A stretch of DNA of 49,192 bases from Acidobacteriota bacterium (GTDB lineage: Bacteria; Acidobacteriota; Terriglobia; Acidiferrales; UBA7541): assembly GCA_003225295.1 (NCBI GenBank), contig QHYZ01000083.1, positions 1 through 49,192 of the forward strand, read 5' to 3'. Position 1 is the first letter of the stretch. The number at the start of each line of letters is the position of its first letter. The translations under genes and the position numbers were made by a program. Of the stretch, positions 1 to 49,192 are shown one piece after another. The notes beneath the pieces were generated by a model. It did no database searches and had not been told where the DNA came from. It was given only the letters and a program-made list of their open reading frames with translations.

Positions 1-1
1 G

Positions 2-346
2 TGCTTCGCCATCATCGGCAAGCGCGCCCGCCAACTCGGTCGCCGGACGGCGCTACAGATCATCCGGGCTCGTTGGCACATCGAGGATACCGGCTTCCAT
101 CAATGGATCCAATACTGGAATTTCGGGCATGTTTTTCGACACAGCTCAAATGCTTTGATGGCCGTCCTGCTACTCTGGACGCTGGCCTTCAATCTACTGC
201 AGCTGTTCGTCTATCGGCGGCTGGGTCGTTGCCGCCGGCCGAAGGATCCCACCGATACTATCAGGCACATCGTCGAGGTCATGCTTCGCGATGTGGCCAC
301 TCTTCCCGCGCCCATTCCTTGGGCGACTTTCCTGGACACGAGCTGA
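2..346 (+). CDS. Transposase, C-terminal fragment (IS4-like DDE type), truncated by window edge
   Basis: An open frame enters from the left edge in frame 2 and stops with TGA at 344-346 (114 residues visible). The residues R-W-H-I-E-D near the start, followed by GFHQWIQYW and GHVFRHSSNA, match the region around the third catalytic acid of IS4-type DDE transposases (spacing R-x3-E). A hydrophobic stretch (LLLWTLAFNLLQLFVYRRL) follows, as is common at the ends of these proteins. The N-terminal part with the two catalytic aspartates lies outside the window, so intactness cannot be judged. No terminal inverted repeat could be assigned in the following 320 bases. The family assignment is from motif memory and could be a neighbouring DDE family. 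Confidence 0.6.
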   Translation, partial: CFAIIGKRARQLGRRTALQIIRARWHIEDTGFHQWIQYWNFGHVFRHSSNALMAVLLLWTLAFNLLQLFVYRRLGRCRRPKDPTDTIRHIVEVMLRDVATLPAPIPWATFLDTS

Positions 347-666
347 CACGAGCGTCGGAGCCGCGCCCAATGGGCGGCGCGGACGCACCGGCGCCATCAC
401 TGTTCACCTGCCCGCAGCTTTGCCATCAAGGAGATTTACTCTCGATAACTAACTGCCCCTTGCGCTGGCGGCCTCGTGCGCTTCGGGCATTTCCCCGTGG
501 ATCGGCCAACGCCTCGCCGAACTCGGCCCGTGCTAGAAGCGGAACTCCTGCGCTTATTTTTGGGTTCTTGACCCACTTCTTTCCCTCCTGCTATTGTGGA
601 AGGTTATTTTGGACTCAGTGTCCCCACTGAGCGCCAGAGCTCCTGTGAAGGGGGCGTTTTCGTCTC
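347..666. other. Intergenic region, transposase fragment to uvrA
   Basis: About 320 bases without a convincing gene. It contains a GC-rich imperfect dyad around 362-384 (GCGCCC and GGGCGG arms around AAT) just after the transposase stop, a candidate uvrA promoter at 568-597, and a purine-rich ribosome binding site (GAAGGGGG) about 10 bases before the uvrA start. No tRNA or clear IS end was seen. Confidence 0.5.
568..597 (+). promoter_or_regulatory. Candidate sigma-70 promoter of uvrA
   Basis: TTGACC at 568-573 (5 of 6 matches to the -35 consensus) and TATTGT at 592-597 (4 of 6 to the -10) are separated by 18 bases. They lie about 70 bases before the uvrA start codon. No recognisable LexA box was identified. 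Confidence 0.45.
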
Positions 667-3549
667 ATGGGACTGACCAAACTGGTAATCCGGGGCGCGC
701 GCCAGCACAACCTCAAAAACATCAGCGTCGAAATTCCCCGGAACTCCCTTACGGTCATCACCGGCCTCTCCGGTTCGGGCAAATCTTCTCTGGCCTTCGA
801 CACCATCTACGCCGAAGGCCAGCGCCGTTACGTGGAGTCTCTCTCCGCCTACGCGCGCCAGTTTCTCGATCAGATGGAACGCCCCGAAGTCGACGTGATC
901 GAGGGCCTTTCCCCCTCGATCGCCATCGAGCAGAAAACCACCACGCGCTCCCCGCGCTCCACCGTCGGCACCATCACGGAGATTTACGACTACCTCCGCG
1001 TGATCTACGCCACTGTGGGCGTCCCGCATTGCCCGAACTGCGGTTTGCCCATCACCCGCCAGTCCAGCGAGCAGATCGTGCAATCCATCCTGCACGGTGA
1101 AATCTGCAAGCCCGACGACCGCATCATGATCCTTGCGCCCATCGTCCGCGGCCGTAAGGGCGCTTTTCGCAAGGAGCTCGAAAAATTCGCACAGGACGGC
1201 TACGTCCGCGTGCGCATCAACGGTGAGCTGTTCCCGCTCGACAATCTCCCGGTCATCGACAAGCGCAAGAACCACACCATCGAAATGGTCATCGACCGCC
1301 TGCTCGTCAAGCCGGGCATCTCCGCGCGCCTCGAGCAGTCCATCGCCACCGCGCTCAAATTGGCCGGCGGGCTGGTAACCGTGGCTATCGTAGGCGGTAA
1401 GGAGCACACTTTCTCGGAAAAGCTCGCCTGTCCCGATTGCGGCATCTCCGTTCCGCAACTGGAGCCGCGCTCCTTCAGCTTCAATTCACCTTACGGCGCT
1501 TGCCCCGCCTGCAATGGTCTGGGCTCGAAGTACGATTTCGATCCTTCCCGGATCATCAGTGATCGGAGCCGCCCGCTCTTCGATGGCGGCCTTGGCCCAG
1601 GTTCCAGCTCCGCGATTCTCAAACGCACCCTCGAACTTGGCGCTTACGCCCATGGCTTCGATCTTGAAACACCGTTCGACAAATTTCCGGCGCGCATCCA
1701 AAACATGCTTCTTTATGGCTATCCGCCATCAAACGGCGGCAGCGCCGCGGGAGAAAATGGTTCAGCTAAGAAGCCCAAAGGCGAAAAAGGTTTCCGCTTT
1801 CCGGGCGTTCTGAAATTTCTGGAACGAAATTTTGAGGAATCCGGCTCCGACACCTACCGCGAGTGGATGACGCAATATATGTCCGCCACGCTGTGCAGCG
1901 TCTGCCACGGTAAGCGCCTGCGTCCCGAATCGCTCGCCGTCAAGCTCGCCGGCTGGTCCAGCGCGGACTTCACTGCGCTGTCACTCAGCGCCGCGCGACC
2001 GGCCGTTGACAAAATTCTCACGCAACTCACCGAGCGCCAAAAAGAAATCGCCGCGCGTCCGCTTGAAGAAGTCTCCGAGCGCATCGATTTCCTGCTGGCC
2101 GTCGGTCTCGGCTATCTCAGCCTGGACCGCTCCGCCGCCACGCTTTCCGGGGGCGAAGCTCAGCGCATCCGCCTCGCCACGCAAATCGGCTCACGCCTTC
2201 GCGGCGTTCTCTATGTTCTTGACGAGCCGAGCATTGGACTCCATGCCCGGGACAATGCGCGTCTGCTCGGCTCGCTCGAACACCTTCGCAATCTCGGCAA
2301 CACCGTCCTCGTCGTCGAGCACGACGAAGACACCATCCGCCGCGCCGATTTCGTGGTTGACCTCGGCCCCGGCGCCGGCAACGCCGGCGGCTACCTCGTG
2401 GCCCAAGGCAAACCCGCTGAAATCGAAGCCACTGCGGAATCCCTCACCGGTCAATACCTCAGTGGCAAGGCCAAGATCGCCGTCCCCGAAAAACGCCGCA
2501 GCCCCAACGGCAAAGCCATCCAAATCCTCGGCGCGAGCGCCAACAATCTGAAGGAGGTAGACGTCACGTTTCCGCTCGGCCTTCTCACTGTGGTCACCGG
2601 TGTTTCCGGCTCCGGCAAATCCACGCTGGTCAACGACATTCTCTATCGCGCGCTTGCGCAGAAGCTCTATCGCTCTTCGGAAGCGCCCGCCGCGCACCGC
2701 GAGATTATCGGCGCCGAACACATCGACAAAGTCATCGAAATCGATCAAGCCCCCATCGGCCGCACACCGCGCTCGAATCCCGCCACCTACACCGGCGTTT
2801 TCGCGCCGATCCGCGACCTCTTTGCCATGCTGCCGGAATCTCGGGAACGCGGCTACCGCCCCGGTCGCTTCAGCTTCAATGTGAAGGGCGGCCGCTGCGA
2901 AGCCTGCCAGGGCGACGGCCTCCGCCGCATCGAAATGAATTTTCTTCCGGACGTTTATGTTATGTGCGAGGTCTGCCGCGGGCGCCGCTACAATTCCGAG
3001 ACGCTCGCCGTCCGCTACAAAGGCCACGCCATCAGCGATGTCCTCAATCTCCCCTCTTCCGACGCGCTGAAGCTGCTAGAAAACATTCCCCAGATTCAGC
3101 AGAAACTCGCGACGCTCGTCGAGGTCGGCCTGGGCTACGTTACCCTCGGCCAATCCGCCACGACGCTCTCCGGTGGCGAAGCCCAGCGCATCAAACTGGC
3201 CCGTGAGCTTTCCAAGCGACAGACCGGGCGCACGCTCTACATTCTGGATGAACCGACAACTGGCCTGCACTTCGACGACGTTCGTAAACTCCTCGACGTT
3301 CTCCAGCGCCTGGTCGATCTTGGCAACACCGTGCTCATCATCGAGCACCATCTCGACGTCATCAAACAAGCCGACTGGATCATCGACCTCGGCCCGGAAG
3401 GCGGCGAGGGCGGCGGCCGCATCGTCGCCCAGGGCCCGCCCGAACTCGTCGCGCGGGCCAAAAAATCCTACACTGGCCAGGCCCTCGCCCGCGTCCTCCC
3501 CCTCAACGGCCATGCCAGCGGTAACTTCCCCAATGGCCACAGCAAATGA
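667..3549 (+). CDS. uvrA: UvrABC system protein A (excinuclease ABC ATPase subunit)
   Basis: This is the damage-recognition ATPase of nucleotide excision repair, which loads UvrB at lesions and acts as a DNA-binding dimer in the cytoplasm. The 960 residues match the usual family length. The first Walker [10 protein letters not shown] lies at residues 33-41 and the second, GVSGSGKST, near 647. Two ABC signatures ([12 protein letters not shown] and [12 protein letters not shown]) are each followed by a Walker B ending LDEPS or LDEPT. A zinc module C-P-D-C...C-P-A-C follows the first ATPase half, and the C-E-A-C...C-E-V-C module of the second half is intact. The ATG at 667 is chosen because GAAGGGGG precedes it at suitable spacing and the N-terminus aligns with known UvrA. 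The gene stands alone here; uvrB and uvrC are not in the window. Confidence 0.98.
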
Positions 3550-3663
3550 CCCGCGAAGCGCTGGCACCGGTTTTCGCTTATTTTTCCTCCCGGTTCAGAT
3601 CTGGAAACTCGGTATCTTCTTCTTGCAGTAAGCGGCGCTTCTCCATAGAGTGAAGTCCTCACC

Positions 3664-4656
3664 ATGAGCGTCTATTCCATCCATCCAATTACCCTCGGTG
3701 GTGTCCATACCTATTCTCTTTCATCCCGCAAGAGCAAAGTCAGCGTCCGCGATTTTGCCAAGCCTGCCGCCGCGAACACCTTGCTCACAAGATTTCTCGA
3801 TTCTCTCCCCCACATCCTTGCCGCCGAGGATCTCCGCCACCTGCTCGGCGCCATCCACAGCGCGCGCAAACAGCGCCAAGCCATTCTCTGGGGCCTCGGT
3901 GGACACGTCATTAAAGTCGGCCTCGGACCCGTCCTGATCGATCTGATCGAACGCGGTTTCGTCTCCGGGATCGCCATGAACGGCGCCGCTCTGATCCACG
4001 ATTTCGAAATCGCCCTCGCCGGCAACACCTCCGAAGACGTCGAAGCCGGCCTGGGCGAGGGCCAATTCGGAATGGCCGCCGAAACCGGCCAATACATCAA
4101 CGAATTCGCCAAACTTTCCCACCGCATCCGCATCGGCTATGGCGAAGCCGCCGGGCAATTTCTCTCTAGCGGCATCATCGAAGTCAGACACGCAGATTCC
4201 AGCGTCCTCGTGGCTGCGTACAAGCACCGCATTCCCGTCACCATCCATCTGGCCATCGGCACCGACATCACCCACATGCATCCCGCCGCCAACGGTGCGG
4301 CCCTGGGCGATGCCGCGCATCACGATTTCCGCCTCTTCTGCTCGCTGGTCGAGCGGATGCATCCCGGCGGCGTCTATCTCAATTGGGGCTCCGCCGTCCT
4401 GCTGCCCGAAGTATTTCTCAAGGCCGTTTCCGTGGTCCGCAACCTGGGCGTCCGGCTCCGCCCCATCACCACAGCAAACTTCGACTTTATCCAGCATTAC
4501 CGTCCGTTGCAGAATGTAGTAAAGCGTCCCACCGCGTTCGGCCGCAACCGGAGCGGATCCGCATCGCACGGCTACGCCATCACCGGCCACCACGAGCTGC
4601 TCTTGCCGCTGGTGGCCGCCGCGTTGGCGGCCGGCTGGCCCAAGACACGCCGATGA
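3664..4656 (+). CDS. Deoxyhypusine synthase-like protein of unknown function
   Basis: A 330-residue soluble protein. The segment IAMNGAALIHDFEIAL (near residue 100) resembles the LVTTAGGVEEDLIKCL segment of deoxyhypusine synthase. Later blocks also follow that fold in order: a strand plus AAYKHRIPV, an N-W-G-S-A-V segment where the enzyme has its Gly-rich GGGVVKHH loop, and a C-terminal HHELLLPLVAAALAA matching ASLVFPLLVAETFA. The catalytic lysine of the true enzyme is not visible in the N-W-G-S-A-V segment, and bacteria of this kind have no eIF5A substrate, so a different NAD-linked reaction is likely. Its stop overlaps the start of the CPBP protease gene (ATGA), suggesting translational coupling. 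The fold assignment is by eye and is an inference. Confidence 0.6.
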   Translation: MSVYSIHPITLGGVHTYSLSSRKSKVSVRDFAKPAAANTLLTRFLDSLPHILAAEDLRHLLGAIHSARKQRQAILWGLGGHVIKVGLGPVLIDLIERGFVSGIAMNGAALIHDFEIALAGNTSEDVEAGLGEGQFGMAAETGQYINEFAKLSHRIRIGYGEAAGQFLSSGIIEVRHADSSVLVAAYKHRIPVTIHLAIGTDITHMHPAANGAALGDAAHHDFRLFCSLVERMHPGGVYLNWGSAVLLPEVFLKAVSVVRNLGVRLRPITTANFDFIQHYRPLQNVVKRPTAFGRNRSGSASHGYAITGHHELLLPLVAAALAAGWPKTRR

Positions 4657-5642
4657 GCCTGGTCGACGACAATCCACTGAAGCCGTCCGAGCCAAATCTC
4701 GACTCGCAACTCTTGGACAGCGATGCGCCTCGGTCGTTCTCCGCCGAGCCGCTCCCTCCACCGCTCAGCGGCGATCCTATCTCCTATGCGGCGGCCACGC
4801 CTCCGTTCAAAGCATCCTCTCTTCTGCCCGAGGATCTGCGCATTTCCTGGTCCTGGACCCATCTCGTGGTCTTCTTGGTTTTCGGCTTTGGCAGCCTGCT
4901 CATCGTGCAAATCGGCGCCGTTCTGCTGCTTTCGGCCAACGCACATCTCACGCAGAAGCAACTGCAGCAGATGATCGAATCCAAGCCGCAATTCCTGGTC
5001 GGCACCAACGTTTTGTGGTACGCCTTGCTCTTTCTTTTTCTCTATATGACTCTGGCGGTCTTGCGTGGCTTGCCCTTTTGGCGCTCTCTCGGCTGGAAAA
5101 AGCTCAGCGCTGATCCCGCCATGGGCAAAGGCAGCCCGTGGATGTATTTCTTCTCCGGCTGCGGCCTGGCCATTTTCGTGGCCATCGCCAGCTCGCGCGT
5201 CAAAAACGTGGATCACCTGCCCATTCAGGAACTCTTCAAGAGCCGTAGCGGCGCCATGTTGCTCATGGGCATGGCCGTCTTCGTGGCTCCGCTGGTCGAA
5301 GAAACTGTTTTCCGCGGTTATCTTTATCCGCTCTTTGCCAGCAAATTTTCCGGCTTTGCCCAAAACGCCGGCGCCGACCCGCTTCGCGCCACGCGCTTCG
5401 GCACCTTGGTCGGAATTTTCATCACCGGAATCTTGTTTGGCCTCATGCACGGCGCGCAACTGGGCTGGACCTGGGGCCTGGTCAGCCTGCTGACTCTCGT
5501 TGGCGTCATTTTCACTTTCGCGCGCGCCTGGACAGGAACGGTGCTCGCCAGTTTCCTGCTTCACCTGGGCTACAATTCCATGATCGCCATCACCTCCATC
5601 ATTGCCACCCGCGGATTCACGCACCTGCCCCCGCAACCCTAG
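4653..5642 (+). CDS. CPBP-family intramembrane protease (Abi/CAAX-type)
   Basis: A 329-residue membrane protein. A Pro-rich cytoplasmic N-terminus of about 65 residues precedes several hydrophobic segments. The glutamic-type protease motifs are present in order: EETVFRGYLYPLF (paired Glu plus Arg), FGLMHGAQ (catalytic-site His), and a C-terminal HLGYNSM. The family includes Rce1-like and bacteriocin-processing enzymes, but the bacterial substrates are usually unknown. The ATG at 4653 overlaps the preceding stop as ATGA, which fixes the start better than any upstream in-frame codon and implies co-translation with the deoxyhypusine-synthase-like gene. Confidence 0.85.
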   Translation: MSLVDDNPLKPSEPNLDSQLLDSDAPRSFSAEPLPPPLSGDPISYAAATPPFKASSLLPEDLRISWSWTHLVVFLVFGFGSLLIVQIGAVLLLSANAHLTQKQLQQMIESKPQFLVGTNVLWYALLFLFLYMTLAVLRGLPFWRSLGWKKLSADPAMGKGSPWMYFFSGCGLAIFVAIASSRVKNVDHLPIQELFKSRSGAMLLMGMAVFVAPLVEETVFRGYLYPLFASKFSGFAQNAGADPLRATRFGTLVGIFITGILFGLMHGAQLGWTWGLVSLLTLVGVIFTFARAWTGTVLASFLLHLGYNSMIAITSIIATRGFTHLPPQP

Positions 5643-5903
5643 GTTGGCTATGCTGAGGACCTTGCCCTTCTCTACCCAGCCGTCACGATTGTGAGGTGTT
5701 TGGAGTTTGCGGTACCAACCGGACCGCTGGATGATTTTCTCAACTCATCGTCTATCCCACGGGAAAACTTCGACGATGGCATGCGCGAATTCGCCATCCG
5801 TGACAATCCACGGCTACATCCGTTCAATTCCGCCAGGAAAATCGCTCCTTGCTAGCTTGGCGGATCCATTTCTCTCTCGAGGCGTATTTCTTTAGAATGG
5901 TAG

Positions 5904-6995
5904 ATGGCGAGGACGATCGAGGAAATGTACGTAGCCCAACCCATCATATGGACCGATGGCAGCGTCACCATGCTCGACCAGCGGCGCCTTCCCGGCGAGG
6001 AAATCTCCTACATTTACACCGATTACCGCGAAGTCGCCAAAGCCATCCGCGAAATGGTCATCCGTGGCGCTCCGGCCATCGGCGTGGCCGCCGCGATGGG
6101 CGCCGCCCTCGGCGTTCTACATTCTTCCGCGACGTCCGTCGAAGCTCTCAGTGCTGAATTCGCGGAAATCTGCGACACGCTCGCAAAAACTCGCCCGACC
6201 GCCGTAGATCTTTTCTGGGCTCTTGAGCGCATGAAGTGCCGCTTCGCCGAACTCACTGCGCTTACTTCCGACCTCGCCAAGGTCAAGCAGGCCATGGTCG
6301 AAGAAGCCCAGCAAATCCATCTTGAGAAAAAAGCTACCGACGAAGCCATCGGCCGCTTTGGCGCGGAATTCATGCCCCGCGAGGGCCAGGTCATGACGCA
6401 ATGCAACGCCGGAGCACTGGCCACCGGCGGCATCGGCACAGCTCTCGGTGTCATCCGCGTGGCGTTCGAACAGGGGCGAAAGCTCCACGTCCTCGTTCCT
6501 GAAACGCGTCCCTATCTCCAAGGTGCGCGCCTAACTGCCTGGGAGCTCCAAAAAGGCGGCATCCCGCTCACGCTCATCACCGACAACATGGTGGGCCATT
6601 TCCTGAAGACCGGAAAAGTTGGCGCCGTGGTCACCGGCGCCGACCGCATTGCCGCCAACGGCGACACCGCCAACAAGATTGGCACCTACCAGATCGCCGT
6701 GCTCGCGAAAGAGAACCACGTGCCTTTCTACATCGCCGCCCCGGTCTCCACCTTCGATCTTTCCATCCTCGATGGCCATGGCATCCCCATCGAAGAGCGT
6801 TCCGTCGCCGAAGTCACTCATTTCCAAGGCGTGCGCATCGCCCCCGACGTCCACGCGGCGCATCCCGCCTTCGACGTCACGCCCGCCCGCTATATCGCCG
6901 CCGTCTTCACCGAACGCGGCGTCGCCCGCGCCCCCTATACAGAATCCTTGCGGGCCCTCGCCTCTGCGGCCCAATCTGCCGTCACCGCGCGCTGA
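5904..6995 (+). CDS. mtnA: S-methyl-5-thioribose-1-phosphate isomerase
   Basis: This enzyme converts 5-methylthioribose-1-phosphate to 5-methylthioribulose-1-phosphate in the methionine salvage pathway and acts in the cytoplasm. The 363 residues are typical of the family, which is related to eIF2B. MVIRGAPAIG (about 51-60), TQCNAGALATGG with the catalytic Cys at 167, and TGADRIAANGD with the catalytic Asp at 247 are all intact. The ATG at 5904 is used because the conserved N-terminus begins about ten residues later. No SAM riboswitch was recognised in the 260 bases upstream, and no other methionine-salvage gene lies in the window. Confidence 0.96.
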   Translation: MARTIEEMYVAQPIIWTDGSVTMLDQRRLPGEEISYIYTDYREVAKAIREMVIRGAPAIGVAAAMGAALGVLHSSATSVEALSAEFAEICDTLAKTRPTAVDLFWALERMKCRFAELTALTSDLAKVKQAMVEEAQQIHLEKKATDEAIGRFGAEFMPREGQVMTQCNAGALATGGIGTALGVIRVAFEQGRKLHVLVPETRPYLQGARLTAWELQKGGIPLTLITDNMVGHFLKTGKVGAVVTGADRIAANGDTANKIGTYQIAVLAKENHVPFYIAAPVSTFDLSILDGHGIPIEERSVAEVTHFQGVRIAPDVHAAHPAFDVTPARYIAAVFTERGVARAPYTESLRALASAAQSAVTAR

Positions 6996-7053
6996 GCACA
7001 TCAAAATCTCGCGACCACCTACAGCAGCTGTCGTCGGTCAAAATCAACCCGCG

Positions 7054-7059
7054 TATAAT
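7054..7059 (+). promoter_or_regulatory. Perfect -10 element (TATAAT) next to the receptor start codon
   Basis: TATAAT at 7054-7059 ends 8 bases before the ATG at 7068. A transcript starting 6-8 bases after a -10 element would begin at or within a base or two of that ATG. No Shine-Dalgarno-like sequence lies between them, and the -35 position (around 7031-7037) is not a good match. This suggests a leaderless mRNA but is unproven. Confidence 0.45.
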
Positions 7060-7067
7060 GTCTCGCT

Positions 7068-10000
7068 ATGCTCTGTTGGGATGGTCCATTTGCTCGAGCC
7101 TTTATCCTGGTCAGCGGACTGGTCTTATTTCCTTCTCTCCACTGTTCTGCGGCGCCTTCCTGGAGTGGTGTCCTCCGCGACTCGGCGGGAAATCCCGTGG
7201 ACCTGGCCACCATCAAGCTCTTGGCGGCGAACCGCCACCGCGCGTATTCGGCCACAACCTCGACAACCGGCCAGTTCGTATTCACCGCCGTCGCGGCGGG
7301 CGACTATGCCCTCACGGTAAGCGTAGCGGGCAAAATCTGGACGGCAGCGGCTCCCGTGATCATCAAAGACGGCCGGGCGCTGTGGTCCGGTCTTCGACTC
7401 TCGCCCCAGGGGCAGGAGCTTTCTATCATCGTCGCTGCGGATGCCGCTGCTCCCCGGGCCAGCGGCGGCGAGCGACTCTCAACCGGAGAAGTGTCCAGCC
7501 TGCCGTTGAATGAACGCGACTTTAGCAAGCTCCTGCTCCTGGCTGCCGGCACCATGACGGACACCAACGGCGCCGCCAATTTCACTCAACAATTTGCCGT
7601 CAACGGCCAGCGCGGGTCCGCCGCCGTCTTTGCCATCGACGGAGCGGACACCACCGACCCCGAACTCGGCGGCGCCACCTTCTCCAACTTCAACGTCGAT
7701 GCCATCCAGGAAGTGCAATCCAGCTCGGGCGTCATGCCTGCGGACACCGGTCACGGCGCTTCCGGATTCACCAACGTGGTCACCAAGTCCGGCAGCGATC
7801 AGGTGCATGGGAGCTTGTTCGAATTTGTTCGCAATGCCTCCTTCGACGCGCGAAATTTCTTTGACCGCCAGAGCGATGTAGACACTCGGCGTCTCCCTCC
7901 GTTTGCCCGCAATGAATTCGGCGTGACCAACGGCGGCCCGATCGTCCTTCCGCGAATTTACGATGGCCGCGGCAAGACATTTTATTTCGCGGAGTATCAG
8001 GGCTTCCGGCAAGTTCTCGGGACCACACAGGTATTTCCCGTGCCGACTGTTTTAGAGCGACAGGGAATCGATACCGCCACTTTTCCCGGCGATACACTGG
8101 TCATTCCAGTGAACAGCAGCATCGCGCCGTTGGTCGCCCGGTATCCTTTGCCGAACGATCCTCACGGCGCTTACGGCGCGCGCACCTATGCCACATCTTC
8201 CAAAGTGGTCACCAATACGGATCAGGCTTCGCTCCGGCTCGATCATCGACTTTCGGATAAAGCCACCTTGTTTCTGCGCTTCAGCCGCAATCAGGTCACC
8301 GGGCCAACCACGAACCCCGATCAGACCGCGATTGATCCTGATTTTGGGGTGAAATTCTTCGATCATCAGCGCAATGCCGCGGTAAAATATTCGCGCGCCC
8401 CCACTCCGCACTTCAGCTATCAAACGACTCTGGGCTATATTCGCAGCACGCCTGTTTTCATCACCAGCAACCATACCCAGCCGGCCATGGCCTTCGGTGA
8501 TGGTCTTTTTCAAGGCTTCAATTCTGCCGACGGATCCATCTTCGGTTCCTATGGGAATGTCTACCAGTTCAAACACGACCTGGTCTATCGGCGAGGCTCG
8601 CATTCCTTCAAATGGGGTGCGGAACTGCGATTCAACCGCGATTCCACGATTTTTGGAACGAATCCCAACGGGCTGTACACCTTCGGAGGGGGTACTGCTT
8701 ATTCTCCCGTCATGATTCCTTCCGCCAGCGGCCAGCATGATATCCATAGAGGAGATCCGCTCCCGGATTCTCTCACCGGCCTTCTCACCGCGACACCCTA
8801 TTCCTATACCGTGACCGCGGCCGCCAGCCTGACGCCCCAGGGAGACAAGTTCGATGAAGCCGCGGTGCGCCGCGAAGCCTACAATTTCTACGTTCAGGAC
8901 TCCTGGAAAGCCACCGCCCGATTGAGCGTCAGCTATGGACTGCGCTACGAAGTGAACAGCCGGATCCATGAAGCAAAGCATCGCACTTCACTGCCAATTC
9001 CGATTGGACCAAGCGGCCAGCCCGCAGGCTTCCTTGCTCCCGGCACAAGACAAATCTACCTATACAATCCGCAACCGCCCTACGCCATGGACTGGAACGG
9101 ATGGGGCCCGCGCCTCTCGGTGGACTACGGCCTAACCAAGCACACCACCTTGCACGCCGGCGGCACCATCACGACCATTCTTCCCAACCTGTGGCTGGAG
9201 AATTATGTCACCGGCGCATTTCCCTTCATTTTTCAACCATTGGTGACCGCTCTCGCCGGCTTCCCGCTGAACTTTCAGGATTCCGTCGTGCCCCTCGCTC
9301 TTCCTAGCGTCTACACCACCCAGGGGCAGCTCCTTTTCTCTTCCGGAAGCAGCAGCAACGTTGCTCCCAACACTCCGATGGACGTGCAGCGATTCCAGAA
9401 CGATTTGGCTGCGCTCACTCCCGGCCATCAGGTTCAATTATTCTCGGGCATCAGCTTCGATCCCCATTTCCGCAACGGTTATATCGCCACGGACATCTTG
9501 GGCATCGATCAGGAAATTGCATCGGTGAAGTTCAGCGCCTCCTACGTCGGCACCGTGGGAATCCATCTTGCCAGCGTCCTCTCGCCGAACAGTTACGGGG
9601 GTGCGGACCCAGCTTTTGCGCCTTATACCCAATTCAACTCGACGGGCCAGGCCATCGGCGGATTTGGCCCCGAACTTGTCATGACCACCGGCTCACATTC
9701 CAGCTATCACGCGCTGCAGACCAGCGTCAGCCAAAACACCGTCCGCATGGGCCTCAGTTTCCAGGCCAGCTACACGTTTTCAAAGAGCATGGATGATACC
9801 AGCGCCGTGCCTGGCGGGATAACCGCCAATGGCGGTGTGATTTTGCAGACCTTGCCTCAGGATCCCTATCGTCCGCAAGCCGACCGGGGTCCTTCCACCT
9901 TCGATGTGACTCACGTTTTTACGCTAAACCTGATTCAGTCCTTGGCCTTGGATCGCCTTCGTTTCCTCCAGCCGTTGGGCAGGAAACTCACCAAGGGCTG

Positions 10001-10496
10001 GCAGCTCCTGGACATTACCACCTTGACGACCGGGCCGCCATTCACCGTTTATTCCGGCGTGCAACAAACTGGCGCTGGAGCCGGCGGTACCGATCGGCCC
10101 GACCTTCTCGCCAAGCCGAATTTTTCCACTAACCGCACCGTGCGCGAGGACTACTTCGGCATGGGCGCGGCGAACAGCTCATGGTTCGAAATCCCCATCC
10201 ATATTCCCGGTGGCACCGGTCCCAACCATGGCCGCTTCGGCACCCTGGGCCGTGGCGCATTTCGCGCCCCCGGCTTTCGCGATTTTGACCTAGCCCTGAT
10301 CAAGGACACCGCTTTCGGTCATCGCGGAAATGGAGAACTCGCGATCCTTCAGATTCGCGCGGAGTTCTTTAATATCTTCAACGAAGTCAACTTCGGCTTG
10401 CCCTCCAACATCGTCCGTGGCAGCGGCTTCGGGGTCATCAGCAAAACCGCGGGCCCATCACGTCAGATCCAGTTCTCCCTCAAACTGAACTATTGA
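7068..10496 (+). CDS. TonB-dependent receptor, Oar-like, with N-terminal carboxypeptidase-regulatory domain
   Basis: A 1142-residue outer-membrane protein. A signal peptide-like segment (about residues 10-28) is followed by a beta-sandwich module (SGVLRDSAGNPVDLATIKL...AGDYALTVS, about 32-110) of the CarboxypepD_reg type. A plug region carries FAVNGQRGSAAVFAIDGAD, IQEVQSSSGVMPADTGHGASGF and NVVTKSGSDQVHGSLFEF, the usual order in Oar-like receptors. The long C-terminal part is a beta-barrel ending in SLKLNY, with the terminal aromatic residue expected of outer-membrane barrels. No TonB box was clear. The start is fixed by a lack of alternative start codons before the signal peptide. Such receptors import or bind large nutrients, but the substrate cannot be read from sequence. 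The 3' end overlaps the convergent PPOX gene by 7 bp. Confidence 0.9.
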   Translation: MLCWDGPFARAFILVSGLVLFPSLHCSAAPSWSGVLRDSAGNPVDLATIKLLAANRHRAYSATTSTTGQFVFTAVAAGDYALTVSVAGKIWTAAAPVIIKDGRALWSGLRLSPQGQELSIIVAADAAAPRASGGERLSTGEVSSLPLNERDFSKLLLLAAGTMTDTNGAANFTQQFAVNGQRGSAAVFAIDGADTTDPELGGATFSNFNVDAIQEVQSSSGVMPADTGHGASGFTNVVTKSGSDQVHGSLFEFVRNASFDARNFFDRQSDVDTRRLPPFARNEFGVTNGGPIVLPRIYDGRGKTFYFAEYQGFRQVLGTTQVFPVPTVLERQGIDTATFPGDTLVIPVNSSIAPLVARYPLPNDPHGAYGARTYATSSKVVTNTDQASLRLDHRLSDKATLFLRFSRNQVTGPTTNPDQTAIDPDFGVKFFDHQRNAAVKYSRAPTPHFSYQTTLGYIRSTPVFITSNHTQPAMAFGDGLFQGFNSADGSIFGSYGNVYQFKHDLVYRRGSHSFKWGAELRFNRDSTIFGTNPNGLYTFGGGTAYSPVMIPSASGQHDIHRGDPLPDSLTGLLTATPYSYTVTAAASLTPQGDKFDEAAVRREAYNFYVQDSWKATARLSVSYGLRYEVNSRIHEAKHRTSLPIPIGPSGQPAGFLAPGTRQIYLYNPQPPYAMDWNGWGPRLSVDYGLTKHTTLHAGGTITTILPNLWLENYVTGAFPFIFQPLVTALAGFPLNFQDSVVPLALPSVYTTQGQLLFSSGSSSNVAPNTPMDVQRFQNDLAALTPGHQVQLFSGISFDPHFRNGYIATDILGIDQEIASVKFSASYVGTVGIHLASVLSPNSYGGADPAFAPYTQFNSTGQAIGGFGPELVMTTGSHSSYHALQTSVSQNTVRMGLSFQASYTFSKSMDDTSAVPGGITANGGVILQTLPQDPYRPQADRGPSTFDVTHVFTLNLIQSLALDRLRFLQPLGRKLTKGWQLLDITTLTTGPPFTVYSGVQQTGAGAGGTDRPDLLAKPNFSTNRTVREDYFGMGAANSSWFEIPIHIPGGTGPNHGRFGTLGRGAFRAPGFRDFDLALIKDTAFGHRGNGELAILQIRAEFFNIFNEVNFGLPSNIVRGSGFGVISKTAGPSRQIQFSLKLNY

Positions 10497-10909
10497 CTCT
10501 TTTTGCCGGCTTCAATTCCCGCCGGCCGAATCACAAAGCCGATGCGCCCACGGCGCCGAAACGACGCGAAGAAATTCAACAGCTGCTTCCACGGCACATA
10601 TTTCTTGTTCAGCAGGCGGTCTGCATAGGCGGCCTCTCGGCCCGTCACGATTTCCGCCCGCGCATCCACCCACTCTCCCAACAAGTTACCGCGCATGTCG
10701 CACGGCGCGATCCGCACGCTTCCGTTGTTCCGAATGCGCTTCACCTTTCCGGAGTCTCCGGTCGTGTACGCGTACACTCGCGCCGCATCGCTGGCCAGAT
10801 CGCTGGCGGGATCGGCGGCAAACCACACTGGGGTCTTCACACCATGGCCACTTTTCTTGAAGGTCTCGAGATTCAAATACTTGTGCCCGGCAAACGCCGC
10901 AAAGCTCAT
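10490..10909 (-). CDS. PPOX-class flavin/F420-dependent protein (pyridoxamine 5'-phosphate oxidase-like split barrel)
   Basis: A 139-residue protein. KTPVWFAAD, VYAYTTGDSGKVKRIRNNGSVRIAPCDMRG and GEWVDARAEIV form the split-barrel pattern seen in PPOX-class F420- or flavin-binding reductases of the Rv2061 type. The C-terminus RRRGRIGFVIRP also fits. The cofactor cannot be decided from sequence alone. The start at 10909 (ATG) is preferred because GGAG lies 7 bases before it; a GTG at 10942 would add 11 residues with poorer spacing. It is the last gene of the minus-strand run, and its stop overlaps that of the TonB receptor tail to tail. Confidence 0.75.
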   Translation of the reverse strand: MSFAAFAGHKYLNLETFKKSGHGVKTPVWFAADPASDLASDAARVYAYTTGDSGKVKRIRNNGSVRIAPCDMRGNLLGEWVDARAEIVTGREAAYADRLLNKKYVPWKQLLNFFASFRRRGRIGFVIRPAGIEAGKKSQ

Positions 10910-11065
10910 CGCCTCGCTCCGGCCGCCAGAATCTTTCGCCACAACCCTTCGATGCGCGTCATTTTACACGCGTCACAAACAAAAAGAGGGGCGAACCATC
11001 TCGTCCGTCCCCTCTATACATTTCTCCAGATGCCTGCTCGACAGGCCTGTGCCGGCCGCGGTTCG

Positions 11066-11677
11066 CTACATCGGCGGGAAATTCGCGTCGGCTTTTACTT
11101 CCAGAATCTGCGCGGTATGTCTCCGTGTATGGCCGGAAATCAGAAGGATCCATTGATAGCCATCCAGCGTGCCAATCGCAGGAACGGGGTGGTCGAAGAG
11201 ATGATCGCGCAAGTCTTCCTGCGTGGTCTTGACGTATTCGATGGTACCCGCCCGCTTGTCTTGAAAAAGTTTGATCGATTCCGGCAGCGTCATGGCCGCC
11301 TGCTTGGCGGGGTCGAGGGGTTCCGGCGCGGTGGCCTTGTGGCTCCGGTCCTGGAGAATCTTCACAATCAGCTCGTCCTTGCCCTTGGCGGCTTCACGCT
11401 TCTCTGGATTCGCCGGAGTTTTCATGATCTTTTCACTGACCAGGCCGAAGATGAATCCTTCCGCCAGTGCGATGTGCTCGGAGCACTCCGCCACCGACCA
11501 GCGGTCCGGAGCAGCTTTAAAGTTCGACTGCGCCGGGGATAGGCCTTTGGTGGCGTCCAGAAAAGCTTTCTTGGAGCCTTCCAGTTCGGCTACGGCCCGA
11601 TCCCGCTCTTCTTGCGTCAGCGTTTGGGTGGGGACGGCCGCCAAAAACAAAGCCATGGCGAGAAAGATGTTTTTCAT
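11066..11677 (-). CDS. Exported DinB-like protein
   Basis: A 203-residue protein with a signal peptide (MKNIFLAMALFLAAVPTQT). It is followed by a four-helix DinB/YfiT-type pattern: W-S-V-A-E-C-S-E-H-I with one potential metal-binding His, and a C-terminal SGHTRRHTAQI with two more. These three His positions are those used by DinB-family metal sites. DinB-like proteins are usually cytoplasmic thiol transferases or hydrolases, so an exported form is unusual but recurs in acidobacteria. A GGAAGG ribosome binding site precedes the ATG. It is 50 bases downstream of the next gene in the same run. The substrate is unknown. Confidence 0.75.
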   Translation of the reverse strand: MKNIFLAMALFLAAVPTQTLTQEERDRAVAELEGSKKAFLDATKGLSPAQSNFKAAPDRWSVAECSEHIALAEGFIFGLVSEKIMKTPANPEKREAAKGKDELIVKILQDRSHKATAPEPLDPAKQAAMTLPESIKLFQDKRAGTIEYVKTTQEDLRDHLFDHPVPAIGTLDGYQWILLISGHTRRHTAQILEVKADANFPPM

Positions 11678-11727
11678 TCATACCTTCCAGGAGATTTATG
11701 GAATTTCGTCTTGCGCATTATAGCGCA

Positions 11728-12243
11728 CTATTTTCGGCGGACGTAAGTCACCTCTTCCGTGAAGGCGTCCTTCTGTTCTTTCTGGAAGGTCCAGGTGGTC
11801 TTGAAATGATCGTTGTCGATAAACGTGTACACCGCGTGATGCATGTGCCCATCACCGGGATTCTTCAGGTTCGAGATGCTCACCAGGTCAAAGGTGATCG
11901 TCTTGGTTTCCGGCGCGTAAGAGCCGCGCATGGTCGGCTGATTTCCGGCCATGCAATAGTGCGTCAGCTTGATTTGGTCGCCGTCCAGGTAATACAGCGT
12001 GGTCATCTCCACCGGCTTGCCATTCTCCACCATGTGGAACTTCTCGAGGACCGCCGTGCCCCCGGAGGTCAACTCCAGGTCCAGGGTGGCCTTGTTCATG
12101 TTCGTCTTGTCGGTCTCCCAGTTTCCCACGAGCGATTTCAGTTTCTCGAACGCTTCTGTCCCGCTGCCGGCCGCAGGATTTGGCACCGGCATGACTGCTA
12201 TGCCCAACACCACGACGCTCAAAACTTTCGTCCAGCCTCTCAT
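11728..12243 (-). CDS. Exported protein of unknown function (lipocalin-like, DUF1579-type)
   Basis: A 171-residue protein with a signal peptide (MRGWTKVLSVVVLGIAVMPVP). The mature part begins with FEKLKSLVGNWE and continues with alternating beta-strand patterns (YYLDGDQIKLTHYCMAGNQPTM, TKTITFDLVSISNLKNP, HHAVYTFIDNDHFKTTWTF). The opening L-V-G-x-W and the strand order resemble small lipocalin-like beta-barrels of the DUF1579 kind, but no ligand site is identifiable. GAGGAG lies at good distance before the ATG. Gaps of about 50-60 bases to both neighbours support co-transcription with the DinB-like and membrane protein genes. Confidence 0.7.
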   Translation of the reverse strand: MRGWTKVLSVVVLGIAVMPVPNPAAGSGTEAFEKLKSLVGNWETDKTNMNKATLDLELTSGGTAVLEKFHMVENGKPVEMTTLYYLDGDQIKLTHYCMAGNQPTMRGSYAPETKTITFDLVSISNLKNPGDGHMHHAVYTFIDNDHFKTTWTFQKEQKDAFTEEVTYVRRK

Positions 12244-12301
12244 CGATCATCTCCTCTCAAGTATTATTCCTCTCGAAAATGGACCACGCGAAATCCGAAG
12301 C

Positions 12302-12667
12302 CTAGCGCGCCGCCGCTGCCGTCCGAGCGGCCCTCCCAAATCGTTGCGTTGCGAATCCCACAATCGCGCCGAGAAGCATTCCCGGAATCATAATGTCCCA
12401 AAACAATGCCATACCCGCTCGCAGAATCACGAGGAGACTCAATAGCGCCGCAATCGCGATTCCCGCTAACATTCCCAGCAGCATGGAATGGACTCGCTCG
12501 GAAACATATCCGGTTGCCACTCCCGCGACCAATCCCTTCAACAACGAGAAGGTGATCACGCTGCCCATGACGGGGGCAAGTGCGGGCTCGAAAAACCCGC
12601 TCAAGCCATCCAGAAGCCCCAGCATTCCTCCCACCGCGAGTCCCAGCACTGGTTTCGCGAGACTCAT
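12302..12667 (-). CDS. Small membrane protein, paralogue of the gene at 13113-13466
   Basis: A 121-residue hydrophobic protein with about four membrane segments rich in Gly and Ala. It is clearly related to the protein encoded at 13113-13466. Shared landmarks are the N-terminal GMLGLLDG versus GAVLGAVDG, the central LLKGLVAGVATG versus TIKGLIAGVAAG, and the C-terminal GAIVGFATQRFG versus GLIVGYATQRYG. An AGGAGG site precedes the ATG. Function is unknown; nothing suggests a transporter or enzyme active site. It is 25 bases downstream of the VOC gene. Confidence 0.75.
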   Translation of the reverse strand: MSLAKPVLGLAVGGMLGLLDGLSGFFEPALAPVMGSVITFSLLKGLVAGVATGYVSERVHSMLLGMLAGIAIAALLSLLVILRAGMALFWDIMIPGMLLGAIVGFATQRFGRAARTAAAAR

Positions 12668-12692
12668 GGTTCCCTCCTAGTCCGTCATGGCC

Positions 12693-13058
12693 TCACTTGG
12701 CGTTCTTGTCGGCCTGCATCACGCCAAAGAGGTTTCCTTCTGTGTCTTCGCAATAGGCAAAATATCCGACGCCGGGAATGGGAGTCTTGGGCATCACCAG
12801 TTTTCCACCAGCGTGCTTCGCTGCCTCGATGGCCGTGTCGACAGAATCCACGCCGATGGTGTTGGTAGTCGTCTTTACATCGGTATTTTTCATGAGGCCG
12901 CCGTTGATTCCGGGTGTTCCCTCGGGCCCGGTGGTCACCAGCCAATACTCCATCGGCCCCGGCCATTTTTCAATCTTCCAACCGAAGGCCTTGCGGTAAA
13001 AATTGGCGGCGCGTTCCGGATCACTTGTGGGTATTTCAAAATGGATGACTCGAGACAT
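12693..13058 (-). CDS. VOC-family (glyoxalase/bleomycin-resistance-like) protein
   Basis: A 121-residue vicinal-oxygen-chelate protein. It starts RVIHFEIPTSDPERAANFYRKAFGW, the classic first beta-alpha unit with a metal-ligand-type His, and ends GVGYFAYCEDTEGNLFGVMQAD with the conserved D-x-E-G-N and a final beta strand. These small single-domain members often resemble YdaG/PhnB-like proteins. The substrate is unknown. AGGAGG stands 8 bases before the ATG. It sits between two paralogous membrane proteins with short gaps (54 and 25 bases), so it probably shares their transcript. Confidence 0.85.
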   Translation of the reverse strand: MSRVIHFEIPTSDPERAANFYRKAFGWKIEKWPGPMEYWLVTTGPEGTPGINGGLMKNTDVKTTTNTIGVDSVDTAIEAAKHAGGKLVMPKTPIPGVGYFAYCEDTEGNLFGVMQADKNAK

Positions 13059-13112
13059 GCTTCTCCTCCTAAATTGATCGAACGAAGCTCTTGAATTGTT
13101 CTCCTACCTGGT

Positions 13113-13466
13113 CTAACGACTTGCCACCGGAGTCGGCGCCGCACCGTACCGCTGCGTGGCGTAACCTACAATCAATCCGACAATGCTGCCCGGCAAAATG
13201 ATCTCGAAATAGTAGCCATGTTGAAGATACGCAACGATAAAGGCGAGCACAAATCCCACCGCCAGACCGAACAGAATCCCCAGGGGCACGGAATTCACCT
13301 TGCGCGCGAAAATGCCGGCGGCTACCCCGGCGATCAGTCCCTTGATCGTAGAGCCGAAGATGATTCCCGCCAATTGCGCTCGCACAGCGGGCGTGAACCA
13401 CGCCGTCCCGCCGTCAACCGCCCCCAGCACGGCCCCCAGCAGCAGCCCCAGCAGCACTTTGTTCAT
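13113..13466 (-). CDS. Small membrane protein, paralogue of the gene at 12302-12667
   Basis: A 117-residue membrane protein with about four hydrophobic segments, matching its neighbour two genes downstream along nearly its whole length (GLLLGAVLGAVDG, STIKGLIAGVAAG, PGSIVGLIVGYATQRYG). The start is taken at ATG 13466 because GGAGG lies 6 bases before it; a GTG immediately upstream is the alternative. It begins 66 bases after the kinase stop, making it the first gene after the sigma-kinase pair. No known function. Confidence 0.75.
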   Translation of the reverse strand: MNKVLLGLLLGAVLGAVDGGTAWFTPAVRAQLAGIIFGSTIKGLIAGVAAGIFARKVNSVPLGILFGLAVGFVLAFIVAYLQHGYYFEIILPGSIVGLIVGYATQRYGAAPTPVASR

Positions 13467-13532
13467 CACATCCCTCCGTCGCGATCTGTCTCTGTAGTGT
13501 TCCTTACAACGAATCCCTGAATTCCTTTAGGC

Positions 13533-14566
<1,034 letters not shown>

Positions 14567-14570
<4 letters not shown>

Positions 14571-15325
14571 TTTGCCACCCAGCCAAAGGCGGCGCGCGCT
14601 TCGCGCTGAAATTCTTCCTCACTGCTCGAGAGTACGCGCAACCGCTCCAGCGCGATTCTTCGAAATTCACGGCGCGCCCATGCCAGTGCGTTGGTCACCT
14701 CCACGACGGAAAGTCCATATTCTCTTGCCATTTGCTGGTAGGAAATGGTCTCATTTCCTTCCAGGTCGTACGCTTCGAACAGATGAAAAGTGCGCTCGCG
14801 CTCGCGCGAGGCACAGAATGCGCGCAAGTCCTCCACCGCCAGCGCGAAAAGACTTCGCACCCACTCTTTTTCGAAAAACTGCTCGAGTGATTCGGGCGAA
14901 GGAATCCGAGCGGCATCCATCACCGTGGCGCCAAGTTCCTCTTCCGCGCCGGCAAAATCGAGCGCCACGTGCAGTACCGCTCCGCCGCGTTTCTGCCGCC
15001 GCTCGGCTTTGTCTTCATTCATGACAAAGCTGTCGACGCAAACGCGCAAATAGGTTCGCAGCCGGCTCTTCTTCGAATCAAATTTGTCGAGCAGCCCCCG
15101 TTCCAGCAGTCCGGCAAAAAATCCCTGGGTGAGATCCTGCGCATCGTGGGCCGGCCGGTTCCATCGCCATCGCACGTATTTATAGACGGGCTTCCAGTAG
15201 GCCACGCACAGCGCCTCCAGCGCGCCCGCTCGTTCCTCGGCATCGATGCTGTGGGCCCTCTCGATCACCGACCGGCGCGTCAGGGGGAAGCGATCCCCGC
15301 TGGGTTGGAAGTCGTCTTCGCTCAT
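14567..15325 (-). CDS. ECF-type RNA polymerase sigma factor linked to a Ser/Thr kinase
   Basis: A 252-residue sigma factor, longer than typical ECF factors. Region 2 is visible as W-K-P-V-Y-K-Y-V-R-W...DAQDLTQGFFAGLLERGLLDKFDSKKSRLRTYLRVCVDSFVMNE. The region 4 helix-turn-helix is YQQMAREYGLSVVEVTNALAWARREFRRI, with an unusually long linker (about residues 110-190). Sigma factors of this type encoded with a Ser/Thr kinase are known in several groups, where phosphorylation replaces an anti-sigma factor; here that is an inference from the 4-bp overlap with the kinase gene. The ATG at 15325 is preceded only by a weak binding site (GAAAGTGAC). Confidence 0.88.
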
Positions 15326-15505
15326 GTCACTTTCGCCAGATGGCGCACTTGGGGAGGAGTTTATGCAGGACGGTCCGCGCTGACAAGCGGGGTTTAGGGT
15401 GAGCGTCGGGGGGCAGCGTAAAGTCGGGAGGGGTGCGGGGAGGCGGGCGCTGGAAAAACGAAGAGCCCCAAGCGAAATGTCACCGGCATAAAGATTTGCT
15501 TCTCC

Positions 15506-15535
15506 TTGACAGTCTAGGAGACTCCGGAGTATATA
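15506..15535 (+). promoter_or_regulatory. Sigma-70 promoter of the padR-ADOP array
   Basis: A perfect TTGACA at 15506-15511 and TATATA at 15530-15535 are separated by 18 bases. It lies 30 bases before the padR relic and is the only strong promoter seen ahead of the three permeases. Confidence 0.65.
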
Positions 15536-15555
15536 TTCCTAGTCGCTCTAGGAGA
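15513..15555 (+). promoter_or_regulatory. Operator-like palindromes overlapping the padR-ADOP promoter
   Basis: The promoter spacer holds a perfect 10-base palindrome ACTCCGGAGT at 15521-15530. Around it lies an inverted pair CTAGGA (15514-15519) and TCCTAG (15537-15542), with a further direct copy TCTAGGAGA at 15547-15555 repeating the one at 15513-15521. Placement across the -35/-10 interval fits binding of a dimeric repressor such as PadR. The link to PadR is inferred from position. Confidence 0.5.
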
Positions 15556-15565
15556 ACGCGCTCCC

Positions 15566-15868
15566 GTGGACCAGCAACTCGAAGGAGCGCTGGACATGCC
15601 TATCCTCAAGACGGTTTCGCTCGGCTCGCTCGACGGCTACGGCGTTCTGTTGCCCATCCGGCAAATTTCAAAAGACCGCCTGGAAATTCCCCGGCGCCGT
15701 ACCGCCTGGAGCACCTGCGGATTTCGAGCCCCTGGGGAGAGTCGGAGAACCAACAGGATTACTGGCTCACGACGGCGGGGAAACGCCGCTTCCAAACCGA
15801 GGCGGAAAAGTGGAATCGCCTCCGACGTCATCTGGGGAATAATGGCTACGACACACGAGGAAGTATGA
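15566..15868 (+). pseudogene. Frameshifted PadR-family transcriptional regulator
   Basis: PadR proteins of acidobacteria repress neighbouring ADOP permease genes. Here the N-terminal helix-turn-helix part (LEGALDMPILKTVSLGSLDG, ending ISKDRLEIP) is read in one frame from GTG 15566. The second half (YRLEHLRISSPWGESENQQ, LTTAGKRRFQTEAEKWNRL) continues in another frame from about 15690. The tail (SDVIWGIMATTHEEV) returns to the first frame, with the stop at 15866-15868. About six residues normally found before the YRLE segment (QGSLYP-like) are missing, so a deletion is the likely cause. The stop overlaps the first permease start as ATGA. A sequencing error is possible at one site but would not explain both shifts and the missing residues. 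Confidence 0.75.
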
Positions 15869-18507
15869 CCTACTGGAGCCGCCTTCTGTCCTGGCTGCAG
15901 GCCATCCTGCAGCGCTCTCGCCTGGAGAACGAAATGGATCGAGAGCTGCGCTTCCACTTGGAGGCGTACGCGGAAGACTTGATCGAGAGGGGGGTGCCCC
16001 GCGAGGACGCCATGCGCCAGGCGCGGCTGGAGTTCGGCGGAATCGATCGAGCCAAGGAGGAGTGCCGGGAAGCGCGCGGTGTCAGTTTCGTCGAAACTCT
16101 GATCCAAGACTTACGGTACGGTGCCCGCATGCTGGGCAAAAGCCCGGGCTTCACAGCAGTTGTGGGCCTAACTCTGGCCCTCGGCATCGGTGCAAACACG
16201 GCCATCTTCAGCGTCGTAAATGCTGTACTGCTGCGACCACTGCCCTTTCCAAATCCGGAGAAGATCGTGCAGCTGGGGGCGAGCTTGGATAACGGTGAGC
16301 CAAATGGCTCGGTCACGGTACCGCAATTCATTTTTTGCCGCGACCACGGCGAGGCCATATTTGACTCGGTTGCCGGATTTCAAGGGGGCCCAGCATTGGA
16401 ACTCAAGCAGCATGGCCGTGTGGACTGGGTGACTTCACTGTGGGTGACGGATGACTTCTTCCGGGTTGTGGGCGTGCCTCCCGAGCTTGGCCGAGGATTT
16501 CGACGTGAAGAAACGCAGCCCGGTGCGCTTCCTTCCGTGGTACTGAGCGATGCGCTTTGGCGGCGCACTTTCGGCGCGAATCCAGAAGTCATCGGCGCGC
16601 AGCTGTATCTGGACGATGGTGCATACACTATTGTCGGCGTGACGCCGCGCGAGTTCACGTTTGTCGAGCAACCCACGGATGTTTTCATCCCGCTACACTT
16701 GGGTAACTCGCTCGGCGACCAAGGAACGAACACGCGCATGATCGCGCGCCTGAAGCCTGGCATCAGCATTGCTCAGGCGCAGACAGACCTGAAGATCATC
16801 TTCGGGCAGTTTCCAGCGAAAGATAGCCGTCTGTTTGTGGGCGACTACCATCGCTGGCTCGCCGGCGATTCTCGTTCGAGCCTGATCGTGCTTTTCGGCG
16901 CAGTCGGACTTCTCCTTCTCATTGCTTGTGTGAATGTGGCCAGCCTCATGCTTGCCCGTGTTAGCTCGCGCCAGCGCGAGATGTCCATCAGACTGGCTAT
17001 CGGCGCGCGGCCTGGACGTCTGCTGCGCCAGCTCCTTACCGAAAGCTTCTTGGTCGCCTTGATCGGCGCGGGCGCCGGCCTCCTGGCGGCCTATGGGGCT
17101 CTGGGCACACTGGTTTCTGCCATCCCTTTCAACCTTCCTTCGGGCGGTTTGATCCGCCTCGACGGCAAGGTCTTGCTGTTCACGTCCGGAATCGTGCTTC
17201 TGACGACAGTAGCCTTTGGCCTCGCCTCTTTCTGGCAAACAACGCGCGGCAATTTGAACGTCACGCTGAAAGAAGGCGGAAGCCAGACGGGAACGGGCCC
17301 GACCCATAGTCGGCTTCGCAACCTACTGGTGACTTGCGAAGTGGCGCTGTCGCTCGCACTGCTCGTGGGAGCGGCGTTATTTGGTGAGAGTCTCTACCGT
17401 TTGCATCAGGAAAAACTGGGATTCGATCCGCGGAATCTGGTGACCATGACGACTCCGATTGGCCGGGCCAGGAATCTTACCGCCGACCAGGTATGGAACT
17501 TTGAGCAGCAATTGTTGCCGAGAATCCAGAGTCTGCCAGGCGTCAATTCCGCAGCCGTCGTGACTGTCGCTCCGCTGACTGGCCAAGCAAACCTTCCCGC
17601 TCAGTTGCTGGGCAATAACGACGCCGAGCACAGCTTCGGCGGAACGGAAGTGCGAGCTGTTAGTACCGGCTACTTCGCTACCATGCGGATTCCGGTGTTG
17701 CGGGGCCGAGGGATTTTGGAAAACGACACGACCGGCACTTCGCCCGTGGCGGTAATCAACGAAGCGCTGGCACGGCGATGGTGGAATGGCGGCAATCCAA
17801 TCGGCGAGCGTATCGTGATCGGGAGCTTCCGAGGCCACAATTTGCTTAATCATCTGGAACCGCCCCGAGAGGTCGTTGGTGTCGTCGCGGACGTGAAGGG
17901 CAGGGTCCTAGTCCGGCCCGCTCCGCCAATGGTCTATATTCCCGCCGCACAAAATCGCGTAATGCTTGGTGGCACGACCGATTGGGTAGTTCGCACCAGC
18001 AGCTCAACCGATATTGCTGCGGCGCTGCGTCAGGCGGTTGTGGACGTGAACCCCGAGCAACCTATCACCGCGATTCATTCCATGACCGACGTGATCGCGG
18101 GCTCCGTCGCTGGACAGAGTTTTGACGCCTTACTCGTTGGACTCTTTGCGGGTATAGCGCTTGCGCTGGCTTCCGTTGGAATGTACGGCGTCTTAAATTT
18201 GTACGTCACCCAGCGGACGCACGAAATAGGTGTTCGTATTGCCATGGGAGCGCACCCGCGACAACTGTTGAAGCTGGTGGTGGCCCAAGGCCTTGGTTGG
18301 GCACTCGCAGGCGTGCTGATCGGTACGGCGACAGCACTGGGCCTGTCTCGGTTTCTGACGACCCTGCTGTATCAAGTCAAGCCCACCAGCTATGCGCCCT
18401 ATTTGGTTGGTGCGATCCTTTCTTTGGCAGTGGCGGCGCTGGCCAGTTACATTCCGGCACGTCGGGCCATGCGTGTCGATCCGATAGTCGCGTTGCGGTG
18501 CGAATAA
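15865..18507 (+). CDS. ABC transporter permease, ADOP type (copy 1)
   Basis: An 880-residue protein of the acidobacterial duplicated orphan permease family. An N-terminal soluble domain (about 1-75: MTYWSRLLSWLQAIL..EMDRELRFHLEAYAEDLIERG..ARLEFGGIDRAKEECREARG) precedes the first transmembrane helix at TAVVGLTLALGIGANTAIFSVVNAVLLRPLP. A MacB-type periplasmic domain and FtsX-like three-helix block follow, then a second repeat of the same layout ending IPARRAMRVDPIVALRCE. Members are known for lacking adjacent ATPases, as here. ATG 15865 overlaps the padR relic stop (ATGA). The padR middle segment is open in the same frame upstream, but the family N-terminus begins here. Substrate unknown. Confidence 0.92.
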   Translation: MTYWSRLLSWLQAILQRSRLENEMDRELRFHLEAYAEDLIERGVPREDAMRQARLEFGGIDRAKEECREARGVSFVETLIQDLRYGARMLGKSPGFTAVVGLTLALGIGANTAIFSVVNAVLLRPLPFPNPEKIVQLGASLDNGEPNGSVTVPQFIFCRDHGEAIFDSVAGFQGGPALELKQHGRVDWVTSLWVTDDFFRVVGVPPELGRGFRREETQPGALPSVVLSDALWRRTFGANPEVIGAQLYLDDGAYTIVGVTPREFTFVEQPTDVFIPLHLGNSLGDQGTNTRMIARLKPGISIAQAQTDLKIIFGQFPAKDSRLFVGDYHRWLAGDSRSSLIVLFGAVGLLLLIACVNVASLMLARVSSRQREMSIRLAIGARPGRLLRQLLTESFLVALIGAGAGLLAAYGALGTLVSAIPFNLPSGGLIRLDGKVLLFTSGIVLLTTVAFGLASFWQTTRGNLNVTLKEGGSQTGTGPTHSRLRNLLVTCEVALSLALLVGAALFGESLYRLHQEKLGFDPRNLVTMTTPIGRARNLTADQVWNFEQQLLPRIQSLPGVNSAAVVTVAPLTGQANLPAQLLGNNDAEHSFGGTEVRAVSTGYFATMRIPVLRGRGILENDTTGTSPVAVINEALARRWWNGGNPIGERIVIGSFRGHNLLNHLEPPREVVGVVADVKGRVLVRPAPPMVYIPAAQNRVMLGGTTDWVVRTSSSTDIAAALRQAVVDVNPEQPITAIHSMTDVIAGSVAGQSFDALLVGLFAGIALALASVGMYGVLNLYVTQRTHEIGVRIAMGAHPRQLLKLVVAQGLGWALAGVLIGTATALGLSRFLTTLLYQVKPTSYAPYLVGAILSLAVAALASYIPARRAMRVDPIVALRCE

Positions 18508-18532
18508 GTGGTGGTCCTTTCCGGACCACCAC
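18508..18532 (+). other. Perfect hairpin directly after ADOP copy 1
   Basis: Ten-base arms GTGGTGGTCC (18508-18517) and GGACCACCAC (18523-18532) enclose a 5-base loop and start at the base after the stop codon. No U-tract follows, so it is not a standard intrinsic terminator. It could stabilise the upstream message or weaken read-through into copy 2. Confidence 0.5.
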
Positions 18533-18642
18533 GGACCATGAATGCAGGGGTAAGGAAACTCTAGAGAAAGAGATTTACGACCTACTTTCGAAGGAATAAG
18601 TGACGTGCTCGAAGGAATCCTGCCTACGACAGCAGAGGAAGT

Positions 18643-21303
18643 ATGAGGCTCTGGAGCCGGCTTCGTTCGTGGTGGAACGCAACCCTGCGGCGCCCCCGGA
18701 TGGAGAGCGAGATGGATAGGGAGCTGCGTTTTCACCAGCAGGCTTACGCGGAGGATTTGATTCACAGGGGCGTGTCCTGCGAGGAAGCGATGCGGCGGGC
18801 GCGGCTGGAATTTGGCGGAATCGAGCGAGCCAAAGAAGAATGCCGCGAGGCAAGAGGCGTGAATCTTGTGGAATCTCTGATCCAGGATTTGCGCTATGGC
18901 GCTCGCACACTCGGCAAGAACCCCGGCTTCACGGTTACTGCGGTCCTCACACTCGCGCTCGGCATCGGCGCGAGCACGTCCGTTTTCAGCCTGATCAATG
19001 CCGTGTTGATACGTTCGCTGCCCTACCACGAGCCGGAACGTCTCGTCTATCTGTGGTCCCCCAATCCGCGGTTCGAGGTGCCGATCGAATACCTAACGCC
19101 GATGACGGCCGACTTTTTCGACCTACAAAGACAAAATCACTCGTTCGCAACCCTGGCCCTGTTTGGCGTTGCTAGATTCAATGTTGTAAGTGCAGGACGC
19201 GCGGATGTGTGGGGTGGCGCGCGTGTCACCGGAGATTTTTTTCCGACCATGGGAATCTCGCCAAAGCTGGGACGGCCGGTGAGTAACAGGGACGATCAGC
19301 CAGGGCAGGACCAGGTCGTGGTCATCAGCGATCGGTTGTGGCGGGACCGGTTCGGAGCAGAACCGCACATATTGGGCAAGACACTCCTCCTGGACGCCAG
19401 GCGGTATCAAATTATTGGCGTCATGCCTGCCGGTTTTGGGTTTCCGCACGCCACGGACGCCCTGGATGCGGCTAAGGTGACCGACGTGTGGATCCCTTGG
19501 GCCATGACGGAGGAGCAAAAGGCTAACCGAGAAGACAGCGCCGGAGATGCCATTGGCCGGTTGCGTCAGGGAGTCTCCCTAGAACAGGCGCAGGCCGAGA
19601 TGAGCGCGCTGATGGCCAAGATCGACATGATCCGTCCGGTGAACGATCGAGGATTTGGCGCGATGGTCATGCCGTTCACCGCTTCCGGGACTGCCGGGCC
19701 GCGCCACGCCTTGCTGCTCCTGATGGGAGCCGTGACCTTGCTGTTGCTCATTGCCTGCTCCAATGTGGCAAGCCTAGAGATAGCTCGCGCCACCGGGAGA
19801 ATTCGCGAAATGGGAGTGCGGGCCGCCCTCGGTGCCGGGCGGTCACGTTTAGTACGCCAACTCCTTACCGAGTCCTTGTTCTTGGCCGTGGGCGGTGGCG
19901 CGCTGGGGTGTGGCCTGGCGTTGGCCTCGACGCGGCTGCTTGTGCGGCTTGATCCGGGGAACATCCCACGGCTCGAAGGGACATCCCTGGACGGCCGCGT
20001 GTTGTTCTTCGCCTTGGGCGTATCGATGGTCACGGGTTTGTTGTTTGGATTGCTTCCGGCAGTGTCAGCTTCCCGTGGCGATCCTTCTATGGTCTTGAAT
20101 CAATCGGGCAGCAGAAGTGTAAAAGGCACACCAGGCCGGTTTCGTCAGGGGCTAATCGTTGCAGAAGTGGCGCTGACCGTCGTGTTGTTGACCGGGTCGG
20201 GCTTGCTGATTCGTAGCTTGATGAGAGTCCAGTCCGTGGAAAAAGGCTTCGAACCGCACTCGACGGTCACCATGAATCTCTCCCTGGACGCGAGATATAC
20301 GGCCTCCGAACGGCAGACTGCGTTTTACCGCAAGCTTGTCGACACTCTCGGTGCTCTTCCGGGTGTGCAGGCGGCCGGCGCAGTGACGAACTTACCTCTC
20401 GGGCACGGAGAAACCCTCAGCTGGCTAACCGTGGAAGACTATCCGTTTGACGAAAAGGTCTTCTTCCAAACGAGGTCGGTTACGCCTCGCTATTTTGCGG
20501 CCCTGGGGATGCGCCTCTATGAGGGACGGTCCTTCACTGATGACGATACAGCCGGGCGGCCGTTGGTAGCCATCGTTAGCCTGAACTTTTCGAGGAAGTA
20601 TTTCCCGGGGAAGACCATTTTGGGGAAGCGCCTCCATTTCAAGGATGGCAGCCCCAAACCGACTTGGTGGACCATCGTGGGCGTCGTAACTGACGTGCGC
20701 CATGCGAGCCTCGAAGAGAAGCCGCAACTGCAAGTGTACGTGCCGTTCTGGCAGTCGAGCGTAGCGGCCGCCTCGGTCGTCCTTCGAACCAGCGAAAGCC
20801 CGGAACTGCTTGCTGCCGCCGTCCAGAGAGAAGTGAACACGCTGGATCCCGCACTGGCCGTGGCTGACATTCGAACCATGGATCAGCTTGTCGCCGAAGC
20901 CACGGCGGAGCGTCGCTTTCAGACGCTGCTGTTATCGGTATTTTCCGGCGCCGCGCTGGTCTTGTCTCTGGTGGGGCTATACGCACTGCTAGCCTATTCC
21001 GTCCGCCAAAGGACCGCGGAACTCGGGATCCGCCTGGCGCTGGGAGCCCAGAAGCGCGACGTCATGCGACTCCTCATTGGCTGGGGCGCAGGCCTCGCTT
21101 TCACAGGCACAGCGCTGGGACTTGCGTGCGCCTGGATGCTCTCGCGGGTGCTGTCCAGTCTCCTATTTGAAGTGCAGCCTACCGACACAATCACCTTTGC
21201 CAGCGTCGCATTTCTCTTCGGTGGGATCGCTCTCTCGGCATGTTACATCCCCGCGCGACGGGCCATGCGCGTGGATCCCATGGTGGCACTGAGGCATGAA
21301 TGA
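18643..21303 (+). CDS. ABC transporter permease, ADOP type (copy 2)
   Basis: An 886-residue protein with the same layout as copy 1: an N-terminal soluble domain (MRLWSRLRSWWNATLRRPRM...ARLEFGGIERAKEECREARG), a first membrane helix at TVTAVLTLALGIGASTSVFSLINAVL, two MacB-PCD/FtsX repeats, and the ending YIPARRAMRVDPMVALRHE. The first FtsX block shows LLLLIACSNVASLEIARATGR and the second LVGLYALLAYSVRQRTAELGIRLALGAQKRD. The ATG is preceded by GAGGAAG, and a padR-derived tail (PTTAEEV-stop) overlaps it as ATGA. The stop overlaps a tiny cistron leading into copy 3. No ATPase gene is nearby; substrate unknown. Confidence 0.92.
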   Translation: MRLWSRLRSWWNATLRRPRMESEMDRELRFHQQAYAEDLIHRGVSCEEAMRRARLEFGGIERAKEECREARGVNLVESLIQDLRYGARTLGKNPGFTVTAVLTLALGIGASTSVFSLINAVLIRSLPYHEPERLVYLWSPNPRFEVPIEYLTPMTADFFDLQRQNHSFATLALFGVARFNVVSAGRADVWGGARVTGDFFPTMGISPKLGRPVSNRDDQPGQDQVVVISDRLWRDRFGAEPHILGKTLLLDARRYQIIGVMPAGFGFPHATDALDAAKVTDVWIPWAMTEEQKANREDSAGDAIGRLRQGVSLEQAQAEMSALMAKIDMIRPVNDRGFGAMVMPFTASGTAGPRHALLLLMGAVTLLLLIACSNVASLEIARATGRIREMGVRAALGAGRSRLVRQLLTESLFLAVGGGALGCGLALASTRLLVRLDPGNIPRLEGTSLDGRVLFFALGVSMVTGLLFGLLPAVSASRGDPSMVLNQSGSRSVKGTPGRFRQGLIVAEVALTVVLLTGSGLLIRSLMRVQSVEKGFEPHSTVTMNLSLDARYTASERQTAFYRKLVDTLGALPGVQAAGAVTNLPLGHGETLSWLTVEDYPFDEKVFFQTRSVTPRYFAALGMRLYEGRSFTDDDTAGRPLVAIVSLNFSRKYFPGKTILGKRLHFKDGSPKPTWWTIVGVVTDVRHASLEEKPQLQVYVPFWQSSVAAASVVLRTSESPELLAAAVQREVNTLDPALAVADIRTMDQLVAEATAERRFQTLLLSVFSGAALVLSLVGLYALLAYSVRQRTAELGIRLALGAQKRDVMRLLIGWGAGLAFTGTALGLACAWMLSRVLSSLLFEVQPTDTITFASVAFLFGGIALSACYIPARRAMRVDPMVALRHE

Positions 21304-21338
21304 TGGAAATCCTGGGGACCATGGCGGAGGAAGTATGA
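21303..21338 (+). CDS. Eleven-codon relic of a padR 3' end between ADOP copies 2 and 3
   Basis: Reading MEILGTMAEEV-stop. Its ATG overlaps the copy 2 stop (TGATG) and its TGA overlaps the copy 3 start (ATGA), so ribosomes could pass from one permease to the next. The final A-E-E-V-stop matches the ends seen at the other array junctions and, less exactly (H-E-E-V), the padR pseudogene. Whether it is translated is unknown. Confidence 0.35.
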   Translation: MEILGTMAEEV

Positions 21339-23992
21339 GGTTGTGGAGCCGGCTTCGTTCGTGGTGGAACGCGACGCTGTGGCGTTCGCGGATGGAAAGC
21401 CAGATGGATGCGGAGCTGCGCTTTCACATGGAGGCTTACGCGGAAGACTTGATTCAGAGCGGCGTGCCTTCTCGGGAAGCCTTGCGGCGGGCGCGGCTGC
21501 AGTTTGGCGGAGTGGAGCGGGCCAAAGAGGAGTGCCGCGAGGCAAGAGGCGTGAATCTTGTGGAATCTCTGATCCAGGATTTGCGCTATGGCACAGGCAA
21601 CATGCTGCGTACGCCGGGCTTCACGGCGATCACCGTACTCACACTGGCGCTCGGAATCGGCGCCACGACGGCGATCTTCAGCGCGGTGAACCCCATCTTG
21701 TTCGAACCGCTGCCGTACCCGCACGCCAGCCGGATCATGATGATCTGGGATTTCGGGACCGCCGGCTCGCGCAGCCATATTGCGTTCCATACGTATCGCG
21801 AACTGGCGGAGCGGAGCCGTTCCTTCGACGCGATCGCCGTGATGAAGGTATGGCAGCCGACACTGGTCAGTGTGAGGGAACCAGAACGATTCGATGGGCA
21901 GTTCGTGAGCGCTGGCTACTTCCGAGTGCTAGGTGTGCCGCCGTTTCTGGGAAGAGACTTTGAGGCCTCCGACGATCGACTCAACGGGCCACACGTGGTG
22001 ATCCTCAGCGATGCATTGTGGAGGCGTCGCTTTGGCGGCGATCCCACGATGATCGGGCGCCAAATCACGCTCGACGACACCAGCTATACCGTGATAGGGG
22101 TGATGCCGAATTCGTTCGAAAACGTTCTGGTTCCGTCTGCGGAGCTCTGGACGCCCTTGCAGTACGATGCGGGACACATCACTTCTTTCCTGACCAGAGA
22201 GTGGGGCAATCACCTGCGGATGGTGGGGCGGCTGCAGCCCGGCGTCTCCACCGATCAAGCCAGGCGAGAGCTCGAAGCAATCGTGCGTACCCCAGTCGAG
22301 GAATTTCCAAGGCCTCCTTGGGAATCCCACAAGCAGGGGTTCATCGTGAATTCGCTGCAGGACGATGTGACGCGCGGCGTGAAACCGGCACTGCTCGCCG
22401 TAGTTGGGGCAGTCCTGCTGGTGTTGGTCATCGCGTGCGTAAACGTGACCAACTTGCTGCTGGCTCGAGGTGTGCGGCGGCGCGGCGAGTTTGCCGTGCG
22501 CACTGCGCTCGGCGCAGGGCGCAGCCGGCTGATTCGCCAGCTGCTCACAGAGAGCCTGCTCCTGGCCGCTAGTGGCGGTGTTGCCGGCATGGCCGTGGCG
22601 CAGCTAGGCGTACGCGCGCTGGTGGCGCTCAGCCCAGCGGAGCTGCCGCGTGTCGGCGCAATCGGTGTTCATGGCCCGGTGTTCGCCTTCGGACTGGGCA
22701 TGACCACGCTGATCGGGTTGGTGGTCGGACTGATTCCCGCACTACGCGCCTCCCGCAACGAACCGCAAATGGGACTACAAGAAAGCTCGAAGCGCAGCGT
22801 TGGCGGACACGGGCGCACGCGCAGCGCGCTGGTCGTAGTGGAAGTCGCGCTCGCTCTCGTTTTGCTGGTGAGTTCTGGTTTGCTATTGCGGAGCCTGGAG
22901 CGTCTGTTTGCGGTCGCTCCGGGATTCGACGCCTCACACTTGCTCACCATGCAAGTGCAGACCTACGGGCGCCGATTCGACGATGATGCCACCTGCAATC
23001 GTTTCTTCGCTCAGGCCCTTGAAGCGGTCGAGAGCGTGCCCGGAGTGTCGGCGGCGGCGTTCACCACCCAATTGCCGCTGAGCGGCGACGCTGACGTGTA
23101 CGGTGTCCAGTTCGAGAATGACAACAAGAGCAGAGACGTTGAGGATGCGTTTCGCTACGGAGTGGCGCCCGGCTACTTTGAAACGATGGGCATTCCGCTC
23201 CGCCGCGGGCGCCTGTTCAACGCGCAGGATGCGGCTGGACTGCCGGTGAGGCCAGTGCTGATAAACGAATCGCTCGCAAAGCGCAAGTACCCCGGCCAAG
23301 ACCCCATTGGGCGGCGCGTTCGCTTTGGCGGCCCCCCCAACCGGCCCTGGGATATTATCGTGGGCGTGGTGGGCGATGTGAAACAGACGTCCTTGGCGGT
23401 AAGCCAATCGGATGCGGTATACGTCACCACTGCGCAGTGGCTGTGGGCGGACGGGACACAGTGGCTGGTGGTTCGCACGCGCGGCGACGCAGCCGCACTG
23501 GGGTCCGCTGTTCAGAAGGCCATCTGGTCGGTGGACAAGGACCAGCCGGTCGTGCGTGTTGCAACCATGGAAGACTTGCTCACCGCCTCGGCTTCCCAGC
23601 GACGCTTCGCGCTGATCCTGTTCGAAGCGTTCGCTCTCGCAGCACTGGTACTCGCGGCTGCCGGCATCTACGGCGTGCTCTCCGGCAGCGTGGCCGAGCG
23701 CACGCGCGAGATCGGAGTGCGATTGGCGCTCGGCGCATCGCGCGAAAGCATTCTCGCCCTGGTAGTTCGTCAGGGGATGATGCTCAGTGGGCTGGGAGTC
23801 ACGATCGGGCTGGTCGGAGCGGTGGCAGGGAGTCAGGCCATCGCGGCGATGTTGTTCGGGGTGTCGCGGCTCGACCCGGTCACGTATCTCGGCATGATCG
23901 CACTGCTCGCAGGCGTATCGGTCGTCGCGTGCAGCGTGCCGGCCTGGCGCGCCATGCGCGTGGATCCGATGGTGGCGCTGAGGCATGAATGA
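21335..23992 (+). CDS. ABC transporter permease, ADOP type (copy 3)
   Basis: An 885-residue protein with N-terminal domain MRLWSRLRSWWNATLWRSRM...LQFGGVERAKEECREARG, a first membrane helix at TAITVLTLALGIGATTAIFSAVNPIL, then two MacB-PCD/FtsX repeats, ending VPAWRAMRVDPMVALRHE. The start is ATG 21335, where the family N-terminus begins and GAGGAAG sits upstream; an upstream in-frame ATG at 21296 lies inside copy 2 and is rejected. A 60-base block encoding the end of the N-terminal domain (21533-21592) is identical to copy 2 at 18841-18900, whereas the periplasmic domains differ strongly. No ATPase is adjacent. Confidence 0.92.
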   Translation: MRLWSRLRSWWNATLWRSRMESQMDAELRFHMEAYAEDLIQSGVPSREALRRARLQFGGVERAKEECREARGVNLVESLIQDLRYGTGNMLRTPGFTAITVLTLALGIGATTAIFSAVNPILFEPLPYPHASRIMMIWDFGTAGSRSHIAFHTYRELAERSRSFDAIAVMKVWQPTLVSVREPERFDGQFVSAGYFRVLGVPPFLGRDFEASDDRLNGPHVVILSDALWRRRFGGDPTMIGRQITLDDTSYTVIGVMPNSFENVLVPSAELWTPLQYDAGHITSFLTREWGNHLRMVGRLQPGVSTDQARRELEAIVRTPVEEFPRPPWESHKQGFIVNSLQDDVTRGVKPALLAVVGAVLLVLVIACVNVTNLLLARGVRRRGEFAVRTALGAGRSRLIRQLLTESLLLAASGGVAGMAVAQLGVRALVALSPAELPRVGAIGVHGPVFAFGLGMTTLIGLVVGLIPALRASRNEPQMGLQESSKRSVGGHGRTRSALVVVEVALALVLLVSSGLLLRSLERLFAVAPGFDASHLLTMQVQTYGRRFDDDATCNRFFAQALEAVESVPGVSAAAFTTQLPLSGDADVYGVQFENDNKSRDVEDAFRYGVAPGYFETMGIPLRRGRLFNAQDAAGLPVRPVLINESLAKRKYPGQDPIGRRVRFGGPPNRPWDIIVGVVGDVKQTSLAVSQSDAVYVTTAQWLWADGTQWLVVRTRGDAAALGSAVQKAIWSVDKDQPVVRVATMEDLLTASASQRRFALILFEAFALAALVLAAAGIYGVLSGSVAERTREIGVRLALGASRESILALVVRQGMMLSGLGVTIGLVGAVAGSQAIAAMLFGVSRLDPVTYLGMIALLAGVSVVACSVPAWRAMRVDPMVALRHE

Positions 23993-24030
23993 TGGCAGGA
24001 ATCCAGGGGACCAAGGCGGAGGAAGTATGA
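23992..24030 (+). CDS. Twelve-codon relic of a padR 3' end after ADOP copy 3
   Basis: Reading MAGIQGTKAEEV-stop, with the same overlaps as the junction before copy 3: TGATG with the preceding permease stop and ATGA with the next start. It now leads only into the truncated fourth copy. Translation is unproven. Confidence 0.3.
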   Translation: MAGIQGTKAEEV

Positions 24031-24134
24031 GGTTGTGGAGCCGGCTTGGAGTGTGGTGGAACACCACGCTGCGGCGTTCGCGGGTGGGCTTCTTTCGTAG
24101 GAGGAGTATTTCTCTTGCGGCTCCAGGAGGGTAA
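24027..24134 (+). pseudogene. Truncated fourth ADOP permease (first ~20 codons)
   Basis: MRLWSRLGVWWNTTLRRSR matches the first 19-20 residues of copies 2 and 3. After this the reading frame diverges (GFFRRRSISLAAPGG) and stops at 24132-24134. The rest of the gene is absent, so this is the left end of a deleted or incompletely duplicated copy. The junction with copy 3 is nearly the same as the copy 2/3 junction. Confidence 0.7.
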
Positions 24135-24178
24135 GAAACAGCGGAGCGGTGCTGAAAAAATTGGTTCGAAACTACAAA

Positions 24179-24207
24179 GGAAGCCGGAGCTGGGGGCTCC
24201 GGCTTCC
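24179..24207 (-). terminator. Intrinsic terminator (probably bidirectional)
   Basis: Perfect 12-base arms (24179-24190 and 24196-24207) with a 5-base loop lie between the truncated permease (+) and the exported protein gene (-). On the minus strand the stem is followed by a T-rich run (CTTTGTAGTTT). It can end both converging transcripts. Confidence 0.7.
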
Positions 24208-24248
24208 GCTCCGTTGGTTTGCCATGGCAGCCGCGACTACATCACGCC

Positions 24249-24686
24249 CTAGCGGGGGGCCAGGCGGGCAACCAACGTAATTTCGCCTTTTGTCTCGGTG
24301 CGCGCCACTTGCGCCAATTCTTTTTCTCGCGGCGATTTAGAGAGTTGTCTTCCACGGATGGATCCCGCCCTCCAAACCTGCGAGAGGAAATAGCGATGGT
24401 CGTAGCGGTTGAAAACCAGCTTCGACTGGGATTGCGGCGCGTTGGCCTGCGCTGCAAATGTGAGCACCATGACCGGCGTGCTCGGGTCCAAGCAGTTAAT
24501 CAAGAGCACCCCGGAACTACTGTCAAATTTCTGGATGCGATACTCGCCGGCCGGCAGCGTCACCTGGCCGGCTGTAAATGCAAATGGAATGTTCACGAAC
24601 ATGGACTCTTCGGCCCGCACAACTTGTGCCGCCACCATGATGGAGAGCACCAGTAAGCTGGCCATCACAAAAACTCGCTTTTTCAT
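24249..24686 (-). CDS. Small exported protein of unknown function
   Basis: A 145-residue protein with a clear signal peptide (MKKRVFVMASLLVLSIMVAAQVVRAEE). The mature part is beta-rich: SMFVNIPFAFTAGQVTLPAGEYRIQKF, SSGVLLINCLDPSTPVMVLTF and SQSKLVFNRYDHRYFLSQVW, ending in a basic tail. Proteins with this N-terminal FxVxxPFxFxxGxxxLPAGxY pattern are frequent in acidobacteria, but no function is established that I know of. A perfect AGGAGG site before ATG 24686 fixes the start; upstream in-frame codons are not used. It diverges from the winged-helix regulator gene across a 264-base intergenic region. Confidence 0.8.
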   Translation of the reverse strand: MKKRVFVMASLLVLSIMVAAQVVRAEESMFVNIPFAFTAGQVTLPAGEYRIQKFDSSSGVLLINCLDPSTPVMVLTFAAQANAPQSQSKLVFNRYDHRYFLSQVWRAGSIRGRQLSKSPREKELAQVARTETKGEITLVARLAPR

Positions 24687-24950
24687 AAGAACCTCCTCTT
24701 TCGTCTTGGTCAGGGCGTTGGGAGCCGGCCTGTTTGTTTTTTTTTGCTCCTGGCGCCCCTGAAGCGTCATGCGATGCTGTGCACTTTTACGCATTCCCGG
24801 AGGGAGCGCAATGCACTGCGGATGAACTGAAAAACGACTGTAAATGAACAGCAAACAGCAAGAAAGCGCGGGACTTAATCGAGAGGCACTGCCGCCATGG
24901 TGGTTTTTCCCGGGAGTGTTATAGTCATCCGACGAGGCAGAAGCGAATCC

Positions 24951-25613
24951 ATGTCCTCTCCCGGCCGATCCTCGGGCGTCGCGCGGTTTGATGTGTTCGA
25001 GGTGGATCTTTCGGCGGGAGAATTGCACAAAGCAGGCCGCAAAATCAAACTGCAGATTCTACCGTTTCAAGCGCTGGCCATGCTGCTGGAGCGGCCAGGC
25101 GAAGTCGTCACCCGCAAGGAATTCGAAAAGCGGCTTTGGCCCGGAGACACGTTTGTGGATTTCGATCATAGCCTCAACACGGCCATCAAAAAGGTGCGCC
25201 TGGCTTTAGGCGACGACAACAAGAAGCCACGTTTCGTCGAAACCCTGCCGAAGCGCGGCTATCGGTTCATCGGCCACTTGGAGCAGCAAGCGCCGCCTGT
25301 GTCCGCCAAGACTCCGGCGCCAGCTTCTGGGGTAGGCCGGCTCACCAGACTCCGCGCTGATGGCAATCTCTCTTTCGTTTTGGTGTCCGTCGATGAAGCT
25401 GCTGCTCGGGAGCGAGAGAAATTGGAAGCGGCCAGTGACGACGTGGGGCTGTCTCTTTTAATTGCGTCACAAAAGCTTCTCATGGTGCCGGACGGGACTC
25501 CGGTGAGAGTGCTGGAAATTCGACCACCGGATTCCTGCTGCCAGGTGCGATTTCTTGAAGGCGAGCACTATGGCAAGACGGCCTTGGTGCTGGCCAAACA
25601 ACTTGCGGAATAG
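24951..25613 (+). CDS. OmpR/CadC-type winged-helix regulator with unknown C-terminal domain
   Basis: A 220-residue protein. The N-terminal half is a DNA-binding winged helix (ARFDVFEVDLSAGELHKAGRK...LQILPFQALAMLLERPGEVVTRKEFEKRLWPGDTFVDFDHSLNTAIKKVRLALGDD...FVETLPKRGYRFIG), typical of the Trans_reg_C family with no receiver domain. A short Pro/Ala linker follows, then about 100 residues with no membrane helix or TPR array; its end (VPDGTPVRVLEIRPPDSCCQVRFLEGEHYGKTALVL) suggests a small SH3-like beta-barrel. Related acidobacterial proteins usually carry long TPR or TolB-like regions, so this is a short version. ATG 24951 is preferred to 24897 as the domain starts nearby. A TATAGT element stands at 24920-24925. 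Confidence 0.82.
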   Translation: MSSPGRSSGVARFDVFEVDLSAGELHKAGRKIKLQILPFQALAMLLERPGEVVTRKEFEKRLWPGDTFVDFDHSLNTAIKKVRLALGDDNKKPRFVETLPKRGYRFIGHLEQQAPPVSAKTPAPASGVGRLTRLRADGNLSFVLVSVDEAAAREREKLEAASDDVGLSLLIASQKLLMVPDGTPVRVLEIRPPDSCCQVRFLEGEHYGKTALVLAKQLAE

Positions 25614-25629
25614 TCAGGAGTCCGGGCGG

Positions 25630-26958
25630 CTATTCGTAGCGCAGGGCTTCGACGGGGTCGAGGCGCGCGGCCTTCCAAGCGGGATAAACCCCGAAGACGA
25701 TGCCGATCAGAGCGCATAGGATGAGTGCGGTCGAGATCCAGAAAAAGGAGAGGACTGCGGGCATCTTGAGGCCATAGCGCATGAGCAGGGACAGGCCGGA
25801 GCCAAACAACACGCCGATGACGCCCCCCACGGCGCTCAGGGTCACTGCTTCGATCAAGAATTGCGCGAGGATGTTGCCGCGCTTCGCGCCGATGGCCTTT
25901 CGGACGCCGATCTCTCGGGTGCGCTCGGTGACGCTTACGAGCATGATGTTCATCACGCCGATGCCGCCGACAATCAGCCCGACCGAAGCGACCGCGAACA
26001 TCAGGATGAAAATCAGGCCGCTGATCTTGTTCCATAAATCGAGAAAATAGTCCGAAGTGAAGAGCGCGAAGTCGTCCGGCTTGTCGTTCGAAAGGCGCCG
26101 CTTGCGGCGCAGCATGTCACGGATCTCCTCGACGGCTTCGCCGACGTTACTGGGGTCCTTGGCCTTGGCGAAAATCACGTAGTCTTTTTTGTTGGGGTAC
26201 AGCTTGCGGAGCGTGGTCACCGGCATGATGGCGATATTGTCTTCCGGGTTCGAACCGCCGGAGATGCCCTGTTTGCGTTTTTCGAACGAACCGATGACGG
26301 TGAAGAGTTGACCGTCAACGGTAACTTCCTCTCCGACCGAACGTGCCGGAGATTCGGGAAAAAGAATCCGTGTGGTGTCGTAACCCAGCAGCGCCACCGG
26401 GGCGTGATGTTCGGTATCCGTGTCATTGAAGGGACGCCCGAAAGCCACTTTCAAATCGAAGATCTTGCTGATGGAGGGAGTGTTCCCCTGGAGGATCACG
26501 TTTTTCGCGCGATAGGAGCCGCGGCGCACGTCCACTGTTCCCGAACCGAATTGCGGCATAAAGATGCGCATGGAGGGAGAAGCGGCGGCCACGTGCGGCA
26601 GCTTGGCAATGTCATCCGCCCACTCCGCCTGCAACTCTTTGCGGTTGAACCATTCGCTGGGAGGCCGCGAAAGCGAGGCCCATGGAAAGCGATACGCGAT
26701 AATGGTGTCCGATCCCAATTCGCGGATGCCGCCCAGCACGTTTTCGTTCAATCCGTTGATGACCGCGCTGACGGTAATGACCGTGGTGATACCGATGACG
26801 ATGCCGAGAATGGTCAGCGCCGAGCGCAGAGGATTTTTCCGCAGCGTATCCAGTGCCAGCAGCACTTCGCCGCGAAGCTTTAGCGCGCCTTCCTTGCGAA
26901 TCAGGGAACGCACCGGGAGGACAGCGGTCCGCGGCAGAGTTTTTCCAAGGGTAGCCAT
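25630..26958 (-). CDS. MacB-like ABC transporter permease
   Basis: A 442-residue permease with one MacB-PCD periplasmic domain and one FtsX block. The first membrane helix follows KNPLRSALTILGIVIGITTVI. The last three form the FtsX block after VGGIGVMNIMLVSVTERTREIGVRKAIGAKRGNILAQFLIEA, ending VYPAWKAARLDPVEALRYE. These permeases pair with a MacB-type ATPase and MacA-like adaptor for export or mechanotransmission, but neither gene is present here. It follows the second permease after 12 bases, so the two are probably cotranslated and may form a heterodimer. An N-terminal stretch of about 28 residues before the conserved region suggests that a later start is possible. Confidence 0.9.
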   Translation of the reverse strand: MATLGKTLPRTAVLPVRSLIRKEGALKLRGEVLLALDTLRKNPLRSALTILGIVIGITTVITVSAVINGLNENVLGGIRELGSDTIIAYRFPWASLSRPPSEWFNRKELQAEWADDIAKLPHVAAASPSMRIFMPQFGSGTVDVRRGSYRAKNVILQGNTPSISKIFDLKVAFGRPFNDTDTEHHAPVALLGYDTTRILFPESPARSVGEEVTVDGQLFTVIGSFEKRKQGISGGSNPEDNIAIMPVTTLRKLYPNKKDYVIFAKAKDPSNVGEAVEEIRDMLRRKRRLSNDKPDDFALFTSDYFLDLWNKISGLIFILMFAVASVGLIVGGIGVMNIMLVSVTERTREIGVRKAIGAKRGNILAQFLIEAVTLSAVGGVIGVLFGSGLSLLMRYGLKMPAVLSFFWISTALILCALIGIVFGVYPAWKAARLDPVEALRYE

Positions 26959-26970
26959 AAAGATGATTGC

Positions 26971-28194
<1,224 letters not shown>

Positions 28195-28277
28195 TGTGGT
28201 GGCACGCGGCATAGAGCGGGAATAGACCACATCCTAACATACGCGCAGGACAGCTCTGGGATTACCAGTTGAGGCAT

Positions 28278-29339
28278 CTAGGGTCGCGGGGTTTTCTGGA
28301 TTTTCTCGATCATTTGGCGCACGCCCGGTGCCATAAGCCCGCGGGGGTCCAGCCTGAGGTATTCCTGATATTCGTCCAGCGCCCCCCGCGGGTTATTTTC
28401 CCGAAGCAGGACGTTTCCCAACAGAACATGTGGCGAGGCCACGTCAGGCATGCCGGAGACGGCTTTGCGCACGTGGGGAGCAGCTTCCCGCCAACGGCCC
28501 AAGGCCCAGTAGGTCTTGGCCAGTTCGTAGTGGCCGGCGGAGGCATCGGGCTTCAATTCGAGTCCGCGAAGAAGCGCCGTTTCTGCTTGAGGATAACTCT
28601 TGGTTTGATTAAACACCGCACCCAATGCCAGGTAGGCATCCGCAGAGTGGGAATCGAAACTGATGGATCTTCGCAGCGCAGTCTCAGCGTCTTTCCAGTT
28701 TTTCGCCTCTAGGTATGCCGTACCCAAAAGTGTATAGGCCAGCGGAAAGGTTTCATAAAGCTTGATGGCCTTGCGCAGGTGAGAGATGCCAGCGTCCAGC
28801 TTATTTTCCTTCATGGCCCTTTGGCCTTTTTCAAATTCCAGGCGAGCATTCTCTGGAATGCTCAGTTCTGCGGCCGATACGGAATCGCCAATGACGCCAT
28901 CGGGGCCGTCGGAGGGGGCCTCCGGGTGGTCGGGTTTCAGGTCCAGAGTTACATATCCCCTCAAGCTGTCGACGAGGTTGACGTGAACGGAAACTTCCTT
29001 GTAGCCGACTTGATTGAGCCGCACGATGTACATTCCCGATGAATTGGGAAGGAAGCGGCACTTGCCGGCCGTTTCGGTGACGCAATCGTCGACGGCTCCG
29101 CCTTCCTCGGATTCGAGGCGCACATGGATGCCGCGTGGGGCGGCGGTTCCATTGGGATAGCGAACCTGAACGTTGATTTCGGCGGCTCCCGGGGAACGTC
29201 CGCTGGACGGGGAGCGTTGCGCAAAGAGCGAACGTGGAAGAAGGAAAACAAGGGAAAGCAGGAGGGTTGCTGACGCGCGACGATCAAACAGAGAAGTTCT
29301 CGTTCGACACCAGGTACAGAAAAAAAGAGACGCGGCCAT
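28278..29339 (-). CDS. Exported TPR protein with N-terminal carboxypeptidase-regulatory-like domain
   Basis: A 353-residue protein. A basic then hydrophobic N-terminus (LLLSLVFLLPRSLFAQ, about 26-41) suggests export. A beta-sandwich module (INVQVRYPNGTAAPRGIHVRLES...GMYIVRLNQVGYKEVSVHVNL, about 54-135) is of the CarboxypepD_reg/Ig type. It is followed by about five tetratricopeptide repeats (165-350), for example YTLLGTAYLEAKNWKDAETALRR and YLALGAVFNQTKSYPQAETALLR. TPR proteins scaffold protein complexes, so a periplasmic role is likely. ATG 29339 is preferred to TTG 29369. It lies between the MacB-like permeases and the second TonB receptor, all on one strand. Confidence 0.82.
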   Translation of the reverse strand: MAASLFFCTWCRTRTSLFDRRASATLLLSLVFLLPRSLFAQRSPSSGRSPGAAEINVQVRYPNGTAAPRGIHVRLESEEGGAVDDCVTETAGKCRFLPNSSGMYIVRLNQVGYKEVSVHVNLVDSLRGYVTLDLKPDHPEAPSDGPDGVIGDSVSAAELSIPENARLEFEKGQRAMKENKLDAGISHLRKAIKLYETFPLAYTLLGTAYLEAKNWKDAETALRRSISFDSHSADAYLALGAVFNQTKSYPQAETALLRGLELKPDASAGHYELAKTYWALGRWREAAPHVRKAVSGMPDVASPHVLLGNVLLRENNPRGALDEYQEYLRLDPRGLMAPGVRQMIEKIQKTPRP

Positions 29340-29403
29340 GAAACGTTCCAAAAGGAAAGTCCAGCTCAAATGACGATGATACGCTTCGCCGCTGCTCGCG
29401 CTA

Positions 29404-29438
29404 CAAAAGAAAAAGGAGGGCGCATGGCAGCGCCCTCC
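29404..29438 (-). terminator. Intrinsic terminator of the second TonB receptor
   Basis: Perfect 9-base arms GGAGGGCGC (29415-29423) and GCGCCCTCC (29430-29438) enclose a 6-base loop. On the minus strand the stem is followed by TTTTTCTTTT. It lies 18 bases after the receptor stop. Confidence 0.88.
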
Positions 29439-29455
29439 CTCCGGAAGAGTTTCGG

Positions 29456-32400
29456 TTAGAACACCAAGCGCAGGCTCAAGCGCGAACTGAACGGCTGCTG
29501 GAAGAAATAGTTGTTCATTCCGTTGGTCGCGAACGGCAGCTTGAAGTCCTGGTTGACTACGCCAAACCCCTGATCGGCGTTCTGGTCAATCAGCGTCTTG
29601 GCTTTTCTGTTGGCGATGTTGAAAGCGTCAAAACCGAACTTGAGGCTGATTCGATCATTGAACTTCCATGGATACTCCAGGTGTGCATCGATGCCAGCCG
29701 TTGTGGGTGCCCGGCCGAGGTCGCCGCGACCGAACAGCGGCACTTCGCCCGCGTTCTGATAAGCCTGCTGAGCAACCAAGGTCGTCAGGGGCAGGCCAGT
29801 TTGCACTCTGAGTCCCCCGCCAAATACCATTCCCTTTAGCCGGCTATGATCCAAGACGTAGACCGGGAAAATATTGATCACATGGCGGCGATCCGTGTTT
29901 AGAGGACCAATTCCCTGCTGTTTGCCGAGCAGCCCAAATGCTCCTTCGGTAAGGTCAAACAGAGAGCTGATGCCCGGGTCAGCCTGGTTGTTGTCGTTGC
30001 GGAATGCGCCTTCATAGTTGCCGTTGAGGCGGGCAATCCGCCAGTTCGCAATAAGAGCCCAGTTGTGGCTGAAGCCCTTGTTCAATTCAATCTCCACTGC
30101 CTGATATACGCGCCGGGGATCCTTGTAAGTATCCGGTTTGCCATCGGCGTAGAATTCGCCTCCGAAAGCGGCGCAGTTACCCGCCTGCTTGCTCTGAGCC
30201 AAAGTGGTGCAATCGGAAAGCAGGCTGCCGGTGGAATCGGTCCAGGTGCCCGTGTTGACGGCGGGGAAGCACGCACTGCCGAGCACCGTGCCAAACGTAT
30301 TGGCAACATTTGGCGCGACATAGGGAGTTGGAGCGTTGTGCGTATCTATGCAGGAAGAAGGAAAGCCCAACGCCACGAGCGCCGCAGCGTTAGCGGCCGA
30401 AGGGTTCGTTTCCGCGGTGAGGAGAGCGCAGTCGAATGCGCCGAGCGGCTTGCCGCCATTTGCGGCACACGCAGATTGAGTTTCGTCTACGCTAGCGAAC
30501 GTCTGCTCGTTGGGGTTCACGAAAATATCCGATTTCTGGTTGGGGTTTCCAATGAAGTAGTTCAAGCCGCCGCCATTGTTTGCAAGGGCATTGAACTGTT
30601 CCACCGAAATGCCACCTTCGTCCTCGATGACGCGCTTCAGGCGGCGGTCAATGTAACGCACGCCGAAGACAATGCCGCCCCGAAATTCGTGCTGGAATCC
30701 GGCGACATATTCGTCGGTATATTCCATGCGGATTCCTGGCTGGAATGGCTCACCGCCACTGAGGCCAACGGTCACGGCGTTCCCGATGCCCCCGGAGGCC
30801 GAATTGAGCAAGGTGGCGGAACTTGGTTTGAACATGTTTGCGTAGTCAGGGTTTCCGCTGGAATCCGTCACGATGCAAGAAGCTCCCGCAGGTGTCCCCG
30901 CCGGGCACCCGGTGGTTGTCGAAGCGGGGGCCCAATACGCGCCCAGCACATCATCCTCTGCGCTGAGAGCGCGGATGGCCGCGTCGAGCGGCAGAATGAA
31001 CGCATACCGGCCATAGTTGGCGTAGAACTTGGTCTTTCGGTCACCCTTGGGATCGAGGACAAAGCCAAGCCGAGGAGACCACATGTCGTTAAAAAGCTTA
31101 TTGAGCTGGTTGCCGACCAAACGTTGCTGTTCCCAGCGCAGACCAAGGTTGACGGTGACGCGCTTGCCTAAAGCCCAGGAATCGTTCACGTATCCAGCGT
31201 GATACTTTCCGCTGCTTTTGGTAATGCCTCCGTCAAAGCGGCCACGCGACTGGACAAGTACGACTTGAACAGGATTTCCCCCACCGACCGAATTCGCCAT
31301 GTACGGGCATAGCGTACAGCCGGAACTATTGGAAACGGCTGAAATGGGCTCAAGAACGAGTGAGGCGTCGGTCATCTTGCCGGCGACGGTCGGGTTGGTG
31401 GCTGTCCCGTATCCGGGATCTCCACCAGAAGCGTTGGTCGCCGGAAGTGCGAACTTGCCTCCCGAATAGGACGTGCTGTCGTCATACACAGGAAACTGCC
31501 AGTTGTAGCCGATGCTGAAAGTATGCTGGCCGAGAAAATGAAAAGTCTTCGAAGTATCGAAAGAAATGCTGCGCGTGTTAGAGTCGTATGGCTCCAGGAA
31601 GCCAAACCCCTGAGCGTTGAATGTTCCCGCCTGCAGGAGCCCTGATTCGTCTTGGATCTGGGTCACGTCCGCCAAAGGAGTTTCGGTGAAGTGGTTCCAG
31701 CTCCAGGTAAACGCGCCATCAACCAGCCAGGTCGAGGTGAGTGTGCCATCGTAACGCGCCGCCCAGTTGCGTGTGCCATAATCCCACTTGGAATTTACCG
31801 TTTTGTCCGAAGCGTTCAACGACGCCCAAGGAACATTGTTGGTGTGCGAGGGGTCGCCAAAAACTGAGGATTCTACGGTATGCCGGTCGTTAATCTTAAA
31901 GGTCAACTTGCCAGCATAGTCGTAGGAAGTCTTGGTGCGCTGCAATTGACCGTCATATGCGGTGAAAAGACCTGAGCCAACGGCCGGGGCTACGTACTGG
32001 TTATTTACGCTGGGATTGAAGTTCCCGAAATAGAAGAGGTGATCGCGTAATTTTCCAAGAGGCGCGTATCCGCCAAGTTCGGCGTCACCTTCGTAGTTGG
32101 CATTGCCAAGGTAACGGCCAAACAGGTTCACTCTGCCAAACTGCGGGTCGTCAGCATTGAGCGGAGTGGTCTGCATCCCTAGTGGATGGAAGTAGCCGCC
32201 GAGCTCGCCGTGGGTCTTCGTGCTGCCGGACTTGGTGACGATCTGGACGATGCCGCCACTGGCGTGGCCATACTGCGGTTCGAAGCCACCGGTCTTGATT
32301 TGCACTTCCTTGACGAAGGACTGATTGATCCCGCTGCCAAGCGCACCGTAGGAACGTGCCCAGACGCCCAGGCCTCCGAAGGCCGGGTCATTGATGGAAA

Positions 32401-32974
32401 CGCCGTCCGCCACATAGGAATTCTCGAGTCCGCTGGAGCCGGAAATGGAAGGGTTGTTGCTGCCGGTCTGAATGCCGTCGACCGCGCCGGGGCTCAAATA
32501 GAAAAGATTGGCTACACCACGCTGAACGGGAATATTTTGAAAGAAAGTGTCGGAGATATCCGCGGTGACAGCCGACGTGGAAGTGTCCACCGTGACGGTG
32601 GCGGCGCTGACTTCCACGGTCTCGGAAACCTGGCCGGTTTCGAGGATGACTTCGATGCTGGTGGTCTTGTTGATCTGCACCTCGGCGCTCTTCACGCTGG
32701 CGATCTTGAAGCCGGCCTTCTGCACCTTAATTGAATAAGTACCGGGAATTAGGGTGGAGAAGAGGAAGGACCCCTGTTCGGCCGTGGATTGAGAAAGGCT
32801 GCCAATGGGACCGGTGATAGTGACCTGGGCTCCCGGAACTGCGGCTTTTGAAGCGTCATAAACTATGCCGCTCAGATTGCCGCGCGCGGCCCCCTGGTCC
32901 TGTGCCTCGATGGATACCGAGAAGATCATACTAAATGCCAAAACCGAGCTGACCACAAGCCATTTACTTTTCAT
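29456..32974 (-). CDS. TonB-dependent receptor, Oar-like, with N-terminal carboxypeptidase-regulatory domain
   Basis: A 1172-residue outer-membrane protein. The signal peptide MKSKWLVVSSVLAFSMIFSV is followed by a CarboxypepD_reg module (LSGIVYDASKAAVPGAQVTITG...GTYSIKVQKAGFKIASV, about 30-100) and the linker VSETVEVSAATVTVDTSTS. A plug has YVADGVSINDP and QYGHASGGIVQIVTKSGSTKTHG, and a large barrel ends SLRLVF. Several predicted surface loops contain clustered cysteines. ATG 32974 is chosen because it opens the signal peptide and GGAAGGGAG lies upstream. A terminator follows the gene, so it is probably transcribed alone. The ligand is unknown. Confidence 0.92.
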   Translation of the reverse strand: MKSKWLVVSSVLAFSMIFSVSIEAQDQGAARGNLSGIVYDASKAAVPGAQVTITGPIGSLSQSTAEQGSFLFSTLIPGTYSIKVQKAGFKIASVKSAEVQINKTTSIEVILETGQVSETVEVSAATVTVDTSTSAVTADISDTFFQNIPVQRGVANLFYLSPGAVDGIQTGSNNPSISGSSGLENSYVADGVSINDPAFGGLGVWARSYGALGSGINQSFVKEVQIKTGGFEPQYGHASGGIVQIVTKSGSTKTHGELGGYFHPLGMQTTPLNADDPQFGRVNLFGRYLGNANYEGDAELGGYAPLGKLRDHLFYFGNFNPSVNNQYVAPAVGSGLFTAYDGQLQRTKTSYDYAGKLTFKINDRHTVESSVFGDPSHTNNVPWASLNASDKTVNSKWDYGTRNWAARYDGTLTSTWLVDGAFTWSWNHFTETPLADVTQIQDESGLLQAGTFNAQGFGFLEPYDSNTRSISFDTSKTFHFLGQHTFSIGYNWQFPVYDDSTSYSGGKFALPATNASGGDPGYGTATNPTVAGKMTDASLVLEPISAVSNSSGCTLCPYMANSVGGGNPVQVVLVQSRGRFDGGITKSSGKYHAGYVNDSWALGKRVTVNLGLRWEQQRLVGNQLNKLFNDMWSPRLGFVLDPKGDRKTKFYANYGRYAFILPLDAAIRALSAEDDVLGAYWAPASTTTGCPAGTPAGASCIVTDSSGNPDYANMFKPSSATLLNSASGGIGNAVTVGLSGGEPFQPGIRMEYTDEYVAGFQHEFRGGIVFGVRYIDRRLKRVIEDEGGISVEQFNALANNGGGLNYFIGNPNQKSDIFVNPNEQTFASVDETQSACAANGGKPLGAFDCALLTAETNPSAANAAALVALGFPSSCIDTHNAPTPYVAPNVANTFGTVLGSACFPAVNTGTWTDSTGSLLSDCTTLAQSKQAGNCAAFGGEFYADGKPDTYKDPRRVYQAVEIELNKGFSHNWALIANWRIARLNGNYEGAFRNDNNQADPGISSLFDLTEGAFGLLGKQQGIGPLNTDRRHVINIFPVYVLDHSRLKGMVFGGGLRVQTGLPLTTLVAQQAYQNAGEVPLFGRGDLGRAPTTAGIDAHLEYPWKFNDRISLKFGFDAFNIANRKAKTLIDQNADQGFGVVNQDFKLPFATNGMNNYFFQQPFSSRLSLRLVF

Positions 32975-33085
32975 AGCGGTCGAACTCCCTTCCTTGCATC
33001 TCATTTATCCAAAACTTATTTTGGCGTGTAGATGGAACGGAAATAACGAGAAGGACTCCACCCTGCTCCCCGAAGCCCAGGACAT

Positions 33086-33114
33086 ATTCTCACGCATTGC
33101 ATAAAAACTGCCAA
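33086..33114 (-). promoter_or_regulatory. Candidate promoter of the second TonB receptor
   Basis: On the minus strand TTGGCA (33109-33114) and GAGAAT (33086-33091) are spaced by 17 bases, about 110 bases before the start codon. A perfect TATAAT also occurs on this strand at 33181-33186, but with no convincing -35. The intergenic region is AT-richer than its surroundings. Confidence 0.35.
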
Positions 33115-33270
33115 ATTGATAGATAATTTATCCAATGCTAAGCTTCGTGAATTCCACGACTTATCGTTGGGCTAGCGGACATTATAAGGAGAAGACATGC
33201 GACGTACTCCTGATTCCTGGATAAGTATGCAGAAATATGGATTAGTTAAGGCGGCAGGGGGCTGGTGTCC

Positions 33271-35427
33271 TCACGGCTTGGCTGGCTCTTCGATGAGGAG
33301 AGACTTGCCCTTCTGCGTTAGGTCCGCCGCCTTCTGTGGGTTTCCAATTTCGGTGTAGTACTGGGCCAAGGCCAGATAAAACGGGCCCTCCTCAGGGCGG
33401 GACAGCAGGGCCTTTTCAAGGATGGAGATGGCCTCGGGAGCGTTTCCTCTCTTCTCCATACTCGTGGCAATCCGAAGAAGGGTCTCCGAGTCCGTCGTTT
33501 CCGTAACGCCCGCGTCAGAGAAGAGGCTGACCACGGCGGCATAGTCCTTTTTTGAGAAGTAGGCGTCCACAAGCCGGGAGCGGGCGACGTCATTGGAGTG
33601 GTCGAGTTGCAAGGCACGCCGGAACCAGGCGCGGGCCTCGTCAAACTGACCGAGAGCCCAATAGCAAAGGCCCCGTTGCTGGTCGAGGATACCCTTTTCC
33701 GCGTCTTGGGCGATTCCCGGCTCGAGCACGTCCCAGGGTTCGGGCGGAGAAGGAGCATCGAGAACTTTGAAATTCATGGTTGCGAAACCGCCGCGCCTGG
33801 TCTCCGGATTATTCACGGTGACGTTCAGAATATAGCTGCCGCTTGATTGCTGCTCGAGTCGAAGCTTCTTTCCCGTCACCAGAGAACCGGCAGCGTCGAA
33901 TTGTTCCCTGCTGATTTCGTCTTTGACCTTGGTGGCACTGCCGGGAGCGGCGGGCCGGCCGAAAGCGTATTCCACGTCCAGTTTCTTTCCCAGATTTTCA
34001 CGGGGATCTGCGGCCGGGGCCCAAATCTGATAAACCACTTGGAGGTTGGTGCCTGGGGCAAGAGTTGGGGCGCTGCTGGGCAGGGGAGTGAATTGCACGC
34101 CGCCGATGGCAAAAGGCATGAGATCGGCGAGACCGGGATCGGCGTTTTCCGCTGACAGAAATGGCAGCACACCGGGCACGACCAGTGCGTCTTTGGGGGG
34201 CATGGGGATGGAGACTTCCCGCACCGTGTGGAAGGCCGTTTTTTTGGACCAGTCGGTGAACTGAAACTCCAGGTGATACTTACCAGCCGGGAGAGGGAGC
34301 GTTCCCTGGTACCCGAACACTTTGTCTTTGATGGTATCGAGGCGTTTCTTGGTGATCGAATCCGCGAGGGATTTTTGTTGCGTGAAGATGAGCTGGTTCT
34401 CAGCGCTAAAAACGCGGACGCGGACCTCCACAGAGTAGGAATAGCGTTCGTCTTTCTCCTCGGTCAGGCTGAGGTCGCTGGGACTACGCAAGTGCAGGGC
34501 ATAGTCGAGGCGCGTCAGTCCGCGAGAATCGCGAGCCGGGAAGGTAACGATGTCGAGATGGTGGCCCTCCAGGACCAGCCGAGAGGTAACCGTTTCGCGG
34601 TTGGTTCTTCGCCGGAGAATATCGTCGCGGTTCGCCGGCAAATTGGGGAGATTCTTGATGCTGTTCAGAAGGATGTCGGATTCGAGGCTTACGATTCCGG
34701 TGGTCTCGTCGACCGGCTCGTCGGGCAAGAGCGACAGCGAAATTCGTGCCACTTCCGGCCCCGCGGAATTGCGAATCATACGCAGCGCGGCGGAACGCGA
34801 ATTGATGGCCTCCACGCCAGTAGCAAGTTTATCCGGGCCGTCGGTGTACGGACTATAGAAGCGGTAATCGCCGCTGCCTTCGCGTTGGTAAAACATGACG
34901 TAGAAAAACGGCGGTAGCGCTGGGTTGGCACCGCTATAAAACCAGATTTCCAGGGGATAGAGATTCGCGGAGTTACGGAAGACCTGTTTTTGTTGTGGGG
35001 GGCCCAGGGTAATGTAGGTGCGGCCGCGATCGGTGCGCCAGCCTTCCACGCCTGAGCCGATGCCGAAACGCGCATCGGCAAAAGCGATGCGCTGATAAAT
35101 CTCATCCTTGTAAGTGTTGGTGGGTGAGCCGGGAGAAGGATTGCGGATTTCCCAGAAGGTCTCAATGAACTTTTCGCGCGCTTCGTCGGTGGTCAGCTTC
35201 AGAAAGGCGTCGCGTTCGTCTTTGGTGATGATGTAAGCGACGTCCCGCTCCAGCCAGTCCCGATGATTCTTCTCCAATTTTTGTTTTTTCTGCGCCCAAC
35301 AGATTGCACTGCAGGCGAACAGGATGGCCGCAAGAAGTATGATTCCCCGGCGGGAAACAACACCAAGGCGGTGCCGGCCCGGCCCTCCTCGGTTGCGGCG
35401 AAATCCGTTCGAAGGCAGGCGATCCAT
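33271..35427 (-). CDS. GWxTD-domain protein with C-terminal TPR repeats
   Basis: A 718-residue exported protein. A signal-anchor or signal peptide (RGIILLAAILFACSAICWAQ, about 27-46) is followed by the GWxTD domain (WLERDVAYIITKDERDAFLKLTTDEAREKFIETFWEIRNP...GVEGWRTDRGRTYITLGPP), whose name-giving motif is G-W-R-T-D here. A long beta-rich middle follows. The C-terminal 130 residues carry TPR-like repeats (QQRGLCYWALGQFDEARAWFRRALQLD; EAISILEKALLSRPEEGPFYLALAQYY). The family is frequent in acidobacteria and Bacteroidetes and its role is unknown; an envelope location is likely. ATG 35427 has GAGG upstream and is preferred to TTG 35442. It follows the exported-protein gene by 64 bases. Confidence 0.88.
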   Translation of the reverse strand: MDRLPSNGFRRNRGGPGRHRLGVVSRRGIILLAAILFACSAICWAQKKQKLEKNHRDWLERDVAYIITKDERDAFLKLTTDEAREKFIETFWEIRNPSPGSPTNTYKDEIYQRIAFADARFGIGSGVEGWRTDRGRTYITLGPPQQKQVFRNSANLYPLEIWFYSGANPALPPFFYVMFYQREGSGDYRFYSPYTDGPDKLATGVEAINSRSAALRMIRNSAGPEVARISLSLLPDEPVDETTGIVSLESDILLNSIKNLPNLPANRDDILRRRTNRETVTSRLVLEGHHLDIVTFPARDSRGLTRLDYALHLRSPSDLSLTEEKDERYSYSVEVRVRVFSAENQLIFTQQKSLADSITKKRLDTIKDKVFGYQGTLPLPAGKYHLEFQFTDWSKKTAFHTVREVSIPMPPKDALVVPGVLPFLSAENADPGLADLMPFAIGGVQFTPLPSSAPTLAPGTNLQVVYQIWAPAADPRENLGKKLDVEYAFGRPAAPGSATKVKDEISREQFDAAGSLVTGKKLRLEQQSSGSYILNVTVNNPETRRGGFATMNFKVLDAPSPPEPWDVLEPGIAQDAEKGILDQQRGLCYWALGQFDEARAWFRRALQLDHSNDVARSRLVDAYFSKKDYAAVVSLFSDAGVTETTDSETLLRIATSMEKRGNAPEAISILEKALLSRPEEGPFYLALAQYYTEIGNPQKAADLTQKGKSLLIEEPAKP

Positions 35428-35491
35428 CGCAGAATTCCTCAATCAACTCCCCCCGGGTCGTACCGCACGTGCAGACGAAAATAGATTCGAC

Positions 35492-36151
35492 CTAGCCTTG
35501 ATGGCGAATGCGTTCGGCGAGGGACCGGGCCCGCTGTCGCGCGATGTCCACAAACCGGGAGTCCCCCGCGATCTGATCGAGAATGGGCAGGACCCGCTGT
35601 GGTTCCGGCATAAGGCTGCGGTTGAGGTCCGATTCGAATTGCAGTAAGGCGTCATTGATTCCCAGGCGGTCGTATTTCATGCGCCGCGAAATCAAATCAA
35701 AATGTTCCTGCTGGCGCGCCAGCCCTTCAAAAATCTGCAGGAGTTGGGAAGCCGCGGAGTTCAAAGTGTAGTTAAATTTTGCTTCATGGACTTCGGGGCC
35801 GGATTCCCATCGAAAGGTTTTCTCGCCGAGATTGGCGATCTTGCGATGCACATCCAGATCCAGTCCTTGGAAGTGCTTGAGTTGCGCCGCCAGGTCGAAC
35901 ATCTTGGTGCGCCAAGCCGCGCTCACCTGAAAGGGCAACGAGCCGGGATCCTCGTCCAACTGCCGGATTTCATACGCCGCGGCATCGGAATCTTCCCGTA
36001 CCGTAATTTCGATTAATTCCGGTGAGCTGCCTTTGAAGACGCGCCGAAACGTCAGTTTGGCGCCGGTGGGAGCGGGGACGGAAAGCACGGCCGGTGCCGC
36101 CAAGCAGGCCGCGGCAATCAACAGGAAGAAATGCAGGAGGGAAATCTTCAT
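35492..36151 (-). CDS. Exported protein of unknown function, translationally coupled to ruvC
   Basis: A 219-residue protein with a signal peptide (MKISLLHFFLLIAAACLAAPAV). The mature part has a short beta-rich start (TGAKLTFRRVFKGSSPELIEITVREDSDAAAYEIRQLD), then mostly helical sequence (about 75-215). It contains FDLAAQLKHFQGLDLDVHRKIANLG and LRIFEGLARQQEHFDL-like amphipathic stretches. Its ATG overlaps the ruvC stop as ATGA, so translation is probably coupled. No known domain is recognised. It may act with the GWxTD protein encoded just downstream. Confidence 0.7.
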   Translation of the reverse strand: MKISLLHFFLLIAAACLAAPAVLSVPAPTGAKLTFRRVFKGSSPELIEITVREDSDAAAYEIRQLDEDPGSLPFQVSAAWRTKMFDLAAQLKHFQGLDLDVHRKIANLGEKTFRWESGPEVHEAKFNYTLNSAASQLLQIFEGLARQQEHFDLISRRMKYDRLGINDALLQFESDLNRSLMPEPQRVLPILDQIAGDSRFVDIARQRARSLAERIRHQG

Positions 36152-36825
36152 CGCATCGATACGATGCGTGGCAACTCGCCACGCGTTGCGCCGCGGCGCC
36201 GATTTTCTTTGGACAATACAGTGGAACCTACCGCGGCGCGGAAGGCGCGTGCTTTCGCTGATCGATCCACATCCGGCAACCCGAACCGCCGCCGGGTCTG
36301 CTCCGCCTGCAAATGGCACAGCGCCACCGCCAAGGCATCCGCGGCGTGCGACGGTTCCGGTGTTTCCTCCATCGAGAGCAGGGCACGTACCATCATCTGC
36401 ATCTGTTTTTTGTCCGCGTGGCCGTTGCCCGCGATGATGGCCTTCACTTCGCGAGGCGCATAGCTATGCACGTCCAGGCTATGCTGCGCCGCCGCCAGCA
36501 GAACCACGCCGCGCACTTCCGCCAGCCGCAGCGCCGTACGCATGTTTAGCGCCGTGAAGACGCTCTCCACCGCCACCGCGTCGGGCGAAAACTCTTTGAT
36601 GAGTCTGCACAGCAAGGCATGCACATCCTGCAGCGCGGCCCCCGCGTATTTCTTCTGGCGCTTGGCGGCCACTTTCAGGGACCCATAATGAAGCATACGG
36701 CAGCGCCGTCCGTCGCTTTCGACGATCCCATACCCGGTCGGCCCAGCTGCCGCAGGGTCCACCCCCAGAACGCACGTCCATCCGTTCTTTTCGCTCCGCC
36801 GGCCTGATGAATTCGTCCCTGCCAT
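36148..36825 (-). CDS. ruvC: Holliday junction resolvase RuvC
   Basis: This endonuclease cleaves Holliday junctions in recombination together with RuvAB. The 225 residues exceed the usual 160-180 because of a short N-terminal extension and a basic C-terminal tail of about 35 residues. Catalytic acids are visible: D23 in LGVDPAAAGPTGYGIVE, E87 in AVESVF, and D163 in SHAADALAVAL. The position equivalent to the third E. coli acid is His (H160), as in Thermus RuvC. The conserved SYAPREVKAIIAGNGHADKKQM block is present. It lies downstream of yebC, separated by a terminator, and overlaps the next gene by 4 bp. ruvA and ruvB are not in the window. Confidence 0.95.
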   Translation of the reverse strand: MAGTNSSGRRSEKNGWTCVLGVDPAAAGPTGYGIVESDGRRCRMLHYGSLKVAAKRQKKYAGAALQDVHALLCRLIKEFSPDAVAVESVFTALNMRTALRLAEVRGVVLLAAAQHSLDVHSYAPREVKAIIAGNGHADKKQMQMMVRALLSMEETPEPSHAADALAVALCHLQAEQTRRRFGLPDVDRSAKARAFRAAVGSTVLSKENRRRGATRGELPRIVSMR

Positions 36826-36884
36826 CGCCCCAAGTCTACGGCCTTCCGCGCATCCCTGCCAGCGCTTTGTAGCGTGCAGTAGTC

Positions 36885-36918
36885 AAAAAAAAAGGCCAGC
36901 CCGGATTAGGGACTGGCC
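36885..36918 (-). terminator. Intrinsic terminator after yebC
   Basis: On the minus strand GGCCAG (from 36913-36918 complement) and CTGGCC (36894-36899 complement) close a stem extended by CCC/GGG, followed by nine T residues (36885-36893). It separates yebC from ruvC. Confidence 0.92.
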
Positions 36919-36940
36919 GCCAAACGAACTGCCGAGTGAA

Positions 36941-37696
36941 TCAGTTGGCGCCGACCGCGGCCTGAATTTCGGATTCGTCGATGTCAAAGTTCGCGTAGAC
37001 GTGCTGTACGTCGTCGTGTTCTTCGAGGGCTTCGACCAGGCGCACCATCTGGGTGGCCTGCGGGCCGGTCAGCTTGATGTAGTTCTGCGGGACCATGCCG
37101 ATCTCCGCGGACGCGGGAGTAATTCCCGCCTTGGTCAGCGCTTCCTTCACCTTCTCGAGGGCGTCCGGCGGCGTCACGATGTACCATGCGGAGCCGTCGT
37201 CCTTCAGATCTTCGGCGCCCGCTTCCAGCACGAGGTCCAGCAGCTGGTCTTCGCTGGCCGCCTCCTTGGGAACAGAAATTTCACCCTTGCGGTGGAACAT
37301 CCACCCGACGGCTCCAGCTTCTGCCATGTTACCGCCGTTCTTACTCATGAGATGGCGAAACTCACCGACGACGCGGTTGCGGTTCGTGGTGACAACCTGA
37401 ATCAGCATGCCCACTCCGCCCGGGCCGTAGCCTTCGAAGGTGGCTTCCTCATACTGCTCGCCTTCCAGCTGGCCGGTGCCGCGAAGAATGGCGCGCTCGA
37501 TGTTCTCGTTGGGCATGTTCTCGTTCTTGCCCGCCAAAATCGCAGTTCGCAAGCGCGGATTGGAGTTTGCATCGCCGCCGCCGATGCGCGCAGCAATGGT
37601 GATTTCACGAATGATTCGCGTAAAGGCTTGGCCGCGTTTGGCGTCGGTGGCCGCTTTTTTGTGCTTGATGGTGGCCCATTTTGAATGCCCGGACAT
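36941..37696 (-). CDS. yebC: YebC/PmpR-family protein
   Basis: A 251-residue protein that begins with the invariant MSGHSKWATIKHKKAATDAKRG and contains NENIERAILRGTG, EEATFEGYGPGGVGMLIQVVTTNRNR and HLMSKNGGNMAEAGAVGWMF. The acidic C-terminus (EEHDDVQHVYANFDI) is also typical. The family includes transcription regulators (PmpR, TACO1 type) and factors that aid translation of proline-rich stretches. It is often encoded next to ruvC, as here. A strong terminator follows it. Confidence 0.96.
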   Translation of the reverse strand: MSGHSKWATIKHKKAATDAKRGQAFTRIIREITIAARIGGGDANSNPRLRTAILAGKNENMPNENIERAILRGTGQLEGEQYEEATFEGYGPGGVGMLIQVVTTNRNRVVGEFRHLMSKNGGNMAEAGAVGWMFHRKGEISVPKEAASEDQLLDLVLEAGAEDLKDDGSAWYIVTPPDALEKVKEALTKAGITPASAEIGMVPQNYIKLTGPQATQMVRLVEALEEHDDVQHVYANFDIDESEIQAAVGAN

Positions 37697-38092
37697 GACA
37701 CACCCTCGTTTGTTTCACGTGACCGCGGCCTAGCCGGGTCATCGATGGAAGAATTTTTTTGCCCCGCAGAGCGGATTCGGAGAAGGCCGGCCGCAACATT
37801 CCCGTACACCAGCTGAGCCGATGTACGGTCGCCAAGAAAAACGACACCAGTGCGGAGACTTACGGTGAACCGCAAACCCCTGCGGAACGACGTTAGTTTA
37901 GCACAGCCCCTCATCGAGCGAAACGAGTTATACTCCGCTGCGGGGCATCTCGGTGAATCCGAAAGACTTGCGCATCTCTTGCAATTTCTCGCCGGGTTTT
38001 TCCGTATTTTCGATCTGCACTCGCCGAAGAGATACCGGGGCCTCGCCCGAAGGGAGTTCGCCGCGGCTACGCGCTCTTCTGGGTAGAGGGGA
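37697..38092. other. Intergenic region upstream of yebC
   Basis: About 395 bases. The minus strand keeps an open frame after the stop of the START-like gene down to TAA at 37928-37930, with the end EKLQEMRKSFGFTEMPRSGV looking protein-like. There is no good start codon or ribosome binding site, so it is not called as a gene. Weak -10-like sequences (TATAAC, TAAACT on the minus strand) occur around 37900-37930. Otherwise it presumably holds the yebC leader. Confidence 0.4.
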
Positions 38093-39022
38093 TCAGCGGT
38101 CCGCGTGGTGCGCTTCGACCGCTTTGCGTGTCGCTTCCAGCGTGAAGGTGAGCGACTCCTTGGGGATGTCGGTCACAAACGGTCGGATCATCCAGCCAAG
38201 CCCCTTGGGAATGTCCCGGGTCAGCGAAGCCACTTCACTTTGGACGTAAACGCCGCCGTCCTTTTCTTCCATGCGCCACCACGTTTCCATCCGCCACAGG
38301 AATCCGTCGTCGTCGCCAGGTGTTTTTTCGCGTTCATCTCTCTTTCCGGCGTTTTCGACCTCCGCTATGCGCACTGCCGAGCTGCGGCTGTGAGCTTTTC
38401 TCGGCGCATCGTGGAAGTACTGCACTTCATGCTCGGTGTTCAGCACCACGGTGATCACTTTGTGCCGCCGAAACCGAAGGAAGACGCGGAAATGATCACC
38501 CTCTCGCGATTCGATTTTCGATCGTTCAACGTCCGGCGAGTAGTACGCGGAGTGCCGGTCATAGTTCTCAAGCACGCCCAGCACGTCCGCGAGTTTCGCT
38601 CCGGGAAGGAACACCACGCCCGTCCAGTGATGAATCATCCCGCCGGGGCACCGGACGGACTTGGCGTTTTCGAGAATCTCCAGCTTCCGCATCTTTACTT
38701 CACCGCGTTTCAGCGCAGCGTAGGCCTCCGCACGTTGCTCCTCGGGCAGTCCATCGACCCACAGCAGGTCCGTACCGCGCTTCAGCTCACCTTCATTTCG
38801 CGCTTCCGCCAATTCAACGTAATGTTCAAACACTGCTTGGGTCTCCGCTTTCAATTTTGGGAGCGCCGGTTCCCCGGCGCGCGCGACGCACCGAGACACC
38901 TGATTCAGCGCCAACGCGACGAGCAGGAACACCATGACTCTCCAGGCCATGCTGTTTGTGGCTTTCACCTGTCGCGCGAATCCTCGAGGTTTCACCAACC
39001 CGGCCATTCTTAACGCATTCAT
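38093..39022 (-). CDS. Exported START/SRPBCC-like domain protein of unknown function
   Basis: A 309-residue protein. A basic N-terminus is followed by a hydrophobic segment (MAWRVMVFLLVALALNQVSRCV, about 25-46), indicating a signal peptide or membrane anchor. The mature part includes GMIHHWTGVVFLPGAKLADVLGVLENYDRHSAYYSPDVERSKIE and VQSEVASLTRDIPKGLGWMIRPFVTDIPKESLTFTLEATRKAVE. These resemble the helix-grip fold of SRPBCC/polyketide-cyclase-like lipid-binding proteins, including the long C-terminal helix. ATG 39022 is chosen; 39007 and 38950 are alternatives, and none has a strong ribosome binding site. Ligand and role are unknown. Confidence 0.7.
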   Translation of the reverse strand: MNALRMAGLVKPRGFARQVKATNSMAWRVMVFLLVALALNQVSRCVARAGEPALPKLKAETQAVFEHYVELAEARNEGELKRGTDLLWVDGLPEEQRAEAYAALKRGEVKMRKLEILENAKSVRCPGGMIHHWTGVVFLPGAKLADVLGVLENYDRHSAYYSPDVERSKIESREGDHFRVFLRFRRHKVITVVLNTEHEVQYFHDAPRKAHSRSSAVRIAEVENAGKRDEREKTPGDDDGFLWRMETWWRMEEKDGGVYVQSEVASLTRDIPKGLGWMIRPFVTDIPKESLTFTLEATRKAVEAHHADR

Positions 39023-39156
39023 TTCAGAGCAGCTTATGAAAATATCACCGCACACGGCTGATTTTAGGATGCAAGGCGGATGCCCATGGAGATAAAGGCA
39101 GGGCCCGGTCGAGGCCCTCCACCCCTGCGTAGTTGCCTGTAATATAGCGGGAAGCG

Positions 39157-39232
39157 AAAAAAAAAGGCGGGTTGGGTAGCTCGCACACGACCCCTTGCGG
39201 AGCCGCTGTCCCCGCGCGGCCCCCAACCCGTC
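39157..39232 (-). terminator. Large GC-rich hairpin with nine-T tract
   Basis: On the minus strand GGGTTGGG (complement of 39222-39229) pairs with CCCAACCC (complement of 39169-39176), extended by C-G, with one mismatch near the base. About 45 bases of further structured GC-rich sequence lie between the arms. Nine T residues follow (39157-39165). It lies about 50 bases after the small minus-strand frame ending at 39285. The large loop suggests it may be more than a simple terminator. Confidence 0.6.
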
Positions 39233-39284
39233 ACTGAAAAGAGTACGCATCTCGATGGAGCGCCTCAATGGGTCTGCGGAGCCA

Positions 39285-39503
39285 CTAGACGGAGTACTCT
39301 GGTTGTAGTACAACGTGGCCATCCCGAAACCGAAAAGTAAACTTCGCCCATGGCATAAGCATATTATTGTCAGTAAGATAACAAGAAGCCTGTAGCGCTG
39401 CTGAGGTGTTCCGCGCTCCGAATAGTACTACCCTAATTTTAGAGCCATCCAGCGCCAATCGAGGGGCCATCCGTAAAATCACTCGCTCACACCACCGGGT
39501 CAC
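39285..39503 (-). CDS. Doubtful small protein of 72 residues
   Basis: Starts at GTG 39503, overlapping the end of the preceding membrane-protein frame by 17 bp, and ends FRFRDGHVVLQPEYSV-stop. A strong hairpin with a T-tract follows about 50 bases later, which supports transcription through this frame. No domain is recognised. It could be chance or a decayed gene; there is no clear ribosome binding site. Confidence 0.35.
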   Translation of the reverse strand: MTRWCERVILRMAPRLALDGSKIRVVLFGARNTSAALQASCYLTDNNMLMPWAKFTFRFRDGHVVLQPEYSV

Positions 39504-39918
39504 CGAACAACGGGCCTAGCCTAGCTGGCCATTCCCAGGAAAAGAACCACCCAGCAACGAAGAGAACGGTGCGCATCCAGAATTTGTAGCGCTTGATGCG
39601 GAACTTTTCCGGAAGAAGATTTGTGCCGGCCGCCAGCAGGAGCAAACACGGCAACGCCGCCCAGCGCCGCATGCGTTCGGGCGAGCGCATAGTACGACTT
39701 TCCAATCCTGCCGGGGAGAGTGGGGAGTACCTGACGATGAAAAATAGGAACATGGTCAGGACGATCAGGGCTAGATGGAGGTCGCTTCTTCCCGCCAATT
39801 TTTTCGGGAGGGCGGCGCGGGCTAGAGAGTCCAGGGGGCCCGCGCCGCATATGGGACGTGTTTCGTTTGTCCAGACCATCCAGGACCGCCAGTTATTCCC
39901 GGTTAGACCGCTCACCAA
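39487..39918 (-). CDS. Possible small membrane protein of unknown function
   Basis: Up to 143 residues with three hydrophobic segments (LALIVLTMFLFFIVRYS; WAALPCLLLLAAGTNLL; WMRTVLFVAGWFFSWEW) separated by basic residues, a plausible topology. The start is uncertain: TTG 39918, GTG 39915 or ATG 39879. It diverges from the sigma factor gene at 39989. A long forward frame covers the same bases but shows no domain before the sigma factor start. Support comes mainly from the hydrophobic pattern and the terminator downstream. Confidence 0.4.
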   Translation of the reverse strand: MVSGLTGNNWRSWMVWTNETRPICGAGPLDSLARAALPKKLAGRSDLHLALIVLTMFLFFIVRYSPLSPAGLESRTMRSPERMRRWAALPCLLLLAAGTNLLPEKFRIKRYKFWMRTVLFVAGWFFSWEWPARLGPLFGDPVV

Positions 39919-39988
39919 CCATTTTGCTTATTCGTCACATCCAAGAAGGGAACTGGGAATAAAATGCTCCTTCAGGCGGTTTCTGCCC

Positions 39989-40555
39989 ATGAGTGGATAT
40001 GACCAGGGGAAAGGCTCGGACGTGTTGGATGCGGAGGACCGGGCGCGCTTCGAACAGCTCGTGCTGCCGCATCTTGATGCCGCCTTCAATCTGGCGCGCT
40101 GGCTGCTAAGGAGGCGTGCAGATTCAGAAGACGTGGCACAGGAAGCCATGCTCCGCGCCTACCGTTTTTTCCGGGGGTTTCACGGGGGGGACGCGCGCGC
40201 CTGGCTTTTGCAGATTGTGCGCAATGCCTGTTATACCTGGTTGGAGAAAAATCGCCCTGTGGAACTCATGACCGAATTCGATGAGGAATTGCATCCTCAG
40301 CCGAGCACCTCTCCGGAAGCCCTAGCCATTGCCGGAGACAATCGCGAGCGTTTGACCCGTGCGTTAGAAACTCTTCCGCCTCGTTTCCGTGAAGTTCTCG
40401 TCCTTCGCGAGCTGGAAGGCTGTTCCTATAAGGAAATTGCGTCCATTACCGCCATCCCCATCGGCACGGTCATGTCCGCTTTGGCGCGTGCCCGCCAGCG
40501 TCTCCATCGAGCGCTCACGCAGTCCTCTCCGCAGGAGGCCTCCCGTGAGCTGTGA
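39989..40555 (+). CDS. ECF-type RNA polymerase sigma factor
   Basis: A 188-residue sigma factor. Region 2 covers FEQLVLPHLDAAFNLARWLLRRRADSEDVAQEAMLRAYRFFRGF with the core-binding DSEDVAQE. Region 2.4 is DARAWLLQIVRNACYTWLEKNR. Region 4 is LPPRFREVLVLRELEGCSYKEIASITAIPIGTVMSALARARQRLHRAL. ATG 39989 is chosen because sigma similarity begins just after it; the frame is open far upstream without similarity. The gene overlaps the anti-sigma factor gene by 11 bp, so the two form a regulatory pair. Confidence 0.93.
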   Translation: MSGYDQGKGSDVLDAEDRARFEQLVLPHLDAAFNLARWLLRRRADSEDVAQEAMLRAYRFFRGFHGGDARAWLLQIVRNACYTWLEKNRPVELMTEFDEELHPQPSTSPEALAIAGDNRERLTRALETLPPRFREVLVLRELEGCSYKEIASITAIPIGTVMSALARARQRLHRALTQSSPQEASREL

Positions 40556-41303
40556 TTTCACAACCACGCTCCTGCACGGGTATCTGGATGACGAGTTGGA
40601 TGCCGCGCGTGCTGCGGAATTCGAGCGCCACCTGGAATGCTGTCACGAATGCACGGCTGCTCTGGGGGCCGAGGAATCGCTGCGCTCGTCGCTTCAGCGT
40701 AGCGGTCTTTACGAAAACGCCCCGGTCGAGCTCCGCAAGAAAATTCGCGCTGGTCTCGATGCCGCCACCGCTTCTTCCGCGGGCATGCGGATTCCCGCTT
40801 GGCGCTTGATTGCCGTTGCCGCGACTGTCCTCCTCCTTGCCGGCGTTTCTTGGTTTTCCTGGTCGCGCGCCGGGAAGGATAGTGCATCTACCGCGCCCTT
40901 CACGGTTGCCGAGATCATCGACGCTCACGTTCGCTCGCTGCAGCCCGGCCACCTCACCGACGTCACTTCCACTGACCAGCACACCGTCAAGCCGTGGTTC
41001 AACGGGAGGCTGGCCTTTGTTCCTCCGGTGAAGGATTTTGCGGATGAAGGTTTTACCTTGGTCGGCGGGCGTCTCGATGTTCTCGGCGGCCAAAATGTCG
41101 CCGCTCTGGTCTATTCACGCCGCAAGCACATCATTAACGTTTTTGTTCTGCCCACCAAAGAGCCGGATACCGCGATTCATCCGCCCGGTCTGCGCCAAGG
41201 GTATCAATGGCGCCACTGGCGCCGGCAGGGGATGGAGTATTGCGCCATCTCGGACGTTTCTGATTCCGATCTGTACGAGCTTGCGCAGCTCATGTATCAA
41301 TAA
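40545..41303 (+). CDS. Zinc-type anti-sigma factor, membrane-anchored
   Basis: A 252-residue protein. The N-terminal anti-sigma domain has CDFTTTLLHGYLDDELDAARAAEFERHLECCHEC, including the H-x3-C-x2-C zinc signature. A single membrane helix (RLIAVAATVLLLAGVSWFSWS, about 87-107) follows, and then a periplasmic domain of about 145 residues with no assigned fold (LVGGRLDVLGGQNVAALVYSRRKHIINVFVLP). GTG 40545 is used as the start because GGAGG lies 8 bases upstream and it overlaps the sigma factor gene. It should sequester the adjacent sigma factor until an envelope signal is sensed; the signal is unknown. Confidence 0.9.
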   Translation: MSCDFTTTLLHGYLDDELDAARAAEFERHLECCHECTAALGAEESLRSSLQRSGLYENAPVELRKKIRAGLDAATASSAGMRIPAWRLIAVAATVLLLAGVSWFSWSRAGKDSASTAPFTVAEIIDAHVRSLQPGHLTDVTSTDQHTVKPWFNGRLAFVPPVKDFADEGFTLVGGRLDVLGGQNVAALVYSRRKHIINVFVLPTKEPDTAIHPPGLRQGYQWRHWRRQGMEYCAISDVSDSDLYELAQLMYQ

Positions 41304-41369
41304 CAGGTTTTTTGGGAGTTCTTGGTCACTGGTGCGGGATCACTGCACCCGTTTCGTTCAAACGACAAT

Positions 41370-41759
41370 TCACTGATTTTGTTTGCGCTTCACATATGCC
41401 TTAGGAATCTCTTTCGCATAAATCAGCCGCAGCGTCAGGTCTTTGGTCTCTCCGGACCGCAGCCTGACGTTCTTCTCCCACACCGAAAAAACTCCCTTTC
41501 CCGACGCCCGAAGATCGTAGTTGTCCGCGCTCAACTTTGAAATGGAGAAATGCCCATGCGAGTCCGTGTGGACCGCGTGGGGTGCGCTGCCGCTCGACAA
41601 TTGGTAGGATACGCTCGCGTGAGCTACCGGTTTGTCATCCGGACCGAGAACCACGCCGCTCAGCGTGGAGGAAGCTCTGCTCTGCGGAGCGGCGGAGACG
41701 CCCCGAACGGCCACCAGAGTGAGCAGCAAGATGGATAGCAACCCGAGTGTGCGTCCCAT
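41370..41759 (-). CDS. Exported single-domain carboxypeptidase-regulatory-like protein
   Basis: A 129-residue protein with a signal peptide (GLLSILLLTLVAVRGVSAAPQ), then one beta-sandwich module: LSGVVLGPDDKPVAHASVSYQLSSG, THDSHGHFSISKL-type turn (VHTDSHGHFSISKL), and ADNYDLRASGKGVFS. This is the same module found at the N-termini of the two TonB receptors, here with no barrel. Function is unknown; it may bind partner proteins or carbohydrates in the envelope. It is convergent with the anti-sigma gene. Confidence 0.8.
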   Translation of the reverse strand: MGRTLGLLSILLLTLVAVRGVSAAPQSRASSTLSGVVLGPDDKPVAHASVSYQLSSGSAPHAVHTDSHGHFSISKLSADNYDLRASGKGVFSVWEKNVRLRSGETKDLTLRLIYAKEIPKAYVKRKQNQ

Positions 41760-41943
41760 TTGTCAACCTCGTTCGGTGTCCCGCGAAGAGACACCGAGGG
41801 AAGGATTGCGCCTGAATCGGAACCCAGGCTCTTCCATCCCATCTGCTCTGAGTGTAGAACGTGTCCGGCGGGGCCAACCGTCGTAGGCCGAGAATGTGCT
41901 TCACCGTCAACCTGCCGGTTCGGACAGGTCGCGAAGTTCTGTC

Positions 41944-44352
41944 TTACTCGTTGCGTAATGCCACGGCAGGATCAACACGCGATGCGCGCTGCGCGGGAAT
42001 CACGCACGCCATCAGGGCCACGAGCAGAAGCGTGGCGGCGGTCCCCACATAAATACCCGGCGCCACAACCGTTACCCCGAACAACAGCGTCTCGAGCAAG
42101 TTTGCGAGTCCCGCCGCCAGCGCTCCGCCTGCCAACAATCCGATGGCACTCAGCTTCACACCGCCCCCCAGAATCATTCTCGTTACGTCCCTTGGTTTTG
42201 CCCCCAGGGCCATGCGCACTCCGATTTCCCGCGTGCGTTGCGCCACCGCATAAGCCAGCACGCCATATACGCCTATACAGGCCAGCACGAGCGCCAATCC
42301 CGCGAACACCCCCAGCAGGATCATCGGTCGCGTCCGGTCAGCAACGTCTGTCTCCATCAGTTGGTCCATGGTGCGCACATAGGAGACCGGCTGCTGCGGA
42401 TCTACGGACCACACCGCGCCTTCGACCATCTTAACGGCGCTCGCAGGATCGTTTGACGTGCGCACCACGAGCATCGCAAATCGACCCGGCTTCTGCACCT
42501 GCGTCACCGGAACGTACACCGCTGGCTTCATCTCATACAGAAACCCGCGTTCCCGAATGTCGCCGACCACTCCCACCACCGTCCACCAAAGCGCTTTCTC
42601 GTCCCCGAAGCGAATTCGTTTCCCGACCGCGCTCTTTCCCGGCCAGTGCCGCTTGGCGAGGAATTCATTCACGACCAGCGCTAGTGCCCCGTTTTCGTGG
42701 TCGTTCTCCACCAGCAAGCGGCCTTCCTTTACCCTGGCGCCCAGCATCTCCAGATACCCGGGCGTTACTTCCCGGTAGAGGGCGTCGTTGTACTCTCCCG
42801 CCGGCAGAGGGGGCTCACCCTCGACCGTGTAGCCTTCGGTATCCCCATTGGTCATGAACGGCGTGTCGGAACCAAATCCCGCTCCCTCTACTCCCGGAAG
42901 CGCGCGCACGTCCTCCACCACGGCGTGAAAAAATCCACGCACTTTCTCGTCCGTGTCGTATTTCTTCTCCGGCAAAGGTACTCCCATTGTCAGCAGATGA
43001 TCGGCGTGAAATCCCAACTCTTGCTTCTGCAGGTTCCAGATGGTTTGGATCATCAACCCGGCGCACACCAGCAGAGCGAAGGCCAGCGCAAATTGCCCCG
43101 CCACGAGGGTATCCCGCAGCCGTAATCCGCTGCGCGATTCACCGCCTCGGCCTCCTTCCTTGAGCGACTCTTCTAACGGCACACTGCTCGCTCGCAGCGC
43201 GGGGACGAAGCCAAACAACACTCCCGCCGCCAGGGAGATTCCCGCAGTGAAAAGCAGCAACTGCCCGTTGACGGCGAATCCCTCGCCGGCCTGCTGCGGC
43301 ACCAGCTTTCCAAACACGCTCCAGCACATCTGCCCGACCCACAACCCCAGCAACCCGCCCGCGACCGCAAGCACCAGGCTTTCGGTCAGCAACTGTGAAG
43401 CAATTCGCCAGCGGGATGCGCCCATCGCCAGCCGAACGGCCATCTCTCTTCGCCGGCCGGTCGAGCGCGCCAGCAGCAAGTTCGCCAGGTTCGAACAGGC
43501 AATCAGCAGCACGAACAGAGAAGCGACCTGCAGCACTAGCAGTCCGCTCCGCGTGTCTCCCGCATAGTCTTTTTGAATCGGCACAACCACGGCGCCCACC
43601 TTGGCGTTTGATTCGGGGTACTGCTTTTGCAGTTCTTCGGCAATTCGTTGCATGTCCTTCTGTGCTTGCTCGGCCGTAACGCCCGGCTTTAGTCGCGCGA
43701 CTACCGTTAGGAAGTGCGTATGCCTCCACGCCCATTGCTCGGGCGTGAACGCCATGGGCACCCAGTAGTCACTGTTTTTTCGATCGCTGAAAAAGAAATC
43801 CTTTGGCATTACCCCGACGACTTTGGTCGGCACGCCATTCATCAGCATGGTCCGCCCAATGATGGCCTCGTCACCCCCGAAGCGCCTGCGCCATAGGTTG
43901 TAACTCAGCACCACGACCGGGGTCTGCGACTTGTCCTCTTGCACGGTAAACGGACGTCCCCGCACCGGCTGCACACCCAGGACATCAAAGAAGTTTGGCG
44001 TCACCTTCTTACCGGAAAGCTGTTCCGGCTGCCCATCTCCGGTCAGACTGGCAGTGACAAAACGCGTGGCCAACATGTCCGTGAACACTCGGTTTCGGGC
44101 TTGCCAGTCCAGGTAGTTAGCCGGCGCCGGGGTATTGAAGGCGAAGCCGACAAAGGATGCGTCCTCCCAGACGACCACCAGCCGGTCAGGCCGGGAGTAC
44201 GGTAGCGAGTGCAGCAACACCGCCTCTACGGCGCTGAAAATAGCCGTGTTGGCGCCGATTCCGAGCGCCAGGGCGGCGACCGCCAGCGCAAAAAAGCCTG
44301 GATTCTTTGTGATTTGCCGGAAGGCGTACCGCAGATTGGCAACCAGGTTCAT
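41944..44352 (-). CDS. ABC transporter permease, ADOP-like, without the N-terminal soluble domain
   Basis: An 802-residue permease with two MacB-PCD/FtsX repeats. It begins directly with MNLVANLRYAFRQITKNPGFFALAVAALALGIGANTAIFSAVEAVL, so it lacks the 75-80 residue N-terminal domain of the three ADOP copies at 15.9-24.0 kb. The first FtsX block has LLIACSNLANLLLARSTGRRREMAVRLAMGAS and the second GVYGVLAYAVAQRTREIGVRMALGAKPRD, ending IPAQRASRVDPAVALRNE. No ATPase or padR gene is nearby. It lies 161 bases after the DUF4139-type gene on the same strand. Confidence 0.92.
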   Translation of the reverse strand: MNLVANLRYAFRQITKNPGFFALAVAALALGIGANTAIFSAVEAVLLHSLPYSRPDRLVVVWEDASFVGFAFNTPAPANYLDWQARNRVFTDMLATRFVTASLTGDGQPEQLSGKKVTPNFFDVLGVQPVRGRPFTVQEDKSQTPVVVLSYNLWRRRFGGDEAIIGRTMLMNGVPTKVVGVMPKDFFFSDRKNSDYWVPMAFTPEQWAWRHTHFLTVVARLKPGVTAEQAQKDMQRIAEELQKQYPESNAKVGAVVVPIQKDYAGDTRSGLLVLQVASLFVLLIACSNLANLLLARSTGRRREMAVRLAMGASRWRIASQLLTESLVLAVAGGLLGLWVGQMCWSVFGKLVPQQAGEGFAVNGQLLLFTAGISLAAGVLFGFVPALRASSVPLEESLKEGGRGGESRSGLRLRDTLVAGQFALAFALLVCAGLMIQTIWNLQKQELGFHADHLLTMGVPLPEKKYDTDEKVRGFFHAVVEDVRALPGVEGAGFGSDTPFMTNGDTEGYTVEGEPPLPAGEYNDALYREVTPGYLEMLGARVKEGRLLVENDHENGALALVVNEFLAKRHWPGKSAVGKRIRFGDEKALWWTVVGVVGDIRERGFLYEMKPAVYVPVTQVQKPGRFAMLVVRTSNDPASAVKMVEGAVWSVDPQQPVSYVRTMDQLMETDVADRTRPMILLGVFAGLALVLACIGVYGVLAYAVAQRTREIGVRMALGAKPRDVTRMILGGGVKLSAIGLLAGGALAAGLANLLETLLFGVTVVAPGIYVGTAATLLLVALMACVIPAQRASRVDPAVALRNE

Positions 44353-44513
44353 GTGCTACAGACGGTCGGAAACGCCAAGTGTTTCCGGCGGATCGTCTCT
44401 TTTCATAGCGGACCTGCAGACGCCAGCGAAAGATTCTGAGGCTTAGGGAAGGGCATCCTCGCGCGAGCCTTGAGGGACACCGCTTCACGAATTTTGTTCG
44501 AGTAGTTTTTCGT

Positions 44514-46979
44514 TCACATAGTCGCTTCGATCTGTAAGTCGCCGACCATATTTTCCAGCTGAAGGTTGGCTTTATCGCGTTGGGCTTCGGTGTCCTGGAT
44601 CTTTTTTCGCAGCGCCTCAAGCCGGGTCTCCTGTTCGTCCAGTTGCCTGGTGTAGCGTTGCAGTAGCGCCCTTTCCTCCGCGCTGCCTCGCAGCGCCTTC
44701 ATGTTCTCTCGCAGGCGGCCCTGATCCTCGACGATCCGCTCGATGTCTTTCTGGCGGTTCTCCATCTCTTCTTCCAGCTTCGCGACCACGGCCTTCTGCG
44801 CAGTGATCTTTTTGAGCGCCTCCGCCATCTCCCCGGTAATGGTGCCCTGTTTCGCGAACAAGCCGATCTGATCTTCGCTCAGATTCCCTAGCTCGTAAGT
44901 TGTCGCCAGCATCCTCACTTCCTCCACGGGCAAAGAAGAGGTGGCCTTAGATGGAACTTCTACACGGAAGCGGTATACGCCGGGCGCTTTTTCGTCGGGC
45001 TCCTTCACCGCCTTGGCGAGTTGCCACTCCACTCGCGCGGGATGTTCGATCACTAGTGTTCGGGCACCTTGGTCCTGATTCCGCGCTGTATACAGTGTCC
45101 GCTCATGCAACTCGCTCACCTCAGTCAGCACGCCCTTCGAAATCATTACCCGCGCCACGTGTTGCGGCTGACTGTTTCTCGAGGCCTCCACGAGCAGCCC
45201 TAGATCCGTGGCGTAGGAAATCAACCGTCGTTCTCCCGGCTTGATGGGGTCCGTCAGTCCTTCTCCGGCAAACACTTCGTTCTCTAAGACGCTGAAACTT
45301 CCCCCATCGAAGGTTAGTGGGCTCGTATTTTTCAACCATAGTCCGCGCAGAGGACGGCCCGCTCCTATCGTCCCGCTCCACAGCGACACTTTCTCGGCCT
45401 CTATCTCGGTCTGCGCGATGGGCACGAGTGCCGACTGATTCTTCTTCAGCTTCACCCGGTCCTTCAGCTTGTATTCGAACAGGTCGCCCAGTTCTTGCCC
45501 GCTCGCTGCAGCTTCGCCCCGCGCACGAGCCTCCTCGAGACTTGCCGGCGAAGGCGGCGGAGCTGACGGTGCCATTCGAAGCATGCCGGCTCCGCTCCCC
45601 GATCCAGCGCCGCTTCCCACATGCGGCCGGTTTGCCACCGCACTGGGCTTCGCCGCGCCAATGAGCATTGCTGTTTCCGTGTTGGCGGCAATAGTATTCG
45701 CGCTTACTTCCACAGTTTCTGCACTCGACCCCAAACGCAATTGGGCATTGAGCTGGTTCTCGCCCGGTGCGATGTTGAGCCCGGCAATCACATTTTTCCG
45801 GAAGCCCTGTCGTTCCACTTCGATTCGGTAGGTTCCGACAGACACTCCCGAGAACGTGTATTGCCCGTTGCTCTCGGTGGTGGTCTGCGCGATCACTCCA
45901 TGGCTTTCATCCAACAGCCGGACACTTGCTCCACTAACCGCGGCTCCCGATGGATCCTCGACCGTCCCGGTAAGCCGGCCGTTTCCTCTCATGAGCGTTG
46001 CCGCATGCGTCTGCGGGGAGAGTTGCACGCTCTCCGGCAATGCCACTACCGGGCGCCTCCCGTAAAATGACTCGGAGAGCTGCTGAATAAACGAGTGCGG
46101 CGCCCCCGCTACGAGCGAGAGCTCCACGCCGTCCCAATCCTCGCCCACAGTGTTGTCCACGATGGCCCAGCCTTGCAGCAGGGGCTTTTTCTCTGCCTGC
46201 GAGGGCAGCACGATGCGGTAGGTGGTCTTCCAGATGGGCACTTCGCTGATGTAGCTCACATACAAATTGCGTTCGCCTACGCCTGACGTCGAGATCGTCA
46301 TACGGCGCACATCCTGGTCGCGCGAAGAAGCGATCAGCCCCAGATAGCGCCCCACTTCGACCTGCAAATCTTTTTCCACGATTCTCACGCTCGTCGACGT
46401 ATTGAGATCCACACTGCGCACTTCGCCGCTATCGGTGATCAGCGAAATCTCATCCGTCTCCACCGTCCAACCGGGACCTGCACCCGTGCGCGTCTTGCGC
46501 TCCACGCTCAATAGTTTGCCTGTCAGCTGCGGCCCGTTTCCGCTGCGAACTTCCAGTCTGGCCCCGCGCAAGGCCCCAAGGAACTCCGCCGTCGTCGGCC
46601 GTTCGCCCAGTGACAGCCGCAGCGTGGCGAGTCTCCGTGCTAGAGGCGCCTCCGAGTTGTAGTCCACGCCGGTGATCCGGCCGCCGGAGAGATCCAGGAC
46701 GGTCAACGATTTCAGCACGTCATTCAACTGCGCGCTGGTGAAGTCCACATGGACATCCTGGCTTCCGCGTACGCGGCCTAGATGCTCGAAATATCCGACG
46801 CCATTCTTGTAGAGCACTACGCGGCGTACCGGCAGCTTCGCCGCCGATGGATTTGCATATTCGCTCCCCTTATTCGCTGCTTCCGTATTTTGTGATCTTG
46901 CCGTTGGAGTTGCTTTTTCTTGTGCCAAAGTCGCATGGCAAGACAGCAAGAGGCATAGTACTGGCAGGACCAGCTTCAT
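44514..46979 (-). CDS. DUF4139-type exported protein with inserted carboxypeptidase-regulatory domain and C-terminal coiled coil
   Basis: An 821-residue protein with a signal peptide (MKLVLPVLCLLLSCHATLAQ). The N-terminal half (about 49-310) holds RRVVLYKNGVGYFEHLG and SYISEVPIWKTTYRIVLP and VDNTVGEDWDGVELSLVAG, typical of DUF4139/mucoidy-inhibitor-like proteins. At about 334-431 there is a CarboxypepD_reg module (GRLTGTVEDPSGAAVSGASV...GTYRIEVERQGFRKNV) plus the linker AETVEVSANT seen in TonB receptors. A Gly/Ser/Pro-rich linker (about 450-485) returns to the DUF4139 fold (LFEYKLKDRVKLKKNQSALVPI). A long coiled coil occupies 720-812. ATG 46979 with GGGGTGG upstream opens the signal peptide; earlier codons are rejected. 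Role unknown. Confidence 0.82.
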   Translation of the reverse strand: MKLVLPVLCLLLSCHATLAQEKATPTARSQNTEAANKGSEYANPSAAKLPVRRVVLYKNGVGYFEHLGRVRGSQDVHVDFTSAQLNDVLKSLTVLDLSGGRITGVDYNSEAPLARRLATLRLSLGERPTTAEFLGALRGARLEVRSGNGPQLTGKLLSVERKTRTGAGPGWTVETDEISLITDSGEVRSVDLNTSTSVRIVEKDLQVEVGRYLGLIASSRDQDVRRMTISTSGVGERNLYVSYISEVPIWKTTYRIVLPSQAEKKPLLQGWAIVDNTVGEDWDGVELSLVAGAPHSFIQQLSESFYGRRPVVALPESVQLSPQTHAATLMRGNGRLTGTVEDPSGAAVSGASVRLLDESHGVIAQTTTESNGQYTFSGVSVGTYRIEVERQGFRKNVIAGLNIAPGENQLNAQLRLGSSAETVEVSANTIAANTETAMLIGAAKPSAVANRPHVGSGAGSGSGAGMLRMAPSAPPPSPASLEEARARGEAAASGQELGDLFEYKLKDRVKLKKNQSALVPIAQTEIEAEKVSLWSGTIGAGRPLRGLWLKNTSPLTFDGGSFSVLENEVFAGEGLTDPIKPGERRLISYATDLGLLVEASRNSQPQHVARVMISKGVLTEVSELHERTLYTARNQDQGARTLVIEHPARVEWQLAKAVKEPDEKAPGVYRFRVEVPSKATSSLPVEEVRMLATTYELGNLSEDQIGLFAKQGTITGEMAEALKKITAQKAVVAKLEEEMENRQKDIERIVEDQGRLRENMKALRGSAEERALLQRYTRQLDEQETRLEALRKKIQDTEAQRDKANLQLENMVGDLQIEATM

Positions 46980-47161
46980 GAACCACCCCCATCGCGAACC
47001 AACAACACTTGTCAATCGAGATGCGTGCGATTTCACCGGTGTTGTCTGGTCCTGCATTTTTTCCCACATCATGCCGGTACCAGCCGCTCTATTCCCTGAT
47101 GGTGCTCGCGAATCCGCTTTTATGAAATACTTGGACGCCAAAGCTGCTTTCTGGAGTTCCG

Positions 47162-47425
47162 ATGCCACGCTACCTCACCCAGCACACGCTCGCCTGCCTC
47201 ACGCGCCAGGGAGCCGAGGCACTTGCCCAACGCATGACGGCCGGAGGGCTCGCGCATGCCGAACGCGTGCTCGTCAACATGCTCGAAGGGAAAATGTTCG
47301 TCGAGTTCCGCGCCAATTCCCGCGAAGATCTGGAAACCTGGCTGGAAACCGAGGGCATGCATTTCGACTTCCTCGTTCGAATCGAGTGGGAAATACAGGC
47401 CGGCAAACTGCAACCGGCGGAGTAG
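47162..47425 (+). CDS. Small protein of unknown function
   Basis: An 87-residue soluble protein: MPRYLTQHTLACLTRQGAEALAQRM, then RVLVNMLEGKMFVEFRANSREDLETWLETEGMHFDFLVRIEWE. The pattern suggests a small alpha/beta ferredoxin-like fold like that of proteins annotated as DUF4242-like or muconolactone-isomerase-like, but this is uncertain. GGAG lies 5 bases before ATG. It precedes the rhodanese gene by 63 bases on the same strand, so co-expression is plausible. Confidence 0.7.
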   Translation: MPRYLTQHTLACLTRQGAEALAQRMTAGGLAHAERVLVNMLEGKMFVEFRANSREDLETWLETEGMHFDFLVRIEWEIQAGKLQPAE

Positions 47426-47488
47426 AAAATAGCGTGATTTCCGCGTTTAGCTGCGCTAGGCTTTTCCCATCGCTCCAGGAGGAAGACC

Positions 47489-48355
47489 ATGTCTGACTAT
47501 GCTCACCCTGAAGTTCTCGTCACCACCGATTGGGTGGCTGCGCACGCCAAAGATCCGGGAATCCGCGTCGTGGAAGTCGATGTAGATACCACCGCCTACG
47601 ATCAGGGCCACATCGACGGCGCCATCTCCTGGAATTGGCAAACTGAATTGCAGGACGCCATTCGCCGCGACCTCGCCGATCCCAAGGCCTTCGAGAGTCT
47701 CCTCGGCAAGGCCGGCATCTCGGCTGACACCACCATCGTTCTCTACGGTGACAATAACAATTGGTTTGCCGCCTGGGCCTTCTGGCAATTGAAATACTAT
47801 GGCCACGAGAAAATTCTGATCATGAACGGCGGGCGCAAGAAATGGCTGGAAGAAAAACGCCCCCTGGCAACTGCAAAACCTGCGGTCTCCGCGACGGCAT
47901 ACAGAGTGAAAACGACGAACGCGGTGATCCGCGCCAAGCGCGACGATATCTTCGCTGCCCTGGATAAAAAATCCGGTGTGCAGCTTGTGGACGTTCGCTC
48001 GGTCGATGAATTCACGGGGAAAATCATCGCGCCGCCGGGCATGACCGAAACCGCGCAGCGCGCCGGGCACATCCCGGGCGCGGCCAATATTCCCTGGTCG
48101 CAGGCCGTCAACGAAGACGGCACCTTCAAGTCCCTCGAGGCCCTCAAGCAGCTTTACAGTTCAAAGGGCATCACCGGCGACAGAGAAGTCATTGCCTATT
48201 GCCGGATCGGCGAGCGCAGCTCCCACACCTGGTTCGTCCTGAAGTACCTTCTGGGCATCAAGGACGTCCGCAACTACGACGGCTCCTGGACGGAGTGGGG
48301 AAATTTGATCGGCGCTCCGATCGAACGGGAAGCTTCGTCGGCCGCTGCCCAGTAA
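47489..48355 (+). CDS. Thiosulfate sulfurtransferase (two-domain rhodanese)
   Basis: A 288-residue enzyme that transfers sulfane sulfur from a donor such as thiosulfate to a thiophilic acceptor. The N-terminal rhodanese domain is inactive (DQGHIDGAISWNW; VLYGDNNNWFAAWAFWQLKYYGHEKILIMNGGRKKW). The C-terminal domain has LVDVRSVDEFTGK and the active loop YCRIGERSSHTW with the persulfide Cys at 238. This CRIGERSSHTW loop is the one found in actinobacterial CysA-type sulfurtransferases. AGGAGGAAGACC precedes the ATG. There is no signal peptide, so it acts in the cytoplasm. Confidence 0.93.
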   Translation: MSDYAHPEVLVTTDWVAAHAKDPGIRVVEVDVDTTAYDQGHIDGAISWNWQTELQDAIRRDLADPKAFESLLGKAGISADTTIVLYGDNNNWFAAWAFWQLKYYGHEKILIMNGGRKKWLEEKRPLATAKPAVSATAYRVKTTNAVIRAKRDDIFAALDKKSGVQLVDVRSVDEFTGKIIAPPGMTETAQRAGHIPGAANIPWSQAVNEDGTFKSLEALKQLYSSKGITGDREVIAYCRIGERSSHTWFVLKYLLGIKDVRNYDGSWTEWGNLIGAPIEREASSAAAQ

Positions 48356-48542
48356 AGGCCGAATGGGTAGCGGCGCGGCACAAATGCAAAACAAGAAGGT
48401 GACCGGAATCGCCACGTTGCGTCCCACAAGCGGTCACTCCCTTTTCTGATTCTCTCCTGGTCAAAAACAGTTAGTTCCGTGTTTTCTACAGTTTACACCT
48501 CGATTGGCGGTGGCGATTAGCCTGCCCAATCTTAATCACCTC

Positions 48543-49192
48543 ATGTGCAGCACCTCCTTATGTCTTGATGGCGGGACCCGCGCCTCGTTACTCGCACAAG
48601 CGCGAAAGGGCGATCGCGAATCCCTGGCTAAGCTGATCCTGCCGTACACCCCGGGGTTGTACCTGGGGGCGCTGCGGCTGACTCGTAATCCTGCGGACGC
48701 CGAAGATGTGCGCCAGGATGTGTTCCTGAAGGCCATGACGCGGCTCGAGCAATTTTCCGGCAAGCCGGGTGAAAACCGGGACGACCTGCACGCGTGGGTT
48801 GCGCGCATTGCGGCGAACGCCTCGATCGACGTGATCCGCAAGCGGCGCGACGGGAGACTCTTCTCGCTCGAAGAGCCGAACGGTGCAGGCGACGAAACAC
48901 TAGGAAGCAACGCGACGGCGTGTGAAGACAATCCCGAAGAGCGTTTCGCACGGCGCGAAATGCGCAAGTTAATGGCAGACGCGATCACGCAACTAGCTCC
49001 GGGACTACGCCAGGCGTGCCTGTTGCGCGACGTCTTGCAACACTCGACGCAGGAAGTTGCCGCGCGCCTGGGGATTTCCGCGATGGCGGTGCGTCTGAGG
49101 CTCTTCCGAGCGCACCGGAGACTCCGCGAAGAGCTGAGCACGGCAATGAGGCCTGCCAGGCAGCGGCAGGCACGCGCGGCAGCGGCGTTGCA
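48543..49192 (+). CDS. ECF-type RNA polymerase sigma factor, 3' end beyond window
   Basis: The frame from ATG 48543 runs without a stop to the right edge (216 codons). Region 2 is visible as LLAQARKGDRESLAKLILPYTPGLYLGALRLTRNPADAEDVRQDVFLKAMTRLEQF with the helical D-A-E-D-V motif, followed by HAWVARIAANASIDVIRKRR. Region 4 is LAPGLRQACLLRDVLQHSTQEVAARLGISAMAVRLRLFRAHRRL. After region 4 an Arg/Ala-rich tail (RPARQRQARAAAAL) continues off the edge. The first residues (MCSTSLCLDGG) before similarity are unusual, so the exact start is uncertain. No anti-sigma gene can be seen. Confidence 0.85.
   Translation, partial: MCSTSLCLDGGTRASLLAQARKGDRESLAKLILPYTPGLYLGALRLTRNPADAEDVRQDVFLKAMTRLEQFSGKPGENRDDLHAWVARIAANASIDVIRKRRDGRLFSLEEPNGAGDETLGSNATACEDNPEERFARREMRKLMADAITQLAPGLRQACLLRDVLQHSTQEVAARLGISAMAVRLRLFRAHRRLREELSTAMRPARQRQARAAAAL

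What the first reader, a model, noticed from the sequence alone, without database searches (positions are those of the whole stretch)
21303..24030. Relic padR tails turned into tiny coupling cistrons between ADOP permeases
Seen: the junctions before ADOP copy 3 and before the truncated fourth copy each hold an 11-12 codon frame (MEILGTMAEEV, MAGIQGTKAEEV). Each overlaps the previous permease stop as TGATG and the next start as ATGA. The junction before copy 2 (18602-18645) keeps a longer decayed tail (DVLEGILPTTAEEV-stop). All share A-E-E-V-stop, and the padR pseudogene ends H-E-E-V-stop. Known: padR genes usually precede ADOP permeases. Inference: each permease was duplicated with its padR 3' end, the rest of padR was lost, and the remnant was kept as a translation relay.
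Basis: partly seen in the sequence, partly recalled or inferred. Interest (0 to 1): 0.62.

Follow-up and report, generated by a model that had tools for sequence, protein, structure and literature searches.

The report
Leftover regulator tails link permease genes
Between neighbouring transporter-like genes of a soil bacterium lie tiny reading frames that are leftovers of the tail of a lost regulator gene; they carry the next gene's ribosome-binding site and may hand ribosomes from one gene to the next, a known principle with an unusual origin.

Summary
In detail: frames 21300-21338 (MMEILGTMAEEV*) and 23989-24030 (MMAGIQGTKAEEV*) overlap the preceding ADOP stop and end on the next ADOP start. 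Their padR origin is well supported: 31 of 44 intact padR-like genes directly before this ADOP subfamily end in EEV*, and the three window remnants match such tails better than every shuffle. (1) The permeases are not duplicates of each other: bodies are 35-36% identical and nearest body kin lie in other genomes; the array is a mosaic of alike ends and unlike bodies. (2) The peptide is not maintained: differences fall evenly on codon positions (50/52/50 in 127 codons). What persists is a Shine-Dalgarno sequence (14 of 14 junctions with a frame, 15 of 19 without) and, in 14 of 33 long-gap junctions, a closed frame spanning the gap. Selection for that frame is moderately supported (15 true-frame cases against 4 and 2 in control frames) but 19 of 33 lack it. 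Best reading: a padR remnant kept as ribosome-binding site and probable coupling mini-cistron, a new variant of known translational coupling. No expression data.

The parts
15514..15542 (+). promoter-like box CTAGGAG...TATATTCCTAG before the broken padR; the only exact match in the window
15581..15868 (+). padR pseudogene in pieces (15581-15688 and 15691-15831 in different frames); its tail frame ends HEEV* and overlaps the copy 1 start by ATGA
15865..18507 (+). ADOP permease copy 1
18602..18646 (+). padR-tail remnant DVLEGILPTTAEEV* before copy 2; no start overlapping the previous stop (TAA, gap 135 nt)
18643..21303 (+). ADOP permease copy 2
21300..21338 (+). mini-frame MMEILGTMAEEV*: ATGs at 21300 and 21303 overlap the copy 2 stop; its TGA overlaps the copy 3 start; holds GGAGG
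21335..23992 (+). ADOP permease copy 3
23989..24030 (+). mini-frame MMAGIQGTKAEEV*: ATGs at 23989 and 23992 overlap the copy 3 stop; its TGA overlaps the copy 4 start; holds GGAGG
24027..24134 (+). 35-codon stub of a fourth ADOP, alike copy 3 for about 60 nt, then unrelated

Best explanation
The mini-frames are remnants of padR 3' ends, joined to the 3' end of an upstream ADOP when padR-led ADOP units were recombined into arrays and the padR bodies were lost. Shown: homology of the window remnants to padR tails, the stop/start overlaps, absence of peptide constraint, a Shine-Dalgarno sequence in most remnants, the mosaic make-up of the arrays. Inferred: the commonest gap (46 nt, 7 of 33) fits a join in which the upstream TGA overlaps a conserved Met codon of padR (17th position from the end, stop counted, Met in 36 of 44 tails), so that MADVIAGILGTTPEEV* became a ready-made mini-cistron. 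Inferred: a ribosome that ends one ADOP restarts on the overlapping ATG or GTG of the mini-frame, reads a short stretch of arbitrary sequence, stops at the next ADOP start and restarts there with help from GGAGG. The peptide does not matter; the ribosome-binding site does, and probably frame closure.
For: padR tails: 31 of 44 end EEV*, Trp at the 20th position from the end in 42 of 44. Window remnants above all shuffles; two L050 junctions of another subfamily likewise. 33 junctions with gaps over 10 nt: an open frame from a start overlapping the previous stop reaches the next start in 15 in the true frame, 4 and 2 in the control frames; 14 also end on the overlapping TGA. 16 of 25 gaps after a TGA stop are in phase, p 0.0016. 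TGA stop in 34 of 42 ADOPs followed by this subfamily, 17 of 36 at array ends, p 0.002. Codon positions flat, 50/52/50. The promoter-like box has one exact match in the window, at the array head, which fits one transcript. Spacings of about 20 nt nearly abolish coupling in the assays of PMC10666635 (abstract), and 15 nt of upstream coding end can suffice (its section 7).
Against: 19 of 33 long-gap junctions have no such frame. In the 11 junctions with gaps of 10 nt or less the true frame is not favoured (8, against 2 and 9 in control frames), and in 20 junctions of other ADOP types it is 0, against 0 and 4. By distinct gap lengths only 9 of 17 are in phase, p 0.075; open frames given the phase are 12 of 13 against 9.1 expected. 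Outside the last 12 nt only 10 of 29 scored remnants, and 6 of 14 listed mini-frames (window 24027 included, L068 not), exceed every shuffle in likeness to padR. Junctions share modules and are not independent. No consistent RNA structure in 7 junctions. No translation data.
Confidence: 0.62

Rival explanations
1. Ribosome-binding site only: remnants are kept because the last 12 nt of padR hold the next ADOP's Shine-Dalgarno sequence. The open frames are leftovers of padR coding sequence plus the fact that a Glu codon followed by TGA always gives ATGA or GTGA.
For: Shine-Dalgarno-like sequence in 14 of 14 junctions with the frame and 15 of 19 without; 19 of 33 lack the frame; peptide unconstrained; openness given the phase is near the shuffle expectation; true frame not favoured at short gaps.
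Against: In-phase gaps after TGA (16 of 25) and the 15 against 4 and 2 frame counts; preference for TGA stops, though shared ancestry of junctions could produce these.
Confidence: 0.3
2. Tandem duplication of each permease with its padR tail.
For: Copies 2, 3 and the copy 4 stub share near-identical 5' ends and junctions.
Against: Bodies are 35-36% identical; nearest kin lie in other genomes (copy 3 with L091, 73%; copy 2 with L087, 57%); 0 of 40 ADOPs in arrays have their nearest body kin in the same array.
Confidence: 0.05
3. The mini-frames encode a functional small peptide or regulatory leader peptide.
For: Open frames recur at 14 of 33 junctions.
Against: Differences from padR tails fall evenly over codon positions, 50/52/50 in 127 codons, against 0.28/0.27/0.56 per codon between intact padR tails; peptides differ widely in length and sequence.
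Confidence: 0.03

Closest known systems
Mycobacterial interspersed repetitive units (MIRUs) with small coupled ORFs
   Same: A short ORF with no known protein role sits at a gene start and overlaps it by 4 nt, so that translation can be handed on (PMC12548453, section 11 read)
   Different: MIRUs appear to be mobile repeats inserted at start codons; here the short frame is the leftover 3' end of a gene (padR) that overlaps intact ADOP genes in the same way
Overlapping gene pairs coupled by termination-reinitiation (ATGA, TGATG)
   Same: Both kinds of overlap are present at the two ends of the mini-frame; spacing rules as in PMC10666635 (abstract and section 7) and PMC12548453 (section 6)
   Different: The linking cistron is 11-12 codons (5-25 in relatives) and free to drift in sequence; coupling itself is untested here
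Bicistronic design (engineered short leader ORF holding the next gene's Shine-Dalgarno sequence)
   Same: Short first ORF with an internal Shine-Dalgarno sequence and a stop/start overlap (mentioned in PMC12548453, passage seen; details recalled)
   Different: Natural, between two large genes, and of pseudogene origin
padR_acidobact-ADOP gene pairs (TIGR03433, TIGR03434)
   Same: Source of the remnants; intact pairs of this subfamily mostly overlap by ATGA or GTGA
   Different: In the window the lead padR is broken and the inner ADOPs keep only padR tails

Membership tests
ADOP permeases (TIGR03434) | Whole-protein score over the curated cut-off of 622.3 bits | tested here: met
   Copies 1-3: 856.5, 931.9 and 903.1 bits; copy 4 is a stub and was not scored
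padR_acidobact (TIGR03433) | Score over the curated cut-off of 101.8 bits | tested here: not met
   Lead gene gives two pieces of 26.6 and 22.6 bits; the mini-frames match only the last codons of padR frames
Translationally coupled overlapping gene pair | Stop/start overlap of 4 or 1 nt | tested here: met
   Both ends of both mini-frames
Translationally coupled overlapping gene pair | Translation of the downstream gene depends on translation of the upstream frame | not testable with these tools
   Needs a reporter or ribosome profiling
MIRU-type interspersed repeats | Dispersed mobile repeat at many unrelated genes | tested here: inconclusive
   The 12-nt core occurs ten times in the genome; those I placed lie at ADOP starts, but not every one was examined and repeats were not sought genome-wide
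Conserved small protein or leader peptide | Peptide under purifying selection | tested here: not met
   Differences 50/52/50 over codon positions in 127 codons from 13 mini-frames; a fourteenth was too short

The most novel reading that the evidence does not exclude
ADOP arrays are cassette systems: variable permease bodies are exchanged between conserved 5' modules (padR tail, ribosome-binding site, prefix domain) and conserved 3' ends. The recycled padR tail is a sequence-free linker cistron that keeps each newly placed body translationally coupled, so that gaps are selected either to be about 6 nt or to be bridged by a closed mini-frame.
Probability: 0.3. Interest if true: 0.62.

Novelty: new variant of a known kind. 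Interest (0 to 1): 0.42.

Why it matters
It shows how a dead regulator gene can leave a working ribosome-binding site and perhaps a translational linker, and it offers natural replicates (33 long-gap junctions in one subfamily, remnants in a second) for asking whether short bridging frames are selected for coupling. The mosaic structure bears on how acidobacteria came to hold so many ADOP genes: this genome gave 236 ADOP candidates at first look, of which 67 were scored and matched.

Tried and rejected
Whole-gene tandem duplication: rejected for gene bodies. Functional peptide: disfavoured by codon-position counts. Structured RNA junction: 7 junctions folded, z-scores from 1.48 to -2.69, only the copy 2-copy 3 junction clearly stable (3 of 200 shuffles fold as well), so no shared signal; no Rfam family in 15300-24400. 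GAGG inside the upstream gene's last codons as a start signal for the mini-frame: 7 of 14 with a mini-frame, 7 of 17 without, so not specific. Tyr codon TAT giving an ATG in the short-gap class: 7 of 8 Tyr codons, against 4 of 25 with longer gaps (p 0.0005) and 11 of 27 at ends of arrays (p 0.04); suggestive, but found after looking, and the true frame is not favoured over a control frame at short gaps. A syntenic close relative of this exact junction: none seen among 36 genomes of the genus, whose best other-genome matches are 74-79% identical over part of the query (at most 18 candidates per genome were scored). Promoter scan: 3 sites against 2.1 in shuffles. Literature: no paper on padR tails or mini-cistrons between ADOP genes seen in the listings; a statement about those searches only. 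PMC3174227 (Solibacter paralogs): passages only, no mention of padR among its search counts.

Counting notes. Junction counts use ADOPs whose first 79 residues score 100 or more with my own model. L068 is a near copy of L031; with L068 dropped and the window's 24027 junction added the totals stay 14 of 33. Left out before counting: L001-L010 and L015 (contained in longer loci), L071-L080 and L083-L086 (taken as the same records as G-handle loci because contig lengths agree), and L090. 'Intact padR tail' means an open frame of at least 100 codons ending on the ADOP start with no ADOP before it; the frames were not each scored with TIGR03433. In genomes with many candidates the search tool scored only part. 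The tree is a quick one with SH-aLRT support only. An earlier count gave an identical run of 64 bases; the recount gives 60.

Full report
What is there. The window is a contig of an 8.13 Mb draft genome in 385 contigs. Its nearest named relatives, found with the same protein prefix, are acidobacterial metagenome genomes, several labelled gp2. Three full ADOP permeases lie head to tail at 15865-18507, 18643-21303 and 21335-23992, followed by a 35-codon stub of a fourth. The gene before copy 1 is a broken padR. GAGGAAGTATGA stands at each of the four starts and nowhere else in the window; the whole genome holds ten copies.

Where the frames come from. I collected starts of this ADOP subfamily from the own genome, from the order (29 of 95 genomes with matches at E 1e-25), from the class (50 of 399 at 1e-22) and from named contigs. 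In 44 cases an open frame of at least 100 codons, with no ADOP before it, ends on the ADOP start; 31 end EEV*, of which 28 PEEV* and 3 AEEV*; the majority sequence is WNRMADVIAGILGTTPEEV*. The window remnants (AGIQGTKAEEV, EILGTMAEEV, DVLEGILPTTAEEV) match it, and their DNA without the last 12 nt scores above each of 40 shuffles. Over the subfamily, 10 of 29 scored junctions do so, one more ties, and 18 do not, among them 8 of the 14 mini-frames (counting the tie L094 among these 8; window 24027 included, L068 not); for these the padR origin rests on the shared end, the gap length and peptide likeness only. In a second subfamily (L050) two junctions carry tails like that array's own padR (70 and 56; largest shuffle scores 26 and 28, 12 shuffles), one as MLEGLRRVLAPGET* with its own ATG. 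L035 is borderline (30 against 28), and nine of the twelve junctions in that call do not exceed their shuffles. Remnants between ADOPs thus recur, but not everywhere.

What the shared letters mean. E-E-V-stop is GAG GAA GTA TGA: a Shine-Dalgarno sequence (GGAGG or GAGG), a short spacer and the ATGA overlap. A Shine-Dalgarno-like motif lies within 14 nt of the start in 14 of 14 junctions with a mini-frame and 15 of 19 without. Keeping these bases is expected if the next gene needs a ribosome-binding site, whatever the frame does.

How the arrays formed. Copies in an array are not close relatives. In the window, prefix/body identities are 84/35 (copies 2, 3), 71/36 (1, 3) and 76/35 (1, 2). Copies 2 and 3 agree at 76-90% of bases in the first 75 codons, at 34-58% over the body, and at 80% over the last dozen codons; the longest identical run is 60 bases (18841-18900, 21533-21592). 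Of 66 ADOPs compared, 40 lie in arrays of more than one: nearest prefix kin is in the same array for 15 of 40 (1000 permutations: mean 1.2, largest 7), nearest body kin for 0 of 40. In the L050 array prefixes are 73-75% and bodies 31-38% identical. On a tree of 82 ADOPs the junction type is scattered almost as if shuffled (40 changes; shuffled mean 42.2; as low in 28 of 200). Some close body relatives are padR-led in one genome and remnant-led in another (for example L120p1927 and L100m4876; L132 and L113). Ends and junctions therefore behave as modules and bodies as exchangeable parts; whether bodies move or ends are homogenised I cannot say.

Is the frame kept? In 33 junctions of the subfamily with gaps over 10 nt, an open frame from a start overlapping the previous stop reaches the next start in 15 in the true frame, 4 and 2 in the other frames; 14 of the 15 end on the overlapping TGA. 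Seven gaps are 46 nt, which corresponds to a join of TGA to a conserved Met of padR (36 of 44 tails). Of 25 gaps after a TGA stop 16 are in phase (p 0.0016); by distinct lengths 9 of 17 (p 0.075). Given the phase, 12 of 13 are open against 9.1 expected. TGA is commoner before such junctions (34 of 42) than at array ends (17 of 36). Against this, in the 11 junctions with gaps of 10 nt or less the counts are 8 true, 2 and 9 control, and in 20 junctions of other ADOP types 0 true, 0 and 4 control. Eight junctions have gaps of exactly 6 nt, seven of them with a five-codon frame such as MSEEV or MSEEK.

Is the peptide kept? No. Against the nearest padR tail, 13 mini-frames differ 50, 52 and 50 times at codon positions 1, 2 and 3 in 127 codons; intact padR tails differ from each other by 0.28, 0.27 and 0.56 per codon; nine remnants without a frame differ by 0.56, 0.51 and 0.39.

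How it most likely works. One transcript from the array head is suggested by the promoter-like box, which has a single exact match in the window and one match each in 24 of 154 loci, by my reckoning 16 distinct places since some loci overlap. Published assays in E. coli and H. volcanii say coupling nearly vanishes beyond about 20 nt (PMC10666635, abstract), while other studies found some at larger spacings (PMC12548453, section 6). A mini-cistron with overlaps at both ends would bridge a gap of 31-46 nt. That 19 of 33 junctions do without it, and that junctions are not independent, keeps this at probable rather than shown.

Verdict. Observation confirmed; padR origin of the window frames well supported; duplication story wrong for the gene bodies; relay role likely but unproven. 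The nearest known case is the MIRU small ORF of mycobacteria (PMC12548453, section 11). I call this a new variant of known translational coupling.

Noticed in passing
18643-18900 and 21335-21592; also L111, L092, L127, L050 arrays: ADOP genes of one array share 5' ends (about 85 codons) and 3' ends but have unrelated bodies; 60 identical bases in a row between copies 2 and 3 stop abruptly. Looks like exchange of bodies or homogenised ends.
   Followed up: partly
15514-15542; one match in each of 24 of 154 fetched loci, some overlapping: Conserved promoter-like box CTAGGAG, 1-14 nt (pattern), TATATTCCTAG near the head of padR-ADOP loci; possibly promoter plus PadR operator.
   Followed up: partly
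L104:1677-1758 and L123 (minus strand, start 2163): Array-leading ADOPs whose padR body is missing: the promoter-like box lies close before a short padR-tail-like frame that ends on the ADOP start.
   Followed up: no
L050:4930 and L050:7735 (own genome): padR-tail remnants in a different ADOP subfamily, one as a 14-codon frame with its own ATG, MLEGLRRVLAPGET*.
   Followed up: partly
24179-24207: A 12-pair G+C-rich hairpin just after the copy 4 stub, listed as terminator-like on the minus strand.
   Followed up: no
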